From Emticicia sp. CRIBPO (lineage in GTDB: Bacteria > Bacteroidota > Bacteroidia > Cytophagales > Spirosomataceae), in contig NZ_JAAAKV010000003.1 of NCBI RefSeq assembly GCF_009905725.1, positions 276,808 to 340,807 of the forward strand: a stretch of 64,000 bases of DNA, written 5' to 3'. The notes beneath the pieces are model-generated. The model was not told the DNA's origin. It searched no databases and worked only from the letters and a program-made list of their open reading frames with translations. The translations under genes and the position numbers were made by a program. Of the stretch, positions 1-64,000 are shown piece by piece (positions within the stretch are counted from its first letter, which is position 1; each line of letters starts with the position of its first letter).

Positions 1-311
1 TACAGTTTGTTGCCCATCACGGCTATTCCCTTGGTAGAGCTGAGGCCTTCGGTCAGTTTGAGTGTGGTGATTTTACCGTTCACATCAATTTTCGAAACGA
101 AACTGTTGTGATTCTGGGCGTTTGGAGAGCCGTTGATGCAAGAGATATAAATGGTTTTATCCTTTTCATTGTAAAACACCGATTCAGGGGTGGTCAGCGT
201 AGTATCGGTTTCCCAGACTTTGGTCAGTTTTAGTTGTCCTGAAGAAGGCAAAATGCTTAAGATTAACAAGGCGGAAAATGCAAACGCTGTCAGTTTTTTT
301 GCAGGTCTCAT
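1..311 (-). CDS. Exported SMP-30/NHL-type beta-propeller protein (N-terminal part only)
   Basis: The gene runs off the left edge, so only about 103 N-terminal residues are visible. It starts at the ATG at 311. The first ~26 residues are a Sec signal peptide (MRPAKKLTAFAFSALLI..., ending SSGQ), so the product is exported. The text that follows (VWETDTTLTTPESVFYNE, then IYISCINGSPN, then KIDVNGKITTLKLTEGL) reads as the first blades of a six-bladed propeller of the SMP-30/gluconolactonase or NHL kind, where PESV and YIS mark strand edges. Family members bind a divalent metal or act as lactonases, but the catalytic residues lie outside the window, so no activity is claimed. The frame stays open to position 1. 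Confidence 0.7.
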   Translation of the reverse strand, partial: MRPAKKLTAFAFSALLILSILPSSGQLKLTKVWETDTTLTTPESVFYNEKDKTIYISCINGSPNAQNHNSFVSKIDVNGKITTLKLTEGLSSTKGIAVMGNKL

Positions 312-612
312 GATATTTTGTTTTGGTTGAAAATGCGTTTAAGGCAGTAAATATAAAAAATAAGGCGACGCTTTACCGGTTTAGCGGACATTAAATTATT
401 ATAGGGTATCATCCTTAATCAGCTGGTAGATGAAGACAGAGATTGAGTAGACAAGTAAATCTATCATAGTGATGGATTATGCTCAAAAACATATATTTTT
501 GTAGAATTATTCTATTCAGACCTGTTATGATATTCTGAACCACCCTTTTGGGGAGGTAATCTGCCCATGTTTCTGGAAGAATTTCCGATTTATTCAATCA
601 AAGTATAACATA
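312..612. other. Intergenic region between two divergent exported-protein genes
   Basis: About 300 bases separate the propeller gene (minus) from the TonB-dependent receptor (plus). A TAnnTTTG-like element, TATTTTTG, lies at 494-501 on the plus strand, leaving a leader of about 105 nt to the receptor ATG; no good TTTG box is seen 19-21 nt upstream of it. On the minus strand TATATTTA at 348-355 is a weak candidate for the propeller gene. A 60-codon minus-strand reading frame (415-597) has no family features and is not called. Confidence 0.4.
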
Positions 613-3057
613 ATGAAATTTGAAATTAAGGTAAGGCGATTATCCGGAGTAATGATGCTGTCTTTATTATTCCTGAATATCCACATGACTATCGCACAAT
701 CTGCAGGGAAGGGCTTTCTGAAGGGTAAAGTGGAAGACAGCCAGACCGGGGCCGCTCTTAGTTTTTCAAGCATCCGTATCTTTAAATCTGCTGACAAAAC
801 CCTGGCGACAGGTAACATCTCCGCTGAAAACGGTGAGTTTTCCATTGAAACACCATATGGCAGCTTTTACGCAGAGATTGAATACATGGGCTATAAAACC
901 CTTAAAACTCCCGTTTTTGTTATCTCAAAAGAAGCAAGTGTACATCAGTTGGGATCACTGAAACTGGAATCATCTGCCAACGCCCTGGATGAGGTAGTGG
1001 TGCAGGCTGAGAAGAGTTCTATGGAACTGTCACTTGACAAAAGAATATTCAACGTAGGAAAAGATCTGGCCAATGCCGGCGGATCAGCTTCGGATATATT
1101 GATGAACATTCCTTCGGTGTCGGTAGATCCCGACGGCGGCATCAAACTCAGAGGAAGTGACAATGTTCGTATCCTGATTGACGGAAAACCATCCGGATTA
1201 GTGAGTTTCAAGGGCGGTGGAGGATTGCAGCAGCTTCAGGCGAGTATGATTGAGCGTGTTGAAATCATCACCAATCCTTCAGCCAGGTATGAAGCCGAGG
1301 GTATGGCCGGGATCATCAATATTGTCCTTAAAAAAGAAAGAAAAGAAGGATTTAACGGTTCTGTGGAGATCATCACAGGACATCCGGTCAACTACGGCGG
1401 AGCGGCTAACCTTAATTACAGACACCGTAAAGTAAATTTCTTCATCAACTACAGCCTGGCCTACAGGATTCAGCCGGGGATCGGCTCTATCTACCAGGAA
1501 GTATATAATAATGACACGACCTCTATTTTAAAACAAAATAATGACGGTACGGTGGAAGGGTTCAATACCAATATCCGTGGAGGACTGGATTATTTCTTCA
1601 GTGAAAAGAGCATTCTGACCGCTTCTTATTTATACAGAAGAAGCAAAGCGACCAGGGAAACCCACATTCGTTATGAGGATTACCTCTTTAACCTGCAGAA
1701 TTTCAAAGGAACGACTTTCAGAAGACAGGACGAAAAAGAAACGGAGCCTAATTCTGAATACGTTTTGAGTTATAAAAGAACATTTGACCGCAAAGGCCAG
1801 GAGTTTAATGCCGAAGTGCGTTTCCTGGACAACTGGGAAACTTCCGACCAGTTATTTACACAAAGATTTGAATCTGCTGCAGGAGTGCCGGATCCGTCGA
1901 AATCAATCCTTCAGAACTCTTTGAATGATGAATTCGAGAAACAACTGCTTTTCCAGGTGGATTATGTGCAGCCGATCGGTAAAGAAGGTAAGTTTGAAAC
2001 CGGGCTAAGAAGCAGTTTCAGAGACATGGTCAATGATTATGTGGTCAACAACAAGAACAGTGAGGGCCAGTGGGTGCCGATTCCGGGTTTGGTCAACTAC
2101 TTTATCTATGATGAGAATATCCACGCTGCCTACGGTATTTTAGGGAATAAAACCAATAAAATATCCTACCAGGCAGGGGTAAGGGCGGAATGGACGGATG
2201 TGAAAACCACCCTCAGAACGACGAACGAGGTAAACCCGAGGAATTACTTCAACCTGTTTCCGAGTGCCCACGTGAGTTACGAGCTGCCAAAACAAAACGC
2301 CATACAGCTGAGTTACAGCCGCAGGGTAAGAAGACCGTTCTATAATGACCTGAGTCCGTTCTTTACTTTTTCCGACAGCCGGAACTTTGCGGGTGGTAAC
2401 CCGGACCTGAATCCTGAATTCAGCGATGTGTTTGAGATCGGGCACATCAAATATTTTGAAAAGGGCTCATTAGGTTCGTCTGTTTATTACAGAGACACCA
2501 AAGGCAAGATAGAAAGAATCAGAACGGTAGATGAGGCCGGAAATTCAAGAACCCTGCCTCAGAATCTGAATGGCGAAAAAGCATTCGGAACGGAATTCTC
2601 GAGCCAGTATTCTCCGTTCAAATGGTGGAAACTGGACCTGAACTTCAACTTCTTCCAGGCACAGATTGACGGCAGCAACATCAGTGAATTATACAAGAGA
2701 CAAACTTACAGCTGGTTTGTCAGACAAACTTCCCGTTTTATATTGCCTAAAAACCTCGATGTACAGCTGAGAGGTAATTATGAAGCACCTCAGAAAACAG
2801 CCCAGGGGAAAAGGCTGGCTTTGTACTACTTTGACTTATCTGCCAGCAAGGATATCCTGAAGGGGAAAGGCACCCTGAACCTGAACGTCATGGATATTTT
2901 CAATACCAGGGTTTTCAGAAGTATCAACGAAGGGGATAATTTTTATACGGAAGGTCGCTCGCAATACCGCAGACGCCAGGTCAACCTGACACTTAACTAC
3001 AGGATTAATGAAACGAAGTCAGCTTCAAAAGCTAAAAAACTGACGGTAGAGCAATAA
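613..3057 (+). CDS. TonB-dependent receptor-like outer membrane beta-barrel protein
   Basis: An 814-residue outer-membrane protein. Residues 1-29 are a Sec signal peptide ending IHMTIAQ. Residues ~33-110 form a carboxypeptidase-regulatory-like domain (GFLKGKVEDSQTGAALSF, then GYKTLKTPVF), usual in Bacteroidota receptors. A plug domain follows at ~123-230 (ALDEVVVQAEKSS, VRILIDGKPSGL), then a long barrel with many Tyr/Asn/Arg strands, of the outer-membrane-beta-barrel family rather than the SusC type. No SusD-like gene follows, so a polysaccharide-utilization role is not supported. Such receptors import siderophores, metals or peptides using TonB energy; the substrate cannot be read here. A strong intrinsic terminator lies 26 nt after the stop, so it is probably transcribed alone. 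Confidence 0.88.
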   Translation: MKFEIKVRRLSGVMMLSLLFLNIHMTIAQSAGKGFLKGKVEDSQTGAALSFSSIRIFKSADKTLATGNISAENGEFSIETPYGSFYAEIEYMGYKTLKTPVFVISKEASVHQLGSLKLESSANALDEVVVQAEKSSMELSLDKRIFNVGKDLANAGGSASDILMNIPSVSVDPDGGIKLRGSDNVRILIDGKPSGLVSFKGGGGLQQLQASMIERVEIITNPSARYEAEGMAGIINIVLKKERKEGFNGSVEIITGHPVNYGGAANLNYRHRKVNFFINYSLAYRIQPGIGSIYQEVYNNDTTSILKQNNDGTVEGFNTNIRGGLDYFFSEKSILTASYLYRRSKATRETHIRYEDYLFNLQNFKGTTFRRQDEKETEPNSEYVLSYKRTFDRKGQEFNAEVRFLDNWETSDQLFTQRFESAAGVPDPSKSILQNSLNDEFEKQLLFQVDYVQPIGKEGKFETGLRSSFRDMVNDYVVNNKNSEGQWVPIPGLVNYFIYDENIHAAYGILGNKTNKISYQAGVRAEWTDVKTTLRTTNEVNPRNYFNLFPSAHVSYELPKQNAIQLSYSRRVRRPFYNDLSPFFTFSDSRNFAGGNPDLNPEFSDVFEIGHIKYFEKGSLGSSVYYRDTKGKIERIRTVDEAGNSRTLPQNLNGEKAFGTEFSSQYSPFKWWKLDLNFNFFQAQIDGSNISELYKRQTYSWFVRQTSRFILPKNLDVQLRGNYEAPQKTAQGKRLALYYFDLSASKDILKGKGTLNLNVMDIFNTRVFRSINEGDNFYTEGRSQYRRRQVNLTLNYRINETKSASKAKKLTVEQ

Positions 3058-3082
3058 TTCAAAAAGATATACTGAGACACAG

Positions 3083-3120
3083 AGAGGTGTTCTGCTTGAG
3101 GCAGGGCACCTCTTTTTATT
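3083..3120 (+). terminator. Intrinsic terminator after the TonB-dependent receptor gene
   Basis: A 13-bp stem (3083-3095 with 3101-3113, two G-T wobbles) closes a five-base loop TTGAG and is followed directly by TTTTTATTTT. Confidence 0.85.
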
Positions 3121-3302
3121 TTACTGATTAGTCACCCGACTGATAATCAACAGATAATAAATGTTGTTTTTTCAATAAATAATTTAATTTTTAGCATTAA
3201 CAGTCATTAACAATATTGCTGCTAAACCTTTGATCCTGTATCTGCATCTAATAGACAAATTACAAGATTAAAAGAGTTTTAACATTTAAATAAATATCAA
3301 TC

Positions 3303-3773
3303 ATGAAAAAGTTAATGTTAGTTGCCGGTTTTATTGGTTTAAGTTTAACCACCTCATTTGCCCAATGGAAATCCGGATATGATCGTGACAACGACCGTTA
3401 CGACAACCGTAACACCCGTAATACTTATGAAACCCGCCGCGGAGAATCATGGGGATATGACAACAACTGGAATATGATCAGAGGCGGAAGAGGTTCTGTT
3501 GCCATTAACTCTTTCCAACGCCAGTCAAGAGACCGTATCGCCGACGGGATTTCAAGAGGTTTGATTACTTCAAATGAGGCTAAAAAACTGCTGGTGTTTG
3601 CTGAACAGATTGAAAGAAAAGAGAATCGTTATTTGCGTAACGGTCGTCTGACAAAACACGAAGCAAGAGAATTAACAGAAGATTTAAATGCCCTTAATCA
3701 TATGATCAGCAAGGATCTGAGAGACAGAGATCGTCAGAGCAATGATGATCGTTACGGCAGAAGAAGATTTTAA
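3303..3773 (+). CDS. Small exported Arg/Asp/Asn-rich protein of unknown function
   Basis: A 156-residue protein with a clear Sec signal peptide (residues 1-21, ending LTTSFAQ). The mature part opens with a low-complexity stretch rich in Asp, Arg, Asn and Tyr (YDRDNDRYDNRNTRNTYE), then a mixed helical segment (residues ~70-135) with SRDRIADGISRGLITSNEAK and a basic tail ending in RYGRRRF. The pattern is typical of small periplasmic or surface proteins of Bacteroidota; no enzyme motif or known family was recognised. It stands alone: 245 bases separate it from the receptor gene and its terminator, and its own terminator follows 28 nt after the stop. Confidence 0.75.
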   Translation: MKKLMLVAGFIGLSLTTSFAQWKSGYDRDNDRYDNRNTRNTYETRRGESWGYDNNWNMIRGGRGSVAINSFQRQSRDRIADGISRGLITSNEAKKLLVFAEQIERKENRYLRNGRLTKHEARELTEDLNALNHMISKDLRDRDRQSNDDRYGRRRF

Positions 3774-3801
3774 AGTGAGAGTATAGTTTTGGTATGTTTT
3801 T

Positions 3802-3835
3802 AATAGACGGTCATTTTGGCCGTCTATTCTTTTTT
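3802..3835 (+). terminator. Intrinsic terminator after the Arg-rich exported protein
   Basis: Perfect 9-bp stem AATAGACGG (3802-3810) with CCGTCTATT (3820-3828), nine-base loop, then a run of T on the plus strand. It sits between two convergent genes. Confidence 0.85.
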
Positions 3836-3846
3836 ATTCTGTTGAG

Positions 3847-4518
3847 TCAATTGCTTAATTCAATCAGGCTTCTGATCTTGAAATCTGCGAGGTCGAACTT
3901 CAGATCATCAAAAACATGGGCATCAGGCACGGCCACGACCCTTGCTCCGGAAGCTTTTCCGCCTTTGATACCATTATAGGAATCTTCGAGGATAAGGCAT
4001 TCTGTAATGGGAATGTGCAAATGCCTGGCTACGGTAAGGTACACGTCCGGGTGAGGTTTGTTGTTTTTTTCGAGTGTGGCGGAATGATAAAAATCAAACT
4101 CATGCCTGAGGTCCAGTTTCTCCAGTACGATTTCGATCAGGAAAAGGGGAGAGGCTGAGGCCAGACCGATTTTCAGGCCTTTTTCCTTAGCCATTTTAAC
4201 TGTTTCATAAACACCCGGCATGGCCGCAGCGTGCAGTTTCAGCAGCCTGCTTATTTCTTCGAATAGCTCATGTTCCACCTCAGGAATGCTCTTTCCTTTC
4301 CACGGGCTTTGCTCAAACCAGTAATGTAAAACATCCCTGGTCGGAAGACCCGTGGTTTTGATGCAGTCTTCCAGGCTCAGTTCTACGCCCACTCTTTTGA
4401 AAACCTCCATTTCAGCTTGCTGCCAATGAGGCTCTGAATCAACTAAAAGGCCATCCATATCAAATATGATGGCCTTTATATCTTTTAATACTTCGTTCAG
4501 TAACTGATTATCTTTCAC
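3847..4518 (-). CDS. HAD-superfamily sugar-phosphate phosphatase, HxpB/YniC-like
   Basis: A HAD-fold phosphatase. Visible motifs are the nucleophile loop FDMDGLLVDSEP (Asp20 and Asp22 from the GTG), the helical cap starting HWQQAEMEVFKRVGVEL, motif II ASASP, motif III Lys in KNNKPHPDVY, and motif IV ILEDSYNG. The whole order and the PHPDVYL/EDSYNG pair match hexitol or 2-deoxyglucose-6-phosphate phosphatases such as E. coli YniC, so hydrolysis of small sugar phosphates is likely; the exact substrate is open. I place the start at GTG 4518, overlapping the end of the upstream gene by 11 nt; an in-frame ATG at 4557 would add 13 residues that lie wholly inside that gene. Translational coupling with the upstream barrel gene is plausible. 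Confidence 0.8.
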   Translation of the reverse strand: MKDNQLLNEVLKDIKAIIFDMDGLLVDSEPHWQQAEMEVFKRVGVELSLEDCIKTTGLPTRDVLHYWFEQSPWKGKSIPEVEHELFEEISRLLKLHAAAMPGVYETVKMAKEKGLKIGLASASPLFLIEIVLEKLDLRHEFDFYHSATLEKNNKPHPDVYLTVARHLHIPITECLILEDSYNGIKGGKASGARVVAVPDAHVFDDLKFDLADFKIRSLIELSN

Positions 4519-5086
4519 CGATTCTGTAAATGACCGACACCCTGATCGGAATGTCAATTTTTGTTAAGTTTCCAAAGATAGGAATACTTTCTTCCCAATT
4601 TTCTTTTTCGCCTGTTACTTTATTATGATACTTGTAAATAAAGTTATATCCGAGACCTGCTTCCGTATGAAAACTGAAATCGTCATAGATACGTCCTTTC
4701 AGTCCAAGAATAAGACCGGCTGTTGCTCTGTTGTGAACAGAAGGTTCTTCAAATTTAAGCACAAGACGTCTGTAATAAGTGTACGGACTGACATAAAACC
4801 CGTTTAAAGTAGTTTTAGGTTTGACATAAAAATTGGGTCTGAAACCCAGGAGGATACCTGATCTTTTGATAGACACATCTTCTTCATTTACGCTCACACC
4901 ATCAGCCCAGGGTTTGTAGCTGTATCCCAGCGTCAGCTCAAGGCCTAACTTATCGTGTCCGGCTTCCACAGAGGCTTCAATTTTTTTGTTGGCTAAACCA
5001 AAGGCGTTAATCTTAAAATCAAGCTGGGCGTAAACGGAATTAAAACAAAAGCAGATAATAACAAAAAAGGGTAGTTTTTTGGGCAT
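4508..5086 (-). CDS. Small exported outer-membrane beta-barrel-like protein
   Basis: A 192-residue protein with a signal peptide (residues 1-20, ending NSVYA before QLDFKINAFG). The mature part alternates polar and hydrophobic residues with frequent aromatic strand ends (LELTLGYSYKPW, ILLGFRPNFYVKP, GFYVSPYTYYRRLVLKF, HTEAGLGYNFIYKYH), the look of a small 8-10 stranded porin-like barrel. No specific family was recognised. Its stop codon overlaps the start of the HAD phosphatase gene, so both are likely on one transcript. A TAnnTTTG element lies 41-48 nt upstream of the ATG. Confidence 0.75.
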   Translation of the reverse strand: MPKKLPFFVIICFCFNSVYAQLDFKINAFGLANKKIEASVEAGHDKLGLELTLGYSYKPWADGVSVNEEDVSIKRSGILLGFRPNFYVKPKTTLNGFYVSPYTYYRRLVLKFEEPSVHNRATAGLILGLKGRIYDDFSFHTEAGLGYNFIYKYHNKVTGEKENWEESIPIFGNLTKIDIPIRVSVIYRIGER

Positions 5087-5126
5087 AATTTTGTAATTAG
5101 AGATATACGTACTAAAGTAAACTGCA

Positions 5127-5134
5127 CAAAAATA
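5127..5134 (-). promoter_or_regulatory. Candidate -7 element (TAnnTTTG) for the barrel/HAD gene pair
   Basis: Minus-strand TATTTTTG, about 40 nt upstream of the ATG at 5086. No clear TTTG box at the usual distance. Confidence 0.45.
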
Positions 5135-5142
5135 GCAGTCAA

Positions 5143-5154
5143 TTCGTATATTAA
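5143..5154. repeat. Recurring motif TTAATATACGAA (copy 4, inverted)
   Basis: TTCGTATATTAA on the plus strand, so opposite to the other three copies; 57 nt upstream of the exported barrel gene at 4508-5086. Confidence 0.55.
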
Positions 5155-5232
5155 AAAGAAACTATACGCCGTATTTGGGATTATTTTTCAAAAAAAAGGA
5201 AAAAAATGCCCCAAAACCTTTTAAGCTTTTAT

Positions 5233-7014
5233 TTAAACCTCTTCAGAGCTTAACTGTTTGTCAAACAATTCTTTATACGAACCGTTAGCTTCCATCAGTG
5301 AAGCATGGGTGCCGTACTCAATCATCCGGCCCTCGTCAAGAACGACAATTTTGTCAGCCAGTTTGGCGGTTGAAATCCTGTGGGAAATCAGGATGGAGGT
5401 CCTGCCCTGCATAATTCTCTGCAGATTGTTAAGGATAATGTTCTCGGTATTGGTATCCACCGCAGAAAGACAGTCATCAAGAATCAATAGTTTAGGCTCC
5501 CTGATGATAGCCCTGGCGATCGACAAACGCTGCTTTTGTCCGCCCGAGAGCGTTACCCCGCGTTCTCCGATCCTGGTCTCAAATCCTTCTTCAAAACCCT
5601 GGATATTGTGATAAAGATCTGCGTCTTTCGCTGCCTGGTCTATCTGGTCGTCAGACATTTCCGGTGATCCGAATTTAATGTTATTCCTGATGGTATCTGA
5701 AAACAAAAAGACATCCTGCGGAACATACCCGATCTGACTTCTCAGGTATTGGATATCGTAATCTCTGACAGGAACACCGTCAATCTTAATCTCCCCGGAA
5801 TCAGCATCGTACATCCTGAGCAGAAGATTGGCAATGGTGCTTTTACCCGATCCCGTTGACCCGATAATGGCCAGTGATTCTCCCGGATCCAGTTGGACAG
5901 AAAAGTCTTTCAGGGCGTGAATACCCGAGTCAGGATAAGTGAAATTGATATCTTTTATGCTTAAATTTCCTTTTATTTCTGTTTGGAATTTTTTATCAGA
6001 AACGATGTCGTTTTTGATGTAAAGGAACTCATTGATTCTTTTCTGTGAAGCTGCCGCCCTCTGTATCTGGCTGGTGGTCCATCCGAGGGCAATAAGCGGC
6101 CAGGTCAGCATAAAAACATACATGATGAACTCCGTGATGTTTCCGGGCGTGAGCGTGCCGTTAATGACTTCCTGACCACCGACAAAAACACATATGACAG
6201 TACTGAGCCCGATAAGGAACATGGTAGTGGGCGAAAACAAAGCATCCACCTTGGTCAGGTCCAATGATTTCTCTTTAAAATAATTGCTTTCTGCCCTGAA
6301 TTTCTTCAGTGAGTCATCCTCTTTTGCAAAGGCTTTTAAGACCCTGATACCGGAAAAAGCTTCCTGCACAAAAGTAGAAAGATCGGAAAGGCTTTTCTGT
6401 ATCTGTTCAGAGCGTTTGTTGACAATACTGCTCACCAGGAAAATACACAGGGACAAAAACGGCATAGGCAGCAAAACCCACCAGGTAAGCCGGGCATTGA
6501 CCGTAAACATGTAAGTCAGGATCAGGATGACCAGGACGGCCATGTTCAGCAAATACATGATCGAGGGCCCGATGTACATCCTTACTTTACCGACATCTTC
6601 AGAGATCCTGGCCATCAGGTCACCGGTGCTGTTTTTGCGGTAAAAACTCAGGGGCAAGGTCTGATAGTGCTCATAAATCTCATTTTTCAGGTCATATTCT
6701 ATGTGCCTGGACATGACGATAAGCGTTTGTCTGACCGCAAACAGGAAAATGCCCTTCAGGATGGCCATGGCCAGGATGAGGCCGCCAAACAGGGCAATGC
6801 TGAAAGCGAAGACGCTGTACATTTCGGTTTGAAGACGGCTGCCTTCAAACAGGAAATAAACATCGATGTTATCCCTGACCATGTCGAGGGCATGCCTCAC
6901 GACTTGTGCCGGGATAATTCCGAAAAGATTGGATATGATCGTGAAAATGGTACCCCAGATCAGGTACCATTTATATTTGACAAGGTATTTGTTTAAATGA
7001 GCAAGGTGCTTCAT
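5233..7014 (-). CDS. ABC exporter half-transporter (permease fused to ATPase)
   Basis: A 593-residue type IV ABC exporter of the MsbA/YheI kind. Six membrane helices occupy about residues 15-315. The ATPase has Walker A GSTGSGKST from residue 385, a Q-loop in YVPQDVFLF, signature LSGGQ at 489-493, Walker B LLILDD at 509-514 and the switch His in ISHR (~545). The residue after Walker B, normally the catalytic Glu, is Asp514 (LLILDDCLSAVD), as in one half of heterodimeric exporters. The ATG overlaps the end of the NADH dehydrogenase gene by 4 nt (ATGA), so it is the last gene of a three-gene operon with bshA. Substrate unknown; lipids or drugs are common for the family. Confidence 0.88.
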   Translation of the reverse strand: MKHLAHLNKYLVKYKWYLIWGTIFTIISNLFGIIPAQVVRHALDMVRDNIDVYFLFEGSRLQTEMYSVFAFSIALFGGLILAMAILKGIFLFAVRQTLIVMSRHIEYDLKNEIYEHYQTLPLSFYRKNSTGDLMARISEDVGKVRMYIGPSIMYLLNMAVLVILILTYMFTVNARLTWWVLLPMPFLSLCIFLVSSIVNKRSEQIQKSLSDLSTFVQEAFSGIRVLKAFAKEDDSLKKFRAESNYFKEKSLDLTKVDALFSPTTMFLIGLSTVICVFVGGQEVINGTLTPGNITEFIMYVFMLTWPLIALGWTTSQIQRAAASQKRINEFLYIKNDIVSDKKFQTEIKGNLSIKDINFTYPDSGIHALKDFSVQLDPGESLAIIGSTGSGKSTIANLLLRMYDADSGEIKIDGVPVRDYDIQYLRSQIGYVPQDVFLFSDTIRNNIKFGSPEMSDDQIDQAAKDADLYHNIQGFEEGFETRIGERGVTLSGGQKQRLSIARAIIREPKLLILDDCLSAVDTNTENIILNNLQRIMQGRTSILISHRISTAKLADKIVVLDEGRMIEYGTHASLMEANGSYKELFDKQLSSEEV

Positions 7015-8327
7015 GAAATGGTGTTTTCTTCCGGAATCAGGTCTGGTTTGGCTTTAATGACTTTTGGTTTGATGATCAGCCTCAGCGATTGGTCATAAGT
7101 GATATAATTCCATAACCAGTTCACAAATATAAGCACTTTGTTTTTAACACCTAGAATAGACATGAGATGGACAAACATCCAGACGTACCAGGCAAAAATG
7201 CCCTGGAATTTCCAGAAAGGAAGATCAACTACTGCTAAGTGCCTTCCTACGGTAGCCATTGAACCAAGGTCCTTATACCTGAAAGGTTTCGGCGTTTCGC
7301 CTTTGATGATGCGTAACAGGTTTTTAGCCAGTAGTTTACCCTGCTGAATAGCCGGCTGGGCTACCTGCGGGTGGCCGTTGGGATATTCATCAGTGGCCAT
7401 GAGAGCCATATCACCCAGAGCAAAAATGTTATCAAAGCCATTGACCTGGCTGAATTCATTGACCAGCATCCTGCGTCCTCTTCCGAATAATTCCGGAGCA
7501 AAACCTTCAATTTTGTTACTGATGACACCCGCCGCCCAAACCAGGTTGTTGGTCCTGATCTTGTCGCCGTTGCTGGTATAGGCGTATTCTCCGTCAAAAT
7601 CGACGATCCTTTCTCCCAGCCTCAGGTTAACGCCCAGGTGCTCAAGATACTCCCGGCTTTTGGATGCGGCATTGTCTGACATCACTTCCAGGACTTTGGG
7701 AGAAGACTCGAAAAGATAAATTTTCATCTCATCGAAATTGAGCTCAGGATAATCCTTGGGAAGGATAAGCTTCTTCATTTCTGCGAGTGTACCGGAAACT
7801 TCAACCCCCGTTGGCCCGCCGCCGACTACGACGATGGTCATTAAGCCCGCTCTTTTGCCTTTATCATTCTCGGTCAGGGCATCTTCGAAGTTCTGAAGCA
7901 CACGGTTTCTCAGGTAGATGGCCTCAGCAATAGACTTCATCGGGATGGCATTATTGATGATGTTTTCCATTCCGAAGAAATTGGTATTCGCACCCATTGA
8001 AAGGACGAGATAGTCGTAAGTCATGTCACCGAGACCGGTGTAAATGATTTTGTTATCTGTATCTACTTTTTCAACAGCTGTAATCCTGATGTGTACGTTT
8101 TTCCTGTTATGGAAAACCTTTCTCAGCGGAAAAGCGATGGAACTCGGTTCCAGGCCAGCCATAGCCACCTGGTAAAACAAGGGCTGAAACTGGTGGAAAT
8201 TATTTTTATCGATCAATACTACCTGTAGATCCTTTTTGCTCAGATCCTGAGCCAAAGCCAGGCCTCCAAAGCCCGCACCTACAATAACGACACGTTTTTG
8301 TGAGGTTTCCGGAATATTTGCTGACAT
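7011..8327 (-). CDS. ndh: Type II NADH dehydrogenase (NAD(P)/FAD-dependent oxidoreductase)
   Basis: A 438-residue two-dinucleotide-binding flavoprotein. The FAD motif VVIVGAGFGGLALA lies at ~13-26 and the NADH motif VVVGGGPTGVEVSG near residue 170; a third conserved block, NIFALGDMA, binds FAD near 305. The C-terminal region has hydrophobic segments (WYVWMFVHLMSILG and FVNWLWNYI) that anchor the enzyme to the inner membrane. Family members move electrons from NADH to menaquinone without pumping protons. It lies 24 nt after bshA and overlaps the ABC exporter by 4 nt. The gene symbol is by family; a related NADH:quinone or sulfide:quinone-type enzyme is less likely, since no redox Cys pair is seen. 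Confidence 0.87.
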   Translation of the reverse strand: MSANIPETSQKRVVIVGAGFGGLALAQDLSKKDLQVVLIDKNNFHQFQPLFYQVAMAGLEPSSIAFPLRKVFHNRKNVHIRITAVEKVDTDNKIIYTGLGDMTYDYLVLSMGANTNFFGMENIINNAIPMKSIAEAIYLRNRVLQNFEDALTENDKGKRAGLMTIVVVGGGPTGVEVSGTLAEMKKLILPKDYPELNFDEMKIYLFESSPKVLEVMSDNAASKSREYLEHLGVNLRLGERIVDFDGEYAYTSNGDKIRTNNLVWAAGVISNKIEGFAPELFGRGRRMLVNEFSQVNGFDNIFALGDMALMATDEYPNGHPQVAQPAIQQGKLLAKNLLRIIKGETPKPFRYKDLGSMATVGRHLAVVDLPFWKFQGIFAWYVWMFVHLMSILGVKNKVLIFVNWLWNYITYDQSLRLIIKPKVIKAKPDLIPEENTIS

Positions 8328-8351
8328 AGTGGTAAACGTTTAAGCAGCGGA

Positions 8352-9497
8352 TCAGCTGATCAGCTGTAATTCTTTGGTTTTGTCAATTACCTGTTGGTAA
8401 TATCTTACATAATGAGGTACAATCACCTCAATATCAAATTCCTGTGCCCTTTTAAGAGCATTAAGTTTGAAAGTCTCCAGGTTTTCGTCATCCAGGATGT
8501 ACAAGGCATTTTTAACCATGTCATCCACATCGCCGACGTTGCTCATAAAGCCCGTAACCCCATTGACGTTTAATTCTGGCAATCCACCTGTGTTGGTTGA
8601 GATCACCGGTACCTGGCAGGCCATGGCTTCCAGGGCGGCCAGACCAAAACTTTCTTTTTCAGACGGCATGAAAAACAGGTCGGCTACCGACAATACTTCT
8701 TCAATCGCGTCCAATTTACCAATAAATCTGGTTTCATCACAAATATCAAGGTCACGGCATAGTTTTTCCATGGCCGGACGCTCCGGGCCGTCGCCTACAA
8801 GGAGCAGCTTGGAAGGAACATGTTTCTTGATTTTGCTGAAAGCGTAAATGATATCGTCAATTCTTTTTACTTTTCTGAAGTTGGAAGTGTGTACGATCAG
8901 TTTTTCACCGTTGGGACAAATGAACCTTTTGAAGTGCTCTTTTTCCTGTTTATGGAAACGTTCAAGGTCCACGAAATTTGGAATGACCTCTATTTCCGTC
9001 CTGATGTCGAAGGTGTCATAGGTTTCTTTTCTCAGATCATCTGAGACAGAAGTGACGCCATCGGAATTATTGATACTGAATGTAATGACAGGTTTGTAAG
9101 TGCTGTCTTTGCCCACTACCGAAATGTCAGTGCCGTGCAGGGTAGTAATGACCGGAATGTCAATGCCTTCCGATTTTAATATCTGCTTGGCTAAAAATGC
9201 CGAACTGGCATGAGGGATGGCATAGTGCACATGAAGCAGGTCCAGCTTTTCATATTTGACGACATCGACCATTTTACCGGCCAGTGCCGATTCGTATGGA
9301 GGGTATTGAAAAAGAGGATAAGAGGAAATGTTTACTTCATGATAAAATATGTTTTCGTTAAAAAAGTCTAACCTCATGGGTTGCGAATATGTGATAAAAT
9401 GGACCTGGTGTCCTTTTTTTGCCAGAGCTTTACCTAATTCGGTGGCGACAACTCCGCTGCCCCCGAAGGTTGGATAGCAAACGATTCCTATTTTCAT
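8352..9497 (-). CDS. bshA: N-acetyl-alpha-D-glucosaminyl L-malate synthase
   Basis: A 381-residue GT4 glycosyltransferase that joins GlcNAc from UDP-GlcNAc to L-malate, the first step of bacillithiol synthesis. Recognisable marks are the N-terminal loop CYPTFGGSGVVATELG, FITYSQPMRL, the HVHYAIPHASSAFLAK block, and the C-terminal donor site PSEKESFGLAALEAMACQ with its E-x7-E pair. Length and start match the family. It is the first gene of an operon continuing into the NADH dehydrogenase and ABC exporter. Bacillithiol is the main low-molecular-weight thiol in many Bacteroidota; bshB and bshC are not in this window. Confidence 0.93.
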   Translation of the reverse strand: MKIGIVCYPTFGGSGVVATELGKALAKKGHQVHFITYSQPMRLDFFNENIFYHEVNISSYPLFQYPPYESALAGKMVDVVKYEKLDLLHVHYAIPHASSAFLAKQILKSEGIDIPVITTLHGTDISVVGKDSTYKPVITFSINNSDGVTSVSDDLRKETYDTFDIRTEIEVIPNFVDLERFHKQEKEHFKRFICPNGEKLIVHTSNFRKVKRIDDIIYAFSKIKKHVPSKLLLVGDGPERPAMEKLCRDLDICDETRFIGKLDAIEEVLSVADLFFMPSEKESFGLAALEAMACQVPVISTNTGGLPELNVNGVTGFMSNVGDVDDMVKNALYILDDENLETFKLNALKRAQEFDIEVIVPHYVRYYQQVIDKTKELQLIS

Positions 9498-9535
9498 GGA
9501 AGACTTTTCTTTTATTTATTATACTTCAATAACAT

Positions 9536-9543
9536 CAAAAATA
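9536..9543 (-). promoter_or_regulatory. Candidate -7 element for the bshA operon
   Basis: Minus-strand TATTTTTG, 39 nt upstream of the bshA ATG, facing away from a plus-strand element at 9606-9613. Confidence 0.5.
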
Positions 9544-9605
9544 GAATAAATGATTCCAAATGTGGAGGGATACTTATAATTGTTCGTTTGGATAGAAGTT
9601 TTTTG

Positions 9606-9613
9606 TAATTTTG
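9606..9613 (+). promoter_or_regulatory. Candidate -7 element for the prenyltransferase-purN operon
   Basis: Plus-strand TAATTTTG. A TTG at 9580-9582 lies 23 nt upstream. The expected transcript start near 9620 argues for translation starting at TTG 9631 rather than further upstream. Confidence 0.5.
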
Positions 9614-9630
9614 ATCTAAAAATAAGCCGA

Positions 9631-10482
9631 TTGATCCAAAACATCCGTGCGTTCTTAAGCCTTATCCGGTGGCTAAATCTCCTGATCATTGTATTTACGC
9701 AATACATGGCCAGGATATTTCTGGTTGGCCCGCCGGCTGAGTGGAAATCTTACATTCTTGATCCTTACCAGGCGGCCATCAGTCTGGCTACCTTGCTGAT
9801 CGCTTCTGCGGGTTATATTATTAATGATTACTTTGATGTCAAAATTGACCTGATCAATAAGCCGGAATCTGTTATTATCGGCCGTAAAATCACCAGGAGA
9901 GCGGCCATACTGACCCATCAGACGCTGAACGGCATGGGGATTTTTATAGGACTTTTCTTAGGCTGGAAAGTTCTGATCATCAATATCCTGGCGGTGAGTT
10001 TATTGTGGTATTATGCCTCTTTTTATAAGAAAAAGGCCTTTATCGGTAATTTCCTGGTGGCAGGGTTAACGGGAGCTTCGCTGATCGTGATCTCCGTATT
10101 TTATAAACAAAATGAGTTACTGATCAATATATATGCCATTTTTGCCTTCTCTATTTCACTGATCAGGGAAATCATTAAAGACATTGAGGACATGAAAGGG
10201 GACGAAGCCCATGGCTGTAAAACCCTGCCGATTTTATGGGGCGTAAGGAAAACCAAAAGACTGCTTTACCTGATCATCGTAGCGTTTGTCTGTATTGTTT
10301 TTCTGATGGGGGCCTACCTTCATAACCCCAGACTGATGATGATCTTTGTTTTTCCGGGGTCCTTGATAGTATATTTGTTTTTTGCATTGGTCAGAGCCGA
10401 CAGAAAATCTCATTTTGCGGATTTAAGTAAACTCTGTAAATGGATCATGATCATAGGTATAGTCAGCATGGTGGCTGTTTAA
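9631..10482 (+). CDS. UbiA-family prenyltransferase
   Basis: An integral-membrane prenyltransferase with about eight to nine helices. The two Asp-rich motifs that bind Mg and prenyl diphosphate are clear: YIINDYFDVKIDLINKP near residue 65 and EIIKDIEDMKGDEAHGCK near 185. The second motif with HGCKTLPILWG is typical of the geranylgeranylglycerol-phosphate geranylgeranyltransferase-like branch found across Bacteroidota, but the acceptor is not proven. The frame is open from TTG 9580, but that codon lies upstream of the promoter-like element at 9606; I choose TTG 9631, which gives 283 residues and the family's usual short lead before RAFLSLIRWLNLL. purN follows after 10 nt. Confidence 0.82.
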   Translation: MIQNIRAFLSLIRWLNLLIIVFTQYMARIFLVGPPAEWKSYILDPYQAAISLATLLIASAGYIINDYFDVKIDLINKPESVIIGRKITRRAAILTHQTLNGMGIFIGLFLGWKVLIINILAVSLLWYYASFYKKKAFIGNFLVAGLTGASLIVISVFYKQNELLINIYAIFAFSISLIREIIKDIEDMKGDEAHGCKTLPILWGVRKTKRLLYLIIVAFVCIVFLMGAYLHNPRLMMIFVFPGSLIVYLFFALVRADRKSHFADLSKLCKWIMIIGIVSMVAV

Positions 10483-10492
10483 AAATAGAATA

Positions 10493-11083
10493 ATGGTAAG
10501 AATTGTAATTTTTGCTTCAGGTTCAGGAAGCAATGCAGAAAGGATCATAGAGTATTTTGAAAAAAAAGGCGGGGTTGAGGTGGTAATGATTCTTACCAAT
10601 AATCCTCAGGCCGGGGTGATCGAAAGAGGAAGAAGATTGGGTGTGCCTACCCTGATTTTTGACAGGAAGACTTTTACACAAACCGATAAGATTGTTGAAA
10701 TTCTCCGGTATCAGGCCGTTGACTGGGTGATATTGGCCGGCTTTTTATGGCTGGTGCCTCAGAATATCATCAGGGCGTATCATAACAGGATCATCAATAT
10801 TCACCCGGCCTTATTACCGAAATACGGCGGAAAAGGCATGTGGGGGCATCACGTGCACCAGGCAGTGGTAGATAACCGCGAAAAAGAATCGGGAATTACC
10901 ATCCATATGGTCGACGAAAAATATGACGAAGGCAAGGTTATTTTCCAGGCCAGTTGTGCCGTTGATGAAAATGACACCGCCGAGACCGTCGCTCAGAAAA
11001 TCCATTTGCTGGAATATGAACATTTTCCGGTCATCATCGATAAGGTAGTCAACTGGGAACTGGACCTTGGGCTTGCCGAATAA
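10493..11083 (+). CDS. purN: Phosphoribosylglycinamide formyltransferase
   Basis: A 196-residue enzyme that moves a formyl group from 10-formyl-THF to GAR in purine synthesis. Motifs: the phosphate loop ASGSGSNAERI at 8-18, the catalytic block INIHPALLPKYGG (Asn and His of the triad), and the Asp-containing VDEKYDEGKVIFQ. Length is normal for the family. It is 10 nt downstream of the prenyltransferase gene and likely co-transcribed. Its stop codon abuts the stop of the convergent membrane-protein gene with no spacer. Confidence 0.93.
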   Translation: MVRIVIFASGSGSNAERIIEYFEKKGGVEVVMILTNNPQAGVIERGRRLGVPTLIFDRKTFTQTDKIVEILRYQAVDWVILAGFLWLVPQNIIRAYHNRIINIHPALLPKYGGKGMWGHHVHQAVVDNREKESGITIHMVDEKYDEGKVIFQASCAVDENDTAETVAQKIHLLEYEHFPVIIDKVVNWELDLGLAE

Positions 11084-11557
11084 TTACCTCTTTTTAGGAG
11101 ACAGCTGCGAAAGTATTTTCCACAACATAAATACCACAGACAAAAACTGCACCGAATTGGCAGAAAACCTGATGATATCCGTCTTAACGAGCTCTTCAAT
11201 GAGGGTCAGGCTGCGGGCTTTGGCTAGCTGGTCATACAACGGCATCTGCCAGTAATAGGTAGCCAGCCAGTCACAGGCACAGAAGGCCAGCGAGATCAGC
11301 AGAAGACCAAGGTTCACATAAGAAGGCCTGAAGAAAATCAGGGCCAGGTTCAGTGAAGTAAGGAATATAAACGGCAGGAAAATAGTATTGTAAACCAGGT
11401 TATACTGCAATTCATGAAAAGCGACAAATTCTGCTGCTCCGACTTCTTTCCATGACTCATAGCCTCCGAAAAAGTACGTGGCGTTTGCACCAAAGTAGTA
11501 AAACGTAAGGATAATAAAAATAAGGAGTAAAAGGGCTTTTATTTTACTGGTTTTCAT
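11084..11557 (-). CDS. Four-helix integral membrane protein of unknown function
   Basis: A 157-residue protein with four strongly hydrophobic segments at about residues 7-27, 55-75, 80-103 and 133-150. Between helices 1 and 2 is a soluble loop (FFGGYESWKEVGAAEFVAFHELQ) that would face the periplasm. The overall plan of short N-terminus, four helices and His/Glu in the first loop recalls DUF1772/anthrone-oxygenase-like membrane proteins, but I cannot assign it with confidence. It is convergent with purN, stop to stop, and has no close partner on its own strand. Confidence 0.65.
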   Translation of the reverse strand: MKTSKIKALLLLIFIILTFYYFGANATYFFGGYESWKEVGAAEFVAFHELQYNLVYNTIFLPFIFLTSLNLALIFFRPSYVNLGLLLISLAFCACDWLATYYWQMPLYDQLAKARSLTLIEELVKTDIIRFSANSVQFLSVVFMLWKILSQLSPKKR

Positions 11558-11699
11558 GAAAAGGCTTTTTAAGTAGGGTTACTTCGGGCTAAATTACAAA
11601 AAAAAGCGAATTAAAACGCCCTCTTTTCGAATATACCCCGTTTTCTTATTAAGCCGTACCAAATCTGGCGAAAACCATATCTGCTGTGTATAGGAGTGG

Positions 11700-11739
11700 G
11701 TTTTATAAAGGCAGAGCCGTTGCCCCGCCCTTATAAAAC
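11700..11739 (-). terminator. Hairpin just after the DEAD-box helicase stop
   Basis: Nine-base arms GTTTTATAA (11700-11708) and TTATAAAAC (11731-11739), with further GC pairing inside. It begins 4 nt after the helicase stop. No T-run follows on the minus strand, so it may protect the 3' end rather than terminate. Confidence 0.5.
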
Positions 11740-11742
11740 GTA

Positions 11743-13014
11743 TTATTTTCTGCCTCTTTCAAACCACGGCCTCTTTCCCTTGTTTTCGGAAGACGACTGG
11801 GTTGGTTTTTTAGGAAATGAAGGTCTCTGATGTCCTGATCCGCCTCTCTGAGATGGTTTTTCGGCCACTACGTTGTCATTCAGCAATGGATAAGGGTGGT
11901 CTGTAACCACAGGGATCTTGCGGGAAATCAGCTTCTCAATGTCTCTGAGGAATTCTTTTTCTTCGGCATCACAAAAGGAGTAAGCAGAACCATTGGCTCC
12001 GGCTCTTCCTGTTCTTCCTATACGGTGAACATACGTTTCGGCAATATTGGGCAGATCAAAGTTAATAACATACTCCAGTTCGTCTACGTCAATACCCCTG
12101 GCGGCAATATCTGTCGCCACCAGAACCCTGGTGGTTTGTGCCTTAAAGTTGGATAAAGCCCGCTGACGGGCATTTTGTGCCTTGTTGCCATGAATGGCTT
12201 CGGCCGTGATGTTATTTTTAACCAAAACCTTCACTATTTTGTCGGCACCGTGTTTGGTGCGTGTAAATACCAAAGCTGTTTTGATACCTTTGTCTTCCAG
12301 GATATGGAGTAAAAGAGCGTTTTTATTGCCTTTATCTACAAAGTAAATCGACTGATTGATGGTTTCGGCAGTTGAAGAAACCGGGGTTACTTCCACTTTT
12401 TCAGGATATTGAAGGATGGTACCGGCCAGCTGGAGAATGGTAGGAGGCATGGTAGCCGAAAAGAACAGCGACTGTCTTTTGGGCGGCAACACTTTCAGTA
12501 CTCTTTTGATGTCATGAATAAAACCCATGTCGAGCATTCTGTCGGCTTCATCCAACACAAAAATCTCTATATCGGCAAGTCTTACAAAACCCTGATTCAT
12601 TAAGTCCAGCAGTCGTCCCGGCGTAGCGATCAGAATGTCTGTACCTCCGGTAAGGGAAGCTGTCTGCTTGTTTTGATTAACACCTCCGAAAATAACGGTG
12701 CAGTGGAGGTTGGTATGACGGCCATAGGCTTTGAAACTTTCTGCAATCTGGATAGCAAGCTCCCTGGTTGGCGTCAGAATAAGGCTCCTGATTTTTCTTT
12801 TCTTCTCGTTGGTCTTGTTTTCTGATAATATCTGTAAAATCGGGATGGCAAAAGCCGCTGTTTTACCTGTCCCGGTTTGGGCACATCCTAACAAGTCTTT
12901 TCTTTCCAGTACAATCGGTATGGCTTGTTCCTGAATGGGCGTTGGTGTGGAATATCCTTCTTCTTCCAGTGATTTAAGGATAGAAGGAATGATTTGTAGT
13001 GATTCGAATGACAT
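11743..13014 (-). CDS. DEAD-box RNA helicase, RhlE-like
   Basis: A 423-residue ATP-dependent RNA helicase. In order: Q motif TPTPIQEQAIP, Walker A AQTGTGKTAAFA, PTRELAIQ, GGTDILIATPGR, DEAD box VLDEADRMLDMGF, SAT, then helicase domain 2 with VFTRTKHGADK, ATDIAARGIDVDE and HRIGRTGRAG. The last ~45 residues are a basic Gly/Ser/Pro-rich tail ending RPWFERGRK, typical of RhlE-type proteins that remodel ribosome-assembly or cold-stress RNAs. I use the ATG at 13014 (MSFESLQIIPS), the family's usual start; an upstream in-frame ATG at 13059 adds 15 residues unlike the family. Confidence 0.9.
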   Translation of the reverse strand: MSFESLQIIPSILKSLEEEGYSTPTPIQEQAIPIVLERKDLLGCAQTGTGKTAAFAIPILQILSENKTNEKKRKIRSLILTPTRELAIQIAESFKAYGRHTNLHCTVIFGGVNQNKQTASLTGGTDILIATPGRLLDLMNQGFVRLADIEIFVLDEADRMLDMGFIHDIKRVLKVLPPKRQSLFFSATMPPTILQLAGTILQYPEKVEVTPVSSTAETINQSIYFVDKGNKNALLLHILEDKGIKTALVFTRTKHGADKIVKVLVKNNITAEAIHGNKAQNARQRALSNFKAQTTRVLVATDIAARGIDVDELEYVINFDLPNIAETYVHRIGRTGRAGANGSAYSFCDAEEKEFLRDIEKLISRKIPVVTDHPYPLLNDNVVAEKPSQRGGSGHQRPSFPKKPTQSSSENKGKRPWFERGRK

Positions 13015-13131
13015 AAATATTGTTTTGTTTCCGCTTCTATTTCCGGAAATATCCTGCAAGTTAGGATTTATTTACCGTAATCTCCTTATCAGAGCTTCAA
13101 AATGAGAGAAAGCCGAATCCGGAAACGGTTT

Positions 13132-14556
13132 TTATTTTTTCATTTCTACAGCGTTTCTGCCTAAGGTATAGGCGTACAAGCTGGCCGGTATATACTCCAA
13201 TGCCAGGTCTTGCCAGTCTTTTCTTCCGGTTTTGTCAATGGTAGTGACGATAGCTTCTTTAAGATGATTTTCTTTGAGAAAGCTTAGCAGGCTTTTTAAA
13301 TCAGCAGGTTTTTCAAAATATCGGTTACTCCATTTAATTTCAATAGCAAATGCAGGTTTTTGCCTTTGATTCAGGCCCACAATATCCACTTCGCCTTTTG
13401 CCCACCTTGCATAGTGAATGTAAGTATCGGAACGGTGCTGCCATTGGGAAAAAACGGCAGTTTCTACCATATTACCAATCAAAGGGTCAGTTATTGAAAT
13501 TGGAGAGAATAAAGCACTTCGTAAAGATGGATTAGTCAGGTATATTTTGAAATGACTTACTCTTTTGAAGTTTTTCGCATTCTGGTCAATTTTATGAATG
13601 ATCTGGATAAGAAACGCTGCTTCGAGATACTGAAGATATCTTTTTATGGTGTTTTTTTCTACATGCGACGATTGATTCAGCTCCTCCAGGCTGAATTCTC
13701 CTCCGGAATTGTACGCAATAGTGGTAAAAAGGGAGTTTAATTCCTGGACATCGCTTATGCCGTAAAGGCTGGGCAGGTCTCTCAACAGGACTTTATCGAC
13801 AATGTCATTTCTGATATAACGTCCGGCATCTTCCTGCATTGATGCTGAAAAAATTACTTCAGGGTAGCCTCCAAAATTTATGTACCGGATAAAATGATCA
13901 TTTAATTGGTTGATATCAAAAGTATTGTAGAAATTTCTTTCGGTCCCGTTCCAGACTTTTTTGCTTGGTATGATCAGTCCTTCAAGGTCTAGTAAATGGA
14001 TGTATTCGTGAAAAGTAAGCGGAGGTAAAGCAAAATCAGTAAACCTTCCTGCTCCCGATTCATCACTTTTCAGTTTAAGAGCAGCAGCTGCAGAGCCGGA
14101 AACTACGAAACGGGTGGTTTTAAAAGAATCGACCAGTGTTTTTAAGTGGATTTCCCATTCTTTGAGATATTGGATTTCGTCAAAAAAAACATAATAGTCT
14201 TCATAAGACTCATCTTTCAGTGCTTTCCTCGCTAGATTAAACAGGCTTTCCAGCGGAAGCCGGTTATAAATAGGAGTTTCAACAGAAAGGTAAATGATCT
14301 TTTTCGAATCAACGCCGGAGTCAATCAGCTTTTGAATAGTGTGGAATAGTAAGACGGTTTTGCCTACTCTTCTTGGGCCCATGAGGACTACGGCCCTGTT
14401 AATGTCGCGTTGACTGACCAGTTTCATGAATAAATCGAAATAAAGGCGTTTCTTCATTTTGCTGTAAAATGAATCCACATCATTTTTACTCCACCAGGGA
14501 TTGTCAAATAAAAGCCTTTGAGTGATTTGTTCCTCTGAAAAAGGATGAATAGACAT
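13132..14556 (-). CDS. AAA-type ATPase with DUF4143 C-terminal domain
   Basis: A 474-residue protein. The N-terminal ATPase has the P-loop VVLMGPRRVGKTVLL and Walker B YYVFFDEIQYL, followed by a sensor block FVVSGSAAAALKLK. The C-terminal DUF4143 region carries GEVDIVGLNQRQKPAFAIEIKW, whose D and E-x-K spacing resembles a PD-(D/E)XK nuclease fold. This family is scattered and often strain-specific in Bacteroidota; its job is unknown, though nuclease or defence-like roles have been guessed. I start at ATG 14556 (MSIHPFSEEQ); the upstream in-frame ATG at 14604 would lie inside a perfect palindrome over the likely promoter. No partner gene on the same strand. Confidence 0.82.
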   Translation of the reverse strand: MSIHPFSEEQITQRLLFDNPWWSKNDVDSFYSKMKKRLYFDLFMKLVSQRDINRAVVLMGPRRVGKTVLLFHTIQKLIDSGVDSKKIIYLSVETPIYNRLPLESLFNLARKALKDESYEDYYVFFDEIQYLKEWEIHLKTLVDSFKTTRFVVSGSAAAALKLKSDESGAGRFTDFALPPLTFHEYIHLLDLEGLIIPSKKVWNGTERNFYNTFDINQLNDHFIRYINFGGYPEVIFSASMQEDAGRYIRNDIVDKVLLRDLPSLYGISDVQELNSLFTTIAYNSGGEFSLEELNQSSHVEKNTIKRYLQYLEAAFLIQIIHKIDQNAKNFKRVSHFKIYLTNPSLRSALFSPISITDPLIGNMVETAVFSQWQHRSDTYIHYARWAKGEVDIVGLNQRQKPAFAIEIKWSNRYFEKPADLKSLLSFLKENHLKEAIVTTIDKTGRKDWQDLALEYIPASLYAYTLGRNAVEMKK

Positions 14557-14578
14557 TGTGATTATTATTAATAATGCA

Positions 14579-14586
14579 CAAAAATA
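14579..14586 (-). promoter_or_regulatory. Candidate -7 element of the DUF4143 ATPase gene
   Basis: Minus-strand TATTTTTG, 23 nt upstream of ATG 14556. It overlaps the left arm of the palindrome at 14580-14625. Confidence 0.5.
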
Positions 14587-14625
14587 CAAAATAAGATTAA
14601 TCAATTGATCTTATTTTGTATTTTT
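14580..14625. repeat. Perfect 18-bp inverted repeat over the ATPase promoter
   Basis: Arms at 14580-14597 and 14608-14625 are exact reverse complements (core AAAATACAAAATAAGAT) around a ten-base spacer TAATCAATTG. Its place over the candidate -7 element fits an operator; it could also act as an AT-rich hairpin. Confidence 0.8.
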
Positions 14626-14730
14626 TTTGAAAATAAGCTATTTTTGCTTTTTTTCTTACTCTTATTTTGCGATTGGCTTTGTTCCGGTAAATTCTCAGAA
14701 TTAGCAGCAAGTAAGCTAAACGCTTTACGG

Positions 14731-14767
14731 CTAAAAAAAAGAAAACCCCGGAATGTTCCATCCGGGG
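14731..14767 (-). terminator. Intrinsic terminator after xylB
   Basis: Minus-strand stem CCCCGGA (pairing 14746-14752 with 14761-14767), eight-base loop, then TTTTC and eight T. It starts 29 nt after the xylB stop. Confidence 0.88.
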
Positions 14768-14795
14768 CTTCCTATGCATATTGGTAAGGGTAAAA

Positions 14796-16280
14796 TCAGA
14801 TCAGTTTTTCCAGCTCGTTTTTCCACAGGTCGTAAGCAGCTGCATAAGCACCTGCCTGTGCAGGATCCGGCTCAATGGTTTTGAGGAGGGTCAGTCCGTG
14901 CATGGTTTCTGAAAGTGAGGCAAAAAGCCCAGCACCATATCCACCACCCAGGGCCGCACCTTTGGCTCCGTCGGTATCGTATAGCTCGACAGGCGTTTGG
15001 GTGGAATTGACCAGTGATTCACTGAAAACACTGCTTAAAAACATGTTGGCTTGTCCGGCACGGATCACTTTAGGTTCTACGCCGTTGTTTTGCATCATGT
15101 CGAAACCATACTTTAAAGAGAAAGCGATGCCTTCCTGGGCTGCTCTGTAAATATGAGCATCAGCATGGGTGTTGAAATCAAGCCCGATGATGTTTGAGCC
15201 GATCAGTTTGTTGCTCAGCATTCTCTCGGCCCCATTTCCAAAAGGCAGGATGCTGAGTCCCTGGCTGCCTACAGCGATCTCAGAAGCTTTGGCGTTCATT
15301 TCCTGATAACTCAGGTTTTTAGCCACATTTTCTTTCACCCAGCGGTTCAGAATCCCAGTGCCGTTGATACAAAGCAGGATCCCGACCCTGGTTTGGTCGT
15401 CCTGCTGGTGGTTGACGTGAGCAAAAGAGTTGATTCTCGACTGCGGATCATATGAAACCTGGTCACTTACCGCATAAACCACGCCTGATGTTCCGGCAGT
15501 GGCCGCAATTTCACCGGGGTTGAGTACATTAAGTGACAAGGCGTTATTAGGCTGGTCACCGGCTTTATAGGCTACGGGAATACCTGCTTTTAAGCCCAGT
15601 TGAGAAGCAATATCGGAAGTAACCTCGCCATGATTAGAGAATACAGGTTTTATTTCAGGAATAAGGTCTCTGCTGAAACCGTAATGTTTCAGCACATCCT
15701 CAGAAACAGAATTGGTAACAAAGTCCCAGAAAATACCTTCAGAAAGACCTGAATTAGAAGCCGTGATCTCTCCGGTAAGCATCATGCTGATGTAATCGCC
15801 CGGGAGCATAATTTTATAGGCCTGGTCGAAAATCTGCGGCTCATTGGCCTTTACCCACGCCAGTTTGGAGGCGGTAAAGTTTCCCGGAGAGTTAAGTAAA
15901 TGACTCAATGCTTTTTCAGCCCCGATGGCTTCAAAAGCTTTATTCCCGATTTCTACCGCACGGCTGTCACACCAGATGATAGAAGGTCTGAGTACTTTTT
16001 TGTTTTTGTCGACCATTACCAGGCCATGCATCTGGTAAGAGATGCCTATTGAAGCAATGTCTTTAGGGTCAAACTTGCCTGAAGCATTGACTCTTTCAAT
16101 GGCTTTCTGAACATTCGCCCACCACATTTCGGGGTCCTGCTCGGCCCAACCCGGCTGAGGTGAAGAAATCGATGTTTCAATGTCAGGATACTGAGCAGAA
16201 CTCACCACCTGTTTGGTTTGGGCATCCACAATCGATGCTTTGATAGAAGACGTCCCTATGTCAAGACCTAGTAATAACAT
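14796..16280 (-). CDS. xylB: Xylulokinase (FGGY carbohydrate kinase)
   Basis: A 494-residue FGGY kinase that phosphorylates D-xylulose to xylulose 5-phosphate. N-terminal phosphate loop LLLGLDIGTSSIKASIVD, QPGWAEQDPEMWW, the substrate block SYQMHGLVMVDKN, catalytic Asp in YKAGDQPNNALSL, and the C-terminal adenine loop KGAALGGGYGAGL are all present, and length matches the family. No xylose isomerase or transporter gene lies next to it, so it appears to be a single-gene unit with its own promoter-like elements and a strong terminator. Another FGGY pentulose kinase cannot be fully excluded. Confidence 0.9.
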   Translation of the reverse strand: MLLLGLDIGTSSIKASIVDAQTKQVVSSAQYPDIETSISSPQPGWAEQDPEMWWANVQKAIERVNASGKFDPKDIASIGISYQMHGLVMVDKNKKVLRPSIIWCDSRAVEIGNKAFEAIGAEKALSHLLNSPGNFTASKLAWVKANEPQIFDQAYKIMLPGDYISMMLTGEITASNSGLSEGIFWDFVTNSVSEDVLKHYGFSRDLIPEIKPVFSNHGEVTSDIASQLGLKAGIPVAYKAGDQPNNALSLNVLNPGEIAATAGTSGVVYAVSDQVSYDPQSRINSFAHVNHQQDDQTRVGILLCINGTGILNRWVKENVAKNLSYQEMNAKASEIAVGSQGLSILPFGNGAERMLSNKLIGSNIIGLDFNTHADAHIYRAAQEGIAFSLKYGFDMMQNNGVEPKVIRAGQANMFLSSVFSESLVNSTQTPVELYDTDGAKGAALGGGYGAGLFASLSETMHGLTLLKTIEPDPAQAGAYAAAYDLWKNELEKLI

Positions 16281-16591
16281 ATTGTATTTTTAAACTATTC
16301 AATTGGAATCAGGCTGTAAATATAAGCACAGTTTTTTAATTGTCAATAGTACACTTTTTTCCTCCGCCGGGTGGGGCTGTGTGCCGTGTACTGATCTTAC
16401 TTTTTTGTCGCCTGTTTTTATTGGTTTTATGAAATAAATAGCCTGTCAGTAAGAACTTTATGAAAATTAACAAGCTTCACAATGCGAGTTCAATAGTTGC
16501 TGAAATATAAAAATATTTAGTAAATATATTTTTTTTCGTATTTTCAAACGCAAAATAACAGAATACTAAAACAGTTATCAAGTTTAAAATA
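16281..16591. other. Divergent intergenic region, xylB / desaturase
   Basis: AT-rich spacer of 311 bases holding the xylB promoter candidate near 16317-16346. Toward the desaturase gene there is a TTTTCGTATTTTCAAACG stretch around 16530-16550 but no exact TAnnTTTG. No small gene or RNA seen. Confidence 0.4.
16317..16346 (-). promoter_or_regulatory. Candidate promoter of xylB
   Basis: Minus strand: TTG (in TTGACA) at 16344-16346, then 19 nt, then TATATTTA at 16317-16324, one base off TAnnTTTG. Transcription would start near 16310, about 30 nt before the ATG. Confidence 0.5.
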
Positions 16592-17584
16592 ATGGAGATT
16601 TTACAGGGAATTTATGATTGGCTTATTTCTTTCTTAGGTCTTGGGGGATTAATCAAGCTATACCAGTCCGGAGATTACAGCTCGTTGAAGACTATTAAAG
16701 GGTTCTCCAATCTTATTTATCCCATTGTTCCGTTTCTGCTGGTCATTGAACTGATCAAAACGATACTGAACAACAAATTCAAAAAGGGGAAGTACTTTAT
16801 GACTTTCCTGATTTTTTTTGTGAACGGTTTTATCAGAAGTTTTATCTCCATCGGGATGGTCGCTATCTGTACCAACCTGTTTTTGGAATATGCGATCATC
16901 GAAACCAGTTTTACATGGTACTGGTTGATTTACGGCTATATTGTCTGGGAATTCGGGCATTTTATTTACCATTACTTTGGTCATAAAGTGCGGATATTCT
17001 GGTGTTTACATTCTACGCACCACGCTCCTCAGCATATGAACCTGTCTGTTTCTTTTGCCCATTTCTTTTTAGAAGCTCCCTATGCTGATGCCATCCGGAC
17101 CACTGTCTGTATACTGTTGGGGGTTAACCCGGTCCTCCTGGCTTTTATTATGTTTGTTGACGGCACCTGGGGTAATTTCATCCATGCCGGTGAGGATCTG
17201 ATCAAAGATGCCCGCTTTGGTTTTGTAGGTAAAGTCATTTTAACACCCTCTCATCACAGGGTTCATCACGCAAAAAATCCGTTATATATGGATACCAATT
17301 TCTGTAACCTGCTGAACATCTGGGACAGGGTATTTAAAACTTACCAGGAAGAAAAAAGGGACATGCAGATTGAATATGGTATTACGAGGGAAATGAATCC
17401 GAATAATTTTTTTGATGTCTATTTTGGCGAATTTATGGCCTTAGGCAATGATATCGCTAATGCCCCCGACCTGAAGAGCAAAATTTTATACGTTTTTATG
17501 CCTCCCGGATGGAGTCATACCGGCGATCACAAAACGGCCAGGGTGGTCAGGGAAGAGTATATCGGATCCGTGCAAAGGAGTTGA
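16592..17584 (+). CDS. Sterol desaturase / fatty acid hydroxylase superfamily protein
   Basis: A 330-residue membrane protein with helices near residues 30-55, 68-95 and 105-125 and around 180-200. The three His boxes of a di-iron hydroxylase are present: GHFIYHYFGHK, CLHSTHHAPQHMN and SHHRVHHAKNP. Family members hydroxylate or desaturate lipid chains at the cytoplasmic membrane face using O2; the bacterial substrates are mostly unknown and may be fatty acids, hopanoids or carotenoids. The gene is single, divergent from xylB, and ends at a strong hairpin shared with the convergent amidohydrolase gene. Confidence 0.87.
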   Translation: MEILQGIYDWLISFLGLGGLIKLYQSGDYSSLKTIKGFSNLIYPIVPFLLVIELIKTILNNKFKKGKYFMTFLIFFVNGFIRSFISIGMVAICTNLFLEYAIIETSFTWYWLIYGYIVWEFGHFIYHYFGHKVRIFWCLHSTHHAPQHMNLSVSFAHFFLEAPYADAIRTTVCILLGVNPVLLAFIMFVDGTWGNFIHAGEDLIKDARFGFVGKVILTPSHHRVHHAKNPLYMDTNFCNLLNIWDRVFKTYQEEKRDMQIEYGITREMNPNNFFDVYFGEFMALGNDIANAPDLKSKILYVFMPPGWSHTGDHKTARVVREEYIGSVQRS

Positions 17585-17632
17585 TAATGAGAAGGATATA
17601 AATTTTCGGTGGCCGTGCGTATCTGCGGTATC

Positions 17633-17672
17633 AAAAAGAAAGAGACGTTGTTTGCAACGTCTCTTTCTTTTT
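17633..17672. terminator. Bidirectional terminator between convergent genes
   Basis: An 18-bp perfect stem (17633-17650 with 17655-17672) with a TTTG loop. The A-rich 5' arm and T-rich 3' arm give a T-run for both directions. Confidence 0.9.
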
Positions 17673-17696
17673 GAATTACAAACCGTAAATGGCCGT

Positions 17697-18845
17697 TCAA
17701 TCAGGAAACTGGCTCTTGTCTAGTCCCGGAATGATCTTCAATGCATTTTTGTAGTATACTTTCTTCAGGACAGGATCAGAAAGCCCTATGCCGTACATCG
17801 GCCAGAAAGCGTGGTATTTTTTGTGATATTCGAAATATTCATCTTCGGTTTCCAGTACCCTGAAATAAGTCACATACTCAGAAGGCACCCACGAATCTTT
17901 TCCGAACAGGATACGGTCCTGCCATTTGGTGAAGAATTTATTGGCCGAGCGGGGTTGTCTTCCCAACTCCGCAATCACCGCACCGATTTCCACATACATG
18001 TTAGGCAGGGCAGTTAAAAGACTGTCCAGTTTTTTGAGATCGTTCGGATACCAGCCCATGTGGGCGTTGATGAAAACGGTTTTCTTATGTTTTCTGAATA
18101 CATTGTGCTGCTGTTCAATCAGTTGCTCCCATGAATAATCCCCTTTTTCGGTATCCTTTTTTCTGCCCGGGTGCGTTTTAAGTTCCAGCCATCTTTCGTT
18201 GAAACGGTCCAGCGGATTCCAGAACGGAGCCGGGTCAGCGGTATGGATCAGCACCGGGATGCCCAGTTCACCTGCTTTGGCCCAGATCGGGTCTATCCTC
18301 GGATCATCCACCCTGATGATGCTGCCGTCGGTGTTGCGGACATTAAATCCCAGGTTTTTGAATATCTTAAGGCCGTTGGCTCCTCTTACTTTCACATCTT
18401 CTTCCAGCAGCTTTACCGCATCTCTGGTCCAGTTGGGCTCGTTGATTTTCGAGAAATCAATATTGGTAAATACCGCGAATCTTTTAGGATAGTTTTCTTT
18501 GGCTCCGTTGATGTTTTTGACCAGCACCTCCGTTTGCTTGTTCACGTCCTGCCCGAACCCCCTTCCGCTGAGGTTCACCATAACTCCCATATTGAGGGCA
18601 TTCATGTCTTGTATCAGCTTATCCAGCACCGGTTTGCCGTCCTGCATGGAGTACTGATGATTATGCACATCAATAAAGGGAAACTTGGCTTTTGTAAGCA
18701 CATGTTTCTCTACTACTAAAGTCGATTTGGGGTCATATTCTTCAAAACTTACGACACCTTTGTTGTCACCAATCGCAATTTGCTGGGCAAAAGAGGCATT
18801 CAGGGATAAGAGAAGAGCAGAAGAGAGCAGAAACTTTGTTTTCAT
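17697..18845 (-). CDS. Exported amidohydrolase-family (amidohydrolase_2) metal hydrolase
   Basis: A 382-residue TIM-barrel hydrolase with a signal peptide (residues 1-21, ending NASFAQ), so periplasmic. Metal and catalytic motifs: PFIDVHNHQYSM (HxH), the strand-4 region GANGLKIFKNLGF, VLIHTADPAPFW, FINAHMGWYP, and a late Asp in ILFGKDSWVPSE. Family members hydrolyse amides, lactones or decarboxylate aromatic acids; the substrate is unknown. It is a single gene, with about 100 bases to ispF upstream. Confidence 0.85.
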   Translation of the reverse strand: MKTKFLLSSALLLSLNASFAQQIAIGDNKGVVSFEEYDPKSTLVVEKHVLTKAKFPFIDVHNHQYSMQDGKPVLDKLIQDMNALNMGVMVNLSGRGFGQDVNKQTEVLVKNINGAKENYPKRFAVFTNIDFSKINEPNWTRDAVKLLEEDVKVRGANGLKIFKNLGFNVRNTDGSIIRVDDPRIDPIWAKAGELGIPVLIHTADPAPFWNPLDRFNERWLELKTHPGRKKDTEKGDYSWEQLIEQQHNVFRKHKKTVFINAHMGWYPNDLKKLDSLLTALPNMYVEIGAVIAELGRQPRSANKFFTKWQDRILFGKDSWVPSEYVTYFRVLETEDEYFEYHKKYHAFWPMYGIGLSDPVLKKVYYKNALKIIPGLDKSQFPD

Positions 18846-18949
18846 TGATCAAGGTTTTGGTTAAGGATAGCTTTTTATCCAGATAAATATAATCTTATTA
18901 ACTGAAAAGAAGAAAATTTTTCGACTTTACGGCCATTTTCAAAGATGAA

Positions 18950-19426
18950 TTACTTAAAAATCAGGCAAACTGCGTGAGCTTCAAGCCCTTCGCCTCTGCC
19001 CACAAAGCCCATGGTCTCAGAAGTGGTGGCTTTAATGGATATGTCGCCTTCGGTCAGTCCGGTAACTTCAGCGATAGCCTTTTTCATTTCAGGCACGTAT
19101 TTTCCGATTTTGGGTGATTCCAGGATGAGGGTCGAATCAATGTTCGAGATCTTATAACCCAGTTCTCCGATCATCTCACACACTTTTTTCAGGAGGATTT
19201 TACTGTCGATGCCTTTCCATTGAGGATCTGTGTTTTTGAAGTGTTTTCCGATATCTCCTAATGCTGCAGCTCCGAGAAGTGCGTCGCAAATGGCATGCAA
19301 CAGGACATCGGCATCAGAATGACCTACCGAGCCGACCGTATGAGGGATTTTAATACCGCCCAAACTCAATTCGTAACCTTCTGCCAGCTGATGTACATCA
19401 TAGCCATGTCCAATTCTTATGTTCAT
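18950..19426 (-). CDS. ispF: 2-C-methyl-D-erythritol 2,4-cyclodiphosphate synthase
   Basis: A 158-residue enzyme of the MEP isoprenoid pathway, forming the cyclic diphosphate with loss of CMP. Metal ligands in GHGYDVHQL (Asp and His) and the His of GHSDADVLLHAICDALLG are present, as are IDSTLILESPKIGKY and the C-terminal TTSETMGFVGRGEGLEAHAV. The start is the ATG at 19426 (MNIRIGHG), which gives the standard length; the frame is open 106 codons further upstream, but that part lies inside the divergent peptidase gene. Divergent -7 elements share the 50-base spacer. Confidence 0.94.
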   Translation of the reverse strand: MNIRIGHGYDVHQLAEGYELSLGGIKIPHTVGSVGHSDADVLLHAICDALLGAAALGDIGKHFKNTDPQWKGIDSKILLKKVCEMIGELGYKISNIDSTLILESPKIGKYVPEMKKAIAEVTGLTEGDISIKATTSETMGFVGRGEGLEAHAVCLIFK

Positions 19427-19447
19427 ATTTTTAAATTTTCTGTGGTG

Positions 19448-19455
19448 CAAAATTA
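19448..19455 (-). promoter_or_regulatory. Candidate -7 element of ispF
   Basis: Minus-strand TAATTTTG, 22 nt upstream of ATG 19426. Confidence 0.5.
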
Positions 19456-19476
19456 ACCAAAAACAGGATAAAACCT

Positions 19477-19484
19477 TAACTTTG
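19477..19484 (+). promoter_or_regulatory. Candidate -7 element of the M16 peptidase gene
   Basis: Plus-strand TAACTTTG, 53 nt upstream of ATG 19538, facing away from the ispF element 21 nt to its left. Confidence 0.5.
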
Positions 19485-19537
19485 CCCAACCTTGGAGCAA
19501 ATGTATTCCGGGTTAAAGCAAAACAAAACCGCCCTTT

Positions 19538-20773
19538 ATGATACATTATGAGCATTTTGTGTTGGATAACGGATTGAAAGTATATGTCCATGAAGACAAA
19601 ACCACTCCCATGGCCGCTTTTAATATTTGTTATAATGTAGGTTCCAGAGACGAAGACGAAGATAAAACCGGGTTTGCTCACCTGTTTGAACACCTGATGT
19701 TCGGAGGTTCGGTGAATATTCCGAGCTACGACGAGCCCCTGCAAAGGGTAGGAGGGGAAAACAACGCCTTCACCTCACCCGACATTACCAATTATTATAT
19801 TACGTTGCCGTCTGCCAATATTGAAACAGCTTTCTGGCTGGAATCAGACCGCATGCTCAGCCTGTCTTTCGACCCGAAAGTGCTGGAAGTTCAGCGGAAA
19901 GTAGTCATCGAAGAATTCAAACAAAGATATCTCAGTCAACCATATGGCGACGTCTGGTTAAAACTCAGGCCCCTGACTTATGAGGTACATCCTTATAAGT
20001 GGGCGACCATCGGCAAGGAGATTTCGCACATAGAAGAGGCTACGATGGAGGATGTAAGATCTTTCTTTTTTAAGCACTATTCGCCTAATAATGCTGTTTT
20101 GGTAGTAGCGGGTGATGTCACGGTGAAGCAGGTAAAAGCCCTGAGTGAGAAGTGGTTCGGGGATATTCCAAGCCGGGAAAGAAAAACCAGGAAATTGCCG
20201 CAGGAAATCAGGCAAACGCAGGCGAGGTTCCTGGAAACAGAAGCCCATGTGCCGTTGAACGCTCTTTACAAGGCTTATCATACCCAGGGAAGATACGAAG
20301 AAGGTTTCCAGGAAGTCGACCTGATCTCAGATGTACTGGGCAGAGGTAAATCTGCCCGGCTGCACCAGCAGCTGGTCAAGGAAAGGAAGCTTTTTAACAA
20401 TATTTCCGCTTATGTGACCTCGTCGCTCGACCCGGGTTTATTTGTGGTCAGTGGTAACCTGAACGAAGGCGTCAGTATTGAAACCGGTGATCAGGCCATA
20501 CAGGAAATCCTGGAAGAATTGATTTCCAGCCCGCTTGAGGAAAAGGAACTGGAGAAGGTGAAAAACCAGGCAGAGTCCACCATCGCTTTTTCAGAAGTCG
20601 AATTGCTAAACAGGGCCATGAATATCGCGTTTGCAGCCAATGCAGGTAATGTGGAGTGGGTCAATGAAGACATGAAGAAAATACGAACAGTAACGACGGC
20701 CTCCCTTTTTGAAGCCTCTGCTGAAGTACTGAGAAAAGAAAACTGCTCTACGATGTATTACAGGGCGGTTTAA
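19538..20773 (+). CDS. M16-family zinc metallopeptidase (insulinase-like)
   Basis: A 411-residue pitrilysin-family peptidase. The inverted zinc motif HxxEH is at residues 48-52 (GFAHLFEHLMFGG), with the third ligand Glu in VVIEEFKQRY near 125. A second, non-catalytic M16 domain follows (YKAYHTQGRYEEG, then LGRGKSARLHQQLVKERKL). No signal peptide is visible at the chosen ATG, so it may be cytoplasmic, unlike the many exported M16 pairs of this phylum. gpmI follows after 41 nt with its own promoter-like element overlapping the spacer. Confidence 0.9.
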   Translation: MIHYEHFVLDNGLKVYVHEDKTTPMAAFNICYNVGSRDEDEDKTGFAHLFEHLMFGGSVNIPSYDEPLQRVGGENNAFTSPDITNYYITLPSANIETAFWLESDRMLSLSFDPKVLEVQRKVVIEEFKQRYLSQPYGDVWLKLRPLTYEVHPYKWATIGKEISHIEEATMEDVRSFFFKHYSPNNAVLVVAGDVTVKQVKALSEKWFGDIPSRERKTRKLPQEIRQTQARFLETEAHVPLNALYKAYHTQGRYEEGFQEVDLISDVLGRGKSARLHQQLVKERKLFNNISAYVTSSLDPGLFVVSGNLNEGVSIETGDQAIQEILEELISSPLEEKELEKVKNQAESTIAFSEVELLNRAMNIAFAANAGNVEWVNEDMKKIRTVTTASLFEASAEVLRKENCSTMYYRAV

Positions 20774-20783
20774 AACAGATTTT

Positions 20784-20791
20784 TAATTTTG
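20784..20791 (+). promoter_or_regulatory. Candidate -7 element of gpmI
   Basis: TAATTTTG, 23 nt upstream of the TTG start at 20815 and 11 nt after the peptidase stop. Confidence 0.5.
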
Positions 20792-20814
20792 TAATCATTT
20801 TAATTTATAAAACA

Positions 20815-22350
20815 TTGAGTAAGAAAGTAATATTAATCATTTTAGATGGTTGGGGAATCCCGAAACCAGGTGAAGAATGGCGTTCGGCCATTGAGGCGGC
20901 CAATGTACCTTATTTCAGACATTTGGTGGCTACTTATCCTAATGCCACCCTTGAAGCCTGTGGCAGGGCTGTAGGTTTGCCAAATGGGCAAATGGGGAAC
21001 TCTGAGGTGGGTCATACCAACCTGGGTGCCGGAAGGGTGGTTTACCAGGAACTTGAAAAAATAAATGTGGCTGTCGAAGAAGGCTTGCTCGCTAAAGAGC
21101 CTGTCCTGACAGAAGCACTGGAATATGCCAAAGCCAACAGTAAGAAAGTCCACTTTATAGGACTTACTTCAGATGGTGGAGTGCACTCTCACATTGACCA
21201 TGTGAAAGGCCTGTGCAAAATAGCTGCCGAAGCCGGAGTAAAGGATGTTTTTGTACATGCCTTCCTGGATGGCCGTGATTGTGATCCTAAATCAGGAAAA
21301 GCATTTATCGAAGACCTTCAGAGTAGCCTGAACCAGACGGGTGGCAAGATTGCTTCACTGACGGGCCGTTATTATGCCATGGACCGCGATAAGCGTTGGG
21401 ACAGGGTAAAACTGGCGTATGATGCCATGGTAAAAGGCATCGGTGAAGTGAGCGTAACGGCAGATCAGATCGGGGCGACCATTCAGCAATCGTATGACGC
21501 CAATGTAACCGATGAATTCCTTAAACCGATCGTAGTAATTGAAAACGGGGCTCCTATAGCTAAAATAGAGGCAGGTGATGTGGTGATGTGTTTCAATTTC
21601 AGAACAGACAGAGGACGTGAAATCACGGAAGCACTTACCCAGAAGAATTTCCCTGAACAGGAAATGGAAGCCCTGGATCTCTATTATGTGACGATGACCA
21701 ATTATGACGAAACATACAGAAATGTTCATGTCATTTATGACAAAGACAACCTGAACAATACATTAGGCGAAGTACTTGAAAAGGCCGGTAAAAAGCAGAT
21801 CAGAAGTGCTGAAACCGAAAAGTATCCGCATGTTACCTTCTTCTTCTCGGGAGGACGAGAGAGCGAATTTGTGGGTGAAAGCAGGTTATTGTCGCCGTCA
21901 CCAAAAGACGTGGCTACTTATGACCTGAAACCTGAAATGGCTGCCAGAAGCCTTGCGGATAACCTGGTTCCGGAGCTGAAAAAGCAGGAAGTGGATTTTG
22001 TCTGCCTTAATTTCGCCAATCCTGACATGGTGGGCCATACGGGCGTATTCAGTGCGGTCGTTAAGGCTGTTGAAACAGTAGACGGTTGTCTGAAAGATGT
22101 GGTAGAAGCAGGGCTTGAAAACGGTTACACTTCTATTGTGATTGCCGACCACGGTAATGCTGATTATATGATCAATGATGATAAATCAGTTAATACGGCT
22201 CACTCATTGAACCTGGTGCCGTTTATTGTGGTAGACAAGGACGAAGTTTATCAGCCTAAATCAGGTAAACTCGGTGATGTGGCTCCTACGATCCTTAAAA
22301 TCATGGGTCTGGCTATTCCTGAAGAAATGACGGGAAATGTATTGGTTTAA
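20815..22350 (+). CDS. gpmI: 2,3-bisphosphoglycerate-independent phosphoglycerate mutase
   Basis: A 511-residue glycolytic enzyme that interconverts 3- and 2-phosphoglycerate using two Mn ions. Seen: first metal site ILDGWGIP, the phosphorylated Ser loop GQMGNSEVGHTNLGAGR, FLDGRDCDPKSG, TGRYYAMDRDKRWDRV, FNFRTDRGREITEAL, FANPDMVGHTG and ADHGNADYM with the second metal ligands. Translation must start at TTG 20815: no in-frame ATG gives the conserved N-terminus SKKVILIILDGWG. It has its own promoter-like element and ends at a hairpin shared with the convergent gene. Confidence 0.95.
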   Translation: MSKKVILIILDGWGIPKPGEEWRSAIEAANVPYFRHLVATYPNATLEACGRAVGLPNGQMGNSEVGHTNLGAGRVVYQELEKINVAVEEGLLAKEPVLTEALEYAKANSKKVHFIGLTSDGGVHSHIDHVKGLCKIAAEAGVKDVFVHAFLDGRDCDPKSGKAFIEDLQSSLNQTGGKIASLTGRYYAMDRDKRWDRVKLAYDAMVKGIGEVSVTADQIGATIQQSYDANVTDEFLKPIVVIENGAPIAKIEAGDVVMCFNFRTDRGREITEALTQKNFPEQEMEALDLYYVTMTNYDETYRNVHVIYDKDNLNNTLGEVLEKAGKKQIRSAETEKYPHVTFFFSGGRESEFVGESRLLSPSPKDVATYDLKPEMAARSLADNLVPELKKQEVDFVCLNFANPDMVGHTGVFSAVVKAVETVDGCLKDVVEAGLENGYTSIVIADHGNADYMINDDKSVNTAHSLNLVPFIVVDKDEVYQPKSGKLGDVAPTILKIMGLAIPEEMTGNVLV

Positions 22351-22373
22351 AAACGCAGTGTTTTTAATAAAAA

Positions 22374-22397
22374 TAAAGGGAGCTTCTGCTCCCTTTA
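22374..22397. terminator. Hairpin between gpmI and the first tandem exported-protein gene
   Basis: Ten-bp perfect stem TAAAGGGAGC with GCTCCCTTTA and loop TTCT. Read on the minus strand it is followed by TTTTTATT, so it works best for the minus-strand gene, whose stop codon is in the stem. Confidence 0.75.
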
Positions 22398-23141
22398 CTG
22401 TTCTATATTGATCGAATCGTAATATCTGATGGCTTTGAGAATATCCGGTTTTGACCTGATATCCAGTTTGTTTTCGCAAACGTAATCCTGGATGGCTTCC
22501 TTATAGCCATCAAAAATGTCATAGAATTTAGCATTTGACCGGATTAAAATGAGTTTATTGCCTGAAGCGAGAAAAAGGTCCTCTGATTTTTCAAAAAATC
22601 CTTCCATACCATCCCCCTTAAGTTCATATCCCGTTTTCTGGGCATAACTTTTAGGTCTGTAGCGGCAAACCGGACGACTCAATACCACGCTTTTCCCATC
22701 ATAAACGGTCTCATAGTAATAGTTCATCGCATTGGTGTAGTTTTCATTTTCTTTTCTTAAAACATGGTCATCCAGAACAATCATTTTCGGATGAATCTCA
22801 GTGGTTTTATCAAGATGAAGAGGAGTGAAATGAACAACATTATTGACCAGGTCAAAAGCGATGTTGCCTTTGATGGATTTCCCGTTCTGGAGGGGTATCT
22901 CACCGGTAAACCATTTGTTTTTGAAATAAGGAGTCCCTTTGTTTACTTTAATAAATTCCAGCTGGCTCTTGTTCTTTGTTTTGAGTTGTGAAACCAAAAC
23001 GGTATCACCGTTGGCATTGGTTTCAATCCTGGAGCTGTAGAGTACATTGGCATTGCGGATAAAAGCAACATCTAAGTAATCCTGAGCTTTCACTGCGGAA
23101 AGTGAAGTATAGGCTAATAGAAAAGTGATTAAATATTTCAT
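22395..23141 (-). CDS. Exported protein of unknown function, tandem paralogue 1
   Basis: A 248-residue protein with a signal peptide (residues 1-19, ending SAVKAQ). It is clearly related to the next two genes on the same strand: all share RIETNANGDTVL or close variants, KGTPYFKNKWF, KGNIAFDLVNNVVHFTP, LDDHVLR, NAMNYYYETVY, LSRPVCRYRPKS and a C-terminal KSDILRIIRYYDSI-type end. No known domain was recognised; the even spread of conserved blocks suggests one compact fold, perhaps a periplasmic or surface protein. This copy ends with the convergent hairpin shared with gpmI. Confidence 0.8.
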   Translation of the reverse strand: MKYLITFLLAYTSLSAVKAQDYLDVAFIRNANVLYSSRIETNANGDTVLVSQLKTKNKSQLEFIKVNKGTPYFKNKWFTGEIPLQNGKSIKGNIAFDLVNNVVHFTPLHLDKTTEIHPKMIVLDDHVLRKENENYTNAMNYYYETVYDGKSVVLSRPVCRYRPKSYAQKTGYELKGDGMEGFFEKSEDLFLASGNKLILIRSNAKFYDIFDGYKEAIQDYVCENKLDIRSKPDILKAIRYYDSINIEQ

Positions 23142-23226
23142 TGTTGACTCCGGTTAAAGATTGATGTGAAAACGATTTGTCAAGTTTATATAAAAAATAA
23201 ATAAAATCCTATACTTGTTCAATAAA

Positions 23227-23239
23227 TTAATATACGAAG
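23227..23239. repeat. Recurring motif TTAATATACGAAG (copy 1)
   Basis: Thirteen-base motif 85 nt upstream of tandem paralogue 1; the same 12 bases occur at three other intergenic places in the window. Confidence 0.6.
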
Positions 23240-23274
23240 CGAGTCACGTACAGCAAATATCCCGGATTTTCACT

Positions 23275-24012
23275 TCAGATGATCGAATCATAGTACCTGA
23301 TGATCCTGAGAATATCAGACTTTGATTTGAGATTCAGTTTGTTATTGGAAACGTAATTTATGATGTCCTGTTTATGGTCACTGAACATTTCGTAGAACTT
23401 CCCGTTTGGCCTTATCAATACCAGCTTATCACCCTGGGCAAAAAAGAGGCTCTCCGATTTTTCAAAATACCCTTCGATATCGTCACCTTCAGGTTCATAA
23501 CCTGTTTTCGGGGCATAGGTTTTTGGCCGGTAACGGCAGACCGGCCGGCTTAGTATCAGGCTCTTTTCATTGTAAACGACCTCATAATAATAATTCATGG
23601 CATTCCTGAACGTATCATCCTGTCTTTTCAAAACGTGATCATCCAGTATAATTTCTTCCGGACGGACCTCGGTGGCCTCATCAATCCGGAAGGGGGTAAA
23701 ATGAACAACATTATTGACAAGGTCGAAAGCCATGTTGCCTTTGATAACCTCCCCGTTTTTGAGCCGCATCTTCCCGTTAAACCATTTATTTTTAAAATAA
23801 GGCGTTCCTTTATGTACTTTGATAAATTCCTGCTGATTCTTGTTTCTCGTTTTCAGTTCAGAAATCAATACGGTATCCCCGCTGGCATTAGTTTCAATTC
23901 TGGAATTGTAGAGCACATCCGCTTGTTTGACAAAAGAAGGGGATGTACTACTTTGGGCCATCAGCCCTGAGAGTGACCCGCATATAAGGACTGAAGTGAC
24001 TAAATATTTCAT
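23275..24012 (-). CDS. Exported protein of unknown function, tandem paralogue 2
   Basis: A 245-residue paralogue of its neighbours, with signal peptide residues 1-19 ending SGLMAQ. Conserved blocks run the full length: RIETNASGDTVLISELKTRN, KGTPYFKNKWFNGKMRLKNG, KGNMAFDLVNNVVHFTPF, RPEEIILDDHVLK, LSRPVCRYRPKTYAPKTGYE and a C-terminal IRYYDSII. The upstream DNA is also duplicated from paralogue 1: both genes share the stretch ACTCCGGTTAAAGATTGATG next to the start and TTAATATACGAAG about 90 nt upstream, so the duplication unit included the promoter. Function unknown. Confidence 0.8.
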   Translation of the reverse strand: MKYLVTSVLICGSLSGLMAQSSTSPSFVKQADVLYNSRIETNASGDTVLISELKTRNKNQQEFIKVHKGTPYFKNKWFNGKMRLKNGEVIKGNMAFDLVNNVVHFTPFRIDEATEVRPEEIILDDHVLKRQDDTFRNAMNYYYEVVYNEKSLILSRPVCRYRPKTYAPKTGYEPEGDDIEGYFEKSESLFFAQGDKLVLIRPNGKFYEMFSDHKQDIINYVSNNKLNLKSKSDILRIIRYYDSII

Positions 24013-24052
24013 TGTTAACTCCGGTTAAAGATTGATGTGAAAAGGTAATGAT

Positions 24053-24060
24053 CAAATTTA
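24053..24060 (-). promoter_or_regulatory. Candidate -7 element of tandem paralogue 2
   Basis: Minus-strand TAAATTTG, 40 nt upstream of ATG 24012. Paralogue 1 has TAAACTTG at the equivalent place. Confidence 0.45.
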
Positions 24061-24100
24061 TATAAAAAATCAATAAAATCCTATCCTGTGTTTTTGGAAA

Positions 24101-24113
24101 TTAATATACGAAG
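24101..24113. repeat. Recurring motif TTAATATACGAAG (copy 2)
   Basis: Same motif and same distance (about 89 nt) from the start of tandem paralogue 2 as copy 1 from paralogue 1. Confidence 0.6.
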
Positions 24114-24193
24114 TAATTCAGGTGCAGCTTACAATTCGGATTGATCCGGTTTTAAGAAGAATCCGGTTTTTTTTTCTACGCCGGATTTACGTT

Positions 24194-24943
24194 TCAGAGC
24201 AGAGAATCATAATACCTGAAGATCTTCAGGATATCCGGTTTTAATTTGATATTCAGTTTGTTATCAATAACATAACTCTGTATGGCTTTCTTGTGAAGCC
24301 CGAAAATATCATAGAACCTGGCATTTGATTTTATTAAAATCAGTTTGTCATCCGAACCGAAAAACAACTGCTCTGTTTTTTCAAAGTACCCCTCAAAGTT
24401 ATCGCCGGTAGGCTCATAGCCTGTTGTCTGTGCCTGGCTCTTGGGTTGGTAGCGGCAAACCGGCCGGCTCAGTATCAGGCTCTTTTCATGGTAAACGATC
24501 TCATAATAATAATCCATGGCGTTGCTGAAAAAATCTTTCTGTTTTCTCAGGACATGGCCATCCAGGATAATCTCCTCAGGACGGAGCTCAGTGGCTTCGG
24601 CAGTGTAAAACGGGGTAAAGTGAACGACATTGCTGACCAGGTTAAAAGCCATATTACCTTTGATAACCTCGCCGTCCTTGAGTCGCATCTGCCCGATAAA
24701 CCATTTGTTTTTGAAATAGGGTGTCCCTTTATATATTTTCGTAAAGTCCTGGTGACTCTGGTTCTTTATGTTTTTTGAGTCGAACTCCGAAATCAGGACG
24801 GTATCACCCTTTGCATTCACATCTATCCTGGAGTTAGACGATGACACGCTCATCCTGTCAATAAAATAGGTAGTGGGGTCATTCTGGGCCGTCAGCTCAC
24901 CATATGACACAAATAGGAGGATTAAAATGACTGGCTTTTTCAT
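24194..24943 (-). CDS. Exported protein of unknown function, tandem paralogue 3
   Basis: Third and most diverged member of the tandem family. I start it at ATG 24943, which gives a signal peptide (MKKPVILILLFVSYGELTAQ) and 249 residues, in line with the other two copies; the frame is open to 25033 but that part lies over the end of nspC. Shared blocks: RIDVNAKGDTVLISEFDSKN, KIYKGTPYFKNKWFIGQMRL, KGNMAFNLVSNVVHFTPF, RPEEIILDGHVLRKQ, LSRPVCRYQPKSQAQTTGYE, and a C-terminal ILKIFRYYDSLL. The CRY(R/Q)PKS block with its Cys is the best family fingerprint. Function unknown. Confidence 0.8.
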   Translation of the reverse strand: MKKPVILILLFVSYGELTAQNDPTTYFIDRMSVSSSNSRIDVNAKGDTVLISEFDSKNIKNQSHQDFTKIYKGTPYFKNKWFIGQMRLKDGEVIKGNMAFNLVSNVVHFTPFYTAEATELRPEEIILDGHVLRKQKDFFSNAMDYYYEIVYHEKSLILSRPVCRYQPKSQAQTTGYEPTGDNFEGYFEKTEQLFFGSDDKLILIKSNARFYDIFGLHKKAIQSYVIDNKLNIKLKPDILKIFRYYDSLL

Positions 24944-24973
24944 TTTAACTTTGGTAAACATAAGTGATGTTGT

Positions 24974-24981
24974 CAAAGTTA
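24974..24981 (-). promoter_or_regulatory. Candidate -7 element of tandem paralogue 3
   Basis: Minus-strand TAACTTTG, 30 nt upstream of ATG 24943, inside the 58-base spacer after nspC. Confidence 0.5.
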
Positions 24982-25001
24982 CATAAAAAGCCTGTAAAAT
25001 C

Positions 25002-26138
25002 CTATATTCTGTCCTTAAATGTTTCGTAACCAAAGCTTTTCAAAAGCTCAAAGCTCTCATCTTCACGCCATACCCCGATAGATGGCAGCCCAACCCCGTT
25101 GAAAGTGGTGGTTTTGACCATGGTATAATGGATCATGTCGTCGAAAATCAAGGTATCTCCGATCTGAAGCGGCTTTTCAAAAGAATAATCACCAAGGTAG
25201 TCCCCGGCCAGACAGGTCATACCTCCCAGTCTGTATGTCGGTTTTCCCGCTACGGCATCCGTAGCCCCCCATACTTTTGGTTTGTAGGGCATTTCAAGGG
25301 TATCCGGCATGTGGGCCGCAAAAGATACATCAAGGATGGCCACATCAACACCCTGGGCATCTACGATGTCCAGCACTTTTGAGGACAGGTAGCCTGTCTG
25401 CCAGGCGATGGCAGAGCCCGGCTCCATGATGATATCCAGGTTGTAGGTTTCTTTTAATCTTTTTACCTGTGCGATCAGGTGGTCGTGATCGTATCCGGCC
25501 CTGGTCATCAGGTGTCCGCCACCCATGTTGAGCCATTTGACCTGGTGCAGCAGATCTCCGAATTTTTCTTCGACATGCACCAGTGTGCGTTCCAGTACAA
25601 ATGAGTCGTTTTCACACATCGTATGAAAATGGAGGCCTTCAACGCCTTCAGGCAGCGTATCTCCCAAAGCTTCACGGGTGATGCCCAGTCTTGATCCGAC
25701 AATGCACGGATTATACATGTCGGTCTCTACTTCAGCATATTGTGGGTTGACCCTCAGGCCTATGGAGATCTTTCTTTCGTAGCTTTCTGTCTGTTTTCTG
25801 AATTGATTCAGTTGGGAAAGCGAATTGAAAGTAATATGAGAACTGTAACTCAAAAGCTCATCGAATTCTTCCGGTTTGTAAGCCGGGGCGTAAGTGTGGG
25901 CAAAACACTTCATTTCTTCAAAAATCAGCCTGGCTTCATTTAATGAACTGGCGGTAGCACCCGAAAGGTATTTTTTTACCAACGGAAAAGTGCTGTACAT
26001 CGAAAAACCTTTCAAAGCGAGAATGATTTCTGCTCCTGACCTGGTTTGTACGTCGTTCAGTAGTGTCAGATTTCTTTTTAATAGTTTTTCCTCCAGAACA
26101 TAACAAGGAGAAGGTATTTGTGAGAAGTCGATTGCCAT
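25002..26138 (-). CDS. nspC: Carboxynorspermidine/carboxyspermidine decarboxylase
   Basis: A 378-residue fold-III PLP decarboxylase that makes (nor)spermidine from its carboxylated precursor. The N-terminus SQIPSPCYVLEEKLL and the PLP lysine in EIILALKGFSMYS are characteristic, as are LGGMTCLAGDYLGDYSF (Cys of the active site) and the FDDMIHYTMVKTTTFNGV block. Length is normal. Its partner, carboxynorspermidine dehydrogenase, lies immediately upstream on the same strand but 178 bases and a strong terminator apart, so the two are probably separate transcripts in the same pathway. Confidence 0.93.
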   Translation of the reverse strand: MAIDFSQIPSPCYVLEEKLLKRNLTLLNDVQTRSGAEIILALKGFSMYSTFPLVKKYLSGATASSLNEARLIFEEMKCFAHTYAPAYKPEEFDELLSYSSHITFNSLSQLNQFRKQTESYERKISIGLRVNPQYAEVETDMYNPCIVGSRLGITREALGDTLPEGVEGLHFHTMCENDSFVLERTLVHVEEKFGDLLHQVKWLNMGGGHLMTRAGYDHDHLIAQVKRLKETYNLDIIMEPGSAIAWQTGYLSSKVLDIVDAQGVDVAILDVSFAAHMPDTLEMPYKPKVWGATDAVAGKPTYRLGGMTCLAGDYLGDYSFEKPLQIGDTLIFDDMIHYTMVKTTTFNGVGLPSIGVWREDESFELLKSFGYETFKDRI

Positions 26139-26157
26139 ATGTTTTTGAAAATTTGTG

Positions 26158-26165
26158 CAAAGTTA
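26158..26165 (-). promoter_or_regulatory. Candidate -7 element of nspC
   Basis: Minus-strand TAACTTTG, 20 nt upstream of ATG 26138. Confidence 0.5.
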
Positions 26166-26282
26166 GTAAAAAGCTGAAATGGAATCATGAAATAAATGTA
26201 AATCCCGCCAAGGGGCTCCTTCACTTCAAAGTAACGCTATTAGAGAATTCCCCGTTACCGGATTTAAAGCTAGCAACTTATA

Positions 26283-26310
26283 TAAAAAAGAAACGCCCGG
26301 AGGCGTCTCT
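26283..26310 (-). terminator. Intrinsic terminator after carboxynorspermidine dehydrogenase
   Basis: Minus-strand stem AGAGACGCC with GGCGTTTCT (one G-U), four-base loop, followed by TTTTTTATA; it begins 7 nt after the stop. Confidence 0.88.
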
Positions 26311-26316
26311 TTCTTC

Positions 26317-27528
26317 TTAATATTCGTGAGGTAACTCAATGTCTACTTTTTCGTTCCATGGCAGGCCGTGGATGTTGAGAAGCTCCATGAATGGATCCGG
26401 ATTAAGCTCTTCCACATTGTAGACGCCCGGTTTTTTCCATTCAGGATTGGTCAGCATCAGCATGGCACCAATCATAGCCGGCACACCTGTGGTATAAGAA
26501 ACCGCCTGTGAGCGGACCTCTTTGTAGGCCTCAGCATGATCGCAGTTGTTCCAGACATAATAAGTCCTGTCTTTTCCGTCTTTGATTCCTTTGATCTGGC
26601 ATCCGATAGAGGTCTGTCCGGTATAATTCTCACCCAATGACTCAGGCGGAGGCAATACGGCTTTCAAAAACTCAAGAGGAACCACATCCATACCCTGGAA
26701 TTTAATAGGGGCGATGCTGGTCATTCCCACATTTTCAAGCACCTGCAGGTGAGTGATGTAGGCTTGCCCGAAAGTCATCCAGAACCTGGCTCTTTTCAGG
26801 GTCGGGAAGTTCTTAACCAGCGATTCCAGTTCTTCATGATAAAGGACATAAGACTCTTTTGGGCCGATATTCGGGTAGTCTATCGGTTTATGGATAGACA
26901 TGGCCGGGATTTCAACCCACTCGCCGTTCTCCCAGTATCTGCCGGGCTGGGTAATTTCCCTGATATTGATTTCCGGGTTAAAATTGGTTGCAAAAGCTTT
27001 ACCATGATCTCCGGCATTGCAATCAATGATATCCAGGTAGTGCATTTCGTCAAAATAGTGCTTGTTGGCATAAGCGGTATAAACCTGGGTGACACCCGGG
27101 TCAAAACCACAACCCAGCAAAGCCATCAGGCCGGCTTCCTTGAACCTCTCCTGGTAAGCCCATTGCCAGCTGTATTCAAACTTCGCTACATCTTTGGGTT
27201 CGTAGTTGGCGGTGTCCAGGTAATGTACGCCTGTTTCAAGACAAGCGTCCATAATGGTCAGGTCCTGGTAAGGCAGGGCCACATTGATGATCATTTCCGG
27301 ACCGAAGCTTTTGATGAGGGCAACCAGCTCGGGCACATTGTCGGCATCGACTTTAGCTGTCTGGATGTCGACATTATGCATCTCCTTTATATCTGCAGCG
27401 ATTTTATCACATTTAGATTGTGTGCGACTGGCCAGCATGATTCCGGTGAAAACTCCGGAGTTCAGGGCACATTTGTGGGCAACGACCGTTCCGACACCTC
27501 CGGCACCAATAATTAAAACCTTTGACAT
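26317..27528 (-). CDS. Carboxynorspermidine dehydrogenase (saccharopine dehydrogenase family)
   Basis: A 403-residue NAD(P)H-dependent enzyme. It opens with a Rossmann motif VLIIGAGGVGTVVAHKCA and continues with MLASRTQSKCDKI, INVALPYQDLTIMDACLETG and GCGFDPGVTQVYTAYA, the pattern of the bacterial carboxy(nor)spermidine dehydrogenases that join aspartate semialdehyde to putrescine or diaminopropane. The adjacent nspC catalyses the next step, which supports this over lysine-pathway saccharopine dehydrogenase. It ends in a strong terminator; a -7 element lies 29 nt upstream of the ATG. Confidence 0.9.
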   Translation of the reverse strand: MSKVLIIGAGGVGTVVAHKCALNSGVFTGIMLASRTQSKCDKIAADIKEMHNVDIQTAKVDADNVPELVALIKSFGPEMIINVALPYQDLTIMDACLETGVHYLDTANYEPKDVAKFEYSWQWAYQERFKEAGLMALLGCGFDPGVTQVYTAYANKHYFDEMHYLDIIDCNAGDHGKAFATNFNPEINIREITQPGRYWENGEWVEIPAMSIHKPIDYPNIGPKESYVLYHEELESLVKNFPTLKRARFWMTFGQAYITHLQVLENVGMTSIAPIKFQGMDVVPLEFLKAVLPPPESLGENYTGQTSIGCQIKGIKDGKDRTYYVWNNCDHAEAYKEVRSQAVSYTTGVPAMIGAMLMLTNPEWKKPGVYNVEELNPDPFMELLNIHGLPWNEKVDIELPHEY

Positions 27529-27556
27529 TAATATGAATGATAATTTGATTGAGTGG

Positions 27557-27564
27557 CAAAATTA
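27557..27564 (-). promoter_or_regulatory. Candidate -7 element of carboxynorspermidine dehydrogenase
   Basis: Minus-strand TAATTTTG, 29 nt upstream of ATG 27528. Confidence 0.5.
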
Positions 27565-27675
27565 ATAAATAGATACTAATCTGCGGTATTAATTTTGGAT
27601 AACCTCGTAAAATTACATTTTTGCTACCTTTCGTTTTATTGTATTAATAAATTTTCATTAAAAATGGAAAATAAT

Positions 27676-27707
27676 TTTGAAATAATTATTAAATGGTGTT
27701 ATTTTTG
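27676..27707 (+). promoter_or_regulatory. Near-consensus Bacteroidota promoter of a small membrane protein
   Basis: TTTG at 27676-27679, a 20-nt spacer, then TATTTTTG at 27700-27707. Predicted transcription start near 27713, about 24 nt before ATG 27737. One of the two best promoters in the window. Confidence 0.7.
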
Positions 27708-27736
27708 TTCTATAAGCGTTATAAACAAAATTAAAA

Positions 27737-27823
27737 ATGGTAAAGTTGAGCAAAGGTATAATTCAAAATTTTGAGATTATACTGTTTTTCCTGGTAGCGA
27801 TCGTCATCATCCTCTCTTTATAA
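27737..27823 (+). CDS. Small single-helix membrane protein, 28 residues
   Basis: A short gene in an otherwise empty 298-base gap. From ATG 27737 it encodes a hydrophilic head with two Lys (MVKLSKGIIQNFE) followed by an unbroken hydrophobic stretch of about 15 residues (IILFFLVAIVIILSL) and TAA at 27821. That is one membrane-spanning helix with a positively charged N-terminus, likely inner membrane. The reason to believe it is the promoter: a near-consensus TTTG-N20-TATTTTTG pair ends 30 nt upstream. Its stop is 3 nt before the convergent hydroxylase gene's stop. Family and function unknown. Confidence 0.6.
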   Translation: MVKLSKGIIQNFEIILFFLVAIVIILSL

Positions 27824-27826
27824 ATT

Positions 27827-29986
27827 CTACACCTCATCAAGGTTCAGGGGCAGTTTACGTATCCTCTTACCTGTTAAAGCAAATATAGCGTTTCCTAGTG
27901 CAGGAGCAATAGGAGGTAGGCCGGGTTCGCCGACGCCGCCGGGTTTTTCCTCGTTTATTACCGCATAGGTTTCTATTTCAGGCATCTCATTGTTCCTGAG
28001 TATCAGGTAGTCATGGAAGTTGCTCTGGACACATGTCTCGTTCTCGAAGGTGATACCGCCTTTGATGGCCGCAGATAATCCCATCACTATATTCCCTTCC
28101 GTTTGGGCTTTTACATTGTCAGGGTTGACAAACATACCGCAGTCAATCACCGAAATGACTTTGTCTATTTTTACGGACTGGTCTTTTTTGGAAACAAATA
28201 CACAGGCGGCTGAAATGGAGTCAAAGGACCTGAAAATGGCCAGCCCTTTCGCTTTGCCTTCGGGTAACTTTTCATTCCAATTGCTTTTTTCAGCCAGCAT
28301 CTGGAGCACACCTTTAAATCTCGGGGCATCTCTGAGCAGGTCCAGTCTGAAAGCCAGCGGGTTTTTTCCTGCCTGATGAGCCATTTCGTCAATGAAACAT
28401 TCCTGGCCCCAGCCGAAATTGGACGCATACACAGATCTCCACCAGACGATGGGGATGGTCGTTTTTACCCTTGAATAAGACATTTTATGAACAGGAAAGC
28501 CATATTTGTGGTTTTCCTGGCTCAGTTCTTCACCCAGCCACGGATCGGCCTGGGTAGGCTGCAGTCCCTGGAAAACCTGGCCGAGGATAGATTCTCCGAC
28601 GGCCTGATGGTGTAATGCCTGAGGGCTTCCGTTCTTTCCGAGTACACCCTGCATTTTGCTCAGCATAGCCGGGCGGTAAGGCCCTTGGGAGATATCATCT
28701 TCCCTTGACCAGATCAGTTTGACCGGTTTATTAATTTTTTTGGAAATATCACAGGCTTCCAGTACAAAATCAAGATAAGCCTTACGGCCGAAAGCTCCTC
28801 CGAGAAGGGTTACATTGACTTTGATTTTATCGGCAGGTATGTTCAGGTATCCTGAAACTTCTGCCAGAGTGCCGTCCGGTCCTTGAACAGGGGCCCAGAT
28901 TTCGACGCTGCCGTCTTCTTTGACATGAACCGTGGCGTTTTCAGGTTCTATCGGGGCGTGAGCCAGGAAAGGTGTTTCGTAAATGGCCTCCAGTTTCTTT
29001 TCGCCGGCATGGTAAACCGCATCAAAATCTCCTTTTTCTTCGTGGTTGATGCCCGGTTTTTTAGCCTCTTCGTACATTTTCGCAAAGTAATCTGCTGAAT
29101 TCTGATTCAGGGTGCTTGTGCCGGCTTTCCATTCTACTTTGAGGGCTTTGGCTCCTTTCAAGGCTGCCCAGTAATTGGAGGCTACCACAGCGACCGCTTC
29201 AGACCTGGTATGCGGCATCGCCCTTTCGGATTTCATCACCTGTAAAACGCCTTTTACTTTCTTCGCTTCGGTGTCATCAATGCTGACGATGGTCTCATGG
29301 ATTTTAGGAGAATGCACCATTTTGGCGTACACCATCCCCGGAATTTCCACATCAATGCCATAAACGGCCTTGCCGCTCACCCTGTCCGGTACATCCAGAC
29401 GGGCGTTGTATTTTCCAAGGATTTTGAAATCTTTGGGGTCTTTGAGCTTCGGATTTTTCGGGATCTCGAAGGTCGCGGCCAGATCGGCCAGTTGTCCGTA
29501 GCCCAGGCTTTTACCTGAGGGCTTGTGTATGATTTTTCCGGCTTCTGCATAACATTCTGATGCCGGAGCTTTCCAGGTTTCAGCAGCGGCTTTGATCAGC
29601 AGTTCACGGGCAGCGGCTCCTGCTTTCCTGAGGGGCATCCACAGTCCTCTGACCGAACTGCTTCCTCCCGACAGCTGGCTGCCGTATTTACTGCGTCCGT
29701 CAGACTGGATGATCGTTACCTGGTCAAGGCTTACTTCCAGTTCTTCTGCCAGAAGCGAAGGCACTGCCTGGGTTGAACCCTGTCCCATATCGGGGCGGCT
29801 GTTTACCAGGGTGATTTTTCCGGTGTTATCTATGATGATGAACGGGTTGATCTCAAGAGAGAAGAACGCCGGTTTTACTTTGACGAGTGAAGAGGTTTTT
29901 GAGAAACCGTCAATGCCGATGCCTAAGCCGATACCGGCCAGACCGAGGCTTTTGAGGAAGTCTCTCCTTTGTATATTATTGCTCAT
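27827..29986 (-). CDS. Molybdopterin-binding large subunit of an isoquinoline-oxidoreductase-type hydroxylase
   Basis: A 719-residue large subunit of the xanthine dehydrogenase superfamily, IorB type. It begins with a Tat signal (QRRDFLKSLGLAGIGLGIG), so the folded enzyme is exported with its cofactors. Molybdopterin cytosine dinucleotide-binding blocks are recognisable: SRPDMGQGSTQAVPSLLAEE, GSQLSGGSSSVRG, EPENATVHV, GGAFGRKAYLDF, PVKLIWSREDD, RSVYASNFGWGQECFIDEMA and GGVGEPGLPPIAPALGNA with the catalytic Glu. The small [2Fe-2S] subunit gene lies 24 nt upstream. Substrates of this group are N-heterocycles or aldehydes; not determinable here. Confidence 0.9.
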   Translation of the reverse strand: MSNNIQRRDFLKSLGLAGIGLGIGIDGFSKTSSLVKVKPAFFSLEINPFIIIDNTGKITLVNSRPDMGQGSTQAVPSLLAEELEVSLDQVTIIQSDGRSKYGSQLSGGSSSVRGLWMPLRKAGAAARELLIKAAAETWKAPASECYAEAGKIIHKPSGKSLGYGQLADLAATFEIPKNPKLKDPKDFKILGKYNARLDVPDRVSGKAVYGIDVEIPGMVYAKMVHSPKIHETIVSIDDTEAKKVKGVLQVMKSERAMPHTRSEAVAVVASNYWAALKGAKALKVEWKAGTSTLNQNSADYFAKMYEEAKKPGINHEEKGDFDAVYHAGEKKLEAIYETPFLAHAPIEPENATVHVKEDGSVEIWAPVQGPDGTLAEVSGYLNIPADKIKVNVTLLGGAFGRKAYLDFVLEACDISKKINKPVKLIWSREDDISQGPYRPAMLSKMQGVLGKNGSPQALHHQAVGESILGQVFQGLQPTQADPWLGEELSQENHKYGFPVHKMSYSRVKTTIPIVWWRSVYASNFGWGQECFIDEMAHQAGKNPLAFRLDLLRDAPRFKGVLQMLAEKSNWNEKLPEGKAKGLAIFRSFDSISAACVFVSKKDQSVKIDKVISVIDCGMFVNPDNVKAQTEGNIVMGLSAAIKGGITFENETCVQSNFHDYLILRNNEMPEIETYAVINEEKPGGVGEPGLPPIAPALGNAIFALTGKRIRKLPLNLDEV

Positions 29987-30010
29987 GATTCCGTGTTTAA
30001 TAGTTTAATT

Positions 30011-30481
30011 TCAGGCTTTCAGGTTTTTCGCAGCCTTTTTGATGGCTTTGTTGATACGCTCATAGGTACCGCAACGGCATAAATTGCCGCTCATAAATCC
30101 TTTGATGTCTTCATCTGAAGGCTCAGGATTGGTTTTCAGTAATGCCAATGCCGACATGATCTGTCCCGACTGGCAATAACCGCACTGGGGAACCTGTTCT
30201 TCTATCCAGGCCTGCTGGATAATGTGAAGCGTTCCGGCCTCACTGATGCCTTCAATGGTGGTTATCTCAGCCTTTTTGGAGATTGTAGAAACAGGGATCT
30301 GGCAGGACCTTACGGCCTGACCGTCCATGTGTACGGTACATGCCCCGCATTGGGCCATGCCACAGCCAAACTTGGTGCCTTTCAAACCGGCTACGTCCCT
30401 GATGACCCAAAGCAGGGGCATATCGGGTTCGGCATCGATTTTTGTCTTCTTTTTGTTAATATTAAGGGTGTATGCTGCCAT
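30011..30481 (-). CDS. [2Fe-2S] small subunit of the molybdenum hydroxylase
   Basis: A 156-residue electron-transfer subunit, IorA type. The plant-type cluster ligands are in [16 protein letters not shown] with the fourth Cys in AVRSCQIPV; the second cluster ligands are in [11 protein letters not shown] and [13 protein letters not shown]. It precedes the large-subunit gene on the same strand by 24 nt, and the two form the complete alpha-beta enzyme of this class; a cytochrome c partner, often encoded with such exported pairs, is not in view. A -7 element lies 19 nt upstream. Confidence 0.93.
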
Positions 30482-30500
30482 GATGATGATTAAACTTTAC

Positions 30501-30508
30501 CAAAAATA
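30501..30508 (-). promoter_or_regulatory. Candidate -7 element of the molybdenum hydroxylase operon
   Basis: Minus-strand TATTTTTG, 20 nt upstream of ATG 30481, back to back with a plus-strand element at 30531. Confidence 0.5.
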
Positions 30509-30530
30509 CGAATTTTGGACAATTACTCTC

Positions 30531-30538
30531 TAAATTTG
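30531..30538 (+). promoter_or_regulatory. Candidate -7 element of the threonine aldolase operon
   Basis: Plus-strand TAAATTTG, 21 nt upstream of ATG 30560. Confidence 0.5.
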
Positions 30539-30559
30539 GAATTTATTTTAAACTGACTC

Positions 30560-31582
30560 ATGAGGATTGATTTACGAAGTGACACGGTCACAAAACCCAC
30601 TGCCGGGATGCTTGAAGCTATGATGGCAGCCACTGTAGGAGACGATGTTTTTGGAGATGATCCTGCGGTCAATCAACTTGAGGAAAAAGCCGCACGGCTC
30701 TTCGGCATGGAATCGGCCCTTTTTTGTGCTTCGGGCACGATGACCAACCAGCTGGCCATTAAAGTACATACTTTTCCGGGCAGTGAAGTGATTTGTGACG
30801 AATTGTCACATATCTATTTGTATGAAGGCGGAGGAGTGGCTTCGAATTCGTTTTCTTCCGTGAAACTTCTGTCCGGTGACCGGGGGCGTATCAATGCTGC
30901 CCAGGTGAAGGACGCCATTAATAATCCGGAAGACATTCATTTGCCGGTAAGTTCCATGGTTTCTGTTGAAAATACGATGAACAAAGGAGGCGGGGCTTTT
31001 TATAACTTCAGTGATTTTGATGACATTAAAGAGGTTTGTCAGCAAAACGGCCTGGTTTTTCACCTTGATGGGGCCAGGTTGTTTAATGCCTTGGTTGAAA
31101 CAGGCGAAACTCCCCTGCAATATGGGAAAACCTTTGATTCCATATCAATCTGCCTTTCCAAAGGACTGGGATGTCCTGTGGGGTCGTTATTGCTGGGTAC
31201 TCACGAGATGATCAGGAAAGCCAGGAGATTCAGGAAATCGATGGGCGGAGGCTGGCGTCAGGCCGGATTTCTGGCTGCTGCGGGCATCTATGCCCTGGAT
31301 CATCACGTCGAGAGATTGAAACAAGACCACGAAAGAGCAAAGGTGATCGGAAAGGAGCTGTCCGGGAAAAGCTACATCAGAAATGTCTATCCGATTGACA
31401 CTAATATTATAATTTTTGAGCCTGTACAAACGATTTCACCTAATGAGTTCGTTTCAGTAATGAAATCGCACAACGTCCACATGGTCACTTTTGGCAAAAA
31501 CCTTGTCAGAATGGTTACTCATCTGGATTTTGATGATGATCAGCTGACACATTTGACACAGGTTTTAAAACAAGCTTTTTGA
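30560..31582 (+). CDS. ltaE: Low-specificity L-threonine aldolase
   Basis: A 340-residue fold-I PLP enzyme that cleaves L-threonine and allo-threonine to glycine and acetaldehyde. Start RIDLRSDTVTKPT, then GDDVFGDDPAVNQLE, CASGTMTNQLAIKVHT, VENTMNKGGGAFY, HLDGARLFNA and the PLP lysine in SICLSKGLGCPVGSLLLG are all diagnostic. The next gene starts inside its stop codon (TGATG), so the two are translationally coupled, although the partner is an exported barrel-like protein with no clear link to amino-acid metabolism. Confidence 0.93.
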   Translation: MRIDLRSDTVTKPTAGMLEAMMAATVGDDVFGDDPAVNQLEEKAARLFGMESALFCASGTMTNQLAIKVHTFPGSEVICDELSHIYLYEGGGVASNSFSSVKLLSGDRGRINAAQVKDAINNPEDIHLPVSSMVSVENTMNKGGGAFYNFSDFDDIKEVCQQNGLVFHLDGARLFNALVETGETPLQYGKTFDSISICLSKGLGCPVGSLLLGTHEMIRKARRFRKSMGGGWRQAGFLAAAGIYALDHHVERLKQDHERAKVIGKELSGKSYIRNVYPIDTNIIIFEPVQTISPNEFVSVMKSHNVHMVTFGKNLVRMVTHLDFDDDQLTHLTQVLKQAF

Positions 31583-32370
31583 TGAAATTAAAGGTTTTTT
31601 CGTTTCTGATGCCCGCTTTATTGGGGTATACTTTGTGTTTTTCTCAAAACAAGGAAATACATAATGACGCTATCAAAGTCAACCTGGCTGCTGCAGCCAC
31701 TAAAATCTACTCTGTACAACTTGAAAAAGGACTTTCAAAACACCTGAGCTTTACGCTGACCGGGTTTTACAGACAGAAATCCGGATTTCTGTTCTCAGAG
31801 CAGATGGACAGGCTGGCCAAAAGCCGGGGGCTGGGTCTTACAGGCGTTGATTTTGAATATATTTTTATAGACCAGGCCCAGATTGGGGTGAAGGGTTTTT
31901 CGCCCGAGCTTCGTTATTATATCGGCAACAAACCTTCCCGTTTTTTTGTCTCGGTTTTCGGGCAAATGGAAAATTTTGACATGACGGTTCCTGCTTCACT
32001 GAAAGCAAAGATTCGCGGTGACGAGTTTGAATTTAAGGCTCCCGTGGACTTCAACATCAAAACAATGTCAGGCGGAATATTGATCGGACGGCAGTTCAGA
32101 TGGAACAGGTTTGGCGTTGATTTTGTGATCATTGGCCCTCATATCGGGAAAGCCAGGGATGTGAAAGCAGAAGCCATCAGCTCGCTTTTGGGTGAACTGA
32201 CCGAAGATGAAAAAGCCTATCTAAGGCAAAGTGTGATTGAACGTTTTAAACTGGACCAGAGCCTTTACGGGGTTTCTGTAGGTGATGAACAGGCAGATAT
32301 AAAATCAGTTAAAAAAGTGCCTTACTTCGGTTTGAGAGGGCTTGGACTGAATTTGTTTTATTATTTCTGA
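31582..32370 (+). CDS. Exported outer-membrane-like protein of unknown function
   Basis: A 262-residue protein starting at ATG 31582, which overlaps the threonine aldolase stop by one base. Signal peptide residues 1-22 (ending GYTLCFSQ). The mature part has an N-terminal beta-rich region with KVNLAAAATKIYSVQLEKGL and LSFTLTGFYRQKSGF, then GFSPELRYYIG and FFVSVFGQ, alternating strand-like segments, and ends YFGLRGLGLNLFYYF with the C-terminal Phe usual for barrel proteins. It resembles small outer-membrane proteins annotated DUF3575 in this phylum, but that is a loose match. A strong terminator follows. Confidence 0.72.
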   Translation: MKLKVFSFLMPALLGYTLCFSQNKEIHNDAIKVNLAAAATKIYSVQLEKGLSKHLSFTLTGFYRQKSGFLFSEQMDRLAKSRGLGLTGVDFEYIFIDQAQIGVKGFSPELRYYIGNKPSRFFVSVFGQMENFDMTVPASLKAKIRGDEFEFKAPVDFNIKTMSGGILIGRQFRWNRFGVDFVIIGPHIGKARDVKAEAISSLLGELTEDEKAYLRQSVIERFKLDQSLYGVSVGDEQADIKSVKKVPYFGLRGLGLNLFYYF

Positions 32371-32409
32371 TCTCGTCTTATTGAATTTAACTGTATAGAG
32401 CAACATATG

Positions 32410-32443
32410 AAGAGATTCACACCCGAGTGTGAATCTCTTTTTT
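32410..32443 (+). terminator. Intrinsic terminator after the threonine aldolase operon
   Basis: Thirteen-bp perfect stem AAGAGATTCACAC with GTGTGAATCTCTT, loop CCGA, then a run of T. It lies between convergent genes. Confidence 0.9.
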
Positions 32444-32457
32444 ATTCAGACCTTCCG

Positions 32458-33063
32458 TCATTTCGGATAATTGGCGTGGGCTTTTACTTTGCGGATTTGC
32501 CGCAGGTGCCTGTCCACATGGCCCCACTGGTAGATCAGCACCTGGTGCATGTTCCTTGGGTTAGGGGTGTTCGTCAGTTCGTAATGGGCTCTGAGGTCGT
32601 TTTTCGTGGTTTCTATCAAATCTATGGCTATCGCCCGGCCCCGCAGGAAGAAAGTGAGGTTGTCTTTTCCTTTGATGTAGCCTGTGGGCCTTGTGTTCAG
32701 GGAGGAATTGTGAGGGGCGTCTTCCATGATGAATTCATGGTAATAGCTGTCGGGTCTGCTGGTTTTTCCCAGTTCGGGAGTGGGTTTGTTGCTGAAACCC
32801 ATAACCACTTCCCTCCACCAGATGACTTCCCATAATGCCAGGTGTTCTACCACTTCACCGATGGACCAGCGGTCTGGTGATTCCCTGAAGGACCATTGTT
32901 CGGGACTCAGGTTTTCAGTTTCTTTGACCAGCTCATCCCTGGTCCGTTTCAGGTTGTCAAGGGTGTACTTCCGGTCTTCTTCTGTCCAGAGTTTTTCCTG
33001 TGCCCCGGCAGAAATGCTGAATACAAAACAGATACAAAGACTCAAAAACGATATTTTTTTCAT
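32458..33063 (-). CDS. Exported DinB-family (four-helix metal-binding) protein
   Basis: A 201-residue protein with a signal peptide (residues 1-21, ending ISAGAQ), then a DinB/YfiT-like four-helix bundle. The usual metal-binding His residues are seen in WSIGEVVEHLALWE and QVLIYQWGHVDRHLRQIRK (H-x3-H). DinB-fold proteins include thiol-dependent transferases such as the bacillithiol-S-transferases; the bshA gene in this window shows the cell makes bacillithiol, but a role in the periplasm would be unusual. Single gene, convergent with the threonine aldolase operon. Confidence 0.82.
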   Translation of the reverse strand: MKKISFLSLCICFVFSISAGAQEKLWTEEDRKYTLDNLKRTRDELVKETENLSPEQWSFRESPDRWSIGEVVEHLALWEVIWWREVVMGFSNKPTPELGKTSRPDSYYHEFIMEDAPHNSSLNTRPTGYIKGKDNLTFFLRGRAIAIDLIETTKNDLRAHYELTNTPNPRNMHQVLIYQWGHVDRHLRQIRKVKAHANYPK

Positions 33064-33232
33064 TTTGATTTATTTTAAGAATCCTTCCCAGGCGTTTTCC
33101 GGAAGGGTTACTCCGGTTTCAGCCCGTTTGGATCCGGGTTTGAAAAAGGCAAAAGGTTTCCTGTCGCAGCTGGATATCTGTGAAGGGAGTTTCTGTTAAA
33201 ATACGAGGAGAAAATCAGAAGAGCCCGATGGC

Positions 33233-33670
33233 TCAGGACAGCTGTTTTATAAAGTTTGTAAGATCCCAGTCTATCGTCAGATCAGTGATTTCGTCCGAAT
33301 CGTTAAACCGGAAAACAAAAATATGATCGCTTTCAAAACGCAGGCCTTTAGACGGCAGGCCCATGAACTCACTGGCCTGGGTGCCAAAAATAGAGACCTT
33401 GCAGGTGATTTCGTCACCATCGGTGCTGAGCATGTCTATTGTGTTGTCAAGGTCAGGGAAACAGCTGATCAGAAGGGTCCAGACATCTCTGCCGAATACC
33501 CTGAGTAAACCTTTTCCGTCCTCGCCGAGCGGCTTAAACCAGACAGTGGCCTGAGGTGTGGCCAGGTGGATCATTCTTTCAATTTCAAGGTCCTGGTAGG
33601 CGGAGAAAAATTCAATGCATGTTCCTTTTCTGACGGGATCTTTGAGGGTGTTTTTCTTTAAAGTTTCCAT
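33233..33670 (-). CDS. SnoaL-like / NTF2-fold protein
   Basis: A 145-residue protein with the cone-shaped NTF2-like layout: N-terminal helix (CIEFFSAYQDLEIERMIHLA), then TPQATVWFKPLG, a helix with GRDVWTLLISCFPDLDNTI, and strands ITCKVSIFGTQ, FESDHIFVFRFNDS and EITDLTIDWDL. Family members are either small enzymes (polyketide cyclase, ketosteroid isomerase) or ligand-binding scaffolds; an Asp-rich pocket typical of a catalytic dyad is not obvious. The AraC-type regulator gene lies 92 bases upstream on the same strand, which may point to shared control. Confidence 0.7.
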   Translation of the reverse strand: METLKKNTLKDPVRKGTCIEFFSAYQDLEIERMIHLATPQATVWFKPLGEDGKGLLRVFGRDVWTLLISCFPDLDNTIDMLSTDGDEITCKVSIFGTQASEFMGLPSKGLRFESDHIFVFRFNDSDEITDLTIDWDLTNFIKQLS

Positions 33671-33762
33671 TTTTTAATATTTTTAAATTGAATGAGGATT
33701 GTTAAATCCCGATAGACAAAACTAGAAAGAAGGAAGGACCCTCCATTGTAAAAAAACGACTT

Positions 33763-34578
33763 TTATCTCAGGTAGTTGGCCAGTTCGGTGTTGCTTTTAA
33801 CATATACTGAAGGCACTTCATCCATAAATTCGGTAAATTCCCTGATAAAATGAGACTGGTCGTAATAACCGTATTGCAGAACCAGGTCATGCCAGTCTTC
33901 TATTTTCCAGTTTTTCCTGGCCATTAGTGCACACAGATTGCTGATTCTGCTGATTCTCGCAAAATACTTCGGACTGACGCCGACTTTTCTGAGAAACTGA
34001 CGCTGAAATTGTCTCCTGCAAATGAACAGGTCGTCCTGCAGTTCTTTCAGGGAAATCACTCCTTTTTTCTCGAAAATAAGATTGGATACAAAGTCATTTT
34101 TATCAAAGGGCGACTTGTTCTGGCTGACTTTTCGCAGGAGAAATTGTTCTACACAATCCACTTTCATCTGAATTGTGCCGCTCTCAAGTATCCTTTCATA
34201 GAGCTCTGAGCCCTCTCTGCCTAAAACCTGGCTGATTTCAACCCGCTCGTCGGTTATTTCAAACATGGGAATACCGAAAAGGGTGTTCAGGGCGGAGGGT
34301 TTGAACACGACCCCGATCATGCCCAGCTTACCGCCGATCTGCAACTGATAGCGTCTGGTGGATTGTCCGGAAATGAAGGCTGCAGGGGTGAATTGAGATT
34401 TGTATTTATTGTTGATGATTCTGTGGGCAGTGCCATAATTGAAGACCATGGATGTGTACCCGGTCGGAGGAGATTCAATGAGGATGTCAGAGCTGAGCAT
34501 AACGTCAGATTCCCAGATGTAAAAACATTCTACATAAGAAGTCAACAAAGGTGACGGGGTAATCTTCCTGTAAATCAT
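33763..34578 (-). CDS. AraC-family transcriptional regulator
   Basis: A 271-residue regulator. The N-terminal part (MIYRKITPSPLLTSYVECFY, then ESPPTGYTSMVFNYG and GQSTRRYQLQIGGKLGMIGV) is a cupin-like sensor of the DUF6597 type; the C-terminal ~100 residues are a double helix-turn-helix with ISLKELQDDLFICRRQFQRQ, KVGVSPKYFARISR and LQYGYYDQSHFIREFTEF, the standard AraC signature. The ligand is unknown. It is 92 bases upstream of the SnoaL-like gene and may control it. Confidence 0.87.
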   Translation of the reverse strand: MIYRKITPSPLLTSYVECFYIWESDVMLSSDILIESPPTGYTSMVFNYGTAHRIINNKYKSQFTPAAFISGQSTRRYQLQIGGKLGMIGVVFKPSALNTLFGIPMFEITDERVEISQVLGREGSELYERILESGTIQMKVDCVEQFLLRKVSQNKSPFDKNDFVSNLIFEKKGVISLKELQDDLFICRRQFQRQFLRKVGVSPKYFARISRISNLCALMARKNWKIEDWHDLVLQYGYYDQSHFIREFTEFMDEVPSVYVKSNTELANYLR

Positions 34579-34766
34579 GATGCTTCAGTTCTGATCAAAA
34601 ACGGTTTCATGTCAGGGCTTATTTCAGGATAGGACGGGAGGCGTCAATCTGAAACGGGCAGCCTGCTCATGTTAAAAGTAGTCGTTTTTAGTCTGATAAA
34701 CAATGGTTTAGCAGGACAGTTGGTGTGGAAATTTATTAAACGGTTCTCAGGAACGGATGTGCTGGA

Positions 34767-35597
34767 TCAGGAATGCTCCCTGATCCAATCCAGGGTGTAA
34801 TCAAACACCTGCTGTTTTTCAGGCTCATTGTGGATTTCGTGATAGAAACCTTCCCATGTTTTGAATGTCACATCGCCAGACAGCTGCGAGGCGAATTCCT
34901 TGCTGGTTTCGTAATGGGTCAGCTGGTCTTCAGATCCGTGCATGATCAGCAGCGGTACAGTAGCCTGGTGTGCGTTGGCCAGCAGCCATTCACCCCATTC
35001 GATAATGCCCAGGCCGACAACACCCGAAACCTGGTTATGGACCAAAGGATCTGATTTGTATTTTTCGATGACTTCCGCGTCATGAGAAAGGTTATTAAGG
35101 TCAAGCGAGTTCGGTTGTGTCAGTGAGGGGGCGATCATCCTTCCGATACGGCCGATGGCCAGTAATAGTTTTGAAGGACTGAAACCCGGACGCACCGCCG
35201 GGGCGGAAGCAATAACGCCGCTGATAACGGGTTTGTGTCTGAATAAATAGTTCAGGACGAGGTTGCCTCCCATGCTGTGACCATACAGAAAAACAGGTTT
35301 GCCCGGGGCTTCATCTTTTGCAATTTTTAGTAAATCGCTGATCTGATCCATATAGGATTCCATTGAATCGGCATGACCATGTTTTCCTTCTGTTTGTCCG
35401 TGACCGTAAGTGTCCACGGCAACTATTCCCAGGCCATGACGACCGAAATATTCTGCCATGTGACCATAACGCCCGCTGTGTTCACCCAAGCCATGCACCA
35501 GGGCGATCATACCTGACCATGGTGGTTCAGGAATCCATTTCTGATAAAAGATTTTCCTGTTTTTTGAATCTGTCCGGGTAAATGACGAATGGGTCAT
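34767..35597 (-). CDS. Monoacylglycerol-lipase-like alpha/beta hydrolase
   Basis: A 276-residue serine hydrolase. Oxyanion-hole region GMIALVHGLGEHSGRYGH, nucleophile elbow FLYGHSMGGNLVLNYL (Ser), catalytic Asp in LIMHGSEDQLTH and catalytic His in GFYHEIHNEP. This arrangement matches lysophospholipase/monoacylglycerol lipase of the Hydrolase_4 family; no signal peptide, so cytoplasmic. A TAnnTTTG element (TAAATTTG, minus strand, 35647-35654) lies 49 nt upstream, overlapping the end of the copper-monooxygenase gene. Confidence 0.88.
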   Translation of the reverse strand: MTHSSFTRTDSKNRKIFYQKWIPEPPWSGMIALVHGLGEHSGRYGHMAEYFGRHGLGIVAVDTYGHGQTEGKHGHADSMESYMDQISDLLKIAKDEAPGKPVFLYGHSMGGNLVLNYLFRHKPVISGVIASAPAVRPGFSPSKLLLAIGRIGRMIAPSLTQPNSLDLNNLSHDAEVIEKYKSDPLVHNQVSGVVGLGIIEWGEWLLANAHQATVPLLIMHGSEDQLTHYETSKEFASQLSGDVTFKTWEGFYHEIHNEPEKQQVFDYTLDWIREHS

Positions 35598-35646
35598 AGG
35601 AATAAGGTTTGAATGTTGGCTTTGACAGGGTTGAGTGCTAAAGTAA

Positions 35647-35654
35647 CAAATTTA
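35647..35654 (-). promoter_or_regulatory. Candidate -7 element of the alpha/beta hydrolase gene
   Basis: Minus-strand TAAATTTG overlapping the stop codon of the upstream gene. Confidence 0.4.
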
Positions 35655-37001
35655 TTCTTCATAATAATATCCGAAAATAATGCCCATTTCATCTTCTGTC
35701 GTCAGACCGAAATTAACGGTTTTGTCTGTCTGGTTATTATAGGTGATCCTGGAGGTGAGGCCTTCCCCTTTTCTGAGCGAAATGTAAGGACTGTAGTTGA
35801 TTTTGGCGGGGTGTTCCCAATCGGTGGAGGTATAGACCACTTCTCCGTTTCTCGCTCCGCCTTTGACCAGAATTTCAAACTTTTCACCCATTTTGTGGGT
35901 ATGTGAGAACAACATGACGATTTTCACGTCCTTGTTGAAACTGAAATCCTTTGAAATGATGGTTTTTTGTTTCGGCAGGATAGTCAGGTTTTTGTTTCCA
36001 AGATCCAGCACTTTCAGAGCATGAACCACATTTTCTTTCTTGGTGCTGAATAAATTAACGTATATCTCTCCCAACAGCGGGCTGATGCCTTTATTGAAAT
36101 AATGGGAGTTCATATCAAAAGTGGTATTGGCGGGTAGTTCAACAGCTGTGCCTTCCGGAAAAGTGTAATCCATGTTGGCTTCACTGCCTCCGAAATTGAA
36201 CACATGGTTGCTCATCTGCAATGCCGTGGCCAGGCTGATGGTTTTGTCGGGGTTGCGGAGGTCACGGATGGTGTTCAGCGGGGCCAGGTTGTTCTGGTCT
36301 CTGAAACCGTAAAGAATAAAATGGTGACTGCCGGGCCGCATCCTCAGCTGTATCCTGTTGATGTAAACCGTTTCGGTATTACCCAAAGGTTTTCTTACGA
36401 AAAATTCACGCTCAAAATCAGGAGCTACTTCAAAAGGCTCGAGTCTCATCTGGAAGCCGCTTCCTTCGGCGGGGGGAGTCAAGGCTGCAAAAGGCGTTAC
36501 GACAGAGGGCGTTTTGTCATCGAGTAAGCCGGCATCCGCTACGTTTTCTTTTTCAGGAGCCCCGGCTTCAATCCATCGCCTGATGAACTCGACCTGTCCG
36601 ACCGTAAGCGGACTTTTCCCTAAGGGCATGGCAATGCCGTAGCTTTTGGCGGCATGGTGACTATCGTCATAGTTCAGTTTATGATACAAAAGGCTTCCAA
36701 GTGAGTTGAAGGCTTTTACCAGTTTCAAACCGTCCTGTTTTGCATTCGCGTTTTTCGGATCAACCCCGAAAAGATTCTGATAGGCTTTGCCTTTGGCCAG
36801 TATTAAGCCATGCTGTGAAAAAGTGGCGTCATTTGCCGACAAATGACAACCGGATACGGCACAGCTTGTCGTCAGAATTTTATCCTGGATCAAACCGAAA
36901 CTGGATTCGTCTGCTAAGACTTCCTTTTTCGAACAGGAATTCAGGAGCCCTGCAGACAGCAAGGCCGCTATACAAAGACGTGAAAAAGAAGAGTACTTCA
37001 T
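35652..37001 (-). CDS. Lipoprotein with cytochrome-c-like and copper type II monooxygenase (PHM-like) domains
   Basis: A 449-residue exported protein. A lipobox (SAGLLNSC, Cys23) suggests lipid anchoring. Residues ~35-150 look like a small cytochrome-c domain: CAVSGCH (Cys47, Cys52, His53; a CX4CH spacing) with a later Met in IAMPLGKSPLT, then a helix EFIRRWIEAGAPE. The rest resembles the peptidylglycine/dopamine monooxygenase fold with every copper ligand in place: HH227-228 in RPGSHHFILYGF, His301 in FDMNSHYFNKG, HTH at 368-370 in LFSHTHKMG, and a late Met (~440) in TTEDEMGIIFGYYY. The two domains suggest an electron-fed copper oxygenase. Substrate unknown; binding rather than catalysis is possible. 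Confidence 0.78.
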   Translation of the reverse strand: MKYSSFSRLCIAALLSAGLLNSCSKKEVLADESSFGLIQDKILTTSCAVSGCHLSANDATFSQHGLILAKGKAYQNLFGVDPKNANAKQDGLKLVKAFNSLGSLLYHKLNYDDSHHAAKSYGIAMPLGKSPLTVGQVEFIRRWIEAGAPEKENVADAGLLDDKTPSVVTPFAALTPPAEGSGFQMRLEPFEVAPDFEREFFVRKPLGNTETVYINRIQLRMRPGSHHFILYGFRDQNNLAPLNTIRDLRNPDKTISLATALQMSNHVFNFGGSEANMDYTFPEGTAVELPANTTFDMNSHYFNKGISPLLGEIYVNLFSTKKENVVHALKVLDLGNKNLTILPKQKTIISKDFSFNKDVKIVMLFSHTHKMGEKFEILVKGGARNGEVVYTSTDWEHPAKINYSPYISLRKGEGLTSRITYNNQTDKTVNFGLTTEDEMGIIFGYYYEE

Positions 37002-37056
37002 AGCCTGTTGATTATGGTCCGCTTTAAACGTAATTTTTACAAAAAGGTCACTTTTT

Positions 37057-37064
37057 CAAAGGTA
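37057..37064 (-). promoter_or_regulatory. Candidate -7 element of the copper-monooxygenase-like gene
   Basis: Minus-strand TACCTTTG, 56 nt upstream of ATG 37001, in the spacer after the serine hydrolase gene. Confidence 0.45.
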
Positions 37065-37069
37065 AGGGT

Positions 37070-38707
37070 TTATTTTACTTTTTTCCCTTCCATCTGCCTG
37101 CCCCCCTGGTACAGGATCAGTTTTTCGGTTTTCCCTGCAGCATCTTTAAAAAACTCCACTTTGGCGTCCACTACTTTCAGAAAGAACTTCGTCGGAGATT
37201 CGGCAAACAATTCGTTTTTCCCCTGGCCTGTGGCTTGCCCGAAGAGCCGTGAGCCCTCACTGGTAATGGTCAGAACAAACCCGGGAGCGAGCTCGTAACC
37301 GCCGGCGTAAGTTTTTAATACTTCTTCCTCTACCTTTATTTCAGCAGGAGCGGCTGTGCTCTCGTTCGTCAGATTCCATACCGTTTGTGAGCCACGGTCA
37401 GTGGAAATGACCTTGTTCACTTTTCCTTTATCATCATATCTGAACTCCAGTTTTGTAAAAGCATCATCAAAAAAGAACTTATCTTTTTCATAAGCCTTGA
37501 TCCGGAACTTAGGGTTTCCTGCTCTCTGGGAATACAGTTTTTTATCTTCAAAAGTGATGGTCCTTTTTGCCCCTTCTTCATTGACAAAAACACCTTCATA
37601 ACCTTTCAGAACAGATTCAGATACGCTGATTTCCTTATTTTCATAGGGTTTTCCGATAGCGGCTGCTGCGATTCTGATGGAAACATCGTCGGGCGAAACG
37701 CCCGTAGAATTGGAGAATACGGCTACAAAAACATCTTCCTGTGGCAGATAAATACCATTGGTCAGAAAACCGTTGATACCGCCACCGTGTTCAATGGTCG
37801 GGCTTCCCTGGATGTCGCTTAAAGACCAGCCGTAGCCATAGCTGGTATCTTTCCCATCCACCAGTCTGTATTTTTTAAAGGCTTGCTGAAGGGTTTCTTT
37901 TTTGACCAGTTTGTAGGCATGAACGGCCTTATTCCATTTGAAAAGGTCTTCAACGGTAGACATGATCGAACCGGCCGCATAAGGCAGTTTCATGCTCAGA
38001 AAAGCGGAGTTATTGACACCGTTTTCGCCCGGGTCATATCCGGAAGCACGGTTTCTGATGATCCTGTCATTGTCTCCGTAATAAGAGTTCGTCATGCCCA
38101 AGGGCTTGAAAAATACTTCTTCCAGATATTCGGGATAGGTTTTCCCTGAAACCTTTTCGATGATATACCCCAGTAAAAAATAGCCTGAGTTGTTGTATTT
38201 CCACTTTGTTCCCGGGGTGAATTCCATCGGCTGATCTTTGAAAACATTGATGAGCTCCTGCGGTTCCATGTCTTTACGCATCAGGTCCATAAACTCCTTC
38301 ATGCCGGTATAGCTTTTAATGCCTGAAGTGTGGGTCAGTAAATGCTCAATGGTGATTTTATGGCCCTGGGTAGGGTAGTCCGGCAGAAATTTGGTGATTT
38401 CGTCCTGAAGAGACAGTTTTCCCTGCTCCATGAGTTGCAGAATAGCTACCGCCGTAAACTGCTTGGTGATGGAGCCGATCCTGAAAACATGGTCCGTTTT
38501 CATGGGGATGTCCAGTTCAATGTTGGCTTTACCTAAGGCTTTTTTATAAATGATCTGGCCGTTTTTAGCGACCAGGGCAGTGGCTCCTGACGGTGCTTTT
38601 CCGAATTTTTCATCAAGCAGCTGATCGAATTTTACGGACTCCTTGCTTTGGGCAAACAACAATTGTGAATAAAACAGGAGAATAAACAAGTAAGGGATTT
38701 TTTTCAT
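37070..38707 (-). CDS. Exported serine hydrolase (class C beta-lactamase / D-peptidase family)
   Basis: A 545-residue penicillin-binding-like hydrolase. I start at ATG 38707, which gives a signal peptide (MKKIPYLFILLFYSQLLFAQ); an in-frame TTG at 38740 would only add 11 residues before it. Active-site blocks: SITKQFTAVAILQ (Ser-x-x-Lys), the Tyr-Asn pair in KYNNSGYFLLGYI, and EHGGGINGFLTN (HGG in place of KTG). About 200 C-terminal residues form an extra beta-rich region (FEDKKLYSQRAGNPKF and later repeats of that type). Such proteins are carboxypeptidases, esterases or beta-lactamases; not resolved here. The Dabb gene lies 29 nt upstream. Confidence 0.87.
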   Translation of the reverse strand: MKKIPYLFILLFYSQLLFAQSKESVKFDQLLDEKFGKAPSGATALVAKNGQIIYKKALGKANIELDIPMKTDHVFRIGSITKQFTAVAILQLMEQGKLSLQDEITKFLPDYPTQGHKITIEHLLTHTSGIKSYTGMKEFMDLMRKDMEPQELINVFKDQPMEFTPGTKWKYNNSGYFLLGYIIEKVSGKTYPEYLEEVFFKPLGMTNSYYGDNDRIIRNRASGYDPGENGVNNSAFLSMKLPYAAGSIMSTVEDLFKWNKAVHAYKLVKKETLQQAFKKYRLVDGKDTSYGYGWSLSDIQGSPTIEHGGGINGFLTNGIYLPQEDVFVAVFSNSTGVSPDDVSIRIAAAAIGKPYENKEISVSESVLKGYEGVFVNEEGAKRTITFEDKKLYSQRAGNPKFRIKAYEKDKFFFDDAFTKLEFRYDDKGKVNKVISTDRGSQTVWNLTNESTAAPAEIKVEEEVLKTYAGGYELAPGFVLTITSEGSRLFGQATGQGKNELFAESPTKFFLKVVDAKVEFFKDAAGKTEKLILYQGGRQMEGKKVK

Positions 38708-38736
38708 GGGCTTGGTTTTAAGGTTATTGATGTGAT

Positions 38737-39027
38737 TCAATAAGGAATATAATCAATTTCCTGGAAATCAGTGACTTCATTTTTCCAGAATTGCTCTACA
38801 AAATATACATGGTCAGGGTGGCTGGAATAGCCATCGTATAGCTCCTGGTTGTCGAATTCCATGGAAATACCAAAATCGAAAGGGCTTTTCGGGCTGGTTT
38901 GTCTCAGTATCTCGAAGTTTTTAACCCCCGGAATGGCTTCCAGTTTCCTGACTTCGTCAAAAAACTGTTGTTCTTCCTGTGAGCCAAGGGTATGTTTAAG
39001 TTTTAAAATGACGGAATGGCGTATCAT
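38737..39027 (-). CDS. Dabb (stress-responsive alpha/beta-barrel) family protein
   Basis: A 96-residue ferredoxin-like dimeric barrel. It begins IRHSVILKLKHTLGSQEEQQ and has VKNFEILRQTSPKSPFDFGI and DGYSSHPDHVYFVEQFW, the family's recurrent blocks. Dabb proteins are small, often stress-induced, and act as cyclases or unknown accessory proteins. It is just upstream of the serine hydrolase gene, likely on one transcript. Confidence 0.85.
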   Translation of the reverse strand: MIRHSVILKLKHTLGSQEEQQFFDEVRKLEAIPGVKNFEILRQTSPKSPFDFGISMEFDNQELYDGYSSHPDHVYFVEQFWKNEVTDFQEIDYIPY

Positions 39028-39200
39028 CGTTTAATCGTTTTTTTATCAAACCTACTCTATTTTAGTGTCAAAATCAATGCCTTCCCGCTTTTAATCAGAT
39101 GTATTTTCACCGGTAATCTTCGAATTTTAAAATTAATCCGGCCAGGTTTTATGAAAATTTCAGATTATTTGTATTTTCGAAAACTAAAACACCTGAGCCC

Positions 39201-39560
39201 GTGGAAAATATACTAAAAATCATCAACGCAATTCTGATCATCTTCGCAGTTTATATGGGACTCAGACAAGGCTGGGCCATGGCTTCGGGAAAACCTGAAA
39301 TGCTCACTATGTTCGGCAAATGGGACATACAGAAAAACGGAGTGATGGTGTTGGGTGGCCTTACCATTTCAGGGGCTGTCCTGACACTTATACCACAGAC
39401 ATTTTTATGGGGCAACTTCATCACCGCCTGTGGTATACTTTTTATCATGGCATTGCATCTGACCCACAAAGACTTAAAAGGGGTGGCCGTTGAACTGCCT
39501 TTTTTGTTTTTGTCTCTTGTGATCATTTACCTGCAGCATCCTTTGACCAGACAGTCCTGA
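39201..39560 (+). CDS. DoxX-like small integral membrane protein
   Basis: A 119-residue protein with four hydrophobic segments (about residues 4-20, 46-63, 70-86 and 95-112). It starts with GTG at 39201 (ENILKIINAILIIFAVYMG); no upstream ATG in frame. The order LRQGWAMASGKPEML, then KWDIQKNGVMVLGGLTISG and FITACGILFIMALHLTHKD fits the DoxX/DUF-type four-helix family, whose roles include quinone- or oxidative-stress-linked redox at the membrane. It lies 26 nt upstream of the Na+/H+ antiporter gene and probably opens the operon containing bestrophin and the LCIB-type protein. Confidence 0.7.
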   Translation: MENILKIINAILIIFAVYMGLRQGWAMASGKPEMLTMFGKWDIQKNGVMVLGGLTISGAVLTLIPQTFLWGNFITACGILFIMALHLTHKDLKGVAVELPFLFLSLVIIYLQHPLTRQS

Positions 39561-39586
39561 TTGTATACTTATTTTAATCCTGAATT

Positions 39587-41197
39587 ATGCATCACAATTT
39601 ACTGCTGATACTGTTTTTACTTTTTATTGTTTTCATGCTCATCATGATAGGGCAGAAAATCAAGGTTTCTTATCCTATTTTGCTGGTTCTGGCAGGTTTG
39701 GCAATCGGTTTTACCCCCGGCATGCCGCTTGTCAGTATTGATCCGGAGCTGATCTTCCTTATTTTCCTGCCGCCACTTTTGTACGAAGCGGCCTGGTTTA
39801 CTTCCTGGGGTGATTTCTGGGAATGGAGACGCCCGATTGGTATGCTGGCGTTCGGCCTGGTGATTATCACTTCACTGGTGGTGGCATTTGTATCGGTTCA
39901 GCTGATTCCCGGCTTTACAATGGCCCTTGGCTTTTTACTGGGAGGGATCATTTCTCCGCCCGATGCTGTGGCGGCTACTTCGGTTTTGAAGAATGTCAAA
40001 GTACCTAAAAGGGTAGTGACCATTCTGGAAGGGGAGAGCCTGGTCAATGATGCTTCCAGTCTGATCGTCTTCCGGTTTGCCCTGGCGGCGGTTATCACAG
40101 GTCAGTTTTCATTGCAGGCTGCTGTTTCGGATTTTTTCGTAGTGTCTGCCATGGGTATTGTCATCGGCCTGGTGGTGGCCCATATTGTTTATGTCATTCA
40201 CCGGTTTTTCCCGACCACCTCCAATATTGATACGGCCCTGACGCTGATGACGCCGTATTTTATGTACATGGCCGCTGAGCAATTTCATTTTTCAGGAGTT
40301 ATGGCGGTGGTGAGCGGAGGTTTGTTTTTGTCATACCGGTCGCATGAAATACTGACCAGCGGCTCAACACGGCTGCAGGCCTACGGAGTCTGGTCTACTA
40401 CCATATTTGTATTGAACGGACTGGTGTTTATCCTGATCGGACTTGAACTTCCGGTGATTGTGGCGGACCTCGGCGGATATTCTGTCGGAGAGGCCATCGG
40501 TTACGGACTGATCATCAGCCTCGTGGCCATTGTGGTCAGGATGTTGTGGGTGTTCCCGATTGCCTATGTGCCGAAATGGTTCGGACAGGTAGTGAGAATG
40601 GACCATAAAAATCCTACCTGGAAAGCCCCGACAGTGGTGGGCTGGGCCGGTATGCGTGGCGTGGTTTCACTGGCTTCTGCTTTGTCTGTCCCTGTATTAC
40701 TGAATAACGGACAGCCCTTTCCTCATCGTAACCTTATTCTCGTTATTACCTTTATAGTGATCCTGGTTACACTGGTTTTTCAGGGTTTAACGCTTCCGTT
40801 CCTGATCAAATGGCTTGGCATTGTCGAGATTGATGATGTTATTCCCGAAGAAGAACAGGAGGCCGGGATTCAACTGAAACTGAAAAAAGCGGCTTTAGCG
40901 AGACTTACAGAACACTATGCCGGTGAAATTGAAGAAAATGAGCTGGTAAGGTTTCTTAAAAAGGACCTGGAAGATGATATTTCAAGCACGAGTCAGTGGC
41001 TGGAGTCACTGGAGTGTGAAGACAAAGACAAACAGGAACTTGAGGTTTATAACCGGGTACTGGCCGATCTGTACCAGGTAAAAAGAAAGGAATTGTTCAG
41101 ACTGAAGAAATCAAAAGAGTTTTCGGATGAAGAGATCCGTAAACAGGAGGCTTACCTCGATCTTGACGAAGCCAAAAACACTCAAACCCAACATTAA
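39587..41197 (+). CDS. CPA1-family Na+/H+ antiporter
   Basis: A 536-residue monovalent cation/proton exchanger with about 12 membrane helices in residues 1-415 and a hydrophilic, Lys/Glu-rich cytoplasmic tail of about 115 residues. The transport motifs are clear: GGIISPPDAVAATSVLK and EGESLVNDASSLIVFRFAL with the Asn-Asp pair of electroneutral CPA1 exchangers, and FLPPLLYEAAWFTSW near the N-terminus. It exchanges cytoplasmic Na+ or K+ for protons and so sets internal pH. The bestrophin gene begins 2 nt after its stop, a tight operon link. Confidence 0.9.
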   Translation: MHHNLLLILFLLFIVFMLIMIGQKIKVSYPILLVLAGLAIGFTPGMPLVSIDPELIFLIFLPPLLYEAAWFTSWGDFWEWRRPIGMLAFGLVIITSLVVAFVSVQLIPGFTMALGFLLGGIISPPDAVAATSVLKNVKVPKRVVTILEGESLVNDASSLIVFRFALAAVITGQFSLQAAVSDFFVVSAMGIVIGLVVAHIVYVIHRFFPTTSNIDTALTLMTPYFMYMAAEQFHFSGVMAVVSGGLFLSYRSHEILTSGSTRLQAYGVWSTTIFVLNGLVFILIGLELPVIVADLGGYSVGEAIGYGLIISLVAIVVRMLWVFPIAYVPKWFGQVVRMDHKNPTWKAPTVVGWAGMRGVVSLASALSVPVLLNNGQPFPHRNLILVITFIVILVTLVFQGLTLPFLIKWLGIVEIDDVIPEEEQEAGIQLKLKKAALARLTEHYAGEIEENELVRFLKKDLEDDISSTSQWLESLECEDKDKQELEVYNRVLADLYQVKRKELFRLKKSKEFSDEEIRKQEAYLDLDEAKNTQTQH

Positions 41198-41199
41198 GC

Positions 41200-42204
41200 A
41201 TGAATACCGGAAATCATTATAAACTGAGTGAGTTCCTGATCTGGACAAGACGGGACATTTACACGCTGATCGTACTGGCGTTGATCCCCACGGTGCTTTA
41301 CCAGGTTCTGGATATCAAATGGCTGGCTATTCCGTGGGTGCCTATTGCCCTGATCGGTACCGCCGCTGCCTTTATTGTCGGATTTAAGAACACACAAACG
41401 TACAACCGGCTGTGGGAAGCCCGCCAGATATGGGGAGCGATTGTTAACCTCAGCAGGTCCTGGGGCATTATGTCAAGGGATTTTACGGCAGGAAGCCTGC
41501 CGGATAAGGAGGCGGCAGAGATTCACAGACAGCTGATCTACAGACACTGTGCCTGGCTGACAGCCCTCAGGTATCAGCTCCGCGAACCTCGCAGCTGGGA
41601 GAATCTTGAGAAAAGCTATTTCAAAGAATACAGGAAGTTTTATACCGTAGCCGAAAGAGACGGCAAGCTGGAAGAAGAACTCAGAAAGTTTCTGACCGCT
41701 GAAGAAGCTGATTATGTACTCAGCAAAAAGAACAGGGCAGTTCAGATCATGGCGTTGCAATCCGGACACCTCAAAAGCCTGAAAGAGCACGGTTATGTGG
41801 AGTTACTGAATTATGTGGAGCTGGAGAATATCCTGGTAGCCCTCATTGCCGAGCAGGGCAAAAGCGAAAGGATCAAGAATTTTCCTTATCCGAGACAATT
41901 TGCCAGCATCAATCTCTTTTTTATCTGGCTTTTTGTGATCATGCTGCCGTTTGGAATGCTCAACGAGTTTCAGAAGCTGGGAGACCACTTTGTCTGGCTT
42001 ACCATTCCGTTCAGTGTCGTGGTTTCATGGGTGTTCACCTCGATGGAGAAAGTGGGGGAGAGCACCGAAAATCCGTTTGAGGGCGGTGCCAATGACGTCC
42101 CCATTACCTCTATGAGCAGGACCATCGAAATAGACCTCCGTGAAATGCTGGATGAAAAAGACCTTCCTCCGGCCATTACCCCCAGCCACAATATCCTGAT
42201 GTAA
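41200..42204 (+). CDS. Bestrophin-family channel protein
   Basis: A 334-residue bacterial bestrophin. Four membrane segments are expected: near residues 25-45, 46-68, 235-252 and 258-280. The family core is visible in VGFKNTQTYNRLWEARQIWG and in LIYRHCAWLTALRYQLREPRSW, then FPYPRQFASINLFFIWLFVI and PFSVVVSWVFTSMEKVGEST with ENPFEGGANDVPITSMSRTIE. Bestrophins assemble as pentamers; animal and algal ones conduct anions such as chloride or bicarbonate, whereas a characterised bacterial one prefers cations. The neighbouring LCIB-type gene, 18 nt downstream, favours bicarbonate here as inference only. Confidence 0.9.
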   Translation: MNTGNHYKLSEFLIWTRRDIYTLIVLALIPTVLYQVLDIKWLAIPWVPIALIGTAAAFIVGFKNTQTYNRLWEARQIWGAIVNLSRSWGIMSRDFTAGSLPDKEAAEIHRQLIYRHCAWLTALRYQLREPRSWENLEKSYFKEYRKFYTVAERDGKLEEELRKFLTAEEADYVLSKKNRAVQIMALQSGHLKSLKEHGYVELLNYVELENILVALIAEQGKSERIKNFPYPRQFASINLFFIWLFVIMLPFGMLNEFQKLGDHFVWLTIPFSVVVSWVFTSMEKVGESTENPFEGGANDVPITSMSRTIEIDLREMLDEKDLPPAITPSHNILM

Positions 42205-42222
42205 AACTTAAATGATAAAATC

Positions 42223-42972
42223 ATGAATCCAATTGAAACTGTAAGAAAATTTTACCCGAATGCCGAAACCACCATTGATACCGTCAACAAATTCCTGGAT
42301 GTGGTAGAGCATCTCCTGGGCTATAAAACCCACCAGCTGATGCATGCCGACTCCATGTGTTGTGATGATGTCAATTCTATCCAATACCCTCCCAGGGCTT
42401 ATGAAATGCTCGGTCCTTTCAGCATGGGTGGTCTGAACGGCTTTCCTTTTGCCGGGATAACCGGTATGAACGCCTTCGCCCACCATGTGCCTGAAGACGG
42501 TGCCGTCGTGGTTTTTTATGCTCCTCACATCGGCATTACCCATGATGGAAAAATAGGGGAGATCAGCCGGATAGGGCAATCGGCCAATTCTGCCTGCTGC
42601 GGTGCGGCCAGGGGGGCTCTGGCTAAATTGCTGGCCAATGAGATCGTGGAGGGCCACATGTCAGACATGGACTACCAGATGAATACCATTGAGCAGATAT
42701 TTCTGAGGCAGGCTGACAGGATCATCCGGGCCGAAAACCAGGTGTTTGAAGCTACTGAAGTGATGTATGAGGCGATTGACGAAAGAATACAGGAACTGGT
42801 AGCAAAGACCAGCTATCCCTGCAGGCATGTGATCCTGATCGGAGGTATTTTTATCAACGGAGATAAGGATATGGGTTCATTCTGTTCCTACAAACGGTTT
42901 GAGTACCTGGATCTGCAGACCAACGAAAGAACGAGCATGATGAAGGAATTCTATGAACATCAACCCGTCTGA
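42223..42972 (+). CDS. LCIB-type (theta-class) carbonic anhydrase-like protein
   Basis: A 249-residue cytoplasmic protein (no signal). It matches the LCIB/LCIC and diatom theta-carbonic-anhydrase pattern as I know it: HADSMCCDDVNSIQYPP with a Cys-x-Asp unit (Cys46/Cys47, Asp48), GLNGFPFAGITGMNAFAHHV, VFYAPHIGITHDGKIG (His102), and GQSANSACCGAARGALA (Cys125/Cys126). The zinc ligands of this class are Cys, His, Cys, with an Asp next to the first Cys; all can be placed. A C-terminal VILIGGIFINGDKD then SYKRFEYLDL also fits. Expected reaction: CO2 hydration, though several relatives are inactive alone. It follows the bestrophin gene by 18 nt. Confidence 0.8.
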   Translation: MNPIETVRKFYPNAETTIDTVNKFLDVVEHLLGYKTHQLMHADSMCCDDVNSIQYPPRAYEMLGPFSMGGLNGFPFAGITGMNAFAHHVPEDGAVVVFYAPHIGITHDGKIGEISRIGQSANSACCGAARGALAKLLANEIVEGHMSDMDYQMNTIEQIFLRQADRIIRAENQVFEATEVMYEAIDERIQELVAKTSYPCRHVILIGGIFINGDKDMGSFCSYKRFEYLDLQTNERTSMMKEFYEHQPV

Positions 42973-43032
42973 AACGGAATCATTCTTTCAGATTGGCGGT
43001 TTTATTTATTTCCGATCTTACCGAATTAAAAT

Positions 43033-43920
43033 ATGTCTAATATCAATCTTATTATAGAAGAAAGGCCGCACAACATCGGCAATTTCATGGTGGGGCGTCT
43101 CCTGCCTTTCAGAGGCAAAAGAATGGTGGGGCCGTTCATTTTTATTGACCATATGGGCCCTGCTCAAATGAATGACCACCAGAACATTGATGTGGCTCCG
43201 CATCCGCATATCGGTTTGTCGACCCTTACTTTTCTTTTTGAGGGCAACATGATGCACAAGGATACTCTGGGCACTTCGGTGGAAATCAAACCCGGACAGG
43301 TCAACTGGATGACCGCCGGAAAAGGCATTGTGCATTCTGAAAGGACCCCTGAGTATCTCAGACACTCAGAAAAAATGCTTCACGGCCTTCAGATCTGGAT
43401 TGCCCTGCCTAAGGACCTTGAACAGATGGAGCCTTCGTTTTTTCATGCTGATGAAGAAGAAATTCCTGCCTGGGAAGAAGAGGGTATTGCGTATAAACTC
43501 ATTGCGGGAACTGTCCTCGGACATACTTCGCCTGTACCCGTCTATAGTCCTTTATACCTGCTTGAACTGAAAAGTACAGGGCAGCAGACCGTAAAGCTGG
43601 GAGATCACCTTTTCGGGGAATCGGCTTTGTATATCCTTGAAGGGGGGATTGAAAGTGAAGGGGCTGTTTTTGAGCCTAAAAGAATACTGGTGGCGAAAGA
43701 CAGTACCTTGTGTGAATTTACCATGCTGGCCAATACCACCATTTACATTTTCGGAGGGGAGCCTTTTCCTGAGGAGCGGTTGATTTTCTGGAACTTTGTA
43801 GCTACCAGCCGCGAACTGATCGAAGATGCCAAGACCAAATGGCTGGAACAGACTTTCCCGAAAATTGAAGGTGAAACTGATTTTGTGCCGTTACCACCGC
43901 CTGTTTTACCTCAGAAATAA
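43033..43920 (+). CDS. Pirin-family protein
   Basis: A 295-residue double-cupin protein. The N-terminal cupin holds the metal site in FIDHMGPAQMNDHQNIDVAP then HPHIGLSTLTFLFEGNMMHK, with later ligands around TAGKGIVHSER; the C-terminal cupin is weaker (HLFGESALYILEGGIE). Bacterial pirins are quercetin dioxygenase-like enzymes or redox-responsive regulators of partner proteins. It follows the LCIB-type gene by 60 nt on the same strand and may belong to its transcript; its stop nearly abuts the convergent YdeI-like gene. Confidence 0.87.
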   Translation: MSNINLIIEERPHNIGNFMVGRLLPFRGKRMVGPFIFIDHMGPAQMNDHQNIDVAPHPHIGLSTLTFLFEGNMMHKDTLGTSVEIKPGQVNWMTAGKGIVHSERTPEYLRHSEKMLHGLQIWIALPKDLEQMEPSFFHADEEEIPAWEEEGIAYKLIAGTVLGHTSPVPVYSPLYLLELKSTGQQTVKLGDHLFGESALYILEGGIESEGAVFEPKRILVAKDSTLCEFTMLANTTIYIFGGEPFPEERLIFWNFVATSRELIEDAKTKWLEQTFPKIEGETDFVPLPPPVLPQK

Positions 43921-43921
43921 C

Positions 43922-44563
43922 TTATTTCCTGACGTACTTCCAGTTCCTGATTTTGCCTTCAGCCATCCATTCGATGGCCTGAAGAAGCCTCTTTTTGCGG
44001 GTATCTTGTGATTTGGCTTCGGTTATCCAGTCGACGTAATCCTTCTTGTTGGAATAGCTGAAATTTGAGAAAGTGGCTGCTGCCTCTTCATTCCGGGCCA
44101 GTTCTTCTGTCAGATCATCGGGAATGACCAATGTTCTGGAGGCTGCGGGTACCGATGTTTTAGGCTTTTCAGTTTTAAGGGTGCTGTTGGTTTCCATCGC
44201 ATGCCTGATATACCGGGAGAGGATCTCCGGAGAGGGGAGGTCTTCTATGGCCGTAATTCTTCCCAGGTGTCCCATTGATGTCTTGCCTACGTCTTCCAGG
44301 ATATTTTCGGGATCATTCATGTCTTTGGCATTCCAGAACCCAAACGAGCAATGGGCCTTGAATGCCGCCATGCTGCACAGGATCTTTTTATTATACTCAA
44401 AATGCGGGAATCCCCATTTGATGGTTTCTGTCACTTCAGGGCAATTGGCGTGCACCAGCTCTCTCAGGTATTCCAGTATGGGTTTGGCAAATGGTGCAGC
44501 TTTCAGGATATAGGCGTCTATGCCGGGGTGTTTCATTGGTGATTCAGGTTTTTTCAGAGACAT
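43922..44563 (-). CDS. YdeI-like DUF1801 / OmdA-type protein
   Basis: A 213-residue cytoplasmic protein. Residues ~10-125 form a DUF1801/YdhG-like domain (GIDAYILKAAPFAKPILEYL, CPEVTETIKWGFPHFEY, CSMAAFKAHCSFGFWNAK), and the C-terminal part is the OmdA/YdeI domain with VPDDLTEELARNEEAAATFS-like text and YVDWITEAKSQDTRKKRL. These proteins are common and poorly understood; links to stress and antimicrobial-peptide tolerance have been reported for some. Its stop is 2 nt from the stop of the convergent pirin gene. Confidence 0.82.
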   Translation of the reverse strand: MSLKKPESPMKHPGIDAYILKAAPFAKPILEYLRELVHANCPEVTETIKWGFPHFEYNKKILCSMAAFKAHCSFGFWNAKDMNDPENILEDVGKTSMGHLGRITAIEDLPSPEILSRYIRHAMETNSTLKTEKPKTSVPAASRTLVIPDDLTEELARNEEAAATFSNFSYSNKKDYVDWITEAKSQDTRKKRLLQAIEWMAEGKIRNWKYVRK

Positions 44564-44655
44564 TCAGATTAACTTTAGTTTCGTTATCCAGATACGCTAT
44601 CTGCATAACGAAAAGTATACCGGCCGGAAAAGCGGAGAACAGGAACGGGGAGTGA

Positions 44656-44949
44656 TTAATGTGAAGTACTCGTTCTCAATAACTCAAGACTCCTGCTAAA
44701 GTCAGTCCGGCTTACGATTCCGATACACTCATCCTTCAAAAAAATACTGACTTCTTCTCCTTGTTTCAGAAGACGCAGCCGTCCTTTGAAAGCCTGGGAT
44801 TCATCCATACTGAGAAAATCCAGCAGCTTTTTCCCTGATTCTCTTCTGCAGGCCTGTTCATCGTCCTGATCAAGAATGACCAGCCTGATCTTTTTTCCTT
44901 CCTTTTCGAAAGCAAAAGTATAATTTTTAGTCAGTCGATGATGCAGCAT
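44656..44949 (-). CDS. Small protein overlapping the M48 peptidase gene, unknown function
   Basis: A 97-residue charged protein (MLHHRLTKNYTFAFEKEGKK, then IRLVILDQDDEQACRRESGK and ECIGIVSRTDFSRSLELLR). The repeated beta-strand-like segments and charge suggest a small soluble domain; no family was recognised. It overlaps the end of the M48 peptidase gene by 23 nt on the same strand, so translational coupling and a functional link with the peptidase are likely. A shorter version starting at a later codon cannot be excluded. Confidence 0.6.
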   Translation of the reverse strand: MLHHRLTKNYTFAFEKEGKKIRLVILDQDDEQACRRESGKKLLDFLSMDESQAFKGRLRLLKQGEEVSIFLKDECIGIVSRTDFSRSLELLRTSTSH

Positions 44950-47002
44950 TATTTTTCAGCTTAGATTGAAAATCAAGTAAATCTTTCTTTGCAATGTAAA
45001 TTTGGTTAAAAATCAGGTAACGATAAATATTTATACATTCAAATAATTTCGAAGTGGCGTCATTATCATAGTTTTCATCTTCAAAATAGACCCGTTCTTT
45101 GGAAAGATAATCGTTTAAAGTACTTTTTACAGTATCATTTATCGAATAAGACATGTCTGCGTCAAGCATTTTTCTGATTTCTTTCTTTAAATCCTCTTCC
45201 GGAGTTTTCATATCGGTAATCCCTTCCTCGATTTTTGAAAAAGAGGTAGTAACACTCATAAAATGGGTGTGATCCATAATATTGGAATAAACCTGATATT
45301 TCCTTTCAAGGTCTGCATTCAGGTCTTTTAGGTCCTGATACTTTGAGAGCAATTCCCTTGACAAAGATTGCTGCTCAGACAGGTGATAGAAGTATATAAA
45401 GATATCTTCATCAAGTTTTCTGACAGTCTCTTTGATGCCAGTTAATTCTTTTTCAAGTCGTGAAATGAGGTTTCCGGCCTCTCCTGCGTTGTATTTAACT
45501 CCATCGTAATCAAAGGTTTTGATTTTATATTCACCGGACTGTATTTGCCTGAGAACGGAAACATCTCTTTCCAACGAAATTTCAGTAGCAGACAAATCTG
45601 TATTTTCATCACTGAAGAGTTCTCTGGCATCTTTTTTATGATCAGATATATTACTGATGATTTCTTCCAGATTCAGGTCAGGAATATCTTTGTTGTCATA
45701 ATAACCATTGTAAACAGGCTCAAAACCGTTTTCTCTGAATTGCCGGACAAAATCCTGTTCGAATATTTCGTGGTTGTCATAAGTTACTTTTTCCGTGTAA
45801 TCGACATTTTGAAATAACTTTTCAGTAATCAGAGCCTGGATATATTCGATATTTTGAAACAATACTGAGGCCGGTCTTGTATCCGGATGGCGTTCGGGAA
45901 TATTCAGTCTTTCAAGCTCTTTTACCCGGTCGTCAGTCCCCGGGTGTGAGGCCCACTGGTTTTTGATGACCAATTTTGATTTATCAAACTTGCCGAGAAT
46001 GTCCGAAGTCACCTGCGGCAGGTCATGCTGGAGGGGGAGATTATTTTCTTTGGCGAGAAAATTCAATACAAGTTTCTGATGACTGAAAATGTTTTTTGTA
46101 ATTACCGATTCACTGATTTTACCGTTATAATAGTTAATTACTTCGTTGTAGGAATGATCAGCGATATCAAGTCTCAGGAGCGATGTAACTAAAGGCTTTG
46201 ATCCCGCCACGCAAGCAGCTACTTCGTCGGCGTGAAACTCCATTTCCCTTGATAATGCCATATAGCTTATATTGACTATTTCATAAACCTTCTGGAGAAT
46301 TTTTTGAATGCCCTTGAGAATCTTCATGGCAAGGCCGATAAAAAAATTGAAATAACTGTTGATGCCGGCCCATTTTCCCGCCAGGTTTTCAAAAGAGTCG
46401 TTGTCATACAGCATATTATGAATCACCATGTTGACATTGTAAACATAACTGCCGACTTTCATGGTACGCTGTGAAAAGTGCCCGAATTCGTGAGCAAGAA
46501 TAGCTTTGAATTCGCTAACAGTGGTGACATTGACCAGCCCCAATCCGATCTGAAGGTTTTTCCTTATCGGGAAAAACATACTCCAGAAACTGGAATCATA
46601 AAAAACCGAAGCATTAACCTCAGGCGACAAATAAATTTTTTTCGGAAAGTCAGTCTTTACTTCCTTTACGATAGATTCAATGAATCCGAAAAGTTCAGGC
46701 TGTTCTTCCCGATTGATTTCAGTCAGATGAGAAATATCGTTGGTATGTCTTTTAAAAATGAATTTGATCAGAAATATTATAATCAAAAGCCCCATGCTGA
46801 TCAGGCCGGCTCCGATCATTAATGTTATGCCGGTCACCTTTGCCGCGATAATTACACCTCCTGCAAAACCGAAAAGACCTGTAAGCAGAATTGCAGCAGT
46901 AACAAGCAATAAATAGGTAAGTATGAAAAAAATAATTGCCCCAATGGCTTTAAAAGTCATTTTTTTGAAATTTTCTGAAATTGCAGCAGTTCTTTGTTCC
47001 AT
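44927..47002 (-). CDS. Membrane-bound M48-family metallopeptidase with long C-terminal extension
   Basis: A 691-residue protein. Two strong membrane helices span about residues 18-50 and 55-84. The zinc site HEFGH is at 171-175 (AILAHEFGHFSQRTM), with the third ligand Glu in LSREMEFHADEVAACV, as in HtpX/Ste24-type peptidases that work on the membrane or in its vicinity. The ~350 residues after the peptidase core are unusual: acidic and helical (IEEGITDMKTPEEDLKKEI and similar), probably coiled-coil and cytoplasmic. The small 97-residue gene overlaps its 3' end. The upstream region holds one copy of the TTAATATACGAAG motif. Confidence 0.85.
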   Translation of the reverse strand: MEQRTAAISENFKKMTFKAIGAIIFFILTYLLLVTAAILLTGLFGFAGGVIIAAKVTGITLMIGAGLISMGLLIIIFLIKFIFKRHTNDISHLTEINREEQPELFGFIESIVKEVKTDFPKKIYLSPEVNASVFYDSSFWSMFFPIRKNLQIGLGLVNVTTVSEFKAILAHEFGHFSQRTMKVGSYVYNVNMVIHNMLYDNDSFENLAGKWAGINSYFNFFIGLAMKILKGIQKILQKVYEIVNISYMALSREMEFHADEVAACVAGSKPLVTSLLRLDIADHSYNEVINYYNGKISESVITKNIFSHQKLVLNFLAKENNLPLQHDLPQVTSDILGKFDKSKLVIKNQWASHPGTDDRVKELERLNIPERHPDTRPASVLFQNIEYIQALITEKLFQNVDYTEKVTYDNHEIFEQDFVRQFRENGFEPVYNGYYDNKDIPDLNLEEIISNISDHKKDARELFSDENTDLSATEISLERDVSVLRQIQSGEYKIKTFDYDGVKYNAGEAGNLISRLEKELTGIKETVRKLDEDIFIYFYHLSEQQSLSRELLSKYQDLKDLNADLERKYQVYSNIMDHTHFMSVTTSFSKIEEGITDMKTPEEDLKKEIRKMLDADMSYSINDTVKSTLNDYLSKERVYFEDENYDNDATSKLFECINIYRYLIFNQIYIAKKDLLDFQSKLKNNAASSTD

Positions 47003-47042
47003 ACATTAATGATTATTTTGGCTCTAAAATAAAATCAAAATT

Positions 47043-47055
47043 TTAATATACGAAG
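47043..47055. repeat. Recurring motif TTAATATACGAAG (copy 3)
   Basis: Identical to the copies upstream of the tandem exported paralogues, here 41 nt upstream of the M48 peptidase start. Confidence 0.6.
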
Positions 47056-47124
47056 AGTCAGGCATTTTTTATTCATGAATATTGGGGGTTAACAGGGATT
47101 CTAATTTGTCCATGTATATTTTAA

Positions 47125-47155
47125 CAAAAATAGCCGGGTAAATCACCCGGCTATT
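47125..47155 (-). terminator. Intrinsic terminator after the thioredoxin-like gene pair
   Basis: Minus-strand 11-bp perfect stem AATAGCCGGGT with ACCCGGCTATT and a five-base loop, then TTTTG. It begins 27 nt after the stop at 47182. Confidence 0.9.
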
Positions 47156-47181
47156 CATATTTTTAACGCAAAGGAAGTTGA

Positions 47182-47805
47182 TCACACACTTTTCCACTTG
47201 ATACCACAACCCACTGCCCTGACAGAGGGTGTAGAAACCTCTTTGTTGGCAATGATTTCTTCTATCGCTGTTTCAATGTACTTTTTTGTGGCCGCGGCCC
47301 CATCCTGTGAGTTGTTGTCAATGGCTCCGGCATAAACCAGTTTAAACCCGTTGCTTTCCTTTTTAACCAGGAAAGTATGAGGAGTGTTGGTTGCTCCGAA
47401 TGCTTTCACAATTTCCTGACTCTCGTCTATCAGATAAGGGAAACCGTAGTTTTTGGCCTTTGCTCTTTGCTGCATGGCCGTGTAGGAGTCGCCGGGAGAG
47501 CGTTCTCCGTCGTTGGCCTGGATAGCTATCACCGGAAAACCTTTGCTTTCAAACTTTTTGTGAAGGTCAATGATGCGGTCTTCGTAGGCTTTTGCCACAG
47601 GGCAGGTATTGCAGGTGAAAGTAATGATATAGCCTTTTACCTCTTTGTTCATGCCCATTGACACTTTTTTGCCGTCAACGTTTTTCAGTTCAAAATCCTT
47701 TACATAATCTCCGATTTTGTAACCTCCTGCCGGAAATCCGAGGCTCATCGTCAACAAGGCCACTAAAACGGCCATGGCAGACATGGTCTTTTTCATAAAT
47801 TTCAT
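47182..47805 (-). CDS. Exported thioredoxin-fold (AhpC/TSA-like) protein
   Basis: A 207-residue protein with a signal peptide (residues 1-25, MKFMKKTMSAMAVLVALLTM onward). The mature domain has a CxxC centre in ITFTCNTCPVAKAYEDRI, then FPVIAIQANDGERSPGD and FGATNTPHTFLVKKE with the cis-Pro, matching redoxin/peroxiredoxin-like proteins. It starts 4 nt inside the stop of the upstream TlpA gene (ATGA overlap), so both are made together, likely for periplasmic thiol redox. A terminator follows. Confidence 0.88.
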   Translation of the reverse strand: MKFMKKTMSAMAVLVALLTMSLGFPAGGYKIGDYVKDFELKNVDGKKVSMGMNKEVKGYIITFTCNTCPVAKAYEDRIIDLHKKFESKGFPVIAIQANDGERSPGDSYTAMQQRAKAKNYGFPYLIDESQEIVKAFGATNTPHTFLVKKESNGFKLVYAGAIDNNSQDGAAATKKYIETAIEEIIANKEVSTPSVRAVGCGIKWKSV

Positions 47806-48293
47806 TGTTTATATTGTTTAACGAGTAAATTCAATTCTGTCTCATTCAATGGTTTTTCTATAAAATGCCTGAGCTTTTTCTGATTGTTCAGTATCAGCGT
47901 CATCGGCACAGCTCCCGGCCATTCAGGGGTAAGCTTGTCTACCCAGCTTTCAAGCTCCGGTTCATTGAGCAAAACCACTTTTGACCTGATCTTATTTTTA
48001 GCCACAAAGGGTTTCAGTTTGCTGTTCAAATCACTGAAATAATCCATGCTTACGAGAATAACCCTGATTTTTTCAGTTTTGTAGGTGCTGTTCAGTCTTT
48101 CAAAATAAGGAAGCTCTTTGACACAGGGAGCACACCAGGTAGCCCAGAAATTCACTATTCTCAGGGTGTCATCGTCCCTTTTCAGCATTTTCTCCAGCTC
48201 ATCAAATTTGATTGCCTTCACACTTTGGGCCGATGCTACCGGCATCACAAAAAGACTCAGTATAAAAGCGACGATCCATTTTGATTTTATCAT
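47802..48293 (-). CDS. TlpA-type periplasmic thioredoxin
   Basis: A 163-residue protein starting at ATG 48293 (MIKSKWIVAFILSLFVMPVA, a signal peptide ending ASAQ); the frame is open 40 codons further upstream, but that part has no typical start and lies in the structured intergenic region. The redox centre is NFWATWCAPCVKELPYFERL (CxxC) with the cis-Pro region PGAVPMTLILNN. TlpA-like proteins keep periplasmic thiols reduced or serve cytochrome maturation. It overlaps the next gene by 4 nt. Confidence 0.88.
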   Translation of the reverse strand: MIKSKWIVAFILSLFVMPVASAQSVKAIKFDELEKMLKRDDDTLRIVNFWATWCAPCVKELPYFERLNSTYKTEKIRVILVSMDYFSDLNSKLKPFVAKNKIRSKVVLLNEPELESWVDKLTPEWPGAVPMTLILNNQKKLRHFIEKPLNETELNLLVKQYKQ

Positions 48294-48404
48294 TTCTCCG
48301 GAAAAGATTGGTTTTAAGACGAAATTTAAAAAATAACGACCACAATCAACAATAATTATGCTCTGAATACGAAGTATGGGGAAGAAGAAATTTGGGAGGT
48401 TCAG

Positions 48405-48436
48405 ATAAAACACTTCCCCCGGAAACCGGGGGAGTG
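48405..48436 (-). terminator. Strong GC-rich terminator in the gene-poor region
   Basis: Arms CACTTCCCCCGG (48411-48422) and CCGGGGGAGTG (48426-48436) with an AAA loop; on the minus strand TTTTATC follows. It is more than 570 nt after the nearest upstream minus-strand gene, so it likely ends a separate transcript. Confidence 0.75.
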
Positions 48437-48854
48437 TGCTCTTTTAACCTTTTAACTCTTTCAAACTCGAAGAGTTAACAGGTCTGATGCTTTTTGGACG
48501 AATCCAGGTTTCGGTAGTTGCGGGTGTATGTAAGTAATACGTAAAACTGAATACATTTTGAAGCCCGGAAGATGGATTCCCGGCTCAAAATGTTTTCTTT
48601 TTAAACAAAGTCCCCGGAAACCGGGTCGTTGTCTGTTTTGCAATTTTCCTTTACCGCTAAGGTCAAAGAAAAGAGCTTAAACCAAAGATTTTAAAAATCT
48701 TTATTTTCATTCAGCCATTACAGCTGAAAATGTCTTTTAACTTCATATCAGGATATTAAACCTGAGACATCAGGTTTTTGCGAACTGAAATAACGGCGGG
48801 AAGAACGGATTCTTCCACCTTCCATGGCTATGTTTGTTTTTGAAGTTATTGGCA

Positions 48855-48862
48855 CAAAGTTA
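48855..48862 (-). promoter_or_regulatory. Candidate -7 element of the structured RNA
   Basis: Minus-strand TAACTTTG inside the gene-poor region; no clear upstream TTTG box. Confidence 0.4.
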
Positions 48863-49009
48863 AGGGCCAAATTCTTTTCGATTGGCTTTTTTGAGGCTTT
48901 ATCCTTGAAAATGCAGTGTATTTCTTCTTTTTCTACAATTTTTTTTGAATAGGGTTATAAAATGAATAACCCTTGTGTCTTGCGTATAGCATTCAAAATA
49001 AACCGGGGT

Positions 49010-49639
49010 TCAGATCGACTGAGCCTTTTTAATCACTTTGATCACCCTTTTCTGTTTACTTTCCTTATCTATATCGGAGATTCTAGAAGTCAGGGTTTGT
49101 ATAAAACGCTCTTTGGTGGCCTTAGTGATAAAAGGCAAAGCCCGTTCGGCGTACATCGGAAGCTGATTGACCGGACTCGTCAGAAGCTGTTCTTTTAACA
49201 ACTCAAAGGCATCTGAGTGGTATTTTTCCAGTGAGCACAAGTCGATCAGGATATTGACGGCATAATCTTTCGTAATGACCGAACCGCTGTTGGCAGCCAG
49301 GATGATTTCAGGCAACGATTCAAAAATCAGTTCCGGGTTTTGAAGTGTGATGGTTTGCAGGGCTGTCATGGCACCCCATTGCAGGCGGTTGTTTTTAGAC
49401 TTTAATAAGCCCAGAAAGATGCCGGAGTAAGGAGAAAGCAACGAGGGGTTCAGCGTCCCGGTTTCATATAGGACCTTGATGGCGTCATTCTGAATGTCTT
49501 TATTTTTGTGTTTCAGCAGGTCAATGAGTTCTTTTACAGCCCCGGTGTCGGATTGAGCAGCTATTTTTGCGGCAAGTTCCTGGTTCGGAACCTCGTCTCT
49601 GCGGCCCAGTGAGCTGGCCAGCTGACTTTCAATGTTCAT
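49010..49639 (-). CDS. HEAT-repeat protein
   Basis: A 209-residue all-helical protein. Repeats of about 40 residues are seen: GAVKELIDLLKHKNKDIQND then AIKVLYETGTLNPSLLSPYS, GIFLGLLKSKNNRLQWGAMT, EIILAANSGSVITKDYAVNI and MYAERALPFITKATKERF. HEAT proteins are scaffolds for protein or nucleic-acid binding. The AlkZ-like glycosylase gene ends 19 nt upstream on the same strand, so the two are probably one transcript. HEAT-like folds also occur in the AlkD glycosylase group, but no catalytic residues of AlkD can be placed here, so no enzymatic role is claimed. Confidence 0.72.
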   Translation of the reverse strand: MNIESQLASSLGRRDEVPNQELAAKIAAQSDTGAVKELIDLLKHKNKDIQNDAIKVLYETGTLNPSLLSPYSGIFLGLLKSKNNRLQWGAMTALQTITLQNPELIFESLPEIILAANSGSVITKDYAVNILIDLCSLEKYHSDAFELLKEQLLTSPVNQLPMYAERALPFITKATKERFIQTLTSRISDIDKESKQKRVIKVIKKAQSI

Positions 49640-49658
49640 GTTGGTATCAGTGAATATT

Positions 49659-50726
49659 TTAATCTGTAGTGTTTTGTGAAAATGCTTTGAACTTCAGCAC
49701 CGCTTTTTTCAGCGATGCTTCCTTCCTTTTAATCAGCGGGGTGTAAGGCGAGGTTTCGACTTCAAGACTTTTACCCTTCTTTGCTTTTTGCCAGGTGCCT
49801 GCCAGTTTTCCTTCAGAAATGATCATGTGATAAGAAGAAGAGATTTCAGAAATCTGCTTTTTAGAAATTTCACTGTCGGTGATGGCTTCTTTGTTTTTAT
49901 ATGACATGCCATACTCATCGTAATCAGGCATCAGGAAAGTAGGCAATGTTTTAGGAACAACGGAAATATCCTGAGGAAGAAAAATGTACTCCAGGCCATC
50001 AATCTGCCTTTTTTCAAAGTCTTTGGAGAGCTCAGGCAATCCGGCACGGGCCTCAGTAAGGCTTAATCCTGACCAGTAACAGAAGTCCTGGATCGTAGCA
50101 GGGCCGCGGGTCACAAAGTAACGGTTCAGAAACTGATGAAGGGCTTCTTCCCTGGTCATCGGAGGCACAGCCGGTACGCGTTCTTCCAGCAAGGCATAGG
50201 TAAATTGTTTTCCGGACCGCGGACCGCTACAGATCAGTCCTTCAAGTTCTGCCTGCATCATAATGCCGGTCAGTCTTACCCCGTCTGCTTCGATGCCGTT
50301 TTTGCTCAATTCCGCCTTGATGTCGTTCCTGATCAGGAACTTTCCTCCTTCCAGGCTTTTGACGACAACCTCATTACATTTTTTAAAGACCGACGCGTCC
50401 AGGCCTTCTTTTTTATACTGGTAATTATTGATGGCCGATACCCTGGGGGCAGTCAGGGCCAGCAGCCACCGGATGTCTTCCGGAGCCACAAAATGCCAGG
50501 TGGGACGCATCAGGTGGGTTCTCAGGATTTTACCTTCATTGAATACCTGCTCAATATCCGCATCATTAAATCCAGGCAGGCGAAGTCCTATTGCCCATTT
50601 AGCCATGGCATATTCCTGCGACTGCATCGCTACCATCCACCGGACGATTTCTTCCGGTTTTGTAAATTTTGTGCTGATAATCTGTTGATTCAGTAACCTG
50701 TGGCTCAGGATTTCGTAATGCGTCAT
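49659..50726 (-). CDS. AlkZ-like winged-helix DNA glycosylase
   Basis: A 355-residue protein of the HTH_42/YcaQ-AlkZ family, which excises alkylated bases and unhooks DNA crosslinks. The N-terminal catalytic stretch AMQSQEYAMAKWAIGLRL carries the Gln-x-Gln motif (Gln35-Ser-Gln37 by count), followed by RTHLMRPTWHFVAPEDIRWL and, later, GPATIQDFCYWSGLSLTEAR and KGKSLEVETSPYTPL, typical family blocks. A -7 element lies 22 nt upstream. HEAT-repeat gene downstream in the same unit. Confidence 0.85.
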   Translation of the reverse strand: MTHYEILSHRLLNQQIISTKFTKPEEIVRWMVAMQSQEYAMAKWAIGLRLPGFNDADIEQVFNEGKILRTHLMRPTWHFVAPEDIRWLLALTAPRVSAINNYQYKKEGLDASVFKKCNEVVVKSLEGGKFLIRNDIKAELSKNGIEADGVRLTGIMMQAELEGLICSGPRSGKQFTYALLEERVPAVPPMTREEALHQFLNRYFVTRGPATIQDFCYWSGLSLTEARAGLPELSKDFEKRQIDGLEYIFLPQDISVVPKTLPTFLMPDYDEYGMSYKNKEAITDSEISKKQISEISSSYHMIISEGKLAGTWQKAKKGKSLEVETSPYTPLIKRKEASLKKAVLKFKAFSQNTTD

Positions 50727-50747
50727 AGTTCTCCGTCATTCATAAAT

Positions 50748-50755
50748 CAAATGTA
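50748..50755 (-). promoter_or_regulatory. Candidate -7 element of the AlkZ-like operon
   Basis: Minus-strand TACATTTG, 22 nt upstream of ATG 50726. Confidence 0.5.
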
Positions 50756-50775
50756 CAGCAGAGCCATTAATTGAC

Positions 50776-51339
50776 CTATAATTTGACGGAGATTTGTAAT
50801 TCAATTTCCTGATCAACCAGTTTTTTCTCCAGCCAGCTGCCTTTTTCACCAATGCCCCAGTCAGCCCGGTTGATGCGGATGGTGTCAGCGTAATGGCTTT
50901 TTGTCAACTCATTAATAGTAAAATCGATCTTTTTTGTCACAGACCTGATGGTCAGGTTGCCACTGACTTTTATTTTGTTCTGACCTGCATAAGTAGTTTG
51001 AGTGATCTGAAACACTGCCTCCGGGTATTTTCCTGTTTCGAAATCGCTTTTCAAATGATCGGTCAGGTTACGGATCGGGATGTAGTCGTCCGGCGGGATG
51101 TCGGTGATCCTGATGGAATTCATATCCGCAATAAACTTTCCGCCGGTCAGTTTATCTTCCTTAAAAGTCAGATATCCTGATTTAAGGGCCAGAGTACCTT
51201 CGTGTTTACCTGTTCCGGCCAGTTTGGTGCCTTTCCATCTGATGACGGAGGCTGATGTGCTCAGAGGCCTTTGCTGAGCCTGAGTACTCATTGGCAGGAA
51301 AAACAAAAGCCAGCTGAGAAATGCTAATGGCTTATTCAT
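50776..51339 (-). CDS. YceI-family periplasmic lipid-binding-like protein
   Basis: A 187-residue lipocalin-like protein with signal peptide residues 1-21 (ending STQAQ). Family text: IRWKGTKLAGTGKHEGTLAL, FKEDKLTGGKFIADMNSIRI, HLKSDFETGKYPEAVFQIT, KIKVSGNLTIRSVTKKIDF and a C-terminal VDQEIELQISVKL. YceI proteins bind isoprenoid-type lipids in the periplasm. It overlaps the end of the dioxygenase-like gene by 8 nt, so the two are translationally coupled. Confidence 0.9.
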   Translation of the reverse strand: MNKPLAFLSWLLFFLPMSTQAQQRPLSTSASVIRWKGTKLAGTGKHEGTLALKSGYLTFKEDKLTGGKFIADMNSIRITDIPPDDYIPIRNLTDHLKSDFETGKYPEAVFQITQTTYAGQNKIKVSGNLTIRSVTKKIDFTINELTKSHYADTIRINRADWGIGEKGSWLEKKLVDQEIELQISVKL

Positions 51340-51955
51340 AATCAGGGATATTTAGGCCAAGGATGATGTTTCTTTTGATCAGGAAGTAATCGTTCACTTT
51401 TTCAGGGATCGTGATACCCGAACCGCCACGGTTTTTCAGTTTTGCCTTTTTGGCAGCGGTAAGGAGTGGATCGTTCTCAAAAAGGAAATCGTCAAGATAA
51501 TACTCGTTCTTACCCGGTTCCTTTACGGTAAGATGGATATGTTCCGGCTCACTTCTGTCAGGATAAGCCACTGGCCTCAGGGTATAAAAGGTGTACTGAC
51601 CTGAGGCATCCGTCCTGATCCAGCCCCTGAGCGATCCGTGTCTTTTGCCCCAGCCTTTTTCCTGGTTACGGGCAGTATACAACCCGGCCTGATCGGTATG
51701 ATAGATATAGAGGATAACATCGCGGGCGGGTGTTTTGCCGTCTTTCAGGAAGACTTTTCCGGTAATTTTGAGTTGGATCCCTTTTTCTGTATAATCAGGA
51801 AGCGTGTCTGCAGGGCTGAGTTTTTTCTGACCGTATTCGTAAATGGCTTCACAGCCCTCACAGGGGCCACCCACTTTTTTCCGGACCGGGTTTTGGGAAT
51901 GACTGCAGGCGGCAGAAAGCAGGAGGCCTGTCATCAATAAGCAAATGGTTTTCAT
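51332..51955 (-). CDS. Intradiol ring-cleavage dioxygenase-like lipoprotein
   Basis: A 207-residue exported protein starting at ATG 51955, which gives a lipoprotein signal (lipobox around LLLSAACSHSQ); the frame is open to 52036, but a TAnnTTTG element at 51980 lies inside that part. The fold of protocatechuate 3,4-dioxygenase is recognisable: GLYTARNQEKGWGKRHGSLR, GWIRTDASGQYTFYTLRP and AYPDRSEPEHIHLTVKEPG, giving Tyr, Tyr, His-x-His iron ligands as in real intradiol enzymes. Being a lipoprotein, it may act on periplasmic aromatic substrates; unproven. A CGxCE-like CEGCEAIY segment lies near the N-terminus. Confidence 0.82.
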   Translation of the reverse strand: MKTICLLMTGLLLSAACSHSQNPVRKKVGGPCEGCEAIYEYGQKKLSPADTLPDYTEKGIQLKITGKVFLKDGKTPARDVILYIYHTDQAGLYTARNQEKGWGKRHGSLRGWIRTDASGQYTFYTLRPVAYPDRSEPEHIHLTVKEPGKNEYYLDDFLFENDPLLTAAKKAKLKNRGGSGITIPEKVNDYFLIKRNIILGLNIPDYE

Positions 51956-51979
51956 ATCTGTTCTGAAATTTTTGTACCT

Positions 51980-51987
51980 CAAAACTA
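51980..51987 (-). promoter_or_regulatory. Candidate -7 element of the dioxygenase-YceI pair
   Basis: Minus-strand TAGTTTTG, 25 nt upstream of ATG 51955; it supports that start over the one at 52036. Confidence 0.5.
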
Positions 51988-52053
51988 TGCTGAAAATCAA
52001 TGTCGTATTTAAGAAAAAGGCTGAGACGGGTAGCAAATACCCTGAGTCGTGGA

Positions 52054-52848
52054 CTATTGAAACCGTTGCCTGAAATCCTTGCTGAAACTGCGGCTCATTC
52101 TGACGGTCTTCCCGTTTTTCAGTTCAATGTCATAGTCACCGTTTAAACGGGATTTGAAAGAAACAACCTGCCGGATGTTGACAATAGAAGAACGGTGGAC
52201 CTTGATAAAAACTACGGGATCCAGTTTAAGCATCAGCTCTTTCAGACTCGAATTGTACAGGTGCTTTTCATGCCTGGTATAAACCGCGATGTAAGGACTG
52301 TCGGAAACAATACAGGTGATTTCTGAAACCGGGACGGTGATGTTTTTCTTGCCGCTGGCGATGAGGAGGACCTTTTCATACCCGGCTTCGGATACAGGAG
52401 CAGCGGCGACAGTTTGATTCCGGCTGTTCCAGTAAACCAATAATCCGTAGAAGGCGATGTATTTATAGACATCTTCGGCAATGGTCTTTTTTACCGCCCA
52501 GATAAAACTGTAGGTATGGGGCAGACTGAGAGCCGACATGAAATGGAGGGTCAGGGCAAAAAGAATCACATGGGCCAGGCTCAGCAGGAAAACCGTAAGG
52601 AGTCTCAGATACCATTTGTTGCTTAGCAGGTATTCAAACCGGGTGAAAAACCAGGCGACCGGGATGAAAAACAACCAGAAACTTTTAAACAGCAAAGACT
52701 CGGAAATGTAAAAGGAATATTGATGAAAAGAAGCCTCCAGGTAATCCTGGGCAATACCCATGAGTACTAAAACGGACAGAGCAATGACCAGTAGGAAAAG
52801 CTTTTTCTTTTCCAGCAGCTGGGAAATGGTCATCATCGGGTTATTCAT
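52054..52848 (-). CDS. LytTR-type DNA-binding regulator with N-terminal membrane domain
   Basis: A 264-residue regulator. Residues ~1-150 carry four hydrophobic segments (KKKLFLLVIALSVLVLMG onward) and no receiver domain. The C-terminal ~100 residues are the LytTR DNA-binding domain: VSEITCIVSDSPYIAVYTR, LYNSSLKELMLKLDPVVFIK, VHRSSIVNIRQVVSFKSRLN and VRMSRSFSKDFRQR. Such membrane-tethered LytTR proteins act without a partner kinase, often repressed by a small membrane protein. The TfoX-like gene lies 4 nt upstream and a small lipoprotein gene before that; the three look like one operon. Confidence 0.88.
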   Translation of the reverse strand: MNNPMMTISQLLEKKKLFLLVIALSVLVLMGIAQDYLEASFHQYSFYISESLLFKSFWLFFIPVAWFFTRFEYLLSNKWYLRLLTVFLLSLAHVILFALTLHFMSALSLPHTYSFIWAVKKTIAEDVYKYIAFYGLLVYWNSRNQTVAAAPVSEAGYEKVLLIASGKKNITVPVSEITCIVSDSPYIAVYTRHEKHLYNSSLKELMLKLDPVVFIKVHRSSIVNIRQVVSFKSRLNGDYDIELKNGKTVRMSRSFSKDFRQRFQ

Positions 52849-52852
52849 AAGT

Positions 52853-53164
52853 CTATTTCAATGTTTTTACATACTCAAACGCCGCTTCTGTAAACGCTCT
52901 CCATTTGTCCTGATCACTGGCATCTACCTGTACCCATTCTTTCATAGGGCGGTTTTTGCCGGACGGGTCAAAAAGGACGGATTTGTCAAGGCTCAGGGCT
53001 TCGCGATGGGCTTCCCCGTTCAGTTTAAAGACCATCGTGTTGTTAAACAGAGAAATGAAAGCTTTTCCGTTCACTTTAAAACAAGGTTTGCCGAACATCT
53101 GACTTTGTTCGGCACCCTTTTGTTCATTTCCTAATGTTATATAGTGTTGTTCCTCCGTTGTCAT
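52853..53164 (-). CDS. TfoX/Sxy N-terminal-like protein
   Basis: A 103-residue protein with the single TfoX N-terminal-like domain: SQMFGKPCFKVNGKAFISLF, MVFKLNGEAHREALSLDKSV and MKEWVQVDASDQDKWRAFTE. In enterobacteria TfoX activates competence genes, but small single-domain relatives in Bacteroidota are mostly uncharacterised. It is 4 nt upstream of the LytTR regulator gene and 6 nt downstream of the small lipoprotein gene. Confidence 0.8.
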   Translation of the reverse strand: MTTEEQHYITLGNEQKGAEQSQMFGKPCFKVNGKAFISLFNNTMVFKLNGEAHREALSLDKSVLFDPSGKNRPMKEWVQVDASDQDKWRAFTEAAFEYVKTLK

Positions 53165-53170
53165 AAGTCA

Positions 53171-53443
53171 TTATTTTCCACGTCTGGCAAAAATACCGCC
53201 ACCACCTCCAAGACCGCCCACGCCGATAATGTAGCCCAGCCAGTAGAAGAAGCCGCTGTTGTTGAAGGCATAAATGCCGTATTTTAACCCGAAAAGTTTA
53301 GCGAAAAGAGCAAAAGGAAAAACCAGTCCGTGGACAAGCCCTCCGAAAAATCCGTATTCATGAGGAGTCGACTCGTCAGGAACACAGGACGCCAATAAGA
53401 ATACACAGAAAAAGACGATGAGTAAGCCGTGATATTTTTTCAT
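53171..53443 (-). CDS. Small Gly-rich lipoprotein
   Basis: A 90-residue protein with a lipoprotein signal (CVFLLASCVPDES, Cys20), then an aromatic and Gly-rich hydrophobic middle (FFGGLVHGLVFPFALFAKL, FYWLGYIIGVGGLGGGGGIF) and a short basic tail ending RRGK. It looks like a small inner-membrane-associated lipoprotein with one to two helices. No family recognised. First gene of the operon ending in the LytTR regulator, 6 nt before the TfoX-like gene. Confidence 0.7.
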   Translation of the reverse strand: MKKYHGLLIVFFCVFLLASCVPDESTPHEYGFFGGLVHGLVFPFALFAKLFGLKYGIYAFNNSGFFYWLGYIIGVGGLGGGGGIFARRGK

Positions 53444-53578
53444 TTCAGTAAGATTTAATGAGTGATTTATATATACTCAAACTTAAAACTTTGTTCCTTA
53501 AAAAACAAGTATCCGGATAACAGGAAGGGCTTTGCGGTAAAATATACGGGAGTAACTTTTATTTTGCCCGAATTAATG

Positions 53579-53606
53579 TTGTGATAATATTAAAACTCTA
53601 ACTTTG
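53579..53606 (+). promoter_or_regulatory. Promoter of the alkaline-phosphatase-family gene
   Basis: TTG at 53579-53581, 17 nt, then TAACTTTG at 53599-53606. The transcript would start near 53612, about 27 nt before the ATG at 53639. Confidence 0.55.
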
Positions 53607-53638
53607 AAGCATAATTAAATCTGTCTTTATCCAACCTG

Positions 53639-54877
53639 ATGAAAAAAATTAGTTTTCTTGTTTGCCTGCTTTTAAATATCAGTTTACTACATGCCCAGTC
53701 CGGCAGAACTAAAAAAGTGGTTTTTGTGATTGCCGACGGTATTGCTGCCGATGTGATCGAAAAGCTGAACACTCCTCATATAGATAAGATCATTGCCGGC
53801 GGTAAATACACCAGGATGCATGTAGGTGGCGAAAAAGGAGCGTATTCTCAGACGCCTACCATCTCAGCAGTGGGTTACAACAGCCTGATCACCGGGGTTT
53901 GGTATAACAAGCACAACATTCCTGATAATGCCATTAAAGATCCGAATTATCACTATAAAAACATTTTCAGGGTCATAAAAGAGACCAATCCTTCAAAAAA
54001 GACCGCGGTATATTCGAGCTGGCTGGATAACCGGACCAAGCTGGTGGCTGAAGGTTTGCCTGCTGCCGGAAATATTAAAGTGGATTTTCATGCCGACGGC
54101 TATGAACTGGATACCCTGACTTTTCCTCATGACAAGGACAGAAAATTCATGAACCAGATCGATGAGAAAGTCATCAGTGAGGCGGTAAAGGGAATCAGAA
54201 CGGAGTCACCTGACCTTTCATGGGTGTATCTGGAGTACACTGATGATCTCGGCCATAAATTCGGGGACAGCCCGGAATACTACAAAGCCGTTGAAATTCT
54301 GGACACCCAGATGGGTAAACTCTACGAAGCGATTCAATACAGGGAGAAAAACTTTAAAGAAGACTGGTTGCTGGTGATCACCACCGATCACGGCCGTGAC
54401 GAAAAGACCGGGATGAATCATGGAGGGCATACCGACCGCCAGAGAAGTACCTGGATGGTGATCAGCAAAGATATCCTGAATGATTATGTGAAATATTACG
54501 AACCCTGGATTGTGGACATTATGCCTACCATGGCGAGATTTCTGGGCATTAATATTCCCAAAGAAACATTGGAAGAAGTAGATGGTGTGCCGATGACGGG
54601 GCCTGTTTCAGTGGTCAATCCCAAACTAAACCTGATCAAAGATCACCTTGATCTTACCTGGCAGCCCATGCAGTCCTCCGGAAATGTAAAAGTCTGGTTA
54701 AGTACGACGAACTTGTTTGAAACGGGCGGCAAGGACAAATATGAGCTGGTAGGAGAGGTGCCTGCGAGTCAGAGACAGCTGCTGATTGATGTCAGAAACA
54801 AACCTTCTGAGTTTTATAAGGTAGTAATAGAAGGCAAAGACAATATGGTAAACCGCTGGATTGTATTGAAGAAATAA
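53639..54877 (+). CDS. Exported alkaline-phosphatase-superfamily (NPP-type) hydrolase
   Basis: A 412-residue enzyme with a signal peptide (residues 1-20, ending LLHAQ). Two-metal site of the nucleotide pyrophosphatase/phosphodiesterase group: Asp in [13 protein letters not shown], the nucleophile Thr in [15 protein letters not shown], Asp/His in [25 protein letters not shown] and [14 protein letters not shown]-terminal ~90-residue beta-rich extension ([20 protein letters not shown] onward) is family-typical in this phylum. It releases 5'-nucleotides or alcohols from diesters in the periplasm. Single gene. Confidence 0.88.
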
Positions 54878-55011
54878 ATGAATGGAGCGTAATAAGATTT
54901 TTGATGAGGGTATGTGTTTTGACCTCATAGAGATTCCAAACGTGCGTAATTACTCTCTAACAAAATAATAATGGAGTTTTTCAACAGCTCTGTAGTAGCT
55001 GGAGGACAGAT
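54878..55011. other. Short AT-rich spacer upstream of the SUKH gene
   Basis: Only 134 bases, but visibly AT-richer than the rest, as is the following gene; no promoter element was recognised. Confidence 0.35.
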
Positions 55012-55626
55012 ATGTCTAAGAAAATACTAATCAAATGTTTTAAATTGTTTATTTACGTTCTTATAACTAGGTTGAAAATGGGAGAAATAATAAGAGGGTT
55101 TGACGTTCTGAGAACTCGAAAAGAGTTTTTAAAGTTTGAAGATTCAAGACTTCCTATTTTGTATAAATGCTTTTACTCAACATTTGAAGTGGGAATTAAT
55201 AGACTACATGTACCAGGCGTTTTACTCACTCAGATAAATCAAGTTGCCGGAATATTAAATCAACAAATAGAAACTGAATACTCATTTACTTTAGATTACT
55301 TTTTGTCTATAGAAGAGAGCATTACTTTGGCAGATAATTCATACGAGAAAGATGATTTGTGTCGAAATGATTTTTGGCCAATTGGTGAGTGCGGATCGAA
55401 TAAAAATCTTCTGGTTGGAATTAACTCTGAAAATAATGACATTATTTACCTCGAAAATTTGAATTTATTTTCTGACGGGAAAAGATATAAGTTTTTAGCG
55501 GATAATATTTTTGAATTTATTACCAAAATAAGTTTTATAAAGATGGAAAGTCCGGGTTATGGAATAATGAATTATAATGAACTGTATAAAGAATGGGGAG
55601 AAGATTTTTATAGAATCAAAAAATAA
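55012..55626 (+). CDS. SMI1/KNR4 (SUKH)-family protein, orphan
   Basis: A 204-residue protein with the SUKH fingerprint in its centre: RNDFWPIGECGSNKNLLVGI, then NSENNDIIYLENLNLF and LADNIFEFITKISF, ending MNYNELYKEWGEDF. SUKH proteins are usually immunity partners of polymorphic toxins or T6SS effectors. No toxin gene is next to it, and the DNA here is plainly richer in A and T with AT-ending codons, so it is probably an acquired orphan immunity gene. The start could also be the internal ATG at 55078, which would remove a basic hydrophobic stretch. Confidence 0.75.
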   Translation: MSKKILIKCFKLFIYVLITRLKMGEIIRGFDVLRTRKEFLKFEDSRLPILYKCFYSTFEVGINRLHVPGVLLTQINQVAGILNQQIETEYSFTLDYFLSIEESITLADNSYEKDDLCRNDFWPIGECGSNKNLLVGINSENNDIIYLENLNLFSDGKRYKFLADNIFEFITKISFIKMESPGYGIMNYNELYKEWGEDFYRIKK

Positions 55627-55927
55627 TGACCTATAAAGTTATTGAAGACGAACCAATTAATGTTTGAATTTTCTCTGCTGGTTTTGCAAGTTGAAGATTT
55701 CCTCACAACATAAAAGGTATTATTAAACCAAGTATCTGACAATTAACAAAGACAATAAATATCTGATTTATTCACAATAGTATTACACATAAGTTGAAAG
55801 AATCCTACTCTTAAAAAGGTTGAGTTCTTTCAACTTATTTTTTTAATAATAAGAGAGAAGGTTAGTAGAATTAAACATCTCTCCAAAGTTTTTCGACGAT
55901 AAGGAACAAAAGTTAAAATTATCTTTT
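55627..55927. other. AT-rich intergenic region after the SUKH gene
   Basis: About 300 bases, AT-rich, with no reading frame of note. It contains the terminator at 55791-55844. The rest shows no promoter or repeat. Confidence 0.4.
55791..55844 (+). terminator. Intrinsic terminator downstream of the SUKH gene
   Basis: Twelve-bp perfect stem AAGTTGAAAGAA (55791-55802) with TTCTTTCAACTT (55825-55836), then ATTTTTTT. It is 165 nt after the SUKH stop. Confidence 0.8.
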
Positions 55928-56497
55928 TCACAGCTGAGCTGAAAGCCCCGCATTTAAAAGTCCCTTGAATCCAAAACCGCCTTCAGCGTAAAAAGCGAAA
56001 CTTCTGCCCATTCTGACACCGATAGGGGTCACATGGAAGGCAAAAGTCGTATTCTTATCCTTTTTTCCGCTGCCTTTTGAACTGAGTAAAGATGCTCCGG
56101 CCGATGCTGATGCATAGAGCTTGACAAAATTATCTTCTTTGGTATACTTGTAGTCTCCCCGGGCCATAAAAGTCCACCAGGAATTCTTCAAAGTAGATTT
56201 ACTGCCGTTGGAATAGCTGTAGGTAGATTTGTTTTTCTCCATTACCATGTCTATGCCCATGGAAAATCGTTTTTCCGGGAAAAAGAGCAGGCTGCCGTTT
56301 AATGCTCCTGAACCGGACATGTCTACGGATGAATATCCTCCCGGCACAAGCCCGGTAGCCAGCACTGTTGAGAGTCCTTCAACGATCTGTGGCACCGTTA
56401 CTACTCCGTAACCGATTCTCAGGTCCATTTTTTTGTCCTGGGCAAAAGAAATAGCTGTAATAAGCAGGAAGGAAAAGGTAAGCATTGTGTTTTTCAT
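55928..56497 (-). CDS. Small exported beta-barrel-like protein
   Basis: A 189-residue protein with a signal peptide (residues 1-20, ending AISFAQ). The mature part is strand-like: MDLRIGYGVVTVPQIVEGL, GSLLFFPEKRFSMGIDMVM, SWWTFMARGDYKY, VKLYASASAGASLLSSKG, TTFAFHVTPIGVRMGRSFAF and a last strand YAEGGFGFKGLLNAGLSAQL. It resembles eight-stranded outer-membrane proteins. Function unknown; single gene. Confidence 0.72.
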   Translation of the reverse strand: MKNTMLTFSFLLITAISFAQDKKMDLRIGYGVVTVPQIVEGLSTVLATGLVPGGYSSVDMSGSGALNGSLLFFPEKRFSMGIDMVMEKNKSTYSYSNGSKSTLKNSWWTFMARGDYKYTKEDNFVKLYASASAGASLLSSKGSGKKDKNTTFAFHVTPIGVRMGRSFAFYAEGGFGFKGLLNAGLSAQL

Positions 56498-56617
56498 ACG
56501 TATGATGGTTTAAAAGTATTTGAATGGTTTGTTTATTAAAGTAACAATCTTTTTAAGTCTTTGTTCCGGATTTTATAAGTTCATGAAAACATCAGGCCTG
56601 CTTTCCTGTGAATTCCT

Positions 56618-57337
56618 TCATTTAAAATTAAAGTTGAGTCCTAAGGTCAGCAGAAAATTGTCCTGCCTGAAGTCACTGTTGGTCGTGTTCGCACTGGAAG
56701 CCAGCTGAAACTGGAATTTAACATTTTCGACACCCCCTTTTACGGTGACGGCAGGTTCTATCAGGAAACTTGACCGGTTCTTTTCAAGATAGGTCGTCTG
56801 AAGCTCATTTTCATAAACGTGATTGCCGGAAATATTGTAATAACTGAGGTTTACAAGTCTTGCAGACCCGGCTATCTGAAAATATTTTGTTTTAAAACCT
56901 AATACCGGCTGCACACCAAATCTTCTCAGGCCGGCGGAAATGGTCTCCTGATCAGTGGTGGCGGAGGATTTGGAAGAAGGGAAATGGTTTTCAACAGAAC
57001 CAAGGCCAAACAGCCCGTAGGTTTCAAAAACAAGGTTGTTTTCCATCTCTTTGAAATAACCCAGGCCAGCTTCTATCAGTTTGCCGGAACCCCCGGCTTC
57101 CTTGTTCTGGTTGAAGGGTTTAATAAGGCCGCCGTTGAGCTGAATGCCGAAGTGGTTGCCTGCGGCGTAGGCTCCCAGAAACTCTACCTGGTTGGTGTTC
57201 CCGGAAAGCGTCAGACTGGTTTCGCCTTTGGAAGTAAGCAAAGGCACATTCTGGGTATTCGGAATGTAATAATTAGGCTGACAGCCTGAAATAAGGGTAC
57301 AGGCTATGGCGAGTAGTTTGATACCTGGATTTTTCAT
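56618..57337 (-). CDS. Outer-membrane-like lipoprotein, tandem paralogue A
   Basis: A 239-residue lipoprotein (lipobox CTLISGC, Cys19, then QPNYYIPNTQ). It is a close relative of the next gene: both share PNYYIPNTQN, SGNTNQVEF or SGNANQVEF, ANNFAIQLNGGL-like text, VFETYGLFGLGSVENHFPS and a C-terminal LLTLGLNFNFK or MTVGLNFKF. The strand-rich body suggests a small barrel with a lipid anchor. No known domain seen. A 152-base spacer separates it from paralogue B. Confidence 0.8.
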   Translation of the reverse strand: MKNPGIKLLAIACTLISGCQPNYYIPNTQNVPLLTSKGETSLTLSGNTNQVEFLGAYAAGNHFGIQLNGGLIKPFNQNKEAGGSGKLIEAGLGYFKEMENNLVFETYGLFGLGSVENHFPSSKSSATTDQETISAGLRRFGVQPVLGFKTKYFQIAGSARLVNLSYYNISGNHVYENELQTTYLEKNRSSFLIEPAVTVKGGVENVKFQFQLASSANTTNSDFRQDNFLLTLGLNFNFK

Positions 57338-57391
57338 GGTTAACTTATTTTATATCAGTGGTTTAAAGGTTTGTGAGCTACGGCATATGTT

Positions 57392-57433
57392 ACCTGTTTC
57401 TGCATGCCTGTCCGGAGCGATGCAGAAACAGGT
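57392..57433. repeat. Perfect 14-bp inverted repeat between the lipoprotein paralogues
   Basis: Arms ACCTGTTTCTGCAT (57392-57405) and ATGCAGAAACAGGT (57420-57433) around a 14-base spacer. It lies downstream of paralogue B and upstream of paralogue A. No T-run follows on the minus strand, so an operator or protective hairpin is as likely as a terminator. Confidence 0.75.
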
Positions 57434-57489
57434 ATTCCTTTTTCTAGGATTCAAGCTAGTATATTAATGGTACTTTAACAAATTCTGAA

Positions 57490-58203
57490 TTAAAATTTAA
57501 AGTTGAGGCCCACTGTCATCATCTCTGAATCCTGTTTGAAATCACTGTCGGAAAGGTTAAGGCTTTTGACAAACTGCAACTGGATTTTTACCTTTTCTAT
57601 ACCACCTCTCAGTGTCAGGGCAGGTTCGATCAGGAAATTAGACTTGTGATTTTCGAGGTAAGTCCTTTGATCTTCATTCTGATAAATGAGATTGCCTGAA
57701 ATGTTGGAATAGTTCAGGTTAACCACCCTGGCTGATCCTGCCACAGAGAAGTACTTTGATTTATAACCTATCACGGGCTGTATACCGTATCGCATTAAAT
57801 TGGCGGAGATTTTTCCGGAATTGATGGTGGCGGTGGTAGCGGATGGAAAATGATTTTCAACAGACCCCAGTCCGAATAATCCGTAAGTTTCAAACACGAA
57901 GTTGTTTTGCAGGGGTTTAAAATACCCCAAACCGGCCTCTACAAATTTTCCTGAACCTCCGTCTCCATTCTCCTGGTCCTTGGGTCTCATCAACCCGCCG
58001 TTAAGCTGGATCGCAAAATTGTTTCCTGCTCCATAGGCCCCCTGGAATTCCACCTGGTTGGCATTGCCGGAAACCGTCAGGTTGGTTTCTCCTTTGGCAC
58101 TGATCAGAGGTGCGTTCTGAGTATTCGGAATGTAATAATTGGGATTGCAGCCTGAAAGAAGTGCACAGGCCAGTGCAAGCAGTCTGAAAGTTGGTTTTTT
58201 CAT
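57490..58203 (-). CDS. Outer-membrane-like lipoprotein, tandem paralogue B
   Basis: A 237-residue lipoprotein (lipobox CALLSGC, Cys19, then NPNYYIPNTQ). Full-length similarity to paralogue A, with matching blocks GETNLTVSGNANQVEFQGAY, KFVEAGLGYFKPLQNNF, VFETYGLFGLGSVENHFPS and ENHKSNFLIEPALTLRGGIE. The pair arose by tandem duplication; both keep intact frames and signals. Predicted outer-membrane lipoprotein with strand-rich body; substrate or partner unknown. Confidence 0.8.
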   Translation of the reverse strand: MKKPTFRLLALACALLSGCNPNYYIPNTQNAPLISAKGETNLTVSGNANQVEFQGAYGAGNNFAIQLNGGLMRPKDQENGDGGSGKFVEAGLGYFKPLQNNFVFETYGLFGLGSVENHFPSATTATINSGKISANLMRYGIQPVIGYKSKYFSVAGSARVVNLNYSNISGNLIYQNEDQRTYLENHKSNFLIEPALTLRGGIEKVKIQLQFVKSLNLSDSDFKQDSEMMTVGLNFKF

Positions 58204-58336
58204 TGTTTTACGTGGTTTGGATGTATATTTTATTGTACTCTCAAAAGCAGGTTTAGTTGCTTTCTGAACCGGGATTTAATGTGCTGATCGTGGCCGGTTT
58301 GTCCTAAAACGATGGGGGAAGTGTGATATTGTATAA

Positions 58337-58369
58337 CCGGCTTTGCCCGATATTATCAGGCAAAGCCGG
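58337..58369 (-). terminator. Hairpin just after alaS
   Basis: Eleven-bp perfect stem CCGGCTTTGCC with GGCAAAGCCGG, 11-base loop, 10 nt after the alaS stop. No good T-run on either side. Confidence 0.6.
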
Positions 58370-58378
58370 AAATGTGTG

Positions 58379-61051
58379 TTAAATAACGAAGCTTTTGGCT
58401 TTGGCAATCGCCTTGTCTACTCCTGAGGCGTCATTTCCTCCGGCTGTAGCAAAGTGAGGCTGTCCGCCTCCTCCGCCTTTCATTTCTTTGGCCGCTTCCT
58501 TGACAATATTGCCTGCATGAAGGCCTTTCGCTTTCATGATTTCCTCGTCGATCATGACGGCCAGCTGGGGTTTTTCATTGATAACGGTGCCGATCACGAT
58601 ATAGGCGTTTTCAAGTTTTGCTTTCAGTTCATATGCCAGTTGCTTCAGAGCATCTGCAGACGGCAGGCTGACATTCACAGCCAGTACGTTGACATCTCCG
58701 ACGGCTTCCACTTTTTCCAGAAGTTCTTTTTTGATGACCTGGAGTTTTTCATTTTCCAGCACTTCAATTTTCTTTTGTAAGGCGTTTTTCTCCTCGATCA
58801 GTGATTCAACGGCTTTAGGTAAATCAGTAGCACCCTTCAGCAATTGTTTGAGTGTATCCAGCACGGTTTGCTGTTCACGCATCAGTTCGAGGGCTTTTTT
58901 GCCGGTAACAGCTTCCACACGTCTTACCCCTGCAGAAACAGAACCTTCAGAAATGAATTTGAACAAACCGATCTCGCCGGTAGCCCCTACGTGTGTACCA
59001 CCGCAAAGCTCAACAGAGAAACCAGGCTCAAAAGTAATGACCCTTACAAAATCGCCGTATTTTTCGCCAAAAGTGGCCGTTGCTCCCAGTTTAAGGGCTT
59101 CATCGATCGGGACATTGCGTTTTTCATCCAGGGCGATGTTCAGCCTGATTTTTTCGTTGACGATATCTTCAATCTGCTGCAATTCCTCGTCGGTCACTTT
59201 TGAGAAGTGAGAAAAGTCAAAACGGGTTACCTCATCATTCTGATAAGAACCGCGTTGTATGATATGAGAACCCAGGACTTGTCTCATTCCGGCCAGCATC
59301 AGGTGAGTGGCAGAGTGGTTCTTTTTAATATCCTGGTGTCTGAAATTGTCTATTTTAGCCTTAACCGCCAAAGGTTCAGTTGCATTTTCGAGCAATGAAC
59401 CCACGATTTTGTCCGTAGTGATATGAAGGAACAGGTCATTTTCCTTTTTGGTGTCACTGATCGGGATGGTGATGGTCTGGCCGTCATAATCCAGCTCAAA
59501 AACACCGGTGTCACCCACCTGTCCACCCATTTCGGCATAGAAAGGAGTACGGTCTAATACGAGGTGGAACTCCTCGCCCGCCTTGGTTTTCACCTTGCGG
59601 TATTTGACCAGTTGCGAATCCGATTCGGCAAAATCATAGCCGAGGAACTCAACCCCGTCGATGTCGCCCAGGTCAATCCAGTCGGCTGCTTCTTTGGTGG
59701 CATCCTTACGGCTTCTTTCTTTCTGCTCGGTCAGTGCTTTTTTGAAGCCTTCCTCGTCAATACTAAAGCCTTTTTCCCTGGCGATCAGGGCGGTCAGGTC
59801 AACCGGGAAACCGAAAGTGTCGGACAGTTCGAAAACCGTAACACCGTCTATTACTTTATTGTCTTTTAATTCATCAAAAATGAGGTCCAGTCTTTTTAGT
59901 CCCAGTTCAAGGGTTCTCAGGAATGTTTTTTCCTCTTCTTCCACTACTTTCGACACAAACTCTACCTGTGCCTGAAGCTCAGGGAAGACGTCTTTGAACT
60001 GAAGGGCCAGCACCGGCACCAGTTTGGACATGAACGGCTCTCTGAAGTTAAGGTAAGAATAACCATAACGCACCGCCCTGCGGAGAATCCTGCGGATCAC
60101 GTAACCGGCCTTGGCGTTGGATGGCAGCTGACCATCTGCGATCGCAAATGAAACCGCCCTGAGGTGATCGGCAATCACACGCATGGCTACGTCGACGTAA
60201 TTGTCAGACCTGAGTGTGCCGTTTTCGCCGTATTTTTTACCCGACATGGTTTCCAGCACCTGGATAGTATTCTGGAATATGTCAGTATCATAATTCGATT
60301 GTTTGCCCTGGATGGCCATACAAAGACGCTCGAAGCCCATACCTGTATCCACGTGGCGGGCCGGCAACGGAAGCAATGAGCCGTCAGCCTTACGCTCAAA
60401 CTGCATGAATACATTGTTCCAGATTTCGATGACCTGCGGATGATCGGCATTCACCAGTGTTTTTCCTGAAACAGCGTCTACGTCAGCCTGGTCTCTGAGG
60501 TCAATATGGATTTCTGAACAAGGGCCGCAAGGTCCTACATCACCCATTTCCCAGAAATTGTCTTTTTTGTTCCCCATGATGATGCGGCTGTCGTCACCCA
60601 GGATGTTCTTCCAGATGTCAAAAGCTTCCTGGTCAAAAGGCACGCCGTCTTTTTCGTCTCCTTCAAAGACAGATACATAAATACGCTCTTTAGGTAATTT
60701 GTAAACTTCCGTCAACAATTCCCATGACCACTCAAGGGCCTCTTTTTTGAAATAATCTCCAAACGACCAGTTGCCCAGCATCTCAAACATGGTGTGGTGG
60801 TAGGTATCAAAACCCACTTCTTCCAGGTCATTGTGCTTTCCACTTACCCTCAGACATTTTTGCGTATCGGCGATTCTTGAGCTTGGAGGCGTTCCGTTTC
60901 CCAGGAAGAAATCTTTGAACTGGGCCATTCCTGAGTTGTTGAACATCAGGGTGGGGTCGTTTTTGGCGACAAGCGGAGCCGAAGGCACGATAAGGTGTCC
61001 TTTAGAAATGAAAAAATCTAAAAAAGCTTTACGTATCTGATGAGAGGTCAT
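58379..61051 (-). CDS. alaS: Alanyl-tRNA synthetase
   Basis: An 890-residue class II synthetase that charges tRNA-Ala and edits mischarged Ser/Gly. N-terminal TSHQIRKAFLDFFISKGH and FNNSGMAQFKDFFLG (motif 2 region), DTYHHTMFEMLGNWSFGDYF and GPCGPCSEIHID are diagnostic; the editing domain has HSATHLMLAGMRQ and ELCGGTHVGATG with the zinc ligands; the C-Ala end has GGGGGQPHFATAGG. The start is ATG 61051 (MTSHQIRK); the frame continues upstream to 61153 without family support. A -7 element lies 49 nt upstream. Confidence 0.96.
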   Translation of the reverse strand: MTSHQIRKAFLDFFISKGHLIVPSAPLVAKNDPTLMFNNSGMAQFKDFFLGNGTPPSSRIADTQKCLRVSGKHNDLEEVGFDTYHHTMFEMLGNWSFGDYFKKEALEWSWELLTEVYKLPKERIYVSVFEGDEKDGVPFDQEAFDIWKNILGDDSRIIMGNKKDNFWEMGDVGPCGPCSEIHIDLRDQADVDAVSGKTLVNADHPQVIEIWNNVFMQFERKADGSLLPLPARHVDTGMGFERLCMAIQGKQSNYDTDIFQNTIQVLETMSGKKYGENGTLRSDNYVDVAMRVIADHLRAVSFAIADGQLPSNAKAGYVIRRILRRAVRYGYSYLNFREPFMSKLVPVLALQFKDVFPELQAQVEFVSKVVEEEEKTFLRTLELGLKRLDLIFDELKDNKVIDGVTVFELSDTFGFPVDLTALIAREKGFSIDEEGFKKALTEQKERSRKDATKEAADWIDLGDIDGVEFLGYDFAESDSQLVKYRKVKTKAGEEFHLVLDRTPFYAEMGGQVGDTGVFELDYDGQTITIPISDTKKENDLFLHITTDKIVGSLLENATEPLAVKAKIDNFRHQDIKKNHSATHLMLAGMRQVLGSHIIQRGSYQNDEVTRFDFSHFSKVTDEELQQIEDIVNEKIRLNIALDEKRNVPIDEALKLGATATFGEKYGDFVRVITFEPGFSVELCGGTHVGATGEIGLFKFISEGSVSAGVRRVEAVTGKKALELMREQQTVLDTLKQLLKGATDLPKAVESLIEEKNALQKKIEVLENEKLQVIKKELLEKVEAVGDVNVLAVNVSLPSADALKQLAYELKAKLENAYIVIGTVINEKPQLAVMIDEEIMKAKGLHAGNIVKEAAKEMKGGGGGQPHFATAGGNDASGVDKAIAKAKSFVI

Positions 61052-61099
61052 AATCTGGATTAAATCGTTTAAGAATAAATATTTCCCGAAAGAAGTTTG

Positions 61100-61107
61100 C
61101 AAAAATA
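61100..61107 (-). promoter_or_regulatory. Candidate -7 element of alaS
   Basis: Minus-strand TATTTTTG, 49 nt upstream of ATG 61051. Confidence 0.5.
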
Positions 61108-61158
61108 GTTGAAAACAATGGTTTATGGAAAATTTTAAGAATAGAAATGGCAATAATC

Positions 61159-61189
61159 TTTGGTAACTAATTTTTTAGTTGTAAGTTTG
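61159..61189 (+). promoter_or_regulatory. Near-consensus promoter of the leucine-rich-repeat gene
   Basis: TTTG at 61159-61162, a 19-nt spacer, then TAAGTTTG at 61182-61189; the start would be near 61195, 15 nt before ATG 61210. Confidence 0.7.
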
Positions 61190-61209
61190 GTCAAACGAAT
61201 ATCAATACT

Positions 61210-62655
61210 ATGAAACACTTTACTTTAATCCTGGTAAGCCTGCTTATCTGTTTTACGGCTTATTCGCAGCAGAGGATATTTCACGCCACCGAGAAAGACA
61301 GCCTGATCCTCAGTGTAAGCGAGGAGTATAGGAGCCCGACTTTAGAAGACCGTTCGAGACTTTTCGGCAGTGGAGAAACGATGCGTGTGGCCGAAGCCCG
61401 CGAGCAATACCGGCTGACGCGACTTTTTAAATTGTATGCTTATGAAGAGCAGCTTGACTTCGGAGACATGGAGCAGAATTGTCGTTTGATCATTACTTTC
61501 CTGGTTGGCCCGGAGAAAAAGACGGACTACTGCTTTTTTGAAACCAATAAAATGACGTTCACAGGGACGACGATGGTAAACGAGGCTGTTGAGCTGACCA
61601 CAGAAAAGGAGGAAAAACTGATGAGAGTACTTGGCAGGATGGTCCGTGAAACCACACCGTCGATGGAGGTTGATTATGCCTATCAATTTGATATCAGTTT
61701 GTTCCCTAAAGGAATGTTTATTAGGAGCACGGATAAAAGAATTATTTCGACAGTGGAAGAAGCACAAAGAACCACCAGGCCTGACACCGTCATAGCATTA
61801 AACTTTTCAGGGTTGATGCTGAAGGAAGTGCCTCCTGTCATTTTCCGTTTTAAAAACCTGAAATTCCTGGATCTTTCAAAAAATTACCTGTCGGAGTTTC
61901 GTGCTAAGCCTGGAAAACTCAGAAAGCTGAAGGGAATTGACCTGAGTGAAAATGACCTGGTTGACGTTTCGGTTGAATTTGGTAAATATCGTAAAATGAC
62001 GATGATCAAAATGATGAATAACCGGTTGGCAAAGATTCCTGAGGGGATAAAAGCCGGCAGGAGACTCGAGTATGCCTGGTTTGCTCATAATCCGATGGTA
62101 AATTTTGAAAAGAGCAATTTAAGAAAAATAAGAAGGGCAAAAAATATTAACCTTTATCATTGCCGGATTCCGGGATTGCCTCCAAGCATCGGGAAATTGA
62201 AATGGGTGGAAACCCTGGATATTTATCATAACCGGCTTAAGTTCGTTCCGGCTGAGATCGGGAAATTAAAGAGACTGAATACCCTGGCGATTTCGAATAA
62301 TCAACTCTGGAAACTCCCGGACGAAATCGGCAGACTTAAAAATCTAAAAAAACTTTATGCCCACCATAATAAGCTGGACAGGTTACCTGAGCTACCATCA
62401 GGATTGAAATTGCTGGATATTGGTTACAATGAGTTTACAGATTACCCGGCAGGCATGGGACCCCTCCCGGAACTGGAAGAATTTGACTTTTCTTTTAATA
62501 AAATGAACGAAGTGCCGCAGGGTTTGTTACAGCTTCCGAAACTGAAATCGGTGTTTATGAATGCCAATGAGTTTAACGGTGATAAATCAAAATCAGTTAA
62601 ATTAAAGGAGCTGATTACTGAGCTGGAGAAAAAATCGGTGGCGGCAAAACGGTGA
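61210..62655 (+). CDS. Exported leucine-rich-repeat protein
   Basis: A 481-residue protein with a signal peptide (residues 1-20, ending TAYSQ). The N-terminal ~165 residues are a unique region (RSRLFGSGETMRVAEAREQY and ITFLVGPEKKTDYCFFETNK), followed by about ten LRR units, for example KNLKFLDLSKNYLSEFR, LRKLKGIDLSENDLVDV, IPEGIKAGRRLEYAWFAHNP, KWVETLDIYHNRLKFVPAEI and LPELEEFDFSFNKMNEVPQG. Repeats are about 23 residues. LRR domains bind proteins; in this phylum such exported proteins are often surface or adhesion factors, but the partner is unknown. Confidence 0.87.
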   Translation: MKHFTLILVSLLICFTAYSQQRIFHATEKDSLILSVSEEYRSPTLEDRSRLFGSGETMRVAEAREQYRLTRLFKLYAYEEQLDFGDMEQNCRLIITFLVGPEKKTDYCFFETNKMTFTGTTMVNEAVELTTEKEEKLMRVLGRMVRETTPSMEVDYAYQFDISLFPKGMFIRSTDKRIISTVEEAQRTTRPDTVIALNFSGLMLKEVPPVIFRFKNLKFLDLSKNYLSEFRAKPGKLRKLKGIDLSENDLVDVSVEFGKYRKMTMIKMMNNRLAKIPEGIKAGRRLEYAWFAHNPMVNFEKSNLRKIRRAKNINLYHCRIPGLPPSIGKLKWVETLDIYHNRLKFVPAEIGKLKRLNTLAISNNQLWKLPDEIGRLKNLKKLYAHHNKLDRLPELPSGLKLLDIGYNEFTDYPAGMGPLPELEEFDFSFNKMNEVPQGLLQLPKLKSVFMNANEFNGDKSKSVKLKELITELEKKSVAAKR

Positions 62656-62781
62656 AACTGCCGAATAATTTAGCAATATGGAGGTTTTGATGTATCGTCT
62701 TTTGATTAGACGTACATTTGATCCTGATTTGTTGGGAAGGCATTGTCATGTTTCTCTGCTGATAGATTTGTTATTCTATAA

Positions 62782-62813
62782 TTGCATAACATATGTATTT
62801 AATTGTAGATTTG
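62782..62813 (+). promoter_or_regulatory. Promoter of the MerR-dprA pair
   Basis: TTG at 62782-62784, a 21-nt spacer, then TAGATTTG at 62806-62813, 23 nt before ATG 62836. A second TAGATTTG lies at 62763-62770. Confidence 0.55.
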
Positions 62814-62835
62814 AACAAAAATCAATCAGGTACCC

Positions 62836-63147
62836 ATGAAATTGTTTTATTCAACGGAAGAAGTCGCAAAGCATTTTGGAGTGAACGAATCCCAGATAAG
62901 ACATTATGTGAAAGAATTCGGCCTGAAAATCAATACTGTAGGCCGGGTTAAGAAGTATACCCATAAAGACATTGAAAAGCTGGACCAGATTCTCAGACTG
63001 ATTGAGGAAGAGAAATACACGATTGAAGGAGCCAAAGAAAAGCTGAAAACCAAAGAGGTAAAAGCAGATCATAACACAGAACTTATTCAGAAATTAAAAG
63101 ACATCAGAATCACACTTGAACTATTGAAAAATAGTATAGAAAATTGA
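62836..63147 (+). CDS. MerR-family transcriptional regulator
   Basis: A 103-residue DNA-binding protein with the winged-helix start KLFYSTEEVAKHFGVNESQI and wing text RHYVKEFGLKINTVGRVKKY, followed by a helix LDQILRLIEEEKYTIEGAKE and a short coiled-coil C-terminus; there is no ligand-binding extension, so it resembles the small MerR-like regulators of Bacteroidota. dprA begins 6 nt after its stop, so the two share a transcript; whether it regulates dprA or competence is not known. Confidence 0.85.
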   Translation: MKLFYSTEEVAKHFGVNESQIRHYVKEFGLKINTVGRVKKYTHKDIEKLDQILRLIEEEKYTIEGAKEKLKTKEVKADHNTELIQKLKDIRITLELLKNSIEN

Positions 63148-63153
63148 ACATCC

Positions 63154-64000
63154 ATGCCAACAGAAGAAATCTGTACCATTGCCCTCACCCGGGTGGATGG
63201 TATCGGTGGCGTTTTGTTTCGTCACCTCGTTAATACCTTCGGATCTGCTTCCCAGGTATTTTCAGCCCGTAAAGAGAAATTATTGAAAGTACCGGGACTA
63301 GGTAAAATCCTTACCGAGAATATCCTGCACCAGGAAAACGTCTTTACGGAAGCAGAAGACATCCTGAACAATTCTGTCAAAGCAGGTGTAAAAGTAGTCA
63401 GTTTTAAAGACGAAGACTATCCGGCCAGGTTTAAAAATCTGTATGATGCCCCGCCTTTGATGTATGTCAAAGGTAACGGGTCACTGCATCACAAAAGGAC
63501 CGTCGGGATCGTAGGCACCCGTCAGGCCAGTGATTACGGCCGGCAGGCTACAGAGTCTATTGTGGCGGCTTTGCAGCCGTTTGATGTTCAGATCATCAGC
63601 GGACTGGCTTACGGAATTGACATCAGTGCCCACAGGGCTGCTCTCAAAAACCAGATGTCTACGATAGGTGTGCTGGCCAATGGCCTTGACATTATTTACC
63701 CCTCCTCTCATAAGAAAAGTGCTGTTGAAATGCTGGGTAACGGCCTTTTGATTTCTGAAAACCCGGTGGGAACGCTGCCTGTGGCCTCACTTTTCCTGGC
63801 CAGAAACAGGATCATTGCGGCCCTGAGCGATGTGCTGATCATTGTGGAATCGGGTAAAAGGGGTGGGGCCATGGTGACAGCCGAGATTGCCAATAATTAT
63901 CACCGCGAAGTTTTTGCTGTTCCGGGAAGCATCTTTCATAAATATGCAGAGGGGACCAACGGTTTGATTCAATCCAATAAAGCCATCGTCTTTACAGGTG
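63154..64000 (+). CDS. dprA: DNA-processing protein DprA (runs off the right edge)
   Basis: The first 282 residues of DprA, the single-strand DNA chaperone that loads RecA onto incoming DNA during transformation. An N-terminal helix-hairpin-helix-like part (IALTRVDGIGGVLFRHLVNT, VPGLGKILTENILHQ) precedes the Rossmann-like DprA domain: VGIVGTRQASDYGRQATESI, ISGLAYGIDISAHRAALK, VLANGLDIIYPSSHKK, LISENPVGTLPVASLFLARN, AALSDVLIIVESGKRGGAMV and VFAVPGSIFHKYAEGTNGLI. The frame is open at the window end. The start ATG is 6 nt after the MerR-like gene. Confidence 0.95.
   Translation, partial: MPTEEICTIALTRVDGIGGVLFRHLVNTFGSASQVFSARKEKLLKVPGLGKILTENILHQENVFTEAEDILNNSVKAGVKVVSFKDEDYPARFKNLYDAPPLMYVKGNGSLHHKRTVGIVGTRQASDYGRQATESIVAALQPFDVQIISGLAYGIDISAHRAALKNQMSTIGVLANGLDIIYPSSHKKSAVEMLGNGLLISENPVGTLPVASLFLARNRIIAALSDVLIIVESGKRGGAMVTAEIANNYHREVFAVPGSIFHKYAEGTNGLIQSNKAIVFTG

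Follow-up and report, generated by a model that had tools for sequence, protein, structure and literature searches.

The LCIB/LCIC proteins of Chlamydomonas are reported to interact with the bestrophin-like proteins BST1 and BST3 and to share with them expression at low CO2, and human bestrophins are described in the same report as passing bicarbonate (PMC6708349). Activity is attributed to two diatom relatives, PtLCIB3 and PtLCIB4 (PMC9614477), and a 2026 survey presents most of the rarer carbonic anhydrase (CA) classes, theta included, as thought to be mainly confined to diatoms and protozoa (PMC13098186). Among bacterial proteins, the bestrophin KpBest is described as a Na+ channel whose substitution I66F shifts selectivity from Na+ toward Cl- (PMC8496536), and Kef systems are described as releasing K+, acidifying the cytosol and protecting against electrophiles (PMC10224563).

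The window, a stretch of 64,000 nucleotides from Emticicia sp. CRIBPO (contig NZ_JAAAKV010000003.1), brings an LCIB-type protein and a bestrophin together. The initial annotation had described a run of five plus-strand genes, and all five open reading frames lie on that strand where it placed them, separated by gaps of 26, 2, 18 and 60 nt:

39201..39560, plus strand: small DoxX-like membrane protein of 119 aa, starting with GTG (DoxX_2, 5.4e-06)
39587..41197, plus strand: CPA1-family Na+/H+ antiporter, 536 aa (Na_H_Exchanger, 9.3e-57; NCBIfam a_cpa1, 1e-106)
41200..42204, plus strand: bestrophin, 334 aa, KpBest relative (Bestrophin_2, PF25539, 2.3e-45)
41359..41385, plus strand: bestrophin codons 54-62, predicted neck T54, F58 and F62 (KpBest I62, I66 and F70), from alignment
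42223..42972, plus strand: LCIB-type (theta/beta-like) CA, predicted, 249 aa (LCIB_C_CA, PF18599, 4.5e-69)
42358..42366, plus strand: LCIB codons 46-48, encoding C46 (a predicted zinc ligand) and D48, from the alignment of relatives
42484..42486, plus strand: LCIB codon 88 (H88), a predicted ligand of zinc that aligns with the presumed H88 of PtLCIB4
42595..42600, plus strand: LCIB codons 125-126, CC pair of which C126, judging by conservation, is the predicted third ligand of zinc
43033..43920, plus strand: pirin, 295 aa, 60 nt 3' of the LCIB gene (Pirin, 2.2e-33)

The DoxX_2 match is barely above its cut-off in the profile search (26.9 versus 26.3 bits). The antiporter contains both of the motifs attributed to it, SPPDAV and LVNDAS, and scores 357.6 bits against a_cpa1, for a cut-off of 279.6, which assigns it to CPA1. 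No match to a Bacteroidota-type promoter consensus lies directly 5' of position 39201, and sigma-70-type sites show no excess between 38700 and 44700 (5 observed versus 7.6 in shuffles). Plasmid carriage was rejected, the plasmid collection containing no match to the run. The pirin gene had been counted with the others; however, none of the 46 named loci has a pirin near LCIB (phmmer, E 1e-4; L033 has only about 0.24 kb of downstream sequence). Its membership is thus doubtful, and the last gene of the run probably lies outside the module.

The LCIB protein is firmly placed in its family (232.6 bits against PF18599, for a curated cut-off of 25) and is a predicted CA. Its structural model (pLDDT 89) matches 5b5y, 6kfs, 5k5w and 5b5x in Foldseek, with E-values of 2.4e-17 for 5b5y, which is PtLCIB4, and 1.4e-16 for 6kfs, and TM scores of 0.77-0.78 for these two. 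The expected Cys/His/Cys zinc site is present as C46, H88 and C126, and these residues, with D48 and R116, are conserved in 46/46 bestrophin-linked relatives. H88 of PtLCIB4 is the residue mutated in PDB 5b5z, the numbering offset being inferred. Inspection by eye revealed no signal peptide on the window protein. Some members of the LCIB family are reported to lack CA activity.

The bestrophin assignment also holds, since the alignment to a solved bestrophin spans both halves of the protein. Its best sequence match among solved structures is 4wd7 (7e-26), and we take 4wd7/4wd8 to be KpBest, from Klebsiella. Compared with the I-F-F neck of anion channels, the T-F-F neck of the window protein agrees at the second and third residues and has Thr at the first. 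Phe occupies the position of KpBest I66 in the window and in all 44 linked bestrophins scored (of 46 linked relatives, L068 and L103 being too partial). The same Phe occurs in 13/13 unlinked subfamily members scored, so it was rejected as a mark of LCIB linkage and belongs to the bestrophin subfamily at large; five distant paralogues (L120, L127, L128, L129 and L136), aligned separately, have Leu or Met. Judged from these residues, the window bestrophin is predicted to be anion-selective.

A same-strand bestrophin gene lies no more than 2.3 kb upstream of LCIB in 47 of 81 loci (L081 and L101, which duplicate L038 and L047, were not counted), and in 43 of these 47 the two profile matches are at most 140 nt apart. 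The pairing noticed in the window thus recurs among relatives. The host genome has one LCIB match and four bestrophin matches in profile searches; with such numbers per genome, and an upstream bestrophin in 41 of 46 named relatives, adjacency exceeds chance. No upstream bestrophin occurs at the other 34 loci, and in samples not picked by similarity to the window the pair is found in just 12 of the 67 LCIB genomes examined. The phylum sample contained 31 LCIB genomes, ten of which were viewed with 1.5 kb flanks only and stand outside the 81 loci, and the order-level set contained 24 (G973 and G990 left out). One locus (L147) has the reverse order, LCIB then bestrophin, and another (L061) has LCIB with DoxX, SDR and SnoaL-like genes and no bestrophin. 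Locus L150 was not counted as linked, its bestrophin lying 3.2 kb downstream of LCIB. In G349, a 582-aa open frame was rejected as an LCIB-bestrophin fusion because its extension overlaps the bestrophin read in another frame, and Acidobacteriota were rejected as an independent second phylum because the one positive among 149 genomes is the query MAG itself.

All linked LCIBs fall within one clade of the LCIB tree, which was built without long branches (L113, L085, L087), an interrupted sequence (L139), a weak one (L146), repeats (L138, L142) and six near-duplicates. The tree interleaves Bacteroidota families, and this mixing, together with variable upstream content, makes the block appear horizontally mobile. 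Distances among LCIBs and among bestrophins are correlated (Spearman 0.89 over 48 loci; 0/1000 permutations as high), as would follow already from one-block inheritance, and the adjacency of the pair may have been inherited as a single horizontally moved block.

Upstream of the 47 linked bestrophins, a K+ channel gene is found at 29 loci, a CPA1 antiporter at 11, neither at seven (two of which, L068 and L102, are shortened by contig ends) and both at none. The mover lies less than 200 nt from the bestrophin in 36 of the 40 loci that have one, and neither type occupies the equivalent place at any of the 34 loci lacking an upstream bestrophin (L073 has no upstream sequence). The antiporter that the initial annotation made part of the module is therefore one of two alternative neighbours, the K+ channel being the commoner; this alternation upstream of bestrophin-LCIB is new. 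Cultivable relatives with the K+ channel in front of the pair include Dyadobacter fermentans (L052) and Chitinophaga ginsengisegetis (L043). The K+ channel copy of L066 matches Ion_trans_2 (PF07885, 1.4e-10), and the selectivity filter T(S/T)IGFGD occurs in 26/26 named copies; the L079 copy has GYGD. A fold assignment was dropped because the channel model (pLDDT 62.6) is too poor for structure search. Of five close relatives of the channel in the phylum sample (E <1e-50), three lie away from bestrophin and LCIB, and elsewhere members of the family neighbour genes of the OsmC and DJ-1 families (L119) or of the AraC and SDR families (L118). Two further arrangements occur at one locus each: LCIB followed by a KefF/G-like and then a KefC-like gene (L075), and NhaC-like, beta-CA and LCIB genes (L112). 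Among the 43 linked loci with more than 5.4 kb upstream, window included, 29 have a DoxX profile match in the region from 6.5 kb upstream to 2 kb downstream of LCIB; other stress-type neighbours are SnoaL-like (24/43), AraC/TetR (21/43), SDR (20/43) and ALDH (12/43) genes, some of the AraC matches being weak (38-47 bits in L041, L047 and L103).

The host genome, 97.81% complete, contains no match to RuBisCO (PF00016). It encodes a separate SulP/beta-CA pair that starts 3.0 kb beyond the end of the window, and a beta-CA above cut-off is present in 47/47 genomes searched, the host's included (G311, G332 and G338 having weak or partial matches); the idea that LCIB is the sole CA was rejected on this count. 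With a membrane potential negative inside, an anion channel that works passively would be expected to export bicarbonate and not to accumulate it. Because a SulP/beta-CA pair is already present, because such a channel would work outward and because the partners move monovalent cations, the pH half of the earlier proposal of an inorganic-carbon or pH module is favoured over its carbon half. The placing of the pair beside a K+ channel or antiporter suggests cell pH and ion control, not carbon fixation.

We give a probability of about 0.45 to the reading of the run as a horizontally mobile module for ion and pH homeostasis. A cytoplasmic LCIB-type CA would convert respiratory CO2 to bicarbonate and a proton, and the bestrophin would pass bicarbonate, probably with chloride, outward down the membrane potential. 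Charge would be balanced by the adjoining cation path, a K+ channel in most relatives or the CPA1 antiporter in the window, moving K+ or Na+. Cation and bicarbonate would be lost and protons retained, a controlled acid loading that could adjust pH or volume under alkaline or electrophile stress. This reading is favoured by the tight pairing with an LCIB fold and conserved CA-site residues, the neck Phe with the I66F effect in KpBest, a cation mover at 40/47 linked loci and at 0/34 loci lacking an upstream bestrophin, the stress-type neighbours of linked loci and of the K+ channel family elsewhere, the reversed, Kef and NhaC-like arrangements, and a host with its own SulP/beta-CA and no RuBisCO match. 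It is weakened by the subfamily-wide occurrence of the neck Phe and the Thr at the first neck residue, by the linked loci with neither mover and the K+ channels found elsewhere, by the unpaired LCIB loci, L061 and the low frequency in unselected samples, by the single clade of linked LCIBs with its possible one-block inheritance, and by the window partner being an antiporter, with Kef and NhaC links at one locus each. The narrower proposal, Kef-analogous acid loading against electrophile or alkaline stress by LCIB, a bicarbonate-exporting bestrophin and a cation mover that may be a K+ channel, a CPA1 antiporter or, once, KefC, is tentative and rather doubtful.

Bicarbonate supply, close to what was first proposed, would have the bestrophin admit bicarbonate, LCIB interconvert it with CO2 for carboxylases and the antiporter balance protons. 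The algal partnership, bicarbonate passage by human bestrophins and the recurrent pairing agree with it, but the membrane potential bars accumulation through a passive anion channel, the commoner neighbour is a K+ channel and no proton mover, and the beta-CAs and missing RuBisCO match described above also count against it; we consider it unlikely. If the bestrophin were instead a Na+ or mixed cation channel, as its closest solved relative KpBest is, a cation leak and a CA would be only loosely linked; this seems improbable, given that all linked bestrophins scored carry the Phe that favours Cl- in KpBest and that such a channel would duplicate the function of a neighbouring K+ channel.

The genes might also simply travel as one block within a stress operon (regulator, SDR, DoxX, ALDH), with no joint mechanism, as the variable upstream content, the family-mixing tree and L061, where LCIB sits with the upstream genes and no bestrophin is present, would allow. 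Yet bestrophin and LCIB remain paired, in two gene orders, despite changing flanks, and the preceding place is taken by either of two cation movers and never both, so that hitchhiking, too, has a small probability. A further alternative is an LCIB protein that lacks CA activity and serves to gate or tether the bestrophin. The interaction reported in Chlamydomonas lends itself to this idea, which is nevertheless very improbable, the CA-site residues being complete in every linked relative and two diatom homologs being described as active.

The module reading ties LCIB-type enzymes, which are algal and diatom proteins in the literature examined, to bestrophins in Bacteroidota and to K+ or Na+/H+ movement. 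The locus offers a simple bacterial system for asking what LCIB and bestrophin do jointly, and its gene context is a genetic argument for a partnership serving pH and ion balance. If acid loading is its role, the algal partnership would have a non-photosynthetic bacterial counterpart, which possibly shows the older function of that partnership. Among the matches listed in a search on LCIB, bestrophins and bacterial CAs, which covers subscription journals thinly, no title or abstract start describes this bacterial pairing, and an acid-loading system of this kind was not seen in the literature searched.

The locus shares two protein families with the CO2-concentrating mechanism of Chlamydomonas (LCIB/LCIC and BST1-3), but its host has no RuBisCO match, its genes form an operon-like run, the usual neighbours in bacteria are K+ channels or cation/proton antiporters, and the bestrophin would lie at the plasma membrane, whereas the algal ones are at the thylakoid. 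The LCIB protein resembles PtLCIB4 and 6kfs in fold and zinc-site residues; it differs in sequence (27-29% identity), and 41/46 linked relatives have Cys-Cys-Asp at the first ligand in place of Cys-Ser-Asp. KpBest belongs to the same family by sequence, but is a Na+ channel with an I-I-F neck. SulP/BicA-type transporters beside a beta-CA likewise join an anion transporter to a CA, although the families are unrelated and the host carries such a pair separately. The Kef systems (KefC/KefF and KefB/KefG) are alike in the outcome proposed here, and one LCIB relative precedes Kef-like genes; unlike them, the window antiporter is a CPA1 protein without a TrkA_N match, and the run contains no flavodoxin-like family.

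The five genes of the run lie on the + strand:

39201-39560, +, DoxX-like gene (Pfam DoxX_2, 5.4e-06, a marginal match)
39587-41197, +, CPA1 Na+/H+ antiporter (Pfam Na_H_Exchanger, 9.3e-57; above the NCBIfam a_cpa1 cut-off)
41200-42204, +, bestrophin (Pfam Bestrophin_2, 2.3e-45)
42223-42972, +, LCIB-type carbonic anhydrase (CA; Pfam LCIB_C_CA, 4.5e-69)
43033-43920, +, pirin (Pfam Pirin, 2.2e-33)

The successive gaps are 26, 2, 18 and 60 nt, and all coordinates agree exactly with the initial annotation. A DUF1801/OmdA protein lies close to LCIB both here (43922-44563, - strand) and in another LCIB locus (L083:7599-8240, + strand); its strand relative to LCIB is opposite in the two, and the nearness may be due to chance. 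The window also encodes, on the - strand, a protein whose molybdopterin-binding domains are of the xanthine dehydrogenase/aldehyde oxidase type (27827-29986) and an AlkZ-like DNA glycosylase (49659-50726).

The profile match and a structure model (pLDDT 89, pTM 0.88, from a 39-sequence alignment) agree in placing the CA in the LCIB family. Phmmer matches include 6kfs (6.8e-33), the diatom PtLCIB4 structure 5b5y (1.5e-24), and Chlamydomonas LCIC and LCIB. In structure searches the model is best matched by PtLCIB4 (E 2.4e-17, TM 0.77), and also by 6kfs and Chlamydomonas LCIB/LCIC; canonical beta-CAs rank next, with matches that lack significance. The predicted Cys/His/Cys zinc site is present as C46, H88 and C126, the presumed ligands in this family. 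In alignments these residues, together with D48 and R116, are kept in 46/46 relatives linked to a bestrophin, while C46, H88 and C126 occur in 32, 33 and 33, respectively, of the 34 unlinked rows. Window H88 pairs with a His that, if the inferred numbering offset holds, is the H88 of PtLCIB4 mutated in PDB 5b5z.

A contig search with the window LCIB gave 46 named loci, a set biased to close relatives, and LCIB was found in 31/296, 18/395 and 24/291 genomes of the phylum, class and order samples. Among 81 distinct loci (the named, phylum-sample and class-sample loci plus the window), 47 carry a same-strand bestrophin within 2.3 kb upstream of LCIB (linked loci), including 41 of the 46 named ones. 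The profile matches of the two genes are separated by 140 nt or less in 43/47 linked loci (exceptions: L034, L047, L059 and L060). In L147 the order is reversed, with LCIB first. In the samples chosen without regard to similarity (phylum, class and order), 67 of the 69 LCIB genomes found were examined, and the pair occurs in 12 of these (G000, which is the window host, G277, G292, G398, G485, G504, G349, G548, G1069, G920, G1066 and G1032). An LCIB match, a Cys/His/Cys site and a conserved neighbourhood, any of whose absence would speak against the initial annotation, were thus all found.

The most informative result, absent from the initial annotation, is an alternation in the gene upstream of bestrophin. 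A K+ channel-type membrane protein (about 225 aa, Ion_trans_2 family; PF07885 match of 1.4e-10 for the L066 copy) occupies this place in 29/47 linked loci, whereas 11, the window among them, have a CPA1 antiporter there; none has both and seven have neither, two of these being truncated by contig ends. The potassium-channel filter T(S/T)IGFGD is present in 26/26 named copies. In 36/40 cases no more than 200 nt separate the end of the cation mover from the bestrophin match (exceptions: L034, L035, L059 and L069); the 34 loci that lack an upstream bestrophin show neither type at that place. Restricting the count to the 43 linked loci whose upstream sequence exceeds 3 kb gives 27 with a K+ channel, 11 with CPA1, 0 with both and 5 with neither (Fisher p 7.6e-07, a statistic that ignores relatedness). 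On the LCIB tree the antiporter state requires seven gains or losses, at least two of them forced by well-supported branches, many forks being weak; thus, the place has probably switched occupant more than once. LCIB is tied to other cation movers in two loci without an upstream bestrophin by this definition. In Dyadobacter sp. 3J3 (L075:7998-11239), LCIB is followed immediately, on one strand, by a KefF/KefG-like flavoprotein (NCBIfam 1.7e-62) and a KefC-like antiporter (1.7e-199), both scoring below the equivalog cut-offs; the locus also has a bestrophin, 6.6 kb upstream. L112:4678-7695 encodes in series an NhaC-like antiporter (Pfam 3.9e-26; far below the NCBIfam cut-off), a beta-CA and LCIB, so that two CA classes adjoin.

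The first LCIB tree groups all 47 linked rows in one clade of 55 (support 99/99), and in the second a branch (98/91) separates 46 linked and 12 unlinked rows from 30 unlinked ones. Within the LCIB clade, Weeksellaceae, Sphingobacteriaceae, Chitinophagaceae and Spirosomataceae/Cytophagaceae are intermingled. LCIB had no match in the two sampled congeners of the window host (G1025 and G1072) and is therefore accessory in that genus; together with the mixing of families, this suggests horizontal movement. LCIB distances correlate with those of bestrophin (Spearman 0.89, 48 loci), the K+ channel (0.72, 30 loci) and the antiporter (0.68, 10 loci), correlations that shared inheritance would by itself suffice to produce. 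One LCIB copy (L139:6892-7656, genome G1034) is broken by a stop codon and is probably decayed.

In the 43 linked loci with more than 5.4 kb upstream, same-strand profile matches include DoxX (29/43), a small protein matching SnoaL_2 below threshold (24/43), an AraC or TetR regulator (21/43, some matches weak), SDR (20/43) and aldehyde dehydrogenase (12/43). Each occurs in at most one of 32 loci without an upstream bestrophin. L061 retains DoxX, SDR and SnoaL-like genes beside LCIB although bestrophin is absent. Members of the K+ channel family are found apart from bestrophin and LCIB as well, beside OsmC and DJ-1/PfpI (Pfam) and a TetR-like gene called by eye (L119:6372-8991), and after AraC and SDR genes (Pfam; L118:5229-8265), where a DoxX-like gene that has no Pfam match was called by eye after the channel. 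Such neighbour families are often linked to oxidative or electrophile stress.

According to PMC8496536, the Klebsiella bestrophin KpBest is a Na+ channel with the neck I62-I66-F70, the I66F mutation moves its selectivity in the direction of Cl-, and the neck reads I-F-F in animal bestrophins. The window bestrophin aligns with T54-F58-F62 at these positions, T-F-F against the I-I-F of KpBest. T-F-F is found in 44/44 scored linked bestrophins and in 13/13 unlinked members of the same subfamily, whereas five distant Bacteroidota paralogues, one of them from the window genome, have Leu (four) or Met (one) in the middle. Anion selectivity of the window bestrophin is thus plausible, as a trait of the subfamily.

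With an inside-negative membrane, an anion channel would let bicarbonate exit rather than enter. If an internal CA acted on respiratory CO2 and the bicarbonate left, protons would stay inside; charge would be balanced by the K+ channel, a role that a cation/proton antiporter could also fill. This acid-retaining scheme is what we infer from the parts. The algal literature, in which LCIB/LCIC reportedly interacts with BST1 and BST3 (PMC6708349), would suggest bicarbonate supply instead. However, the host genome (6.06 Mb, 39 contigs, 97.81% complete), which has one LCIB, four bestrophin and one beta-CA matches, has no match to the RuBisCO large subunit. It also already has a separate anion transporter/CA pair, in which the beta-CA (NCBIfam carbonate dehydratase) comes immediately after a SulP-family transporter; this pair (L115:5772-7999, contig G000:C23) begins 3.0 kb past the window end.

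Every protein family in the module is already known; among the matches listed in the open-access literature, neither the bacterial LCIB-bestrophin pairing nor the K+ channel/antiporter alternation beside it is described. Kef systems couple K+ efflux to proton influx and guard against electrophiles (excerpt of PMC10224563). The acid-retaining scheme would resemble Kef in letting K+ out and keeping protons in.
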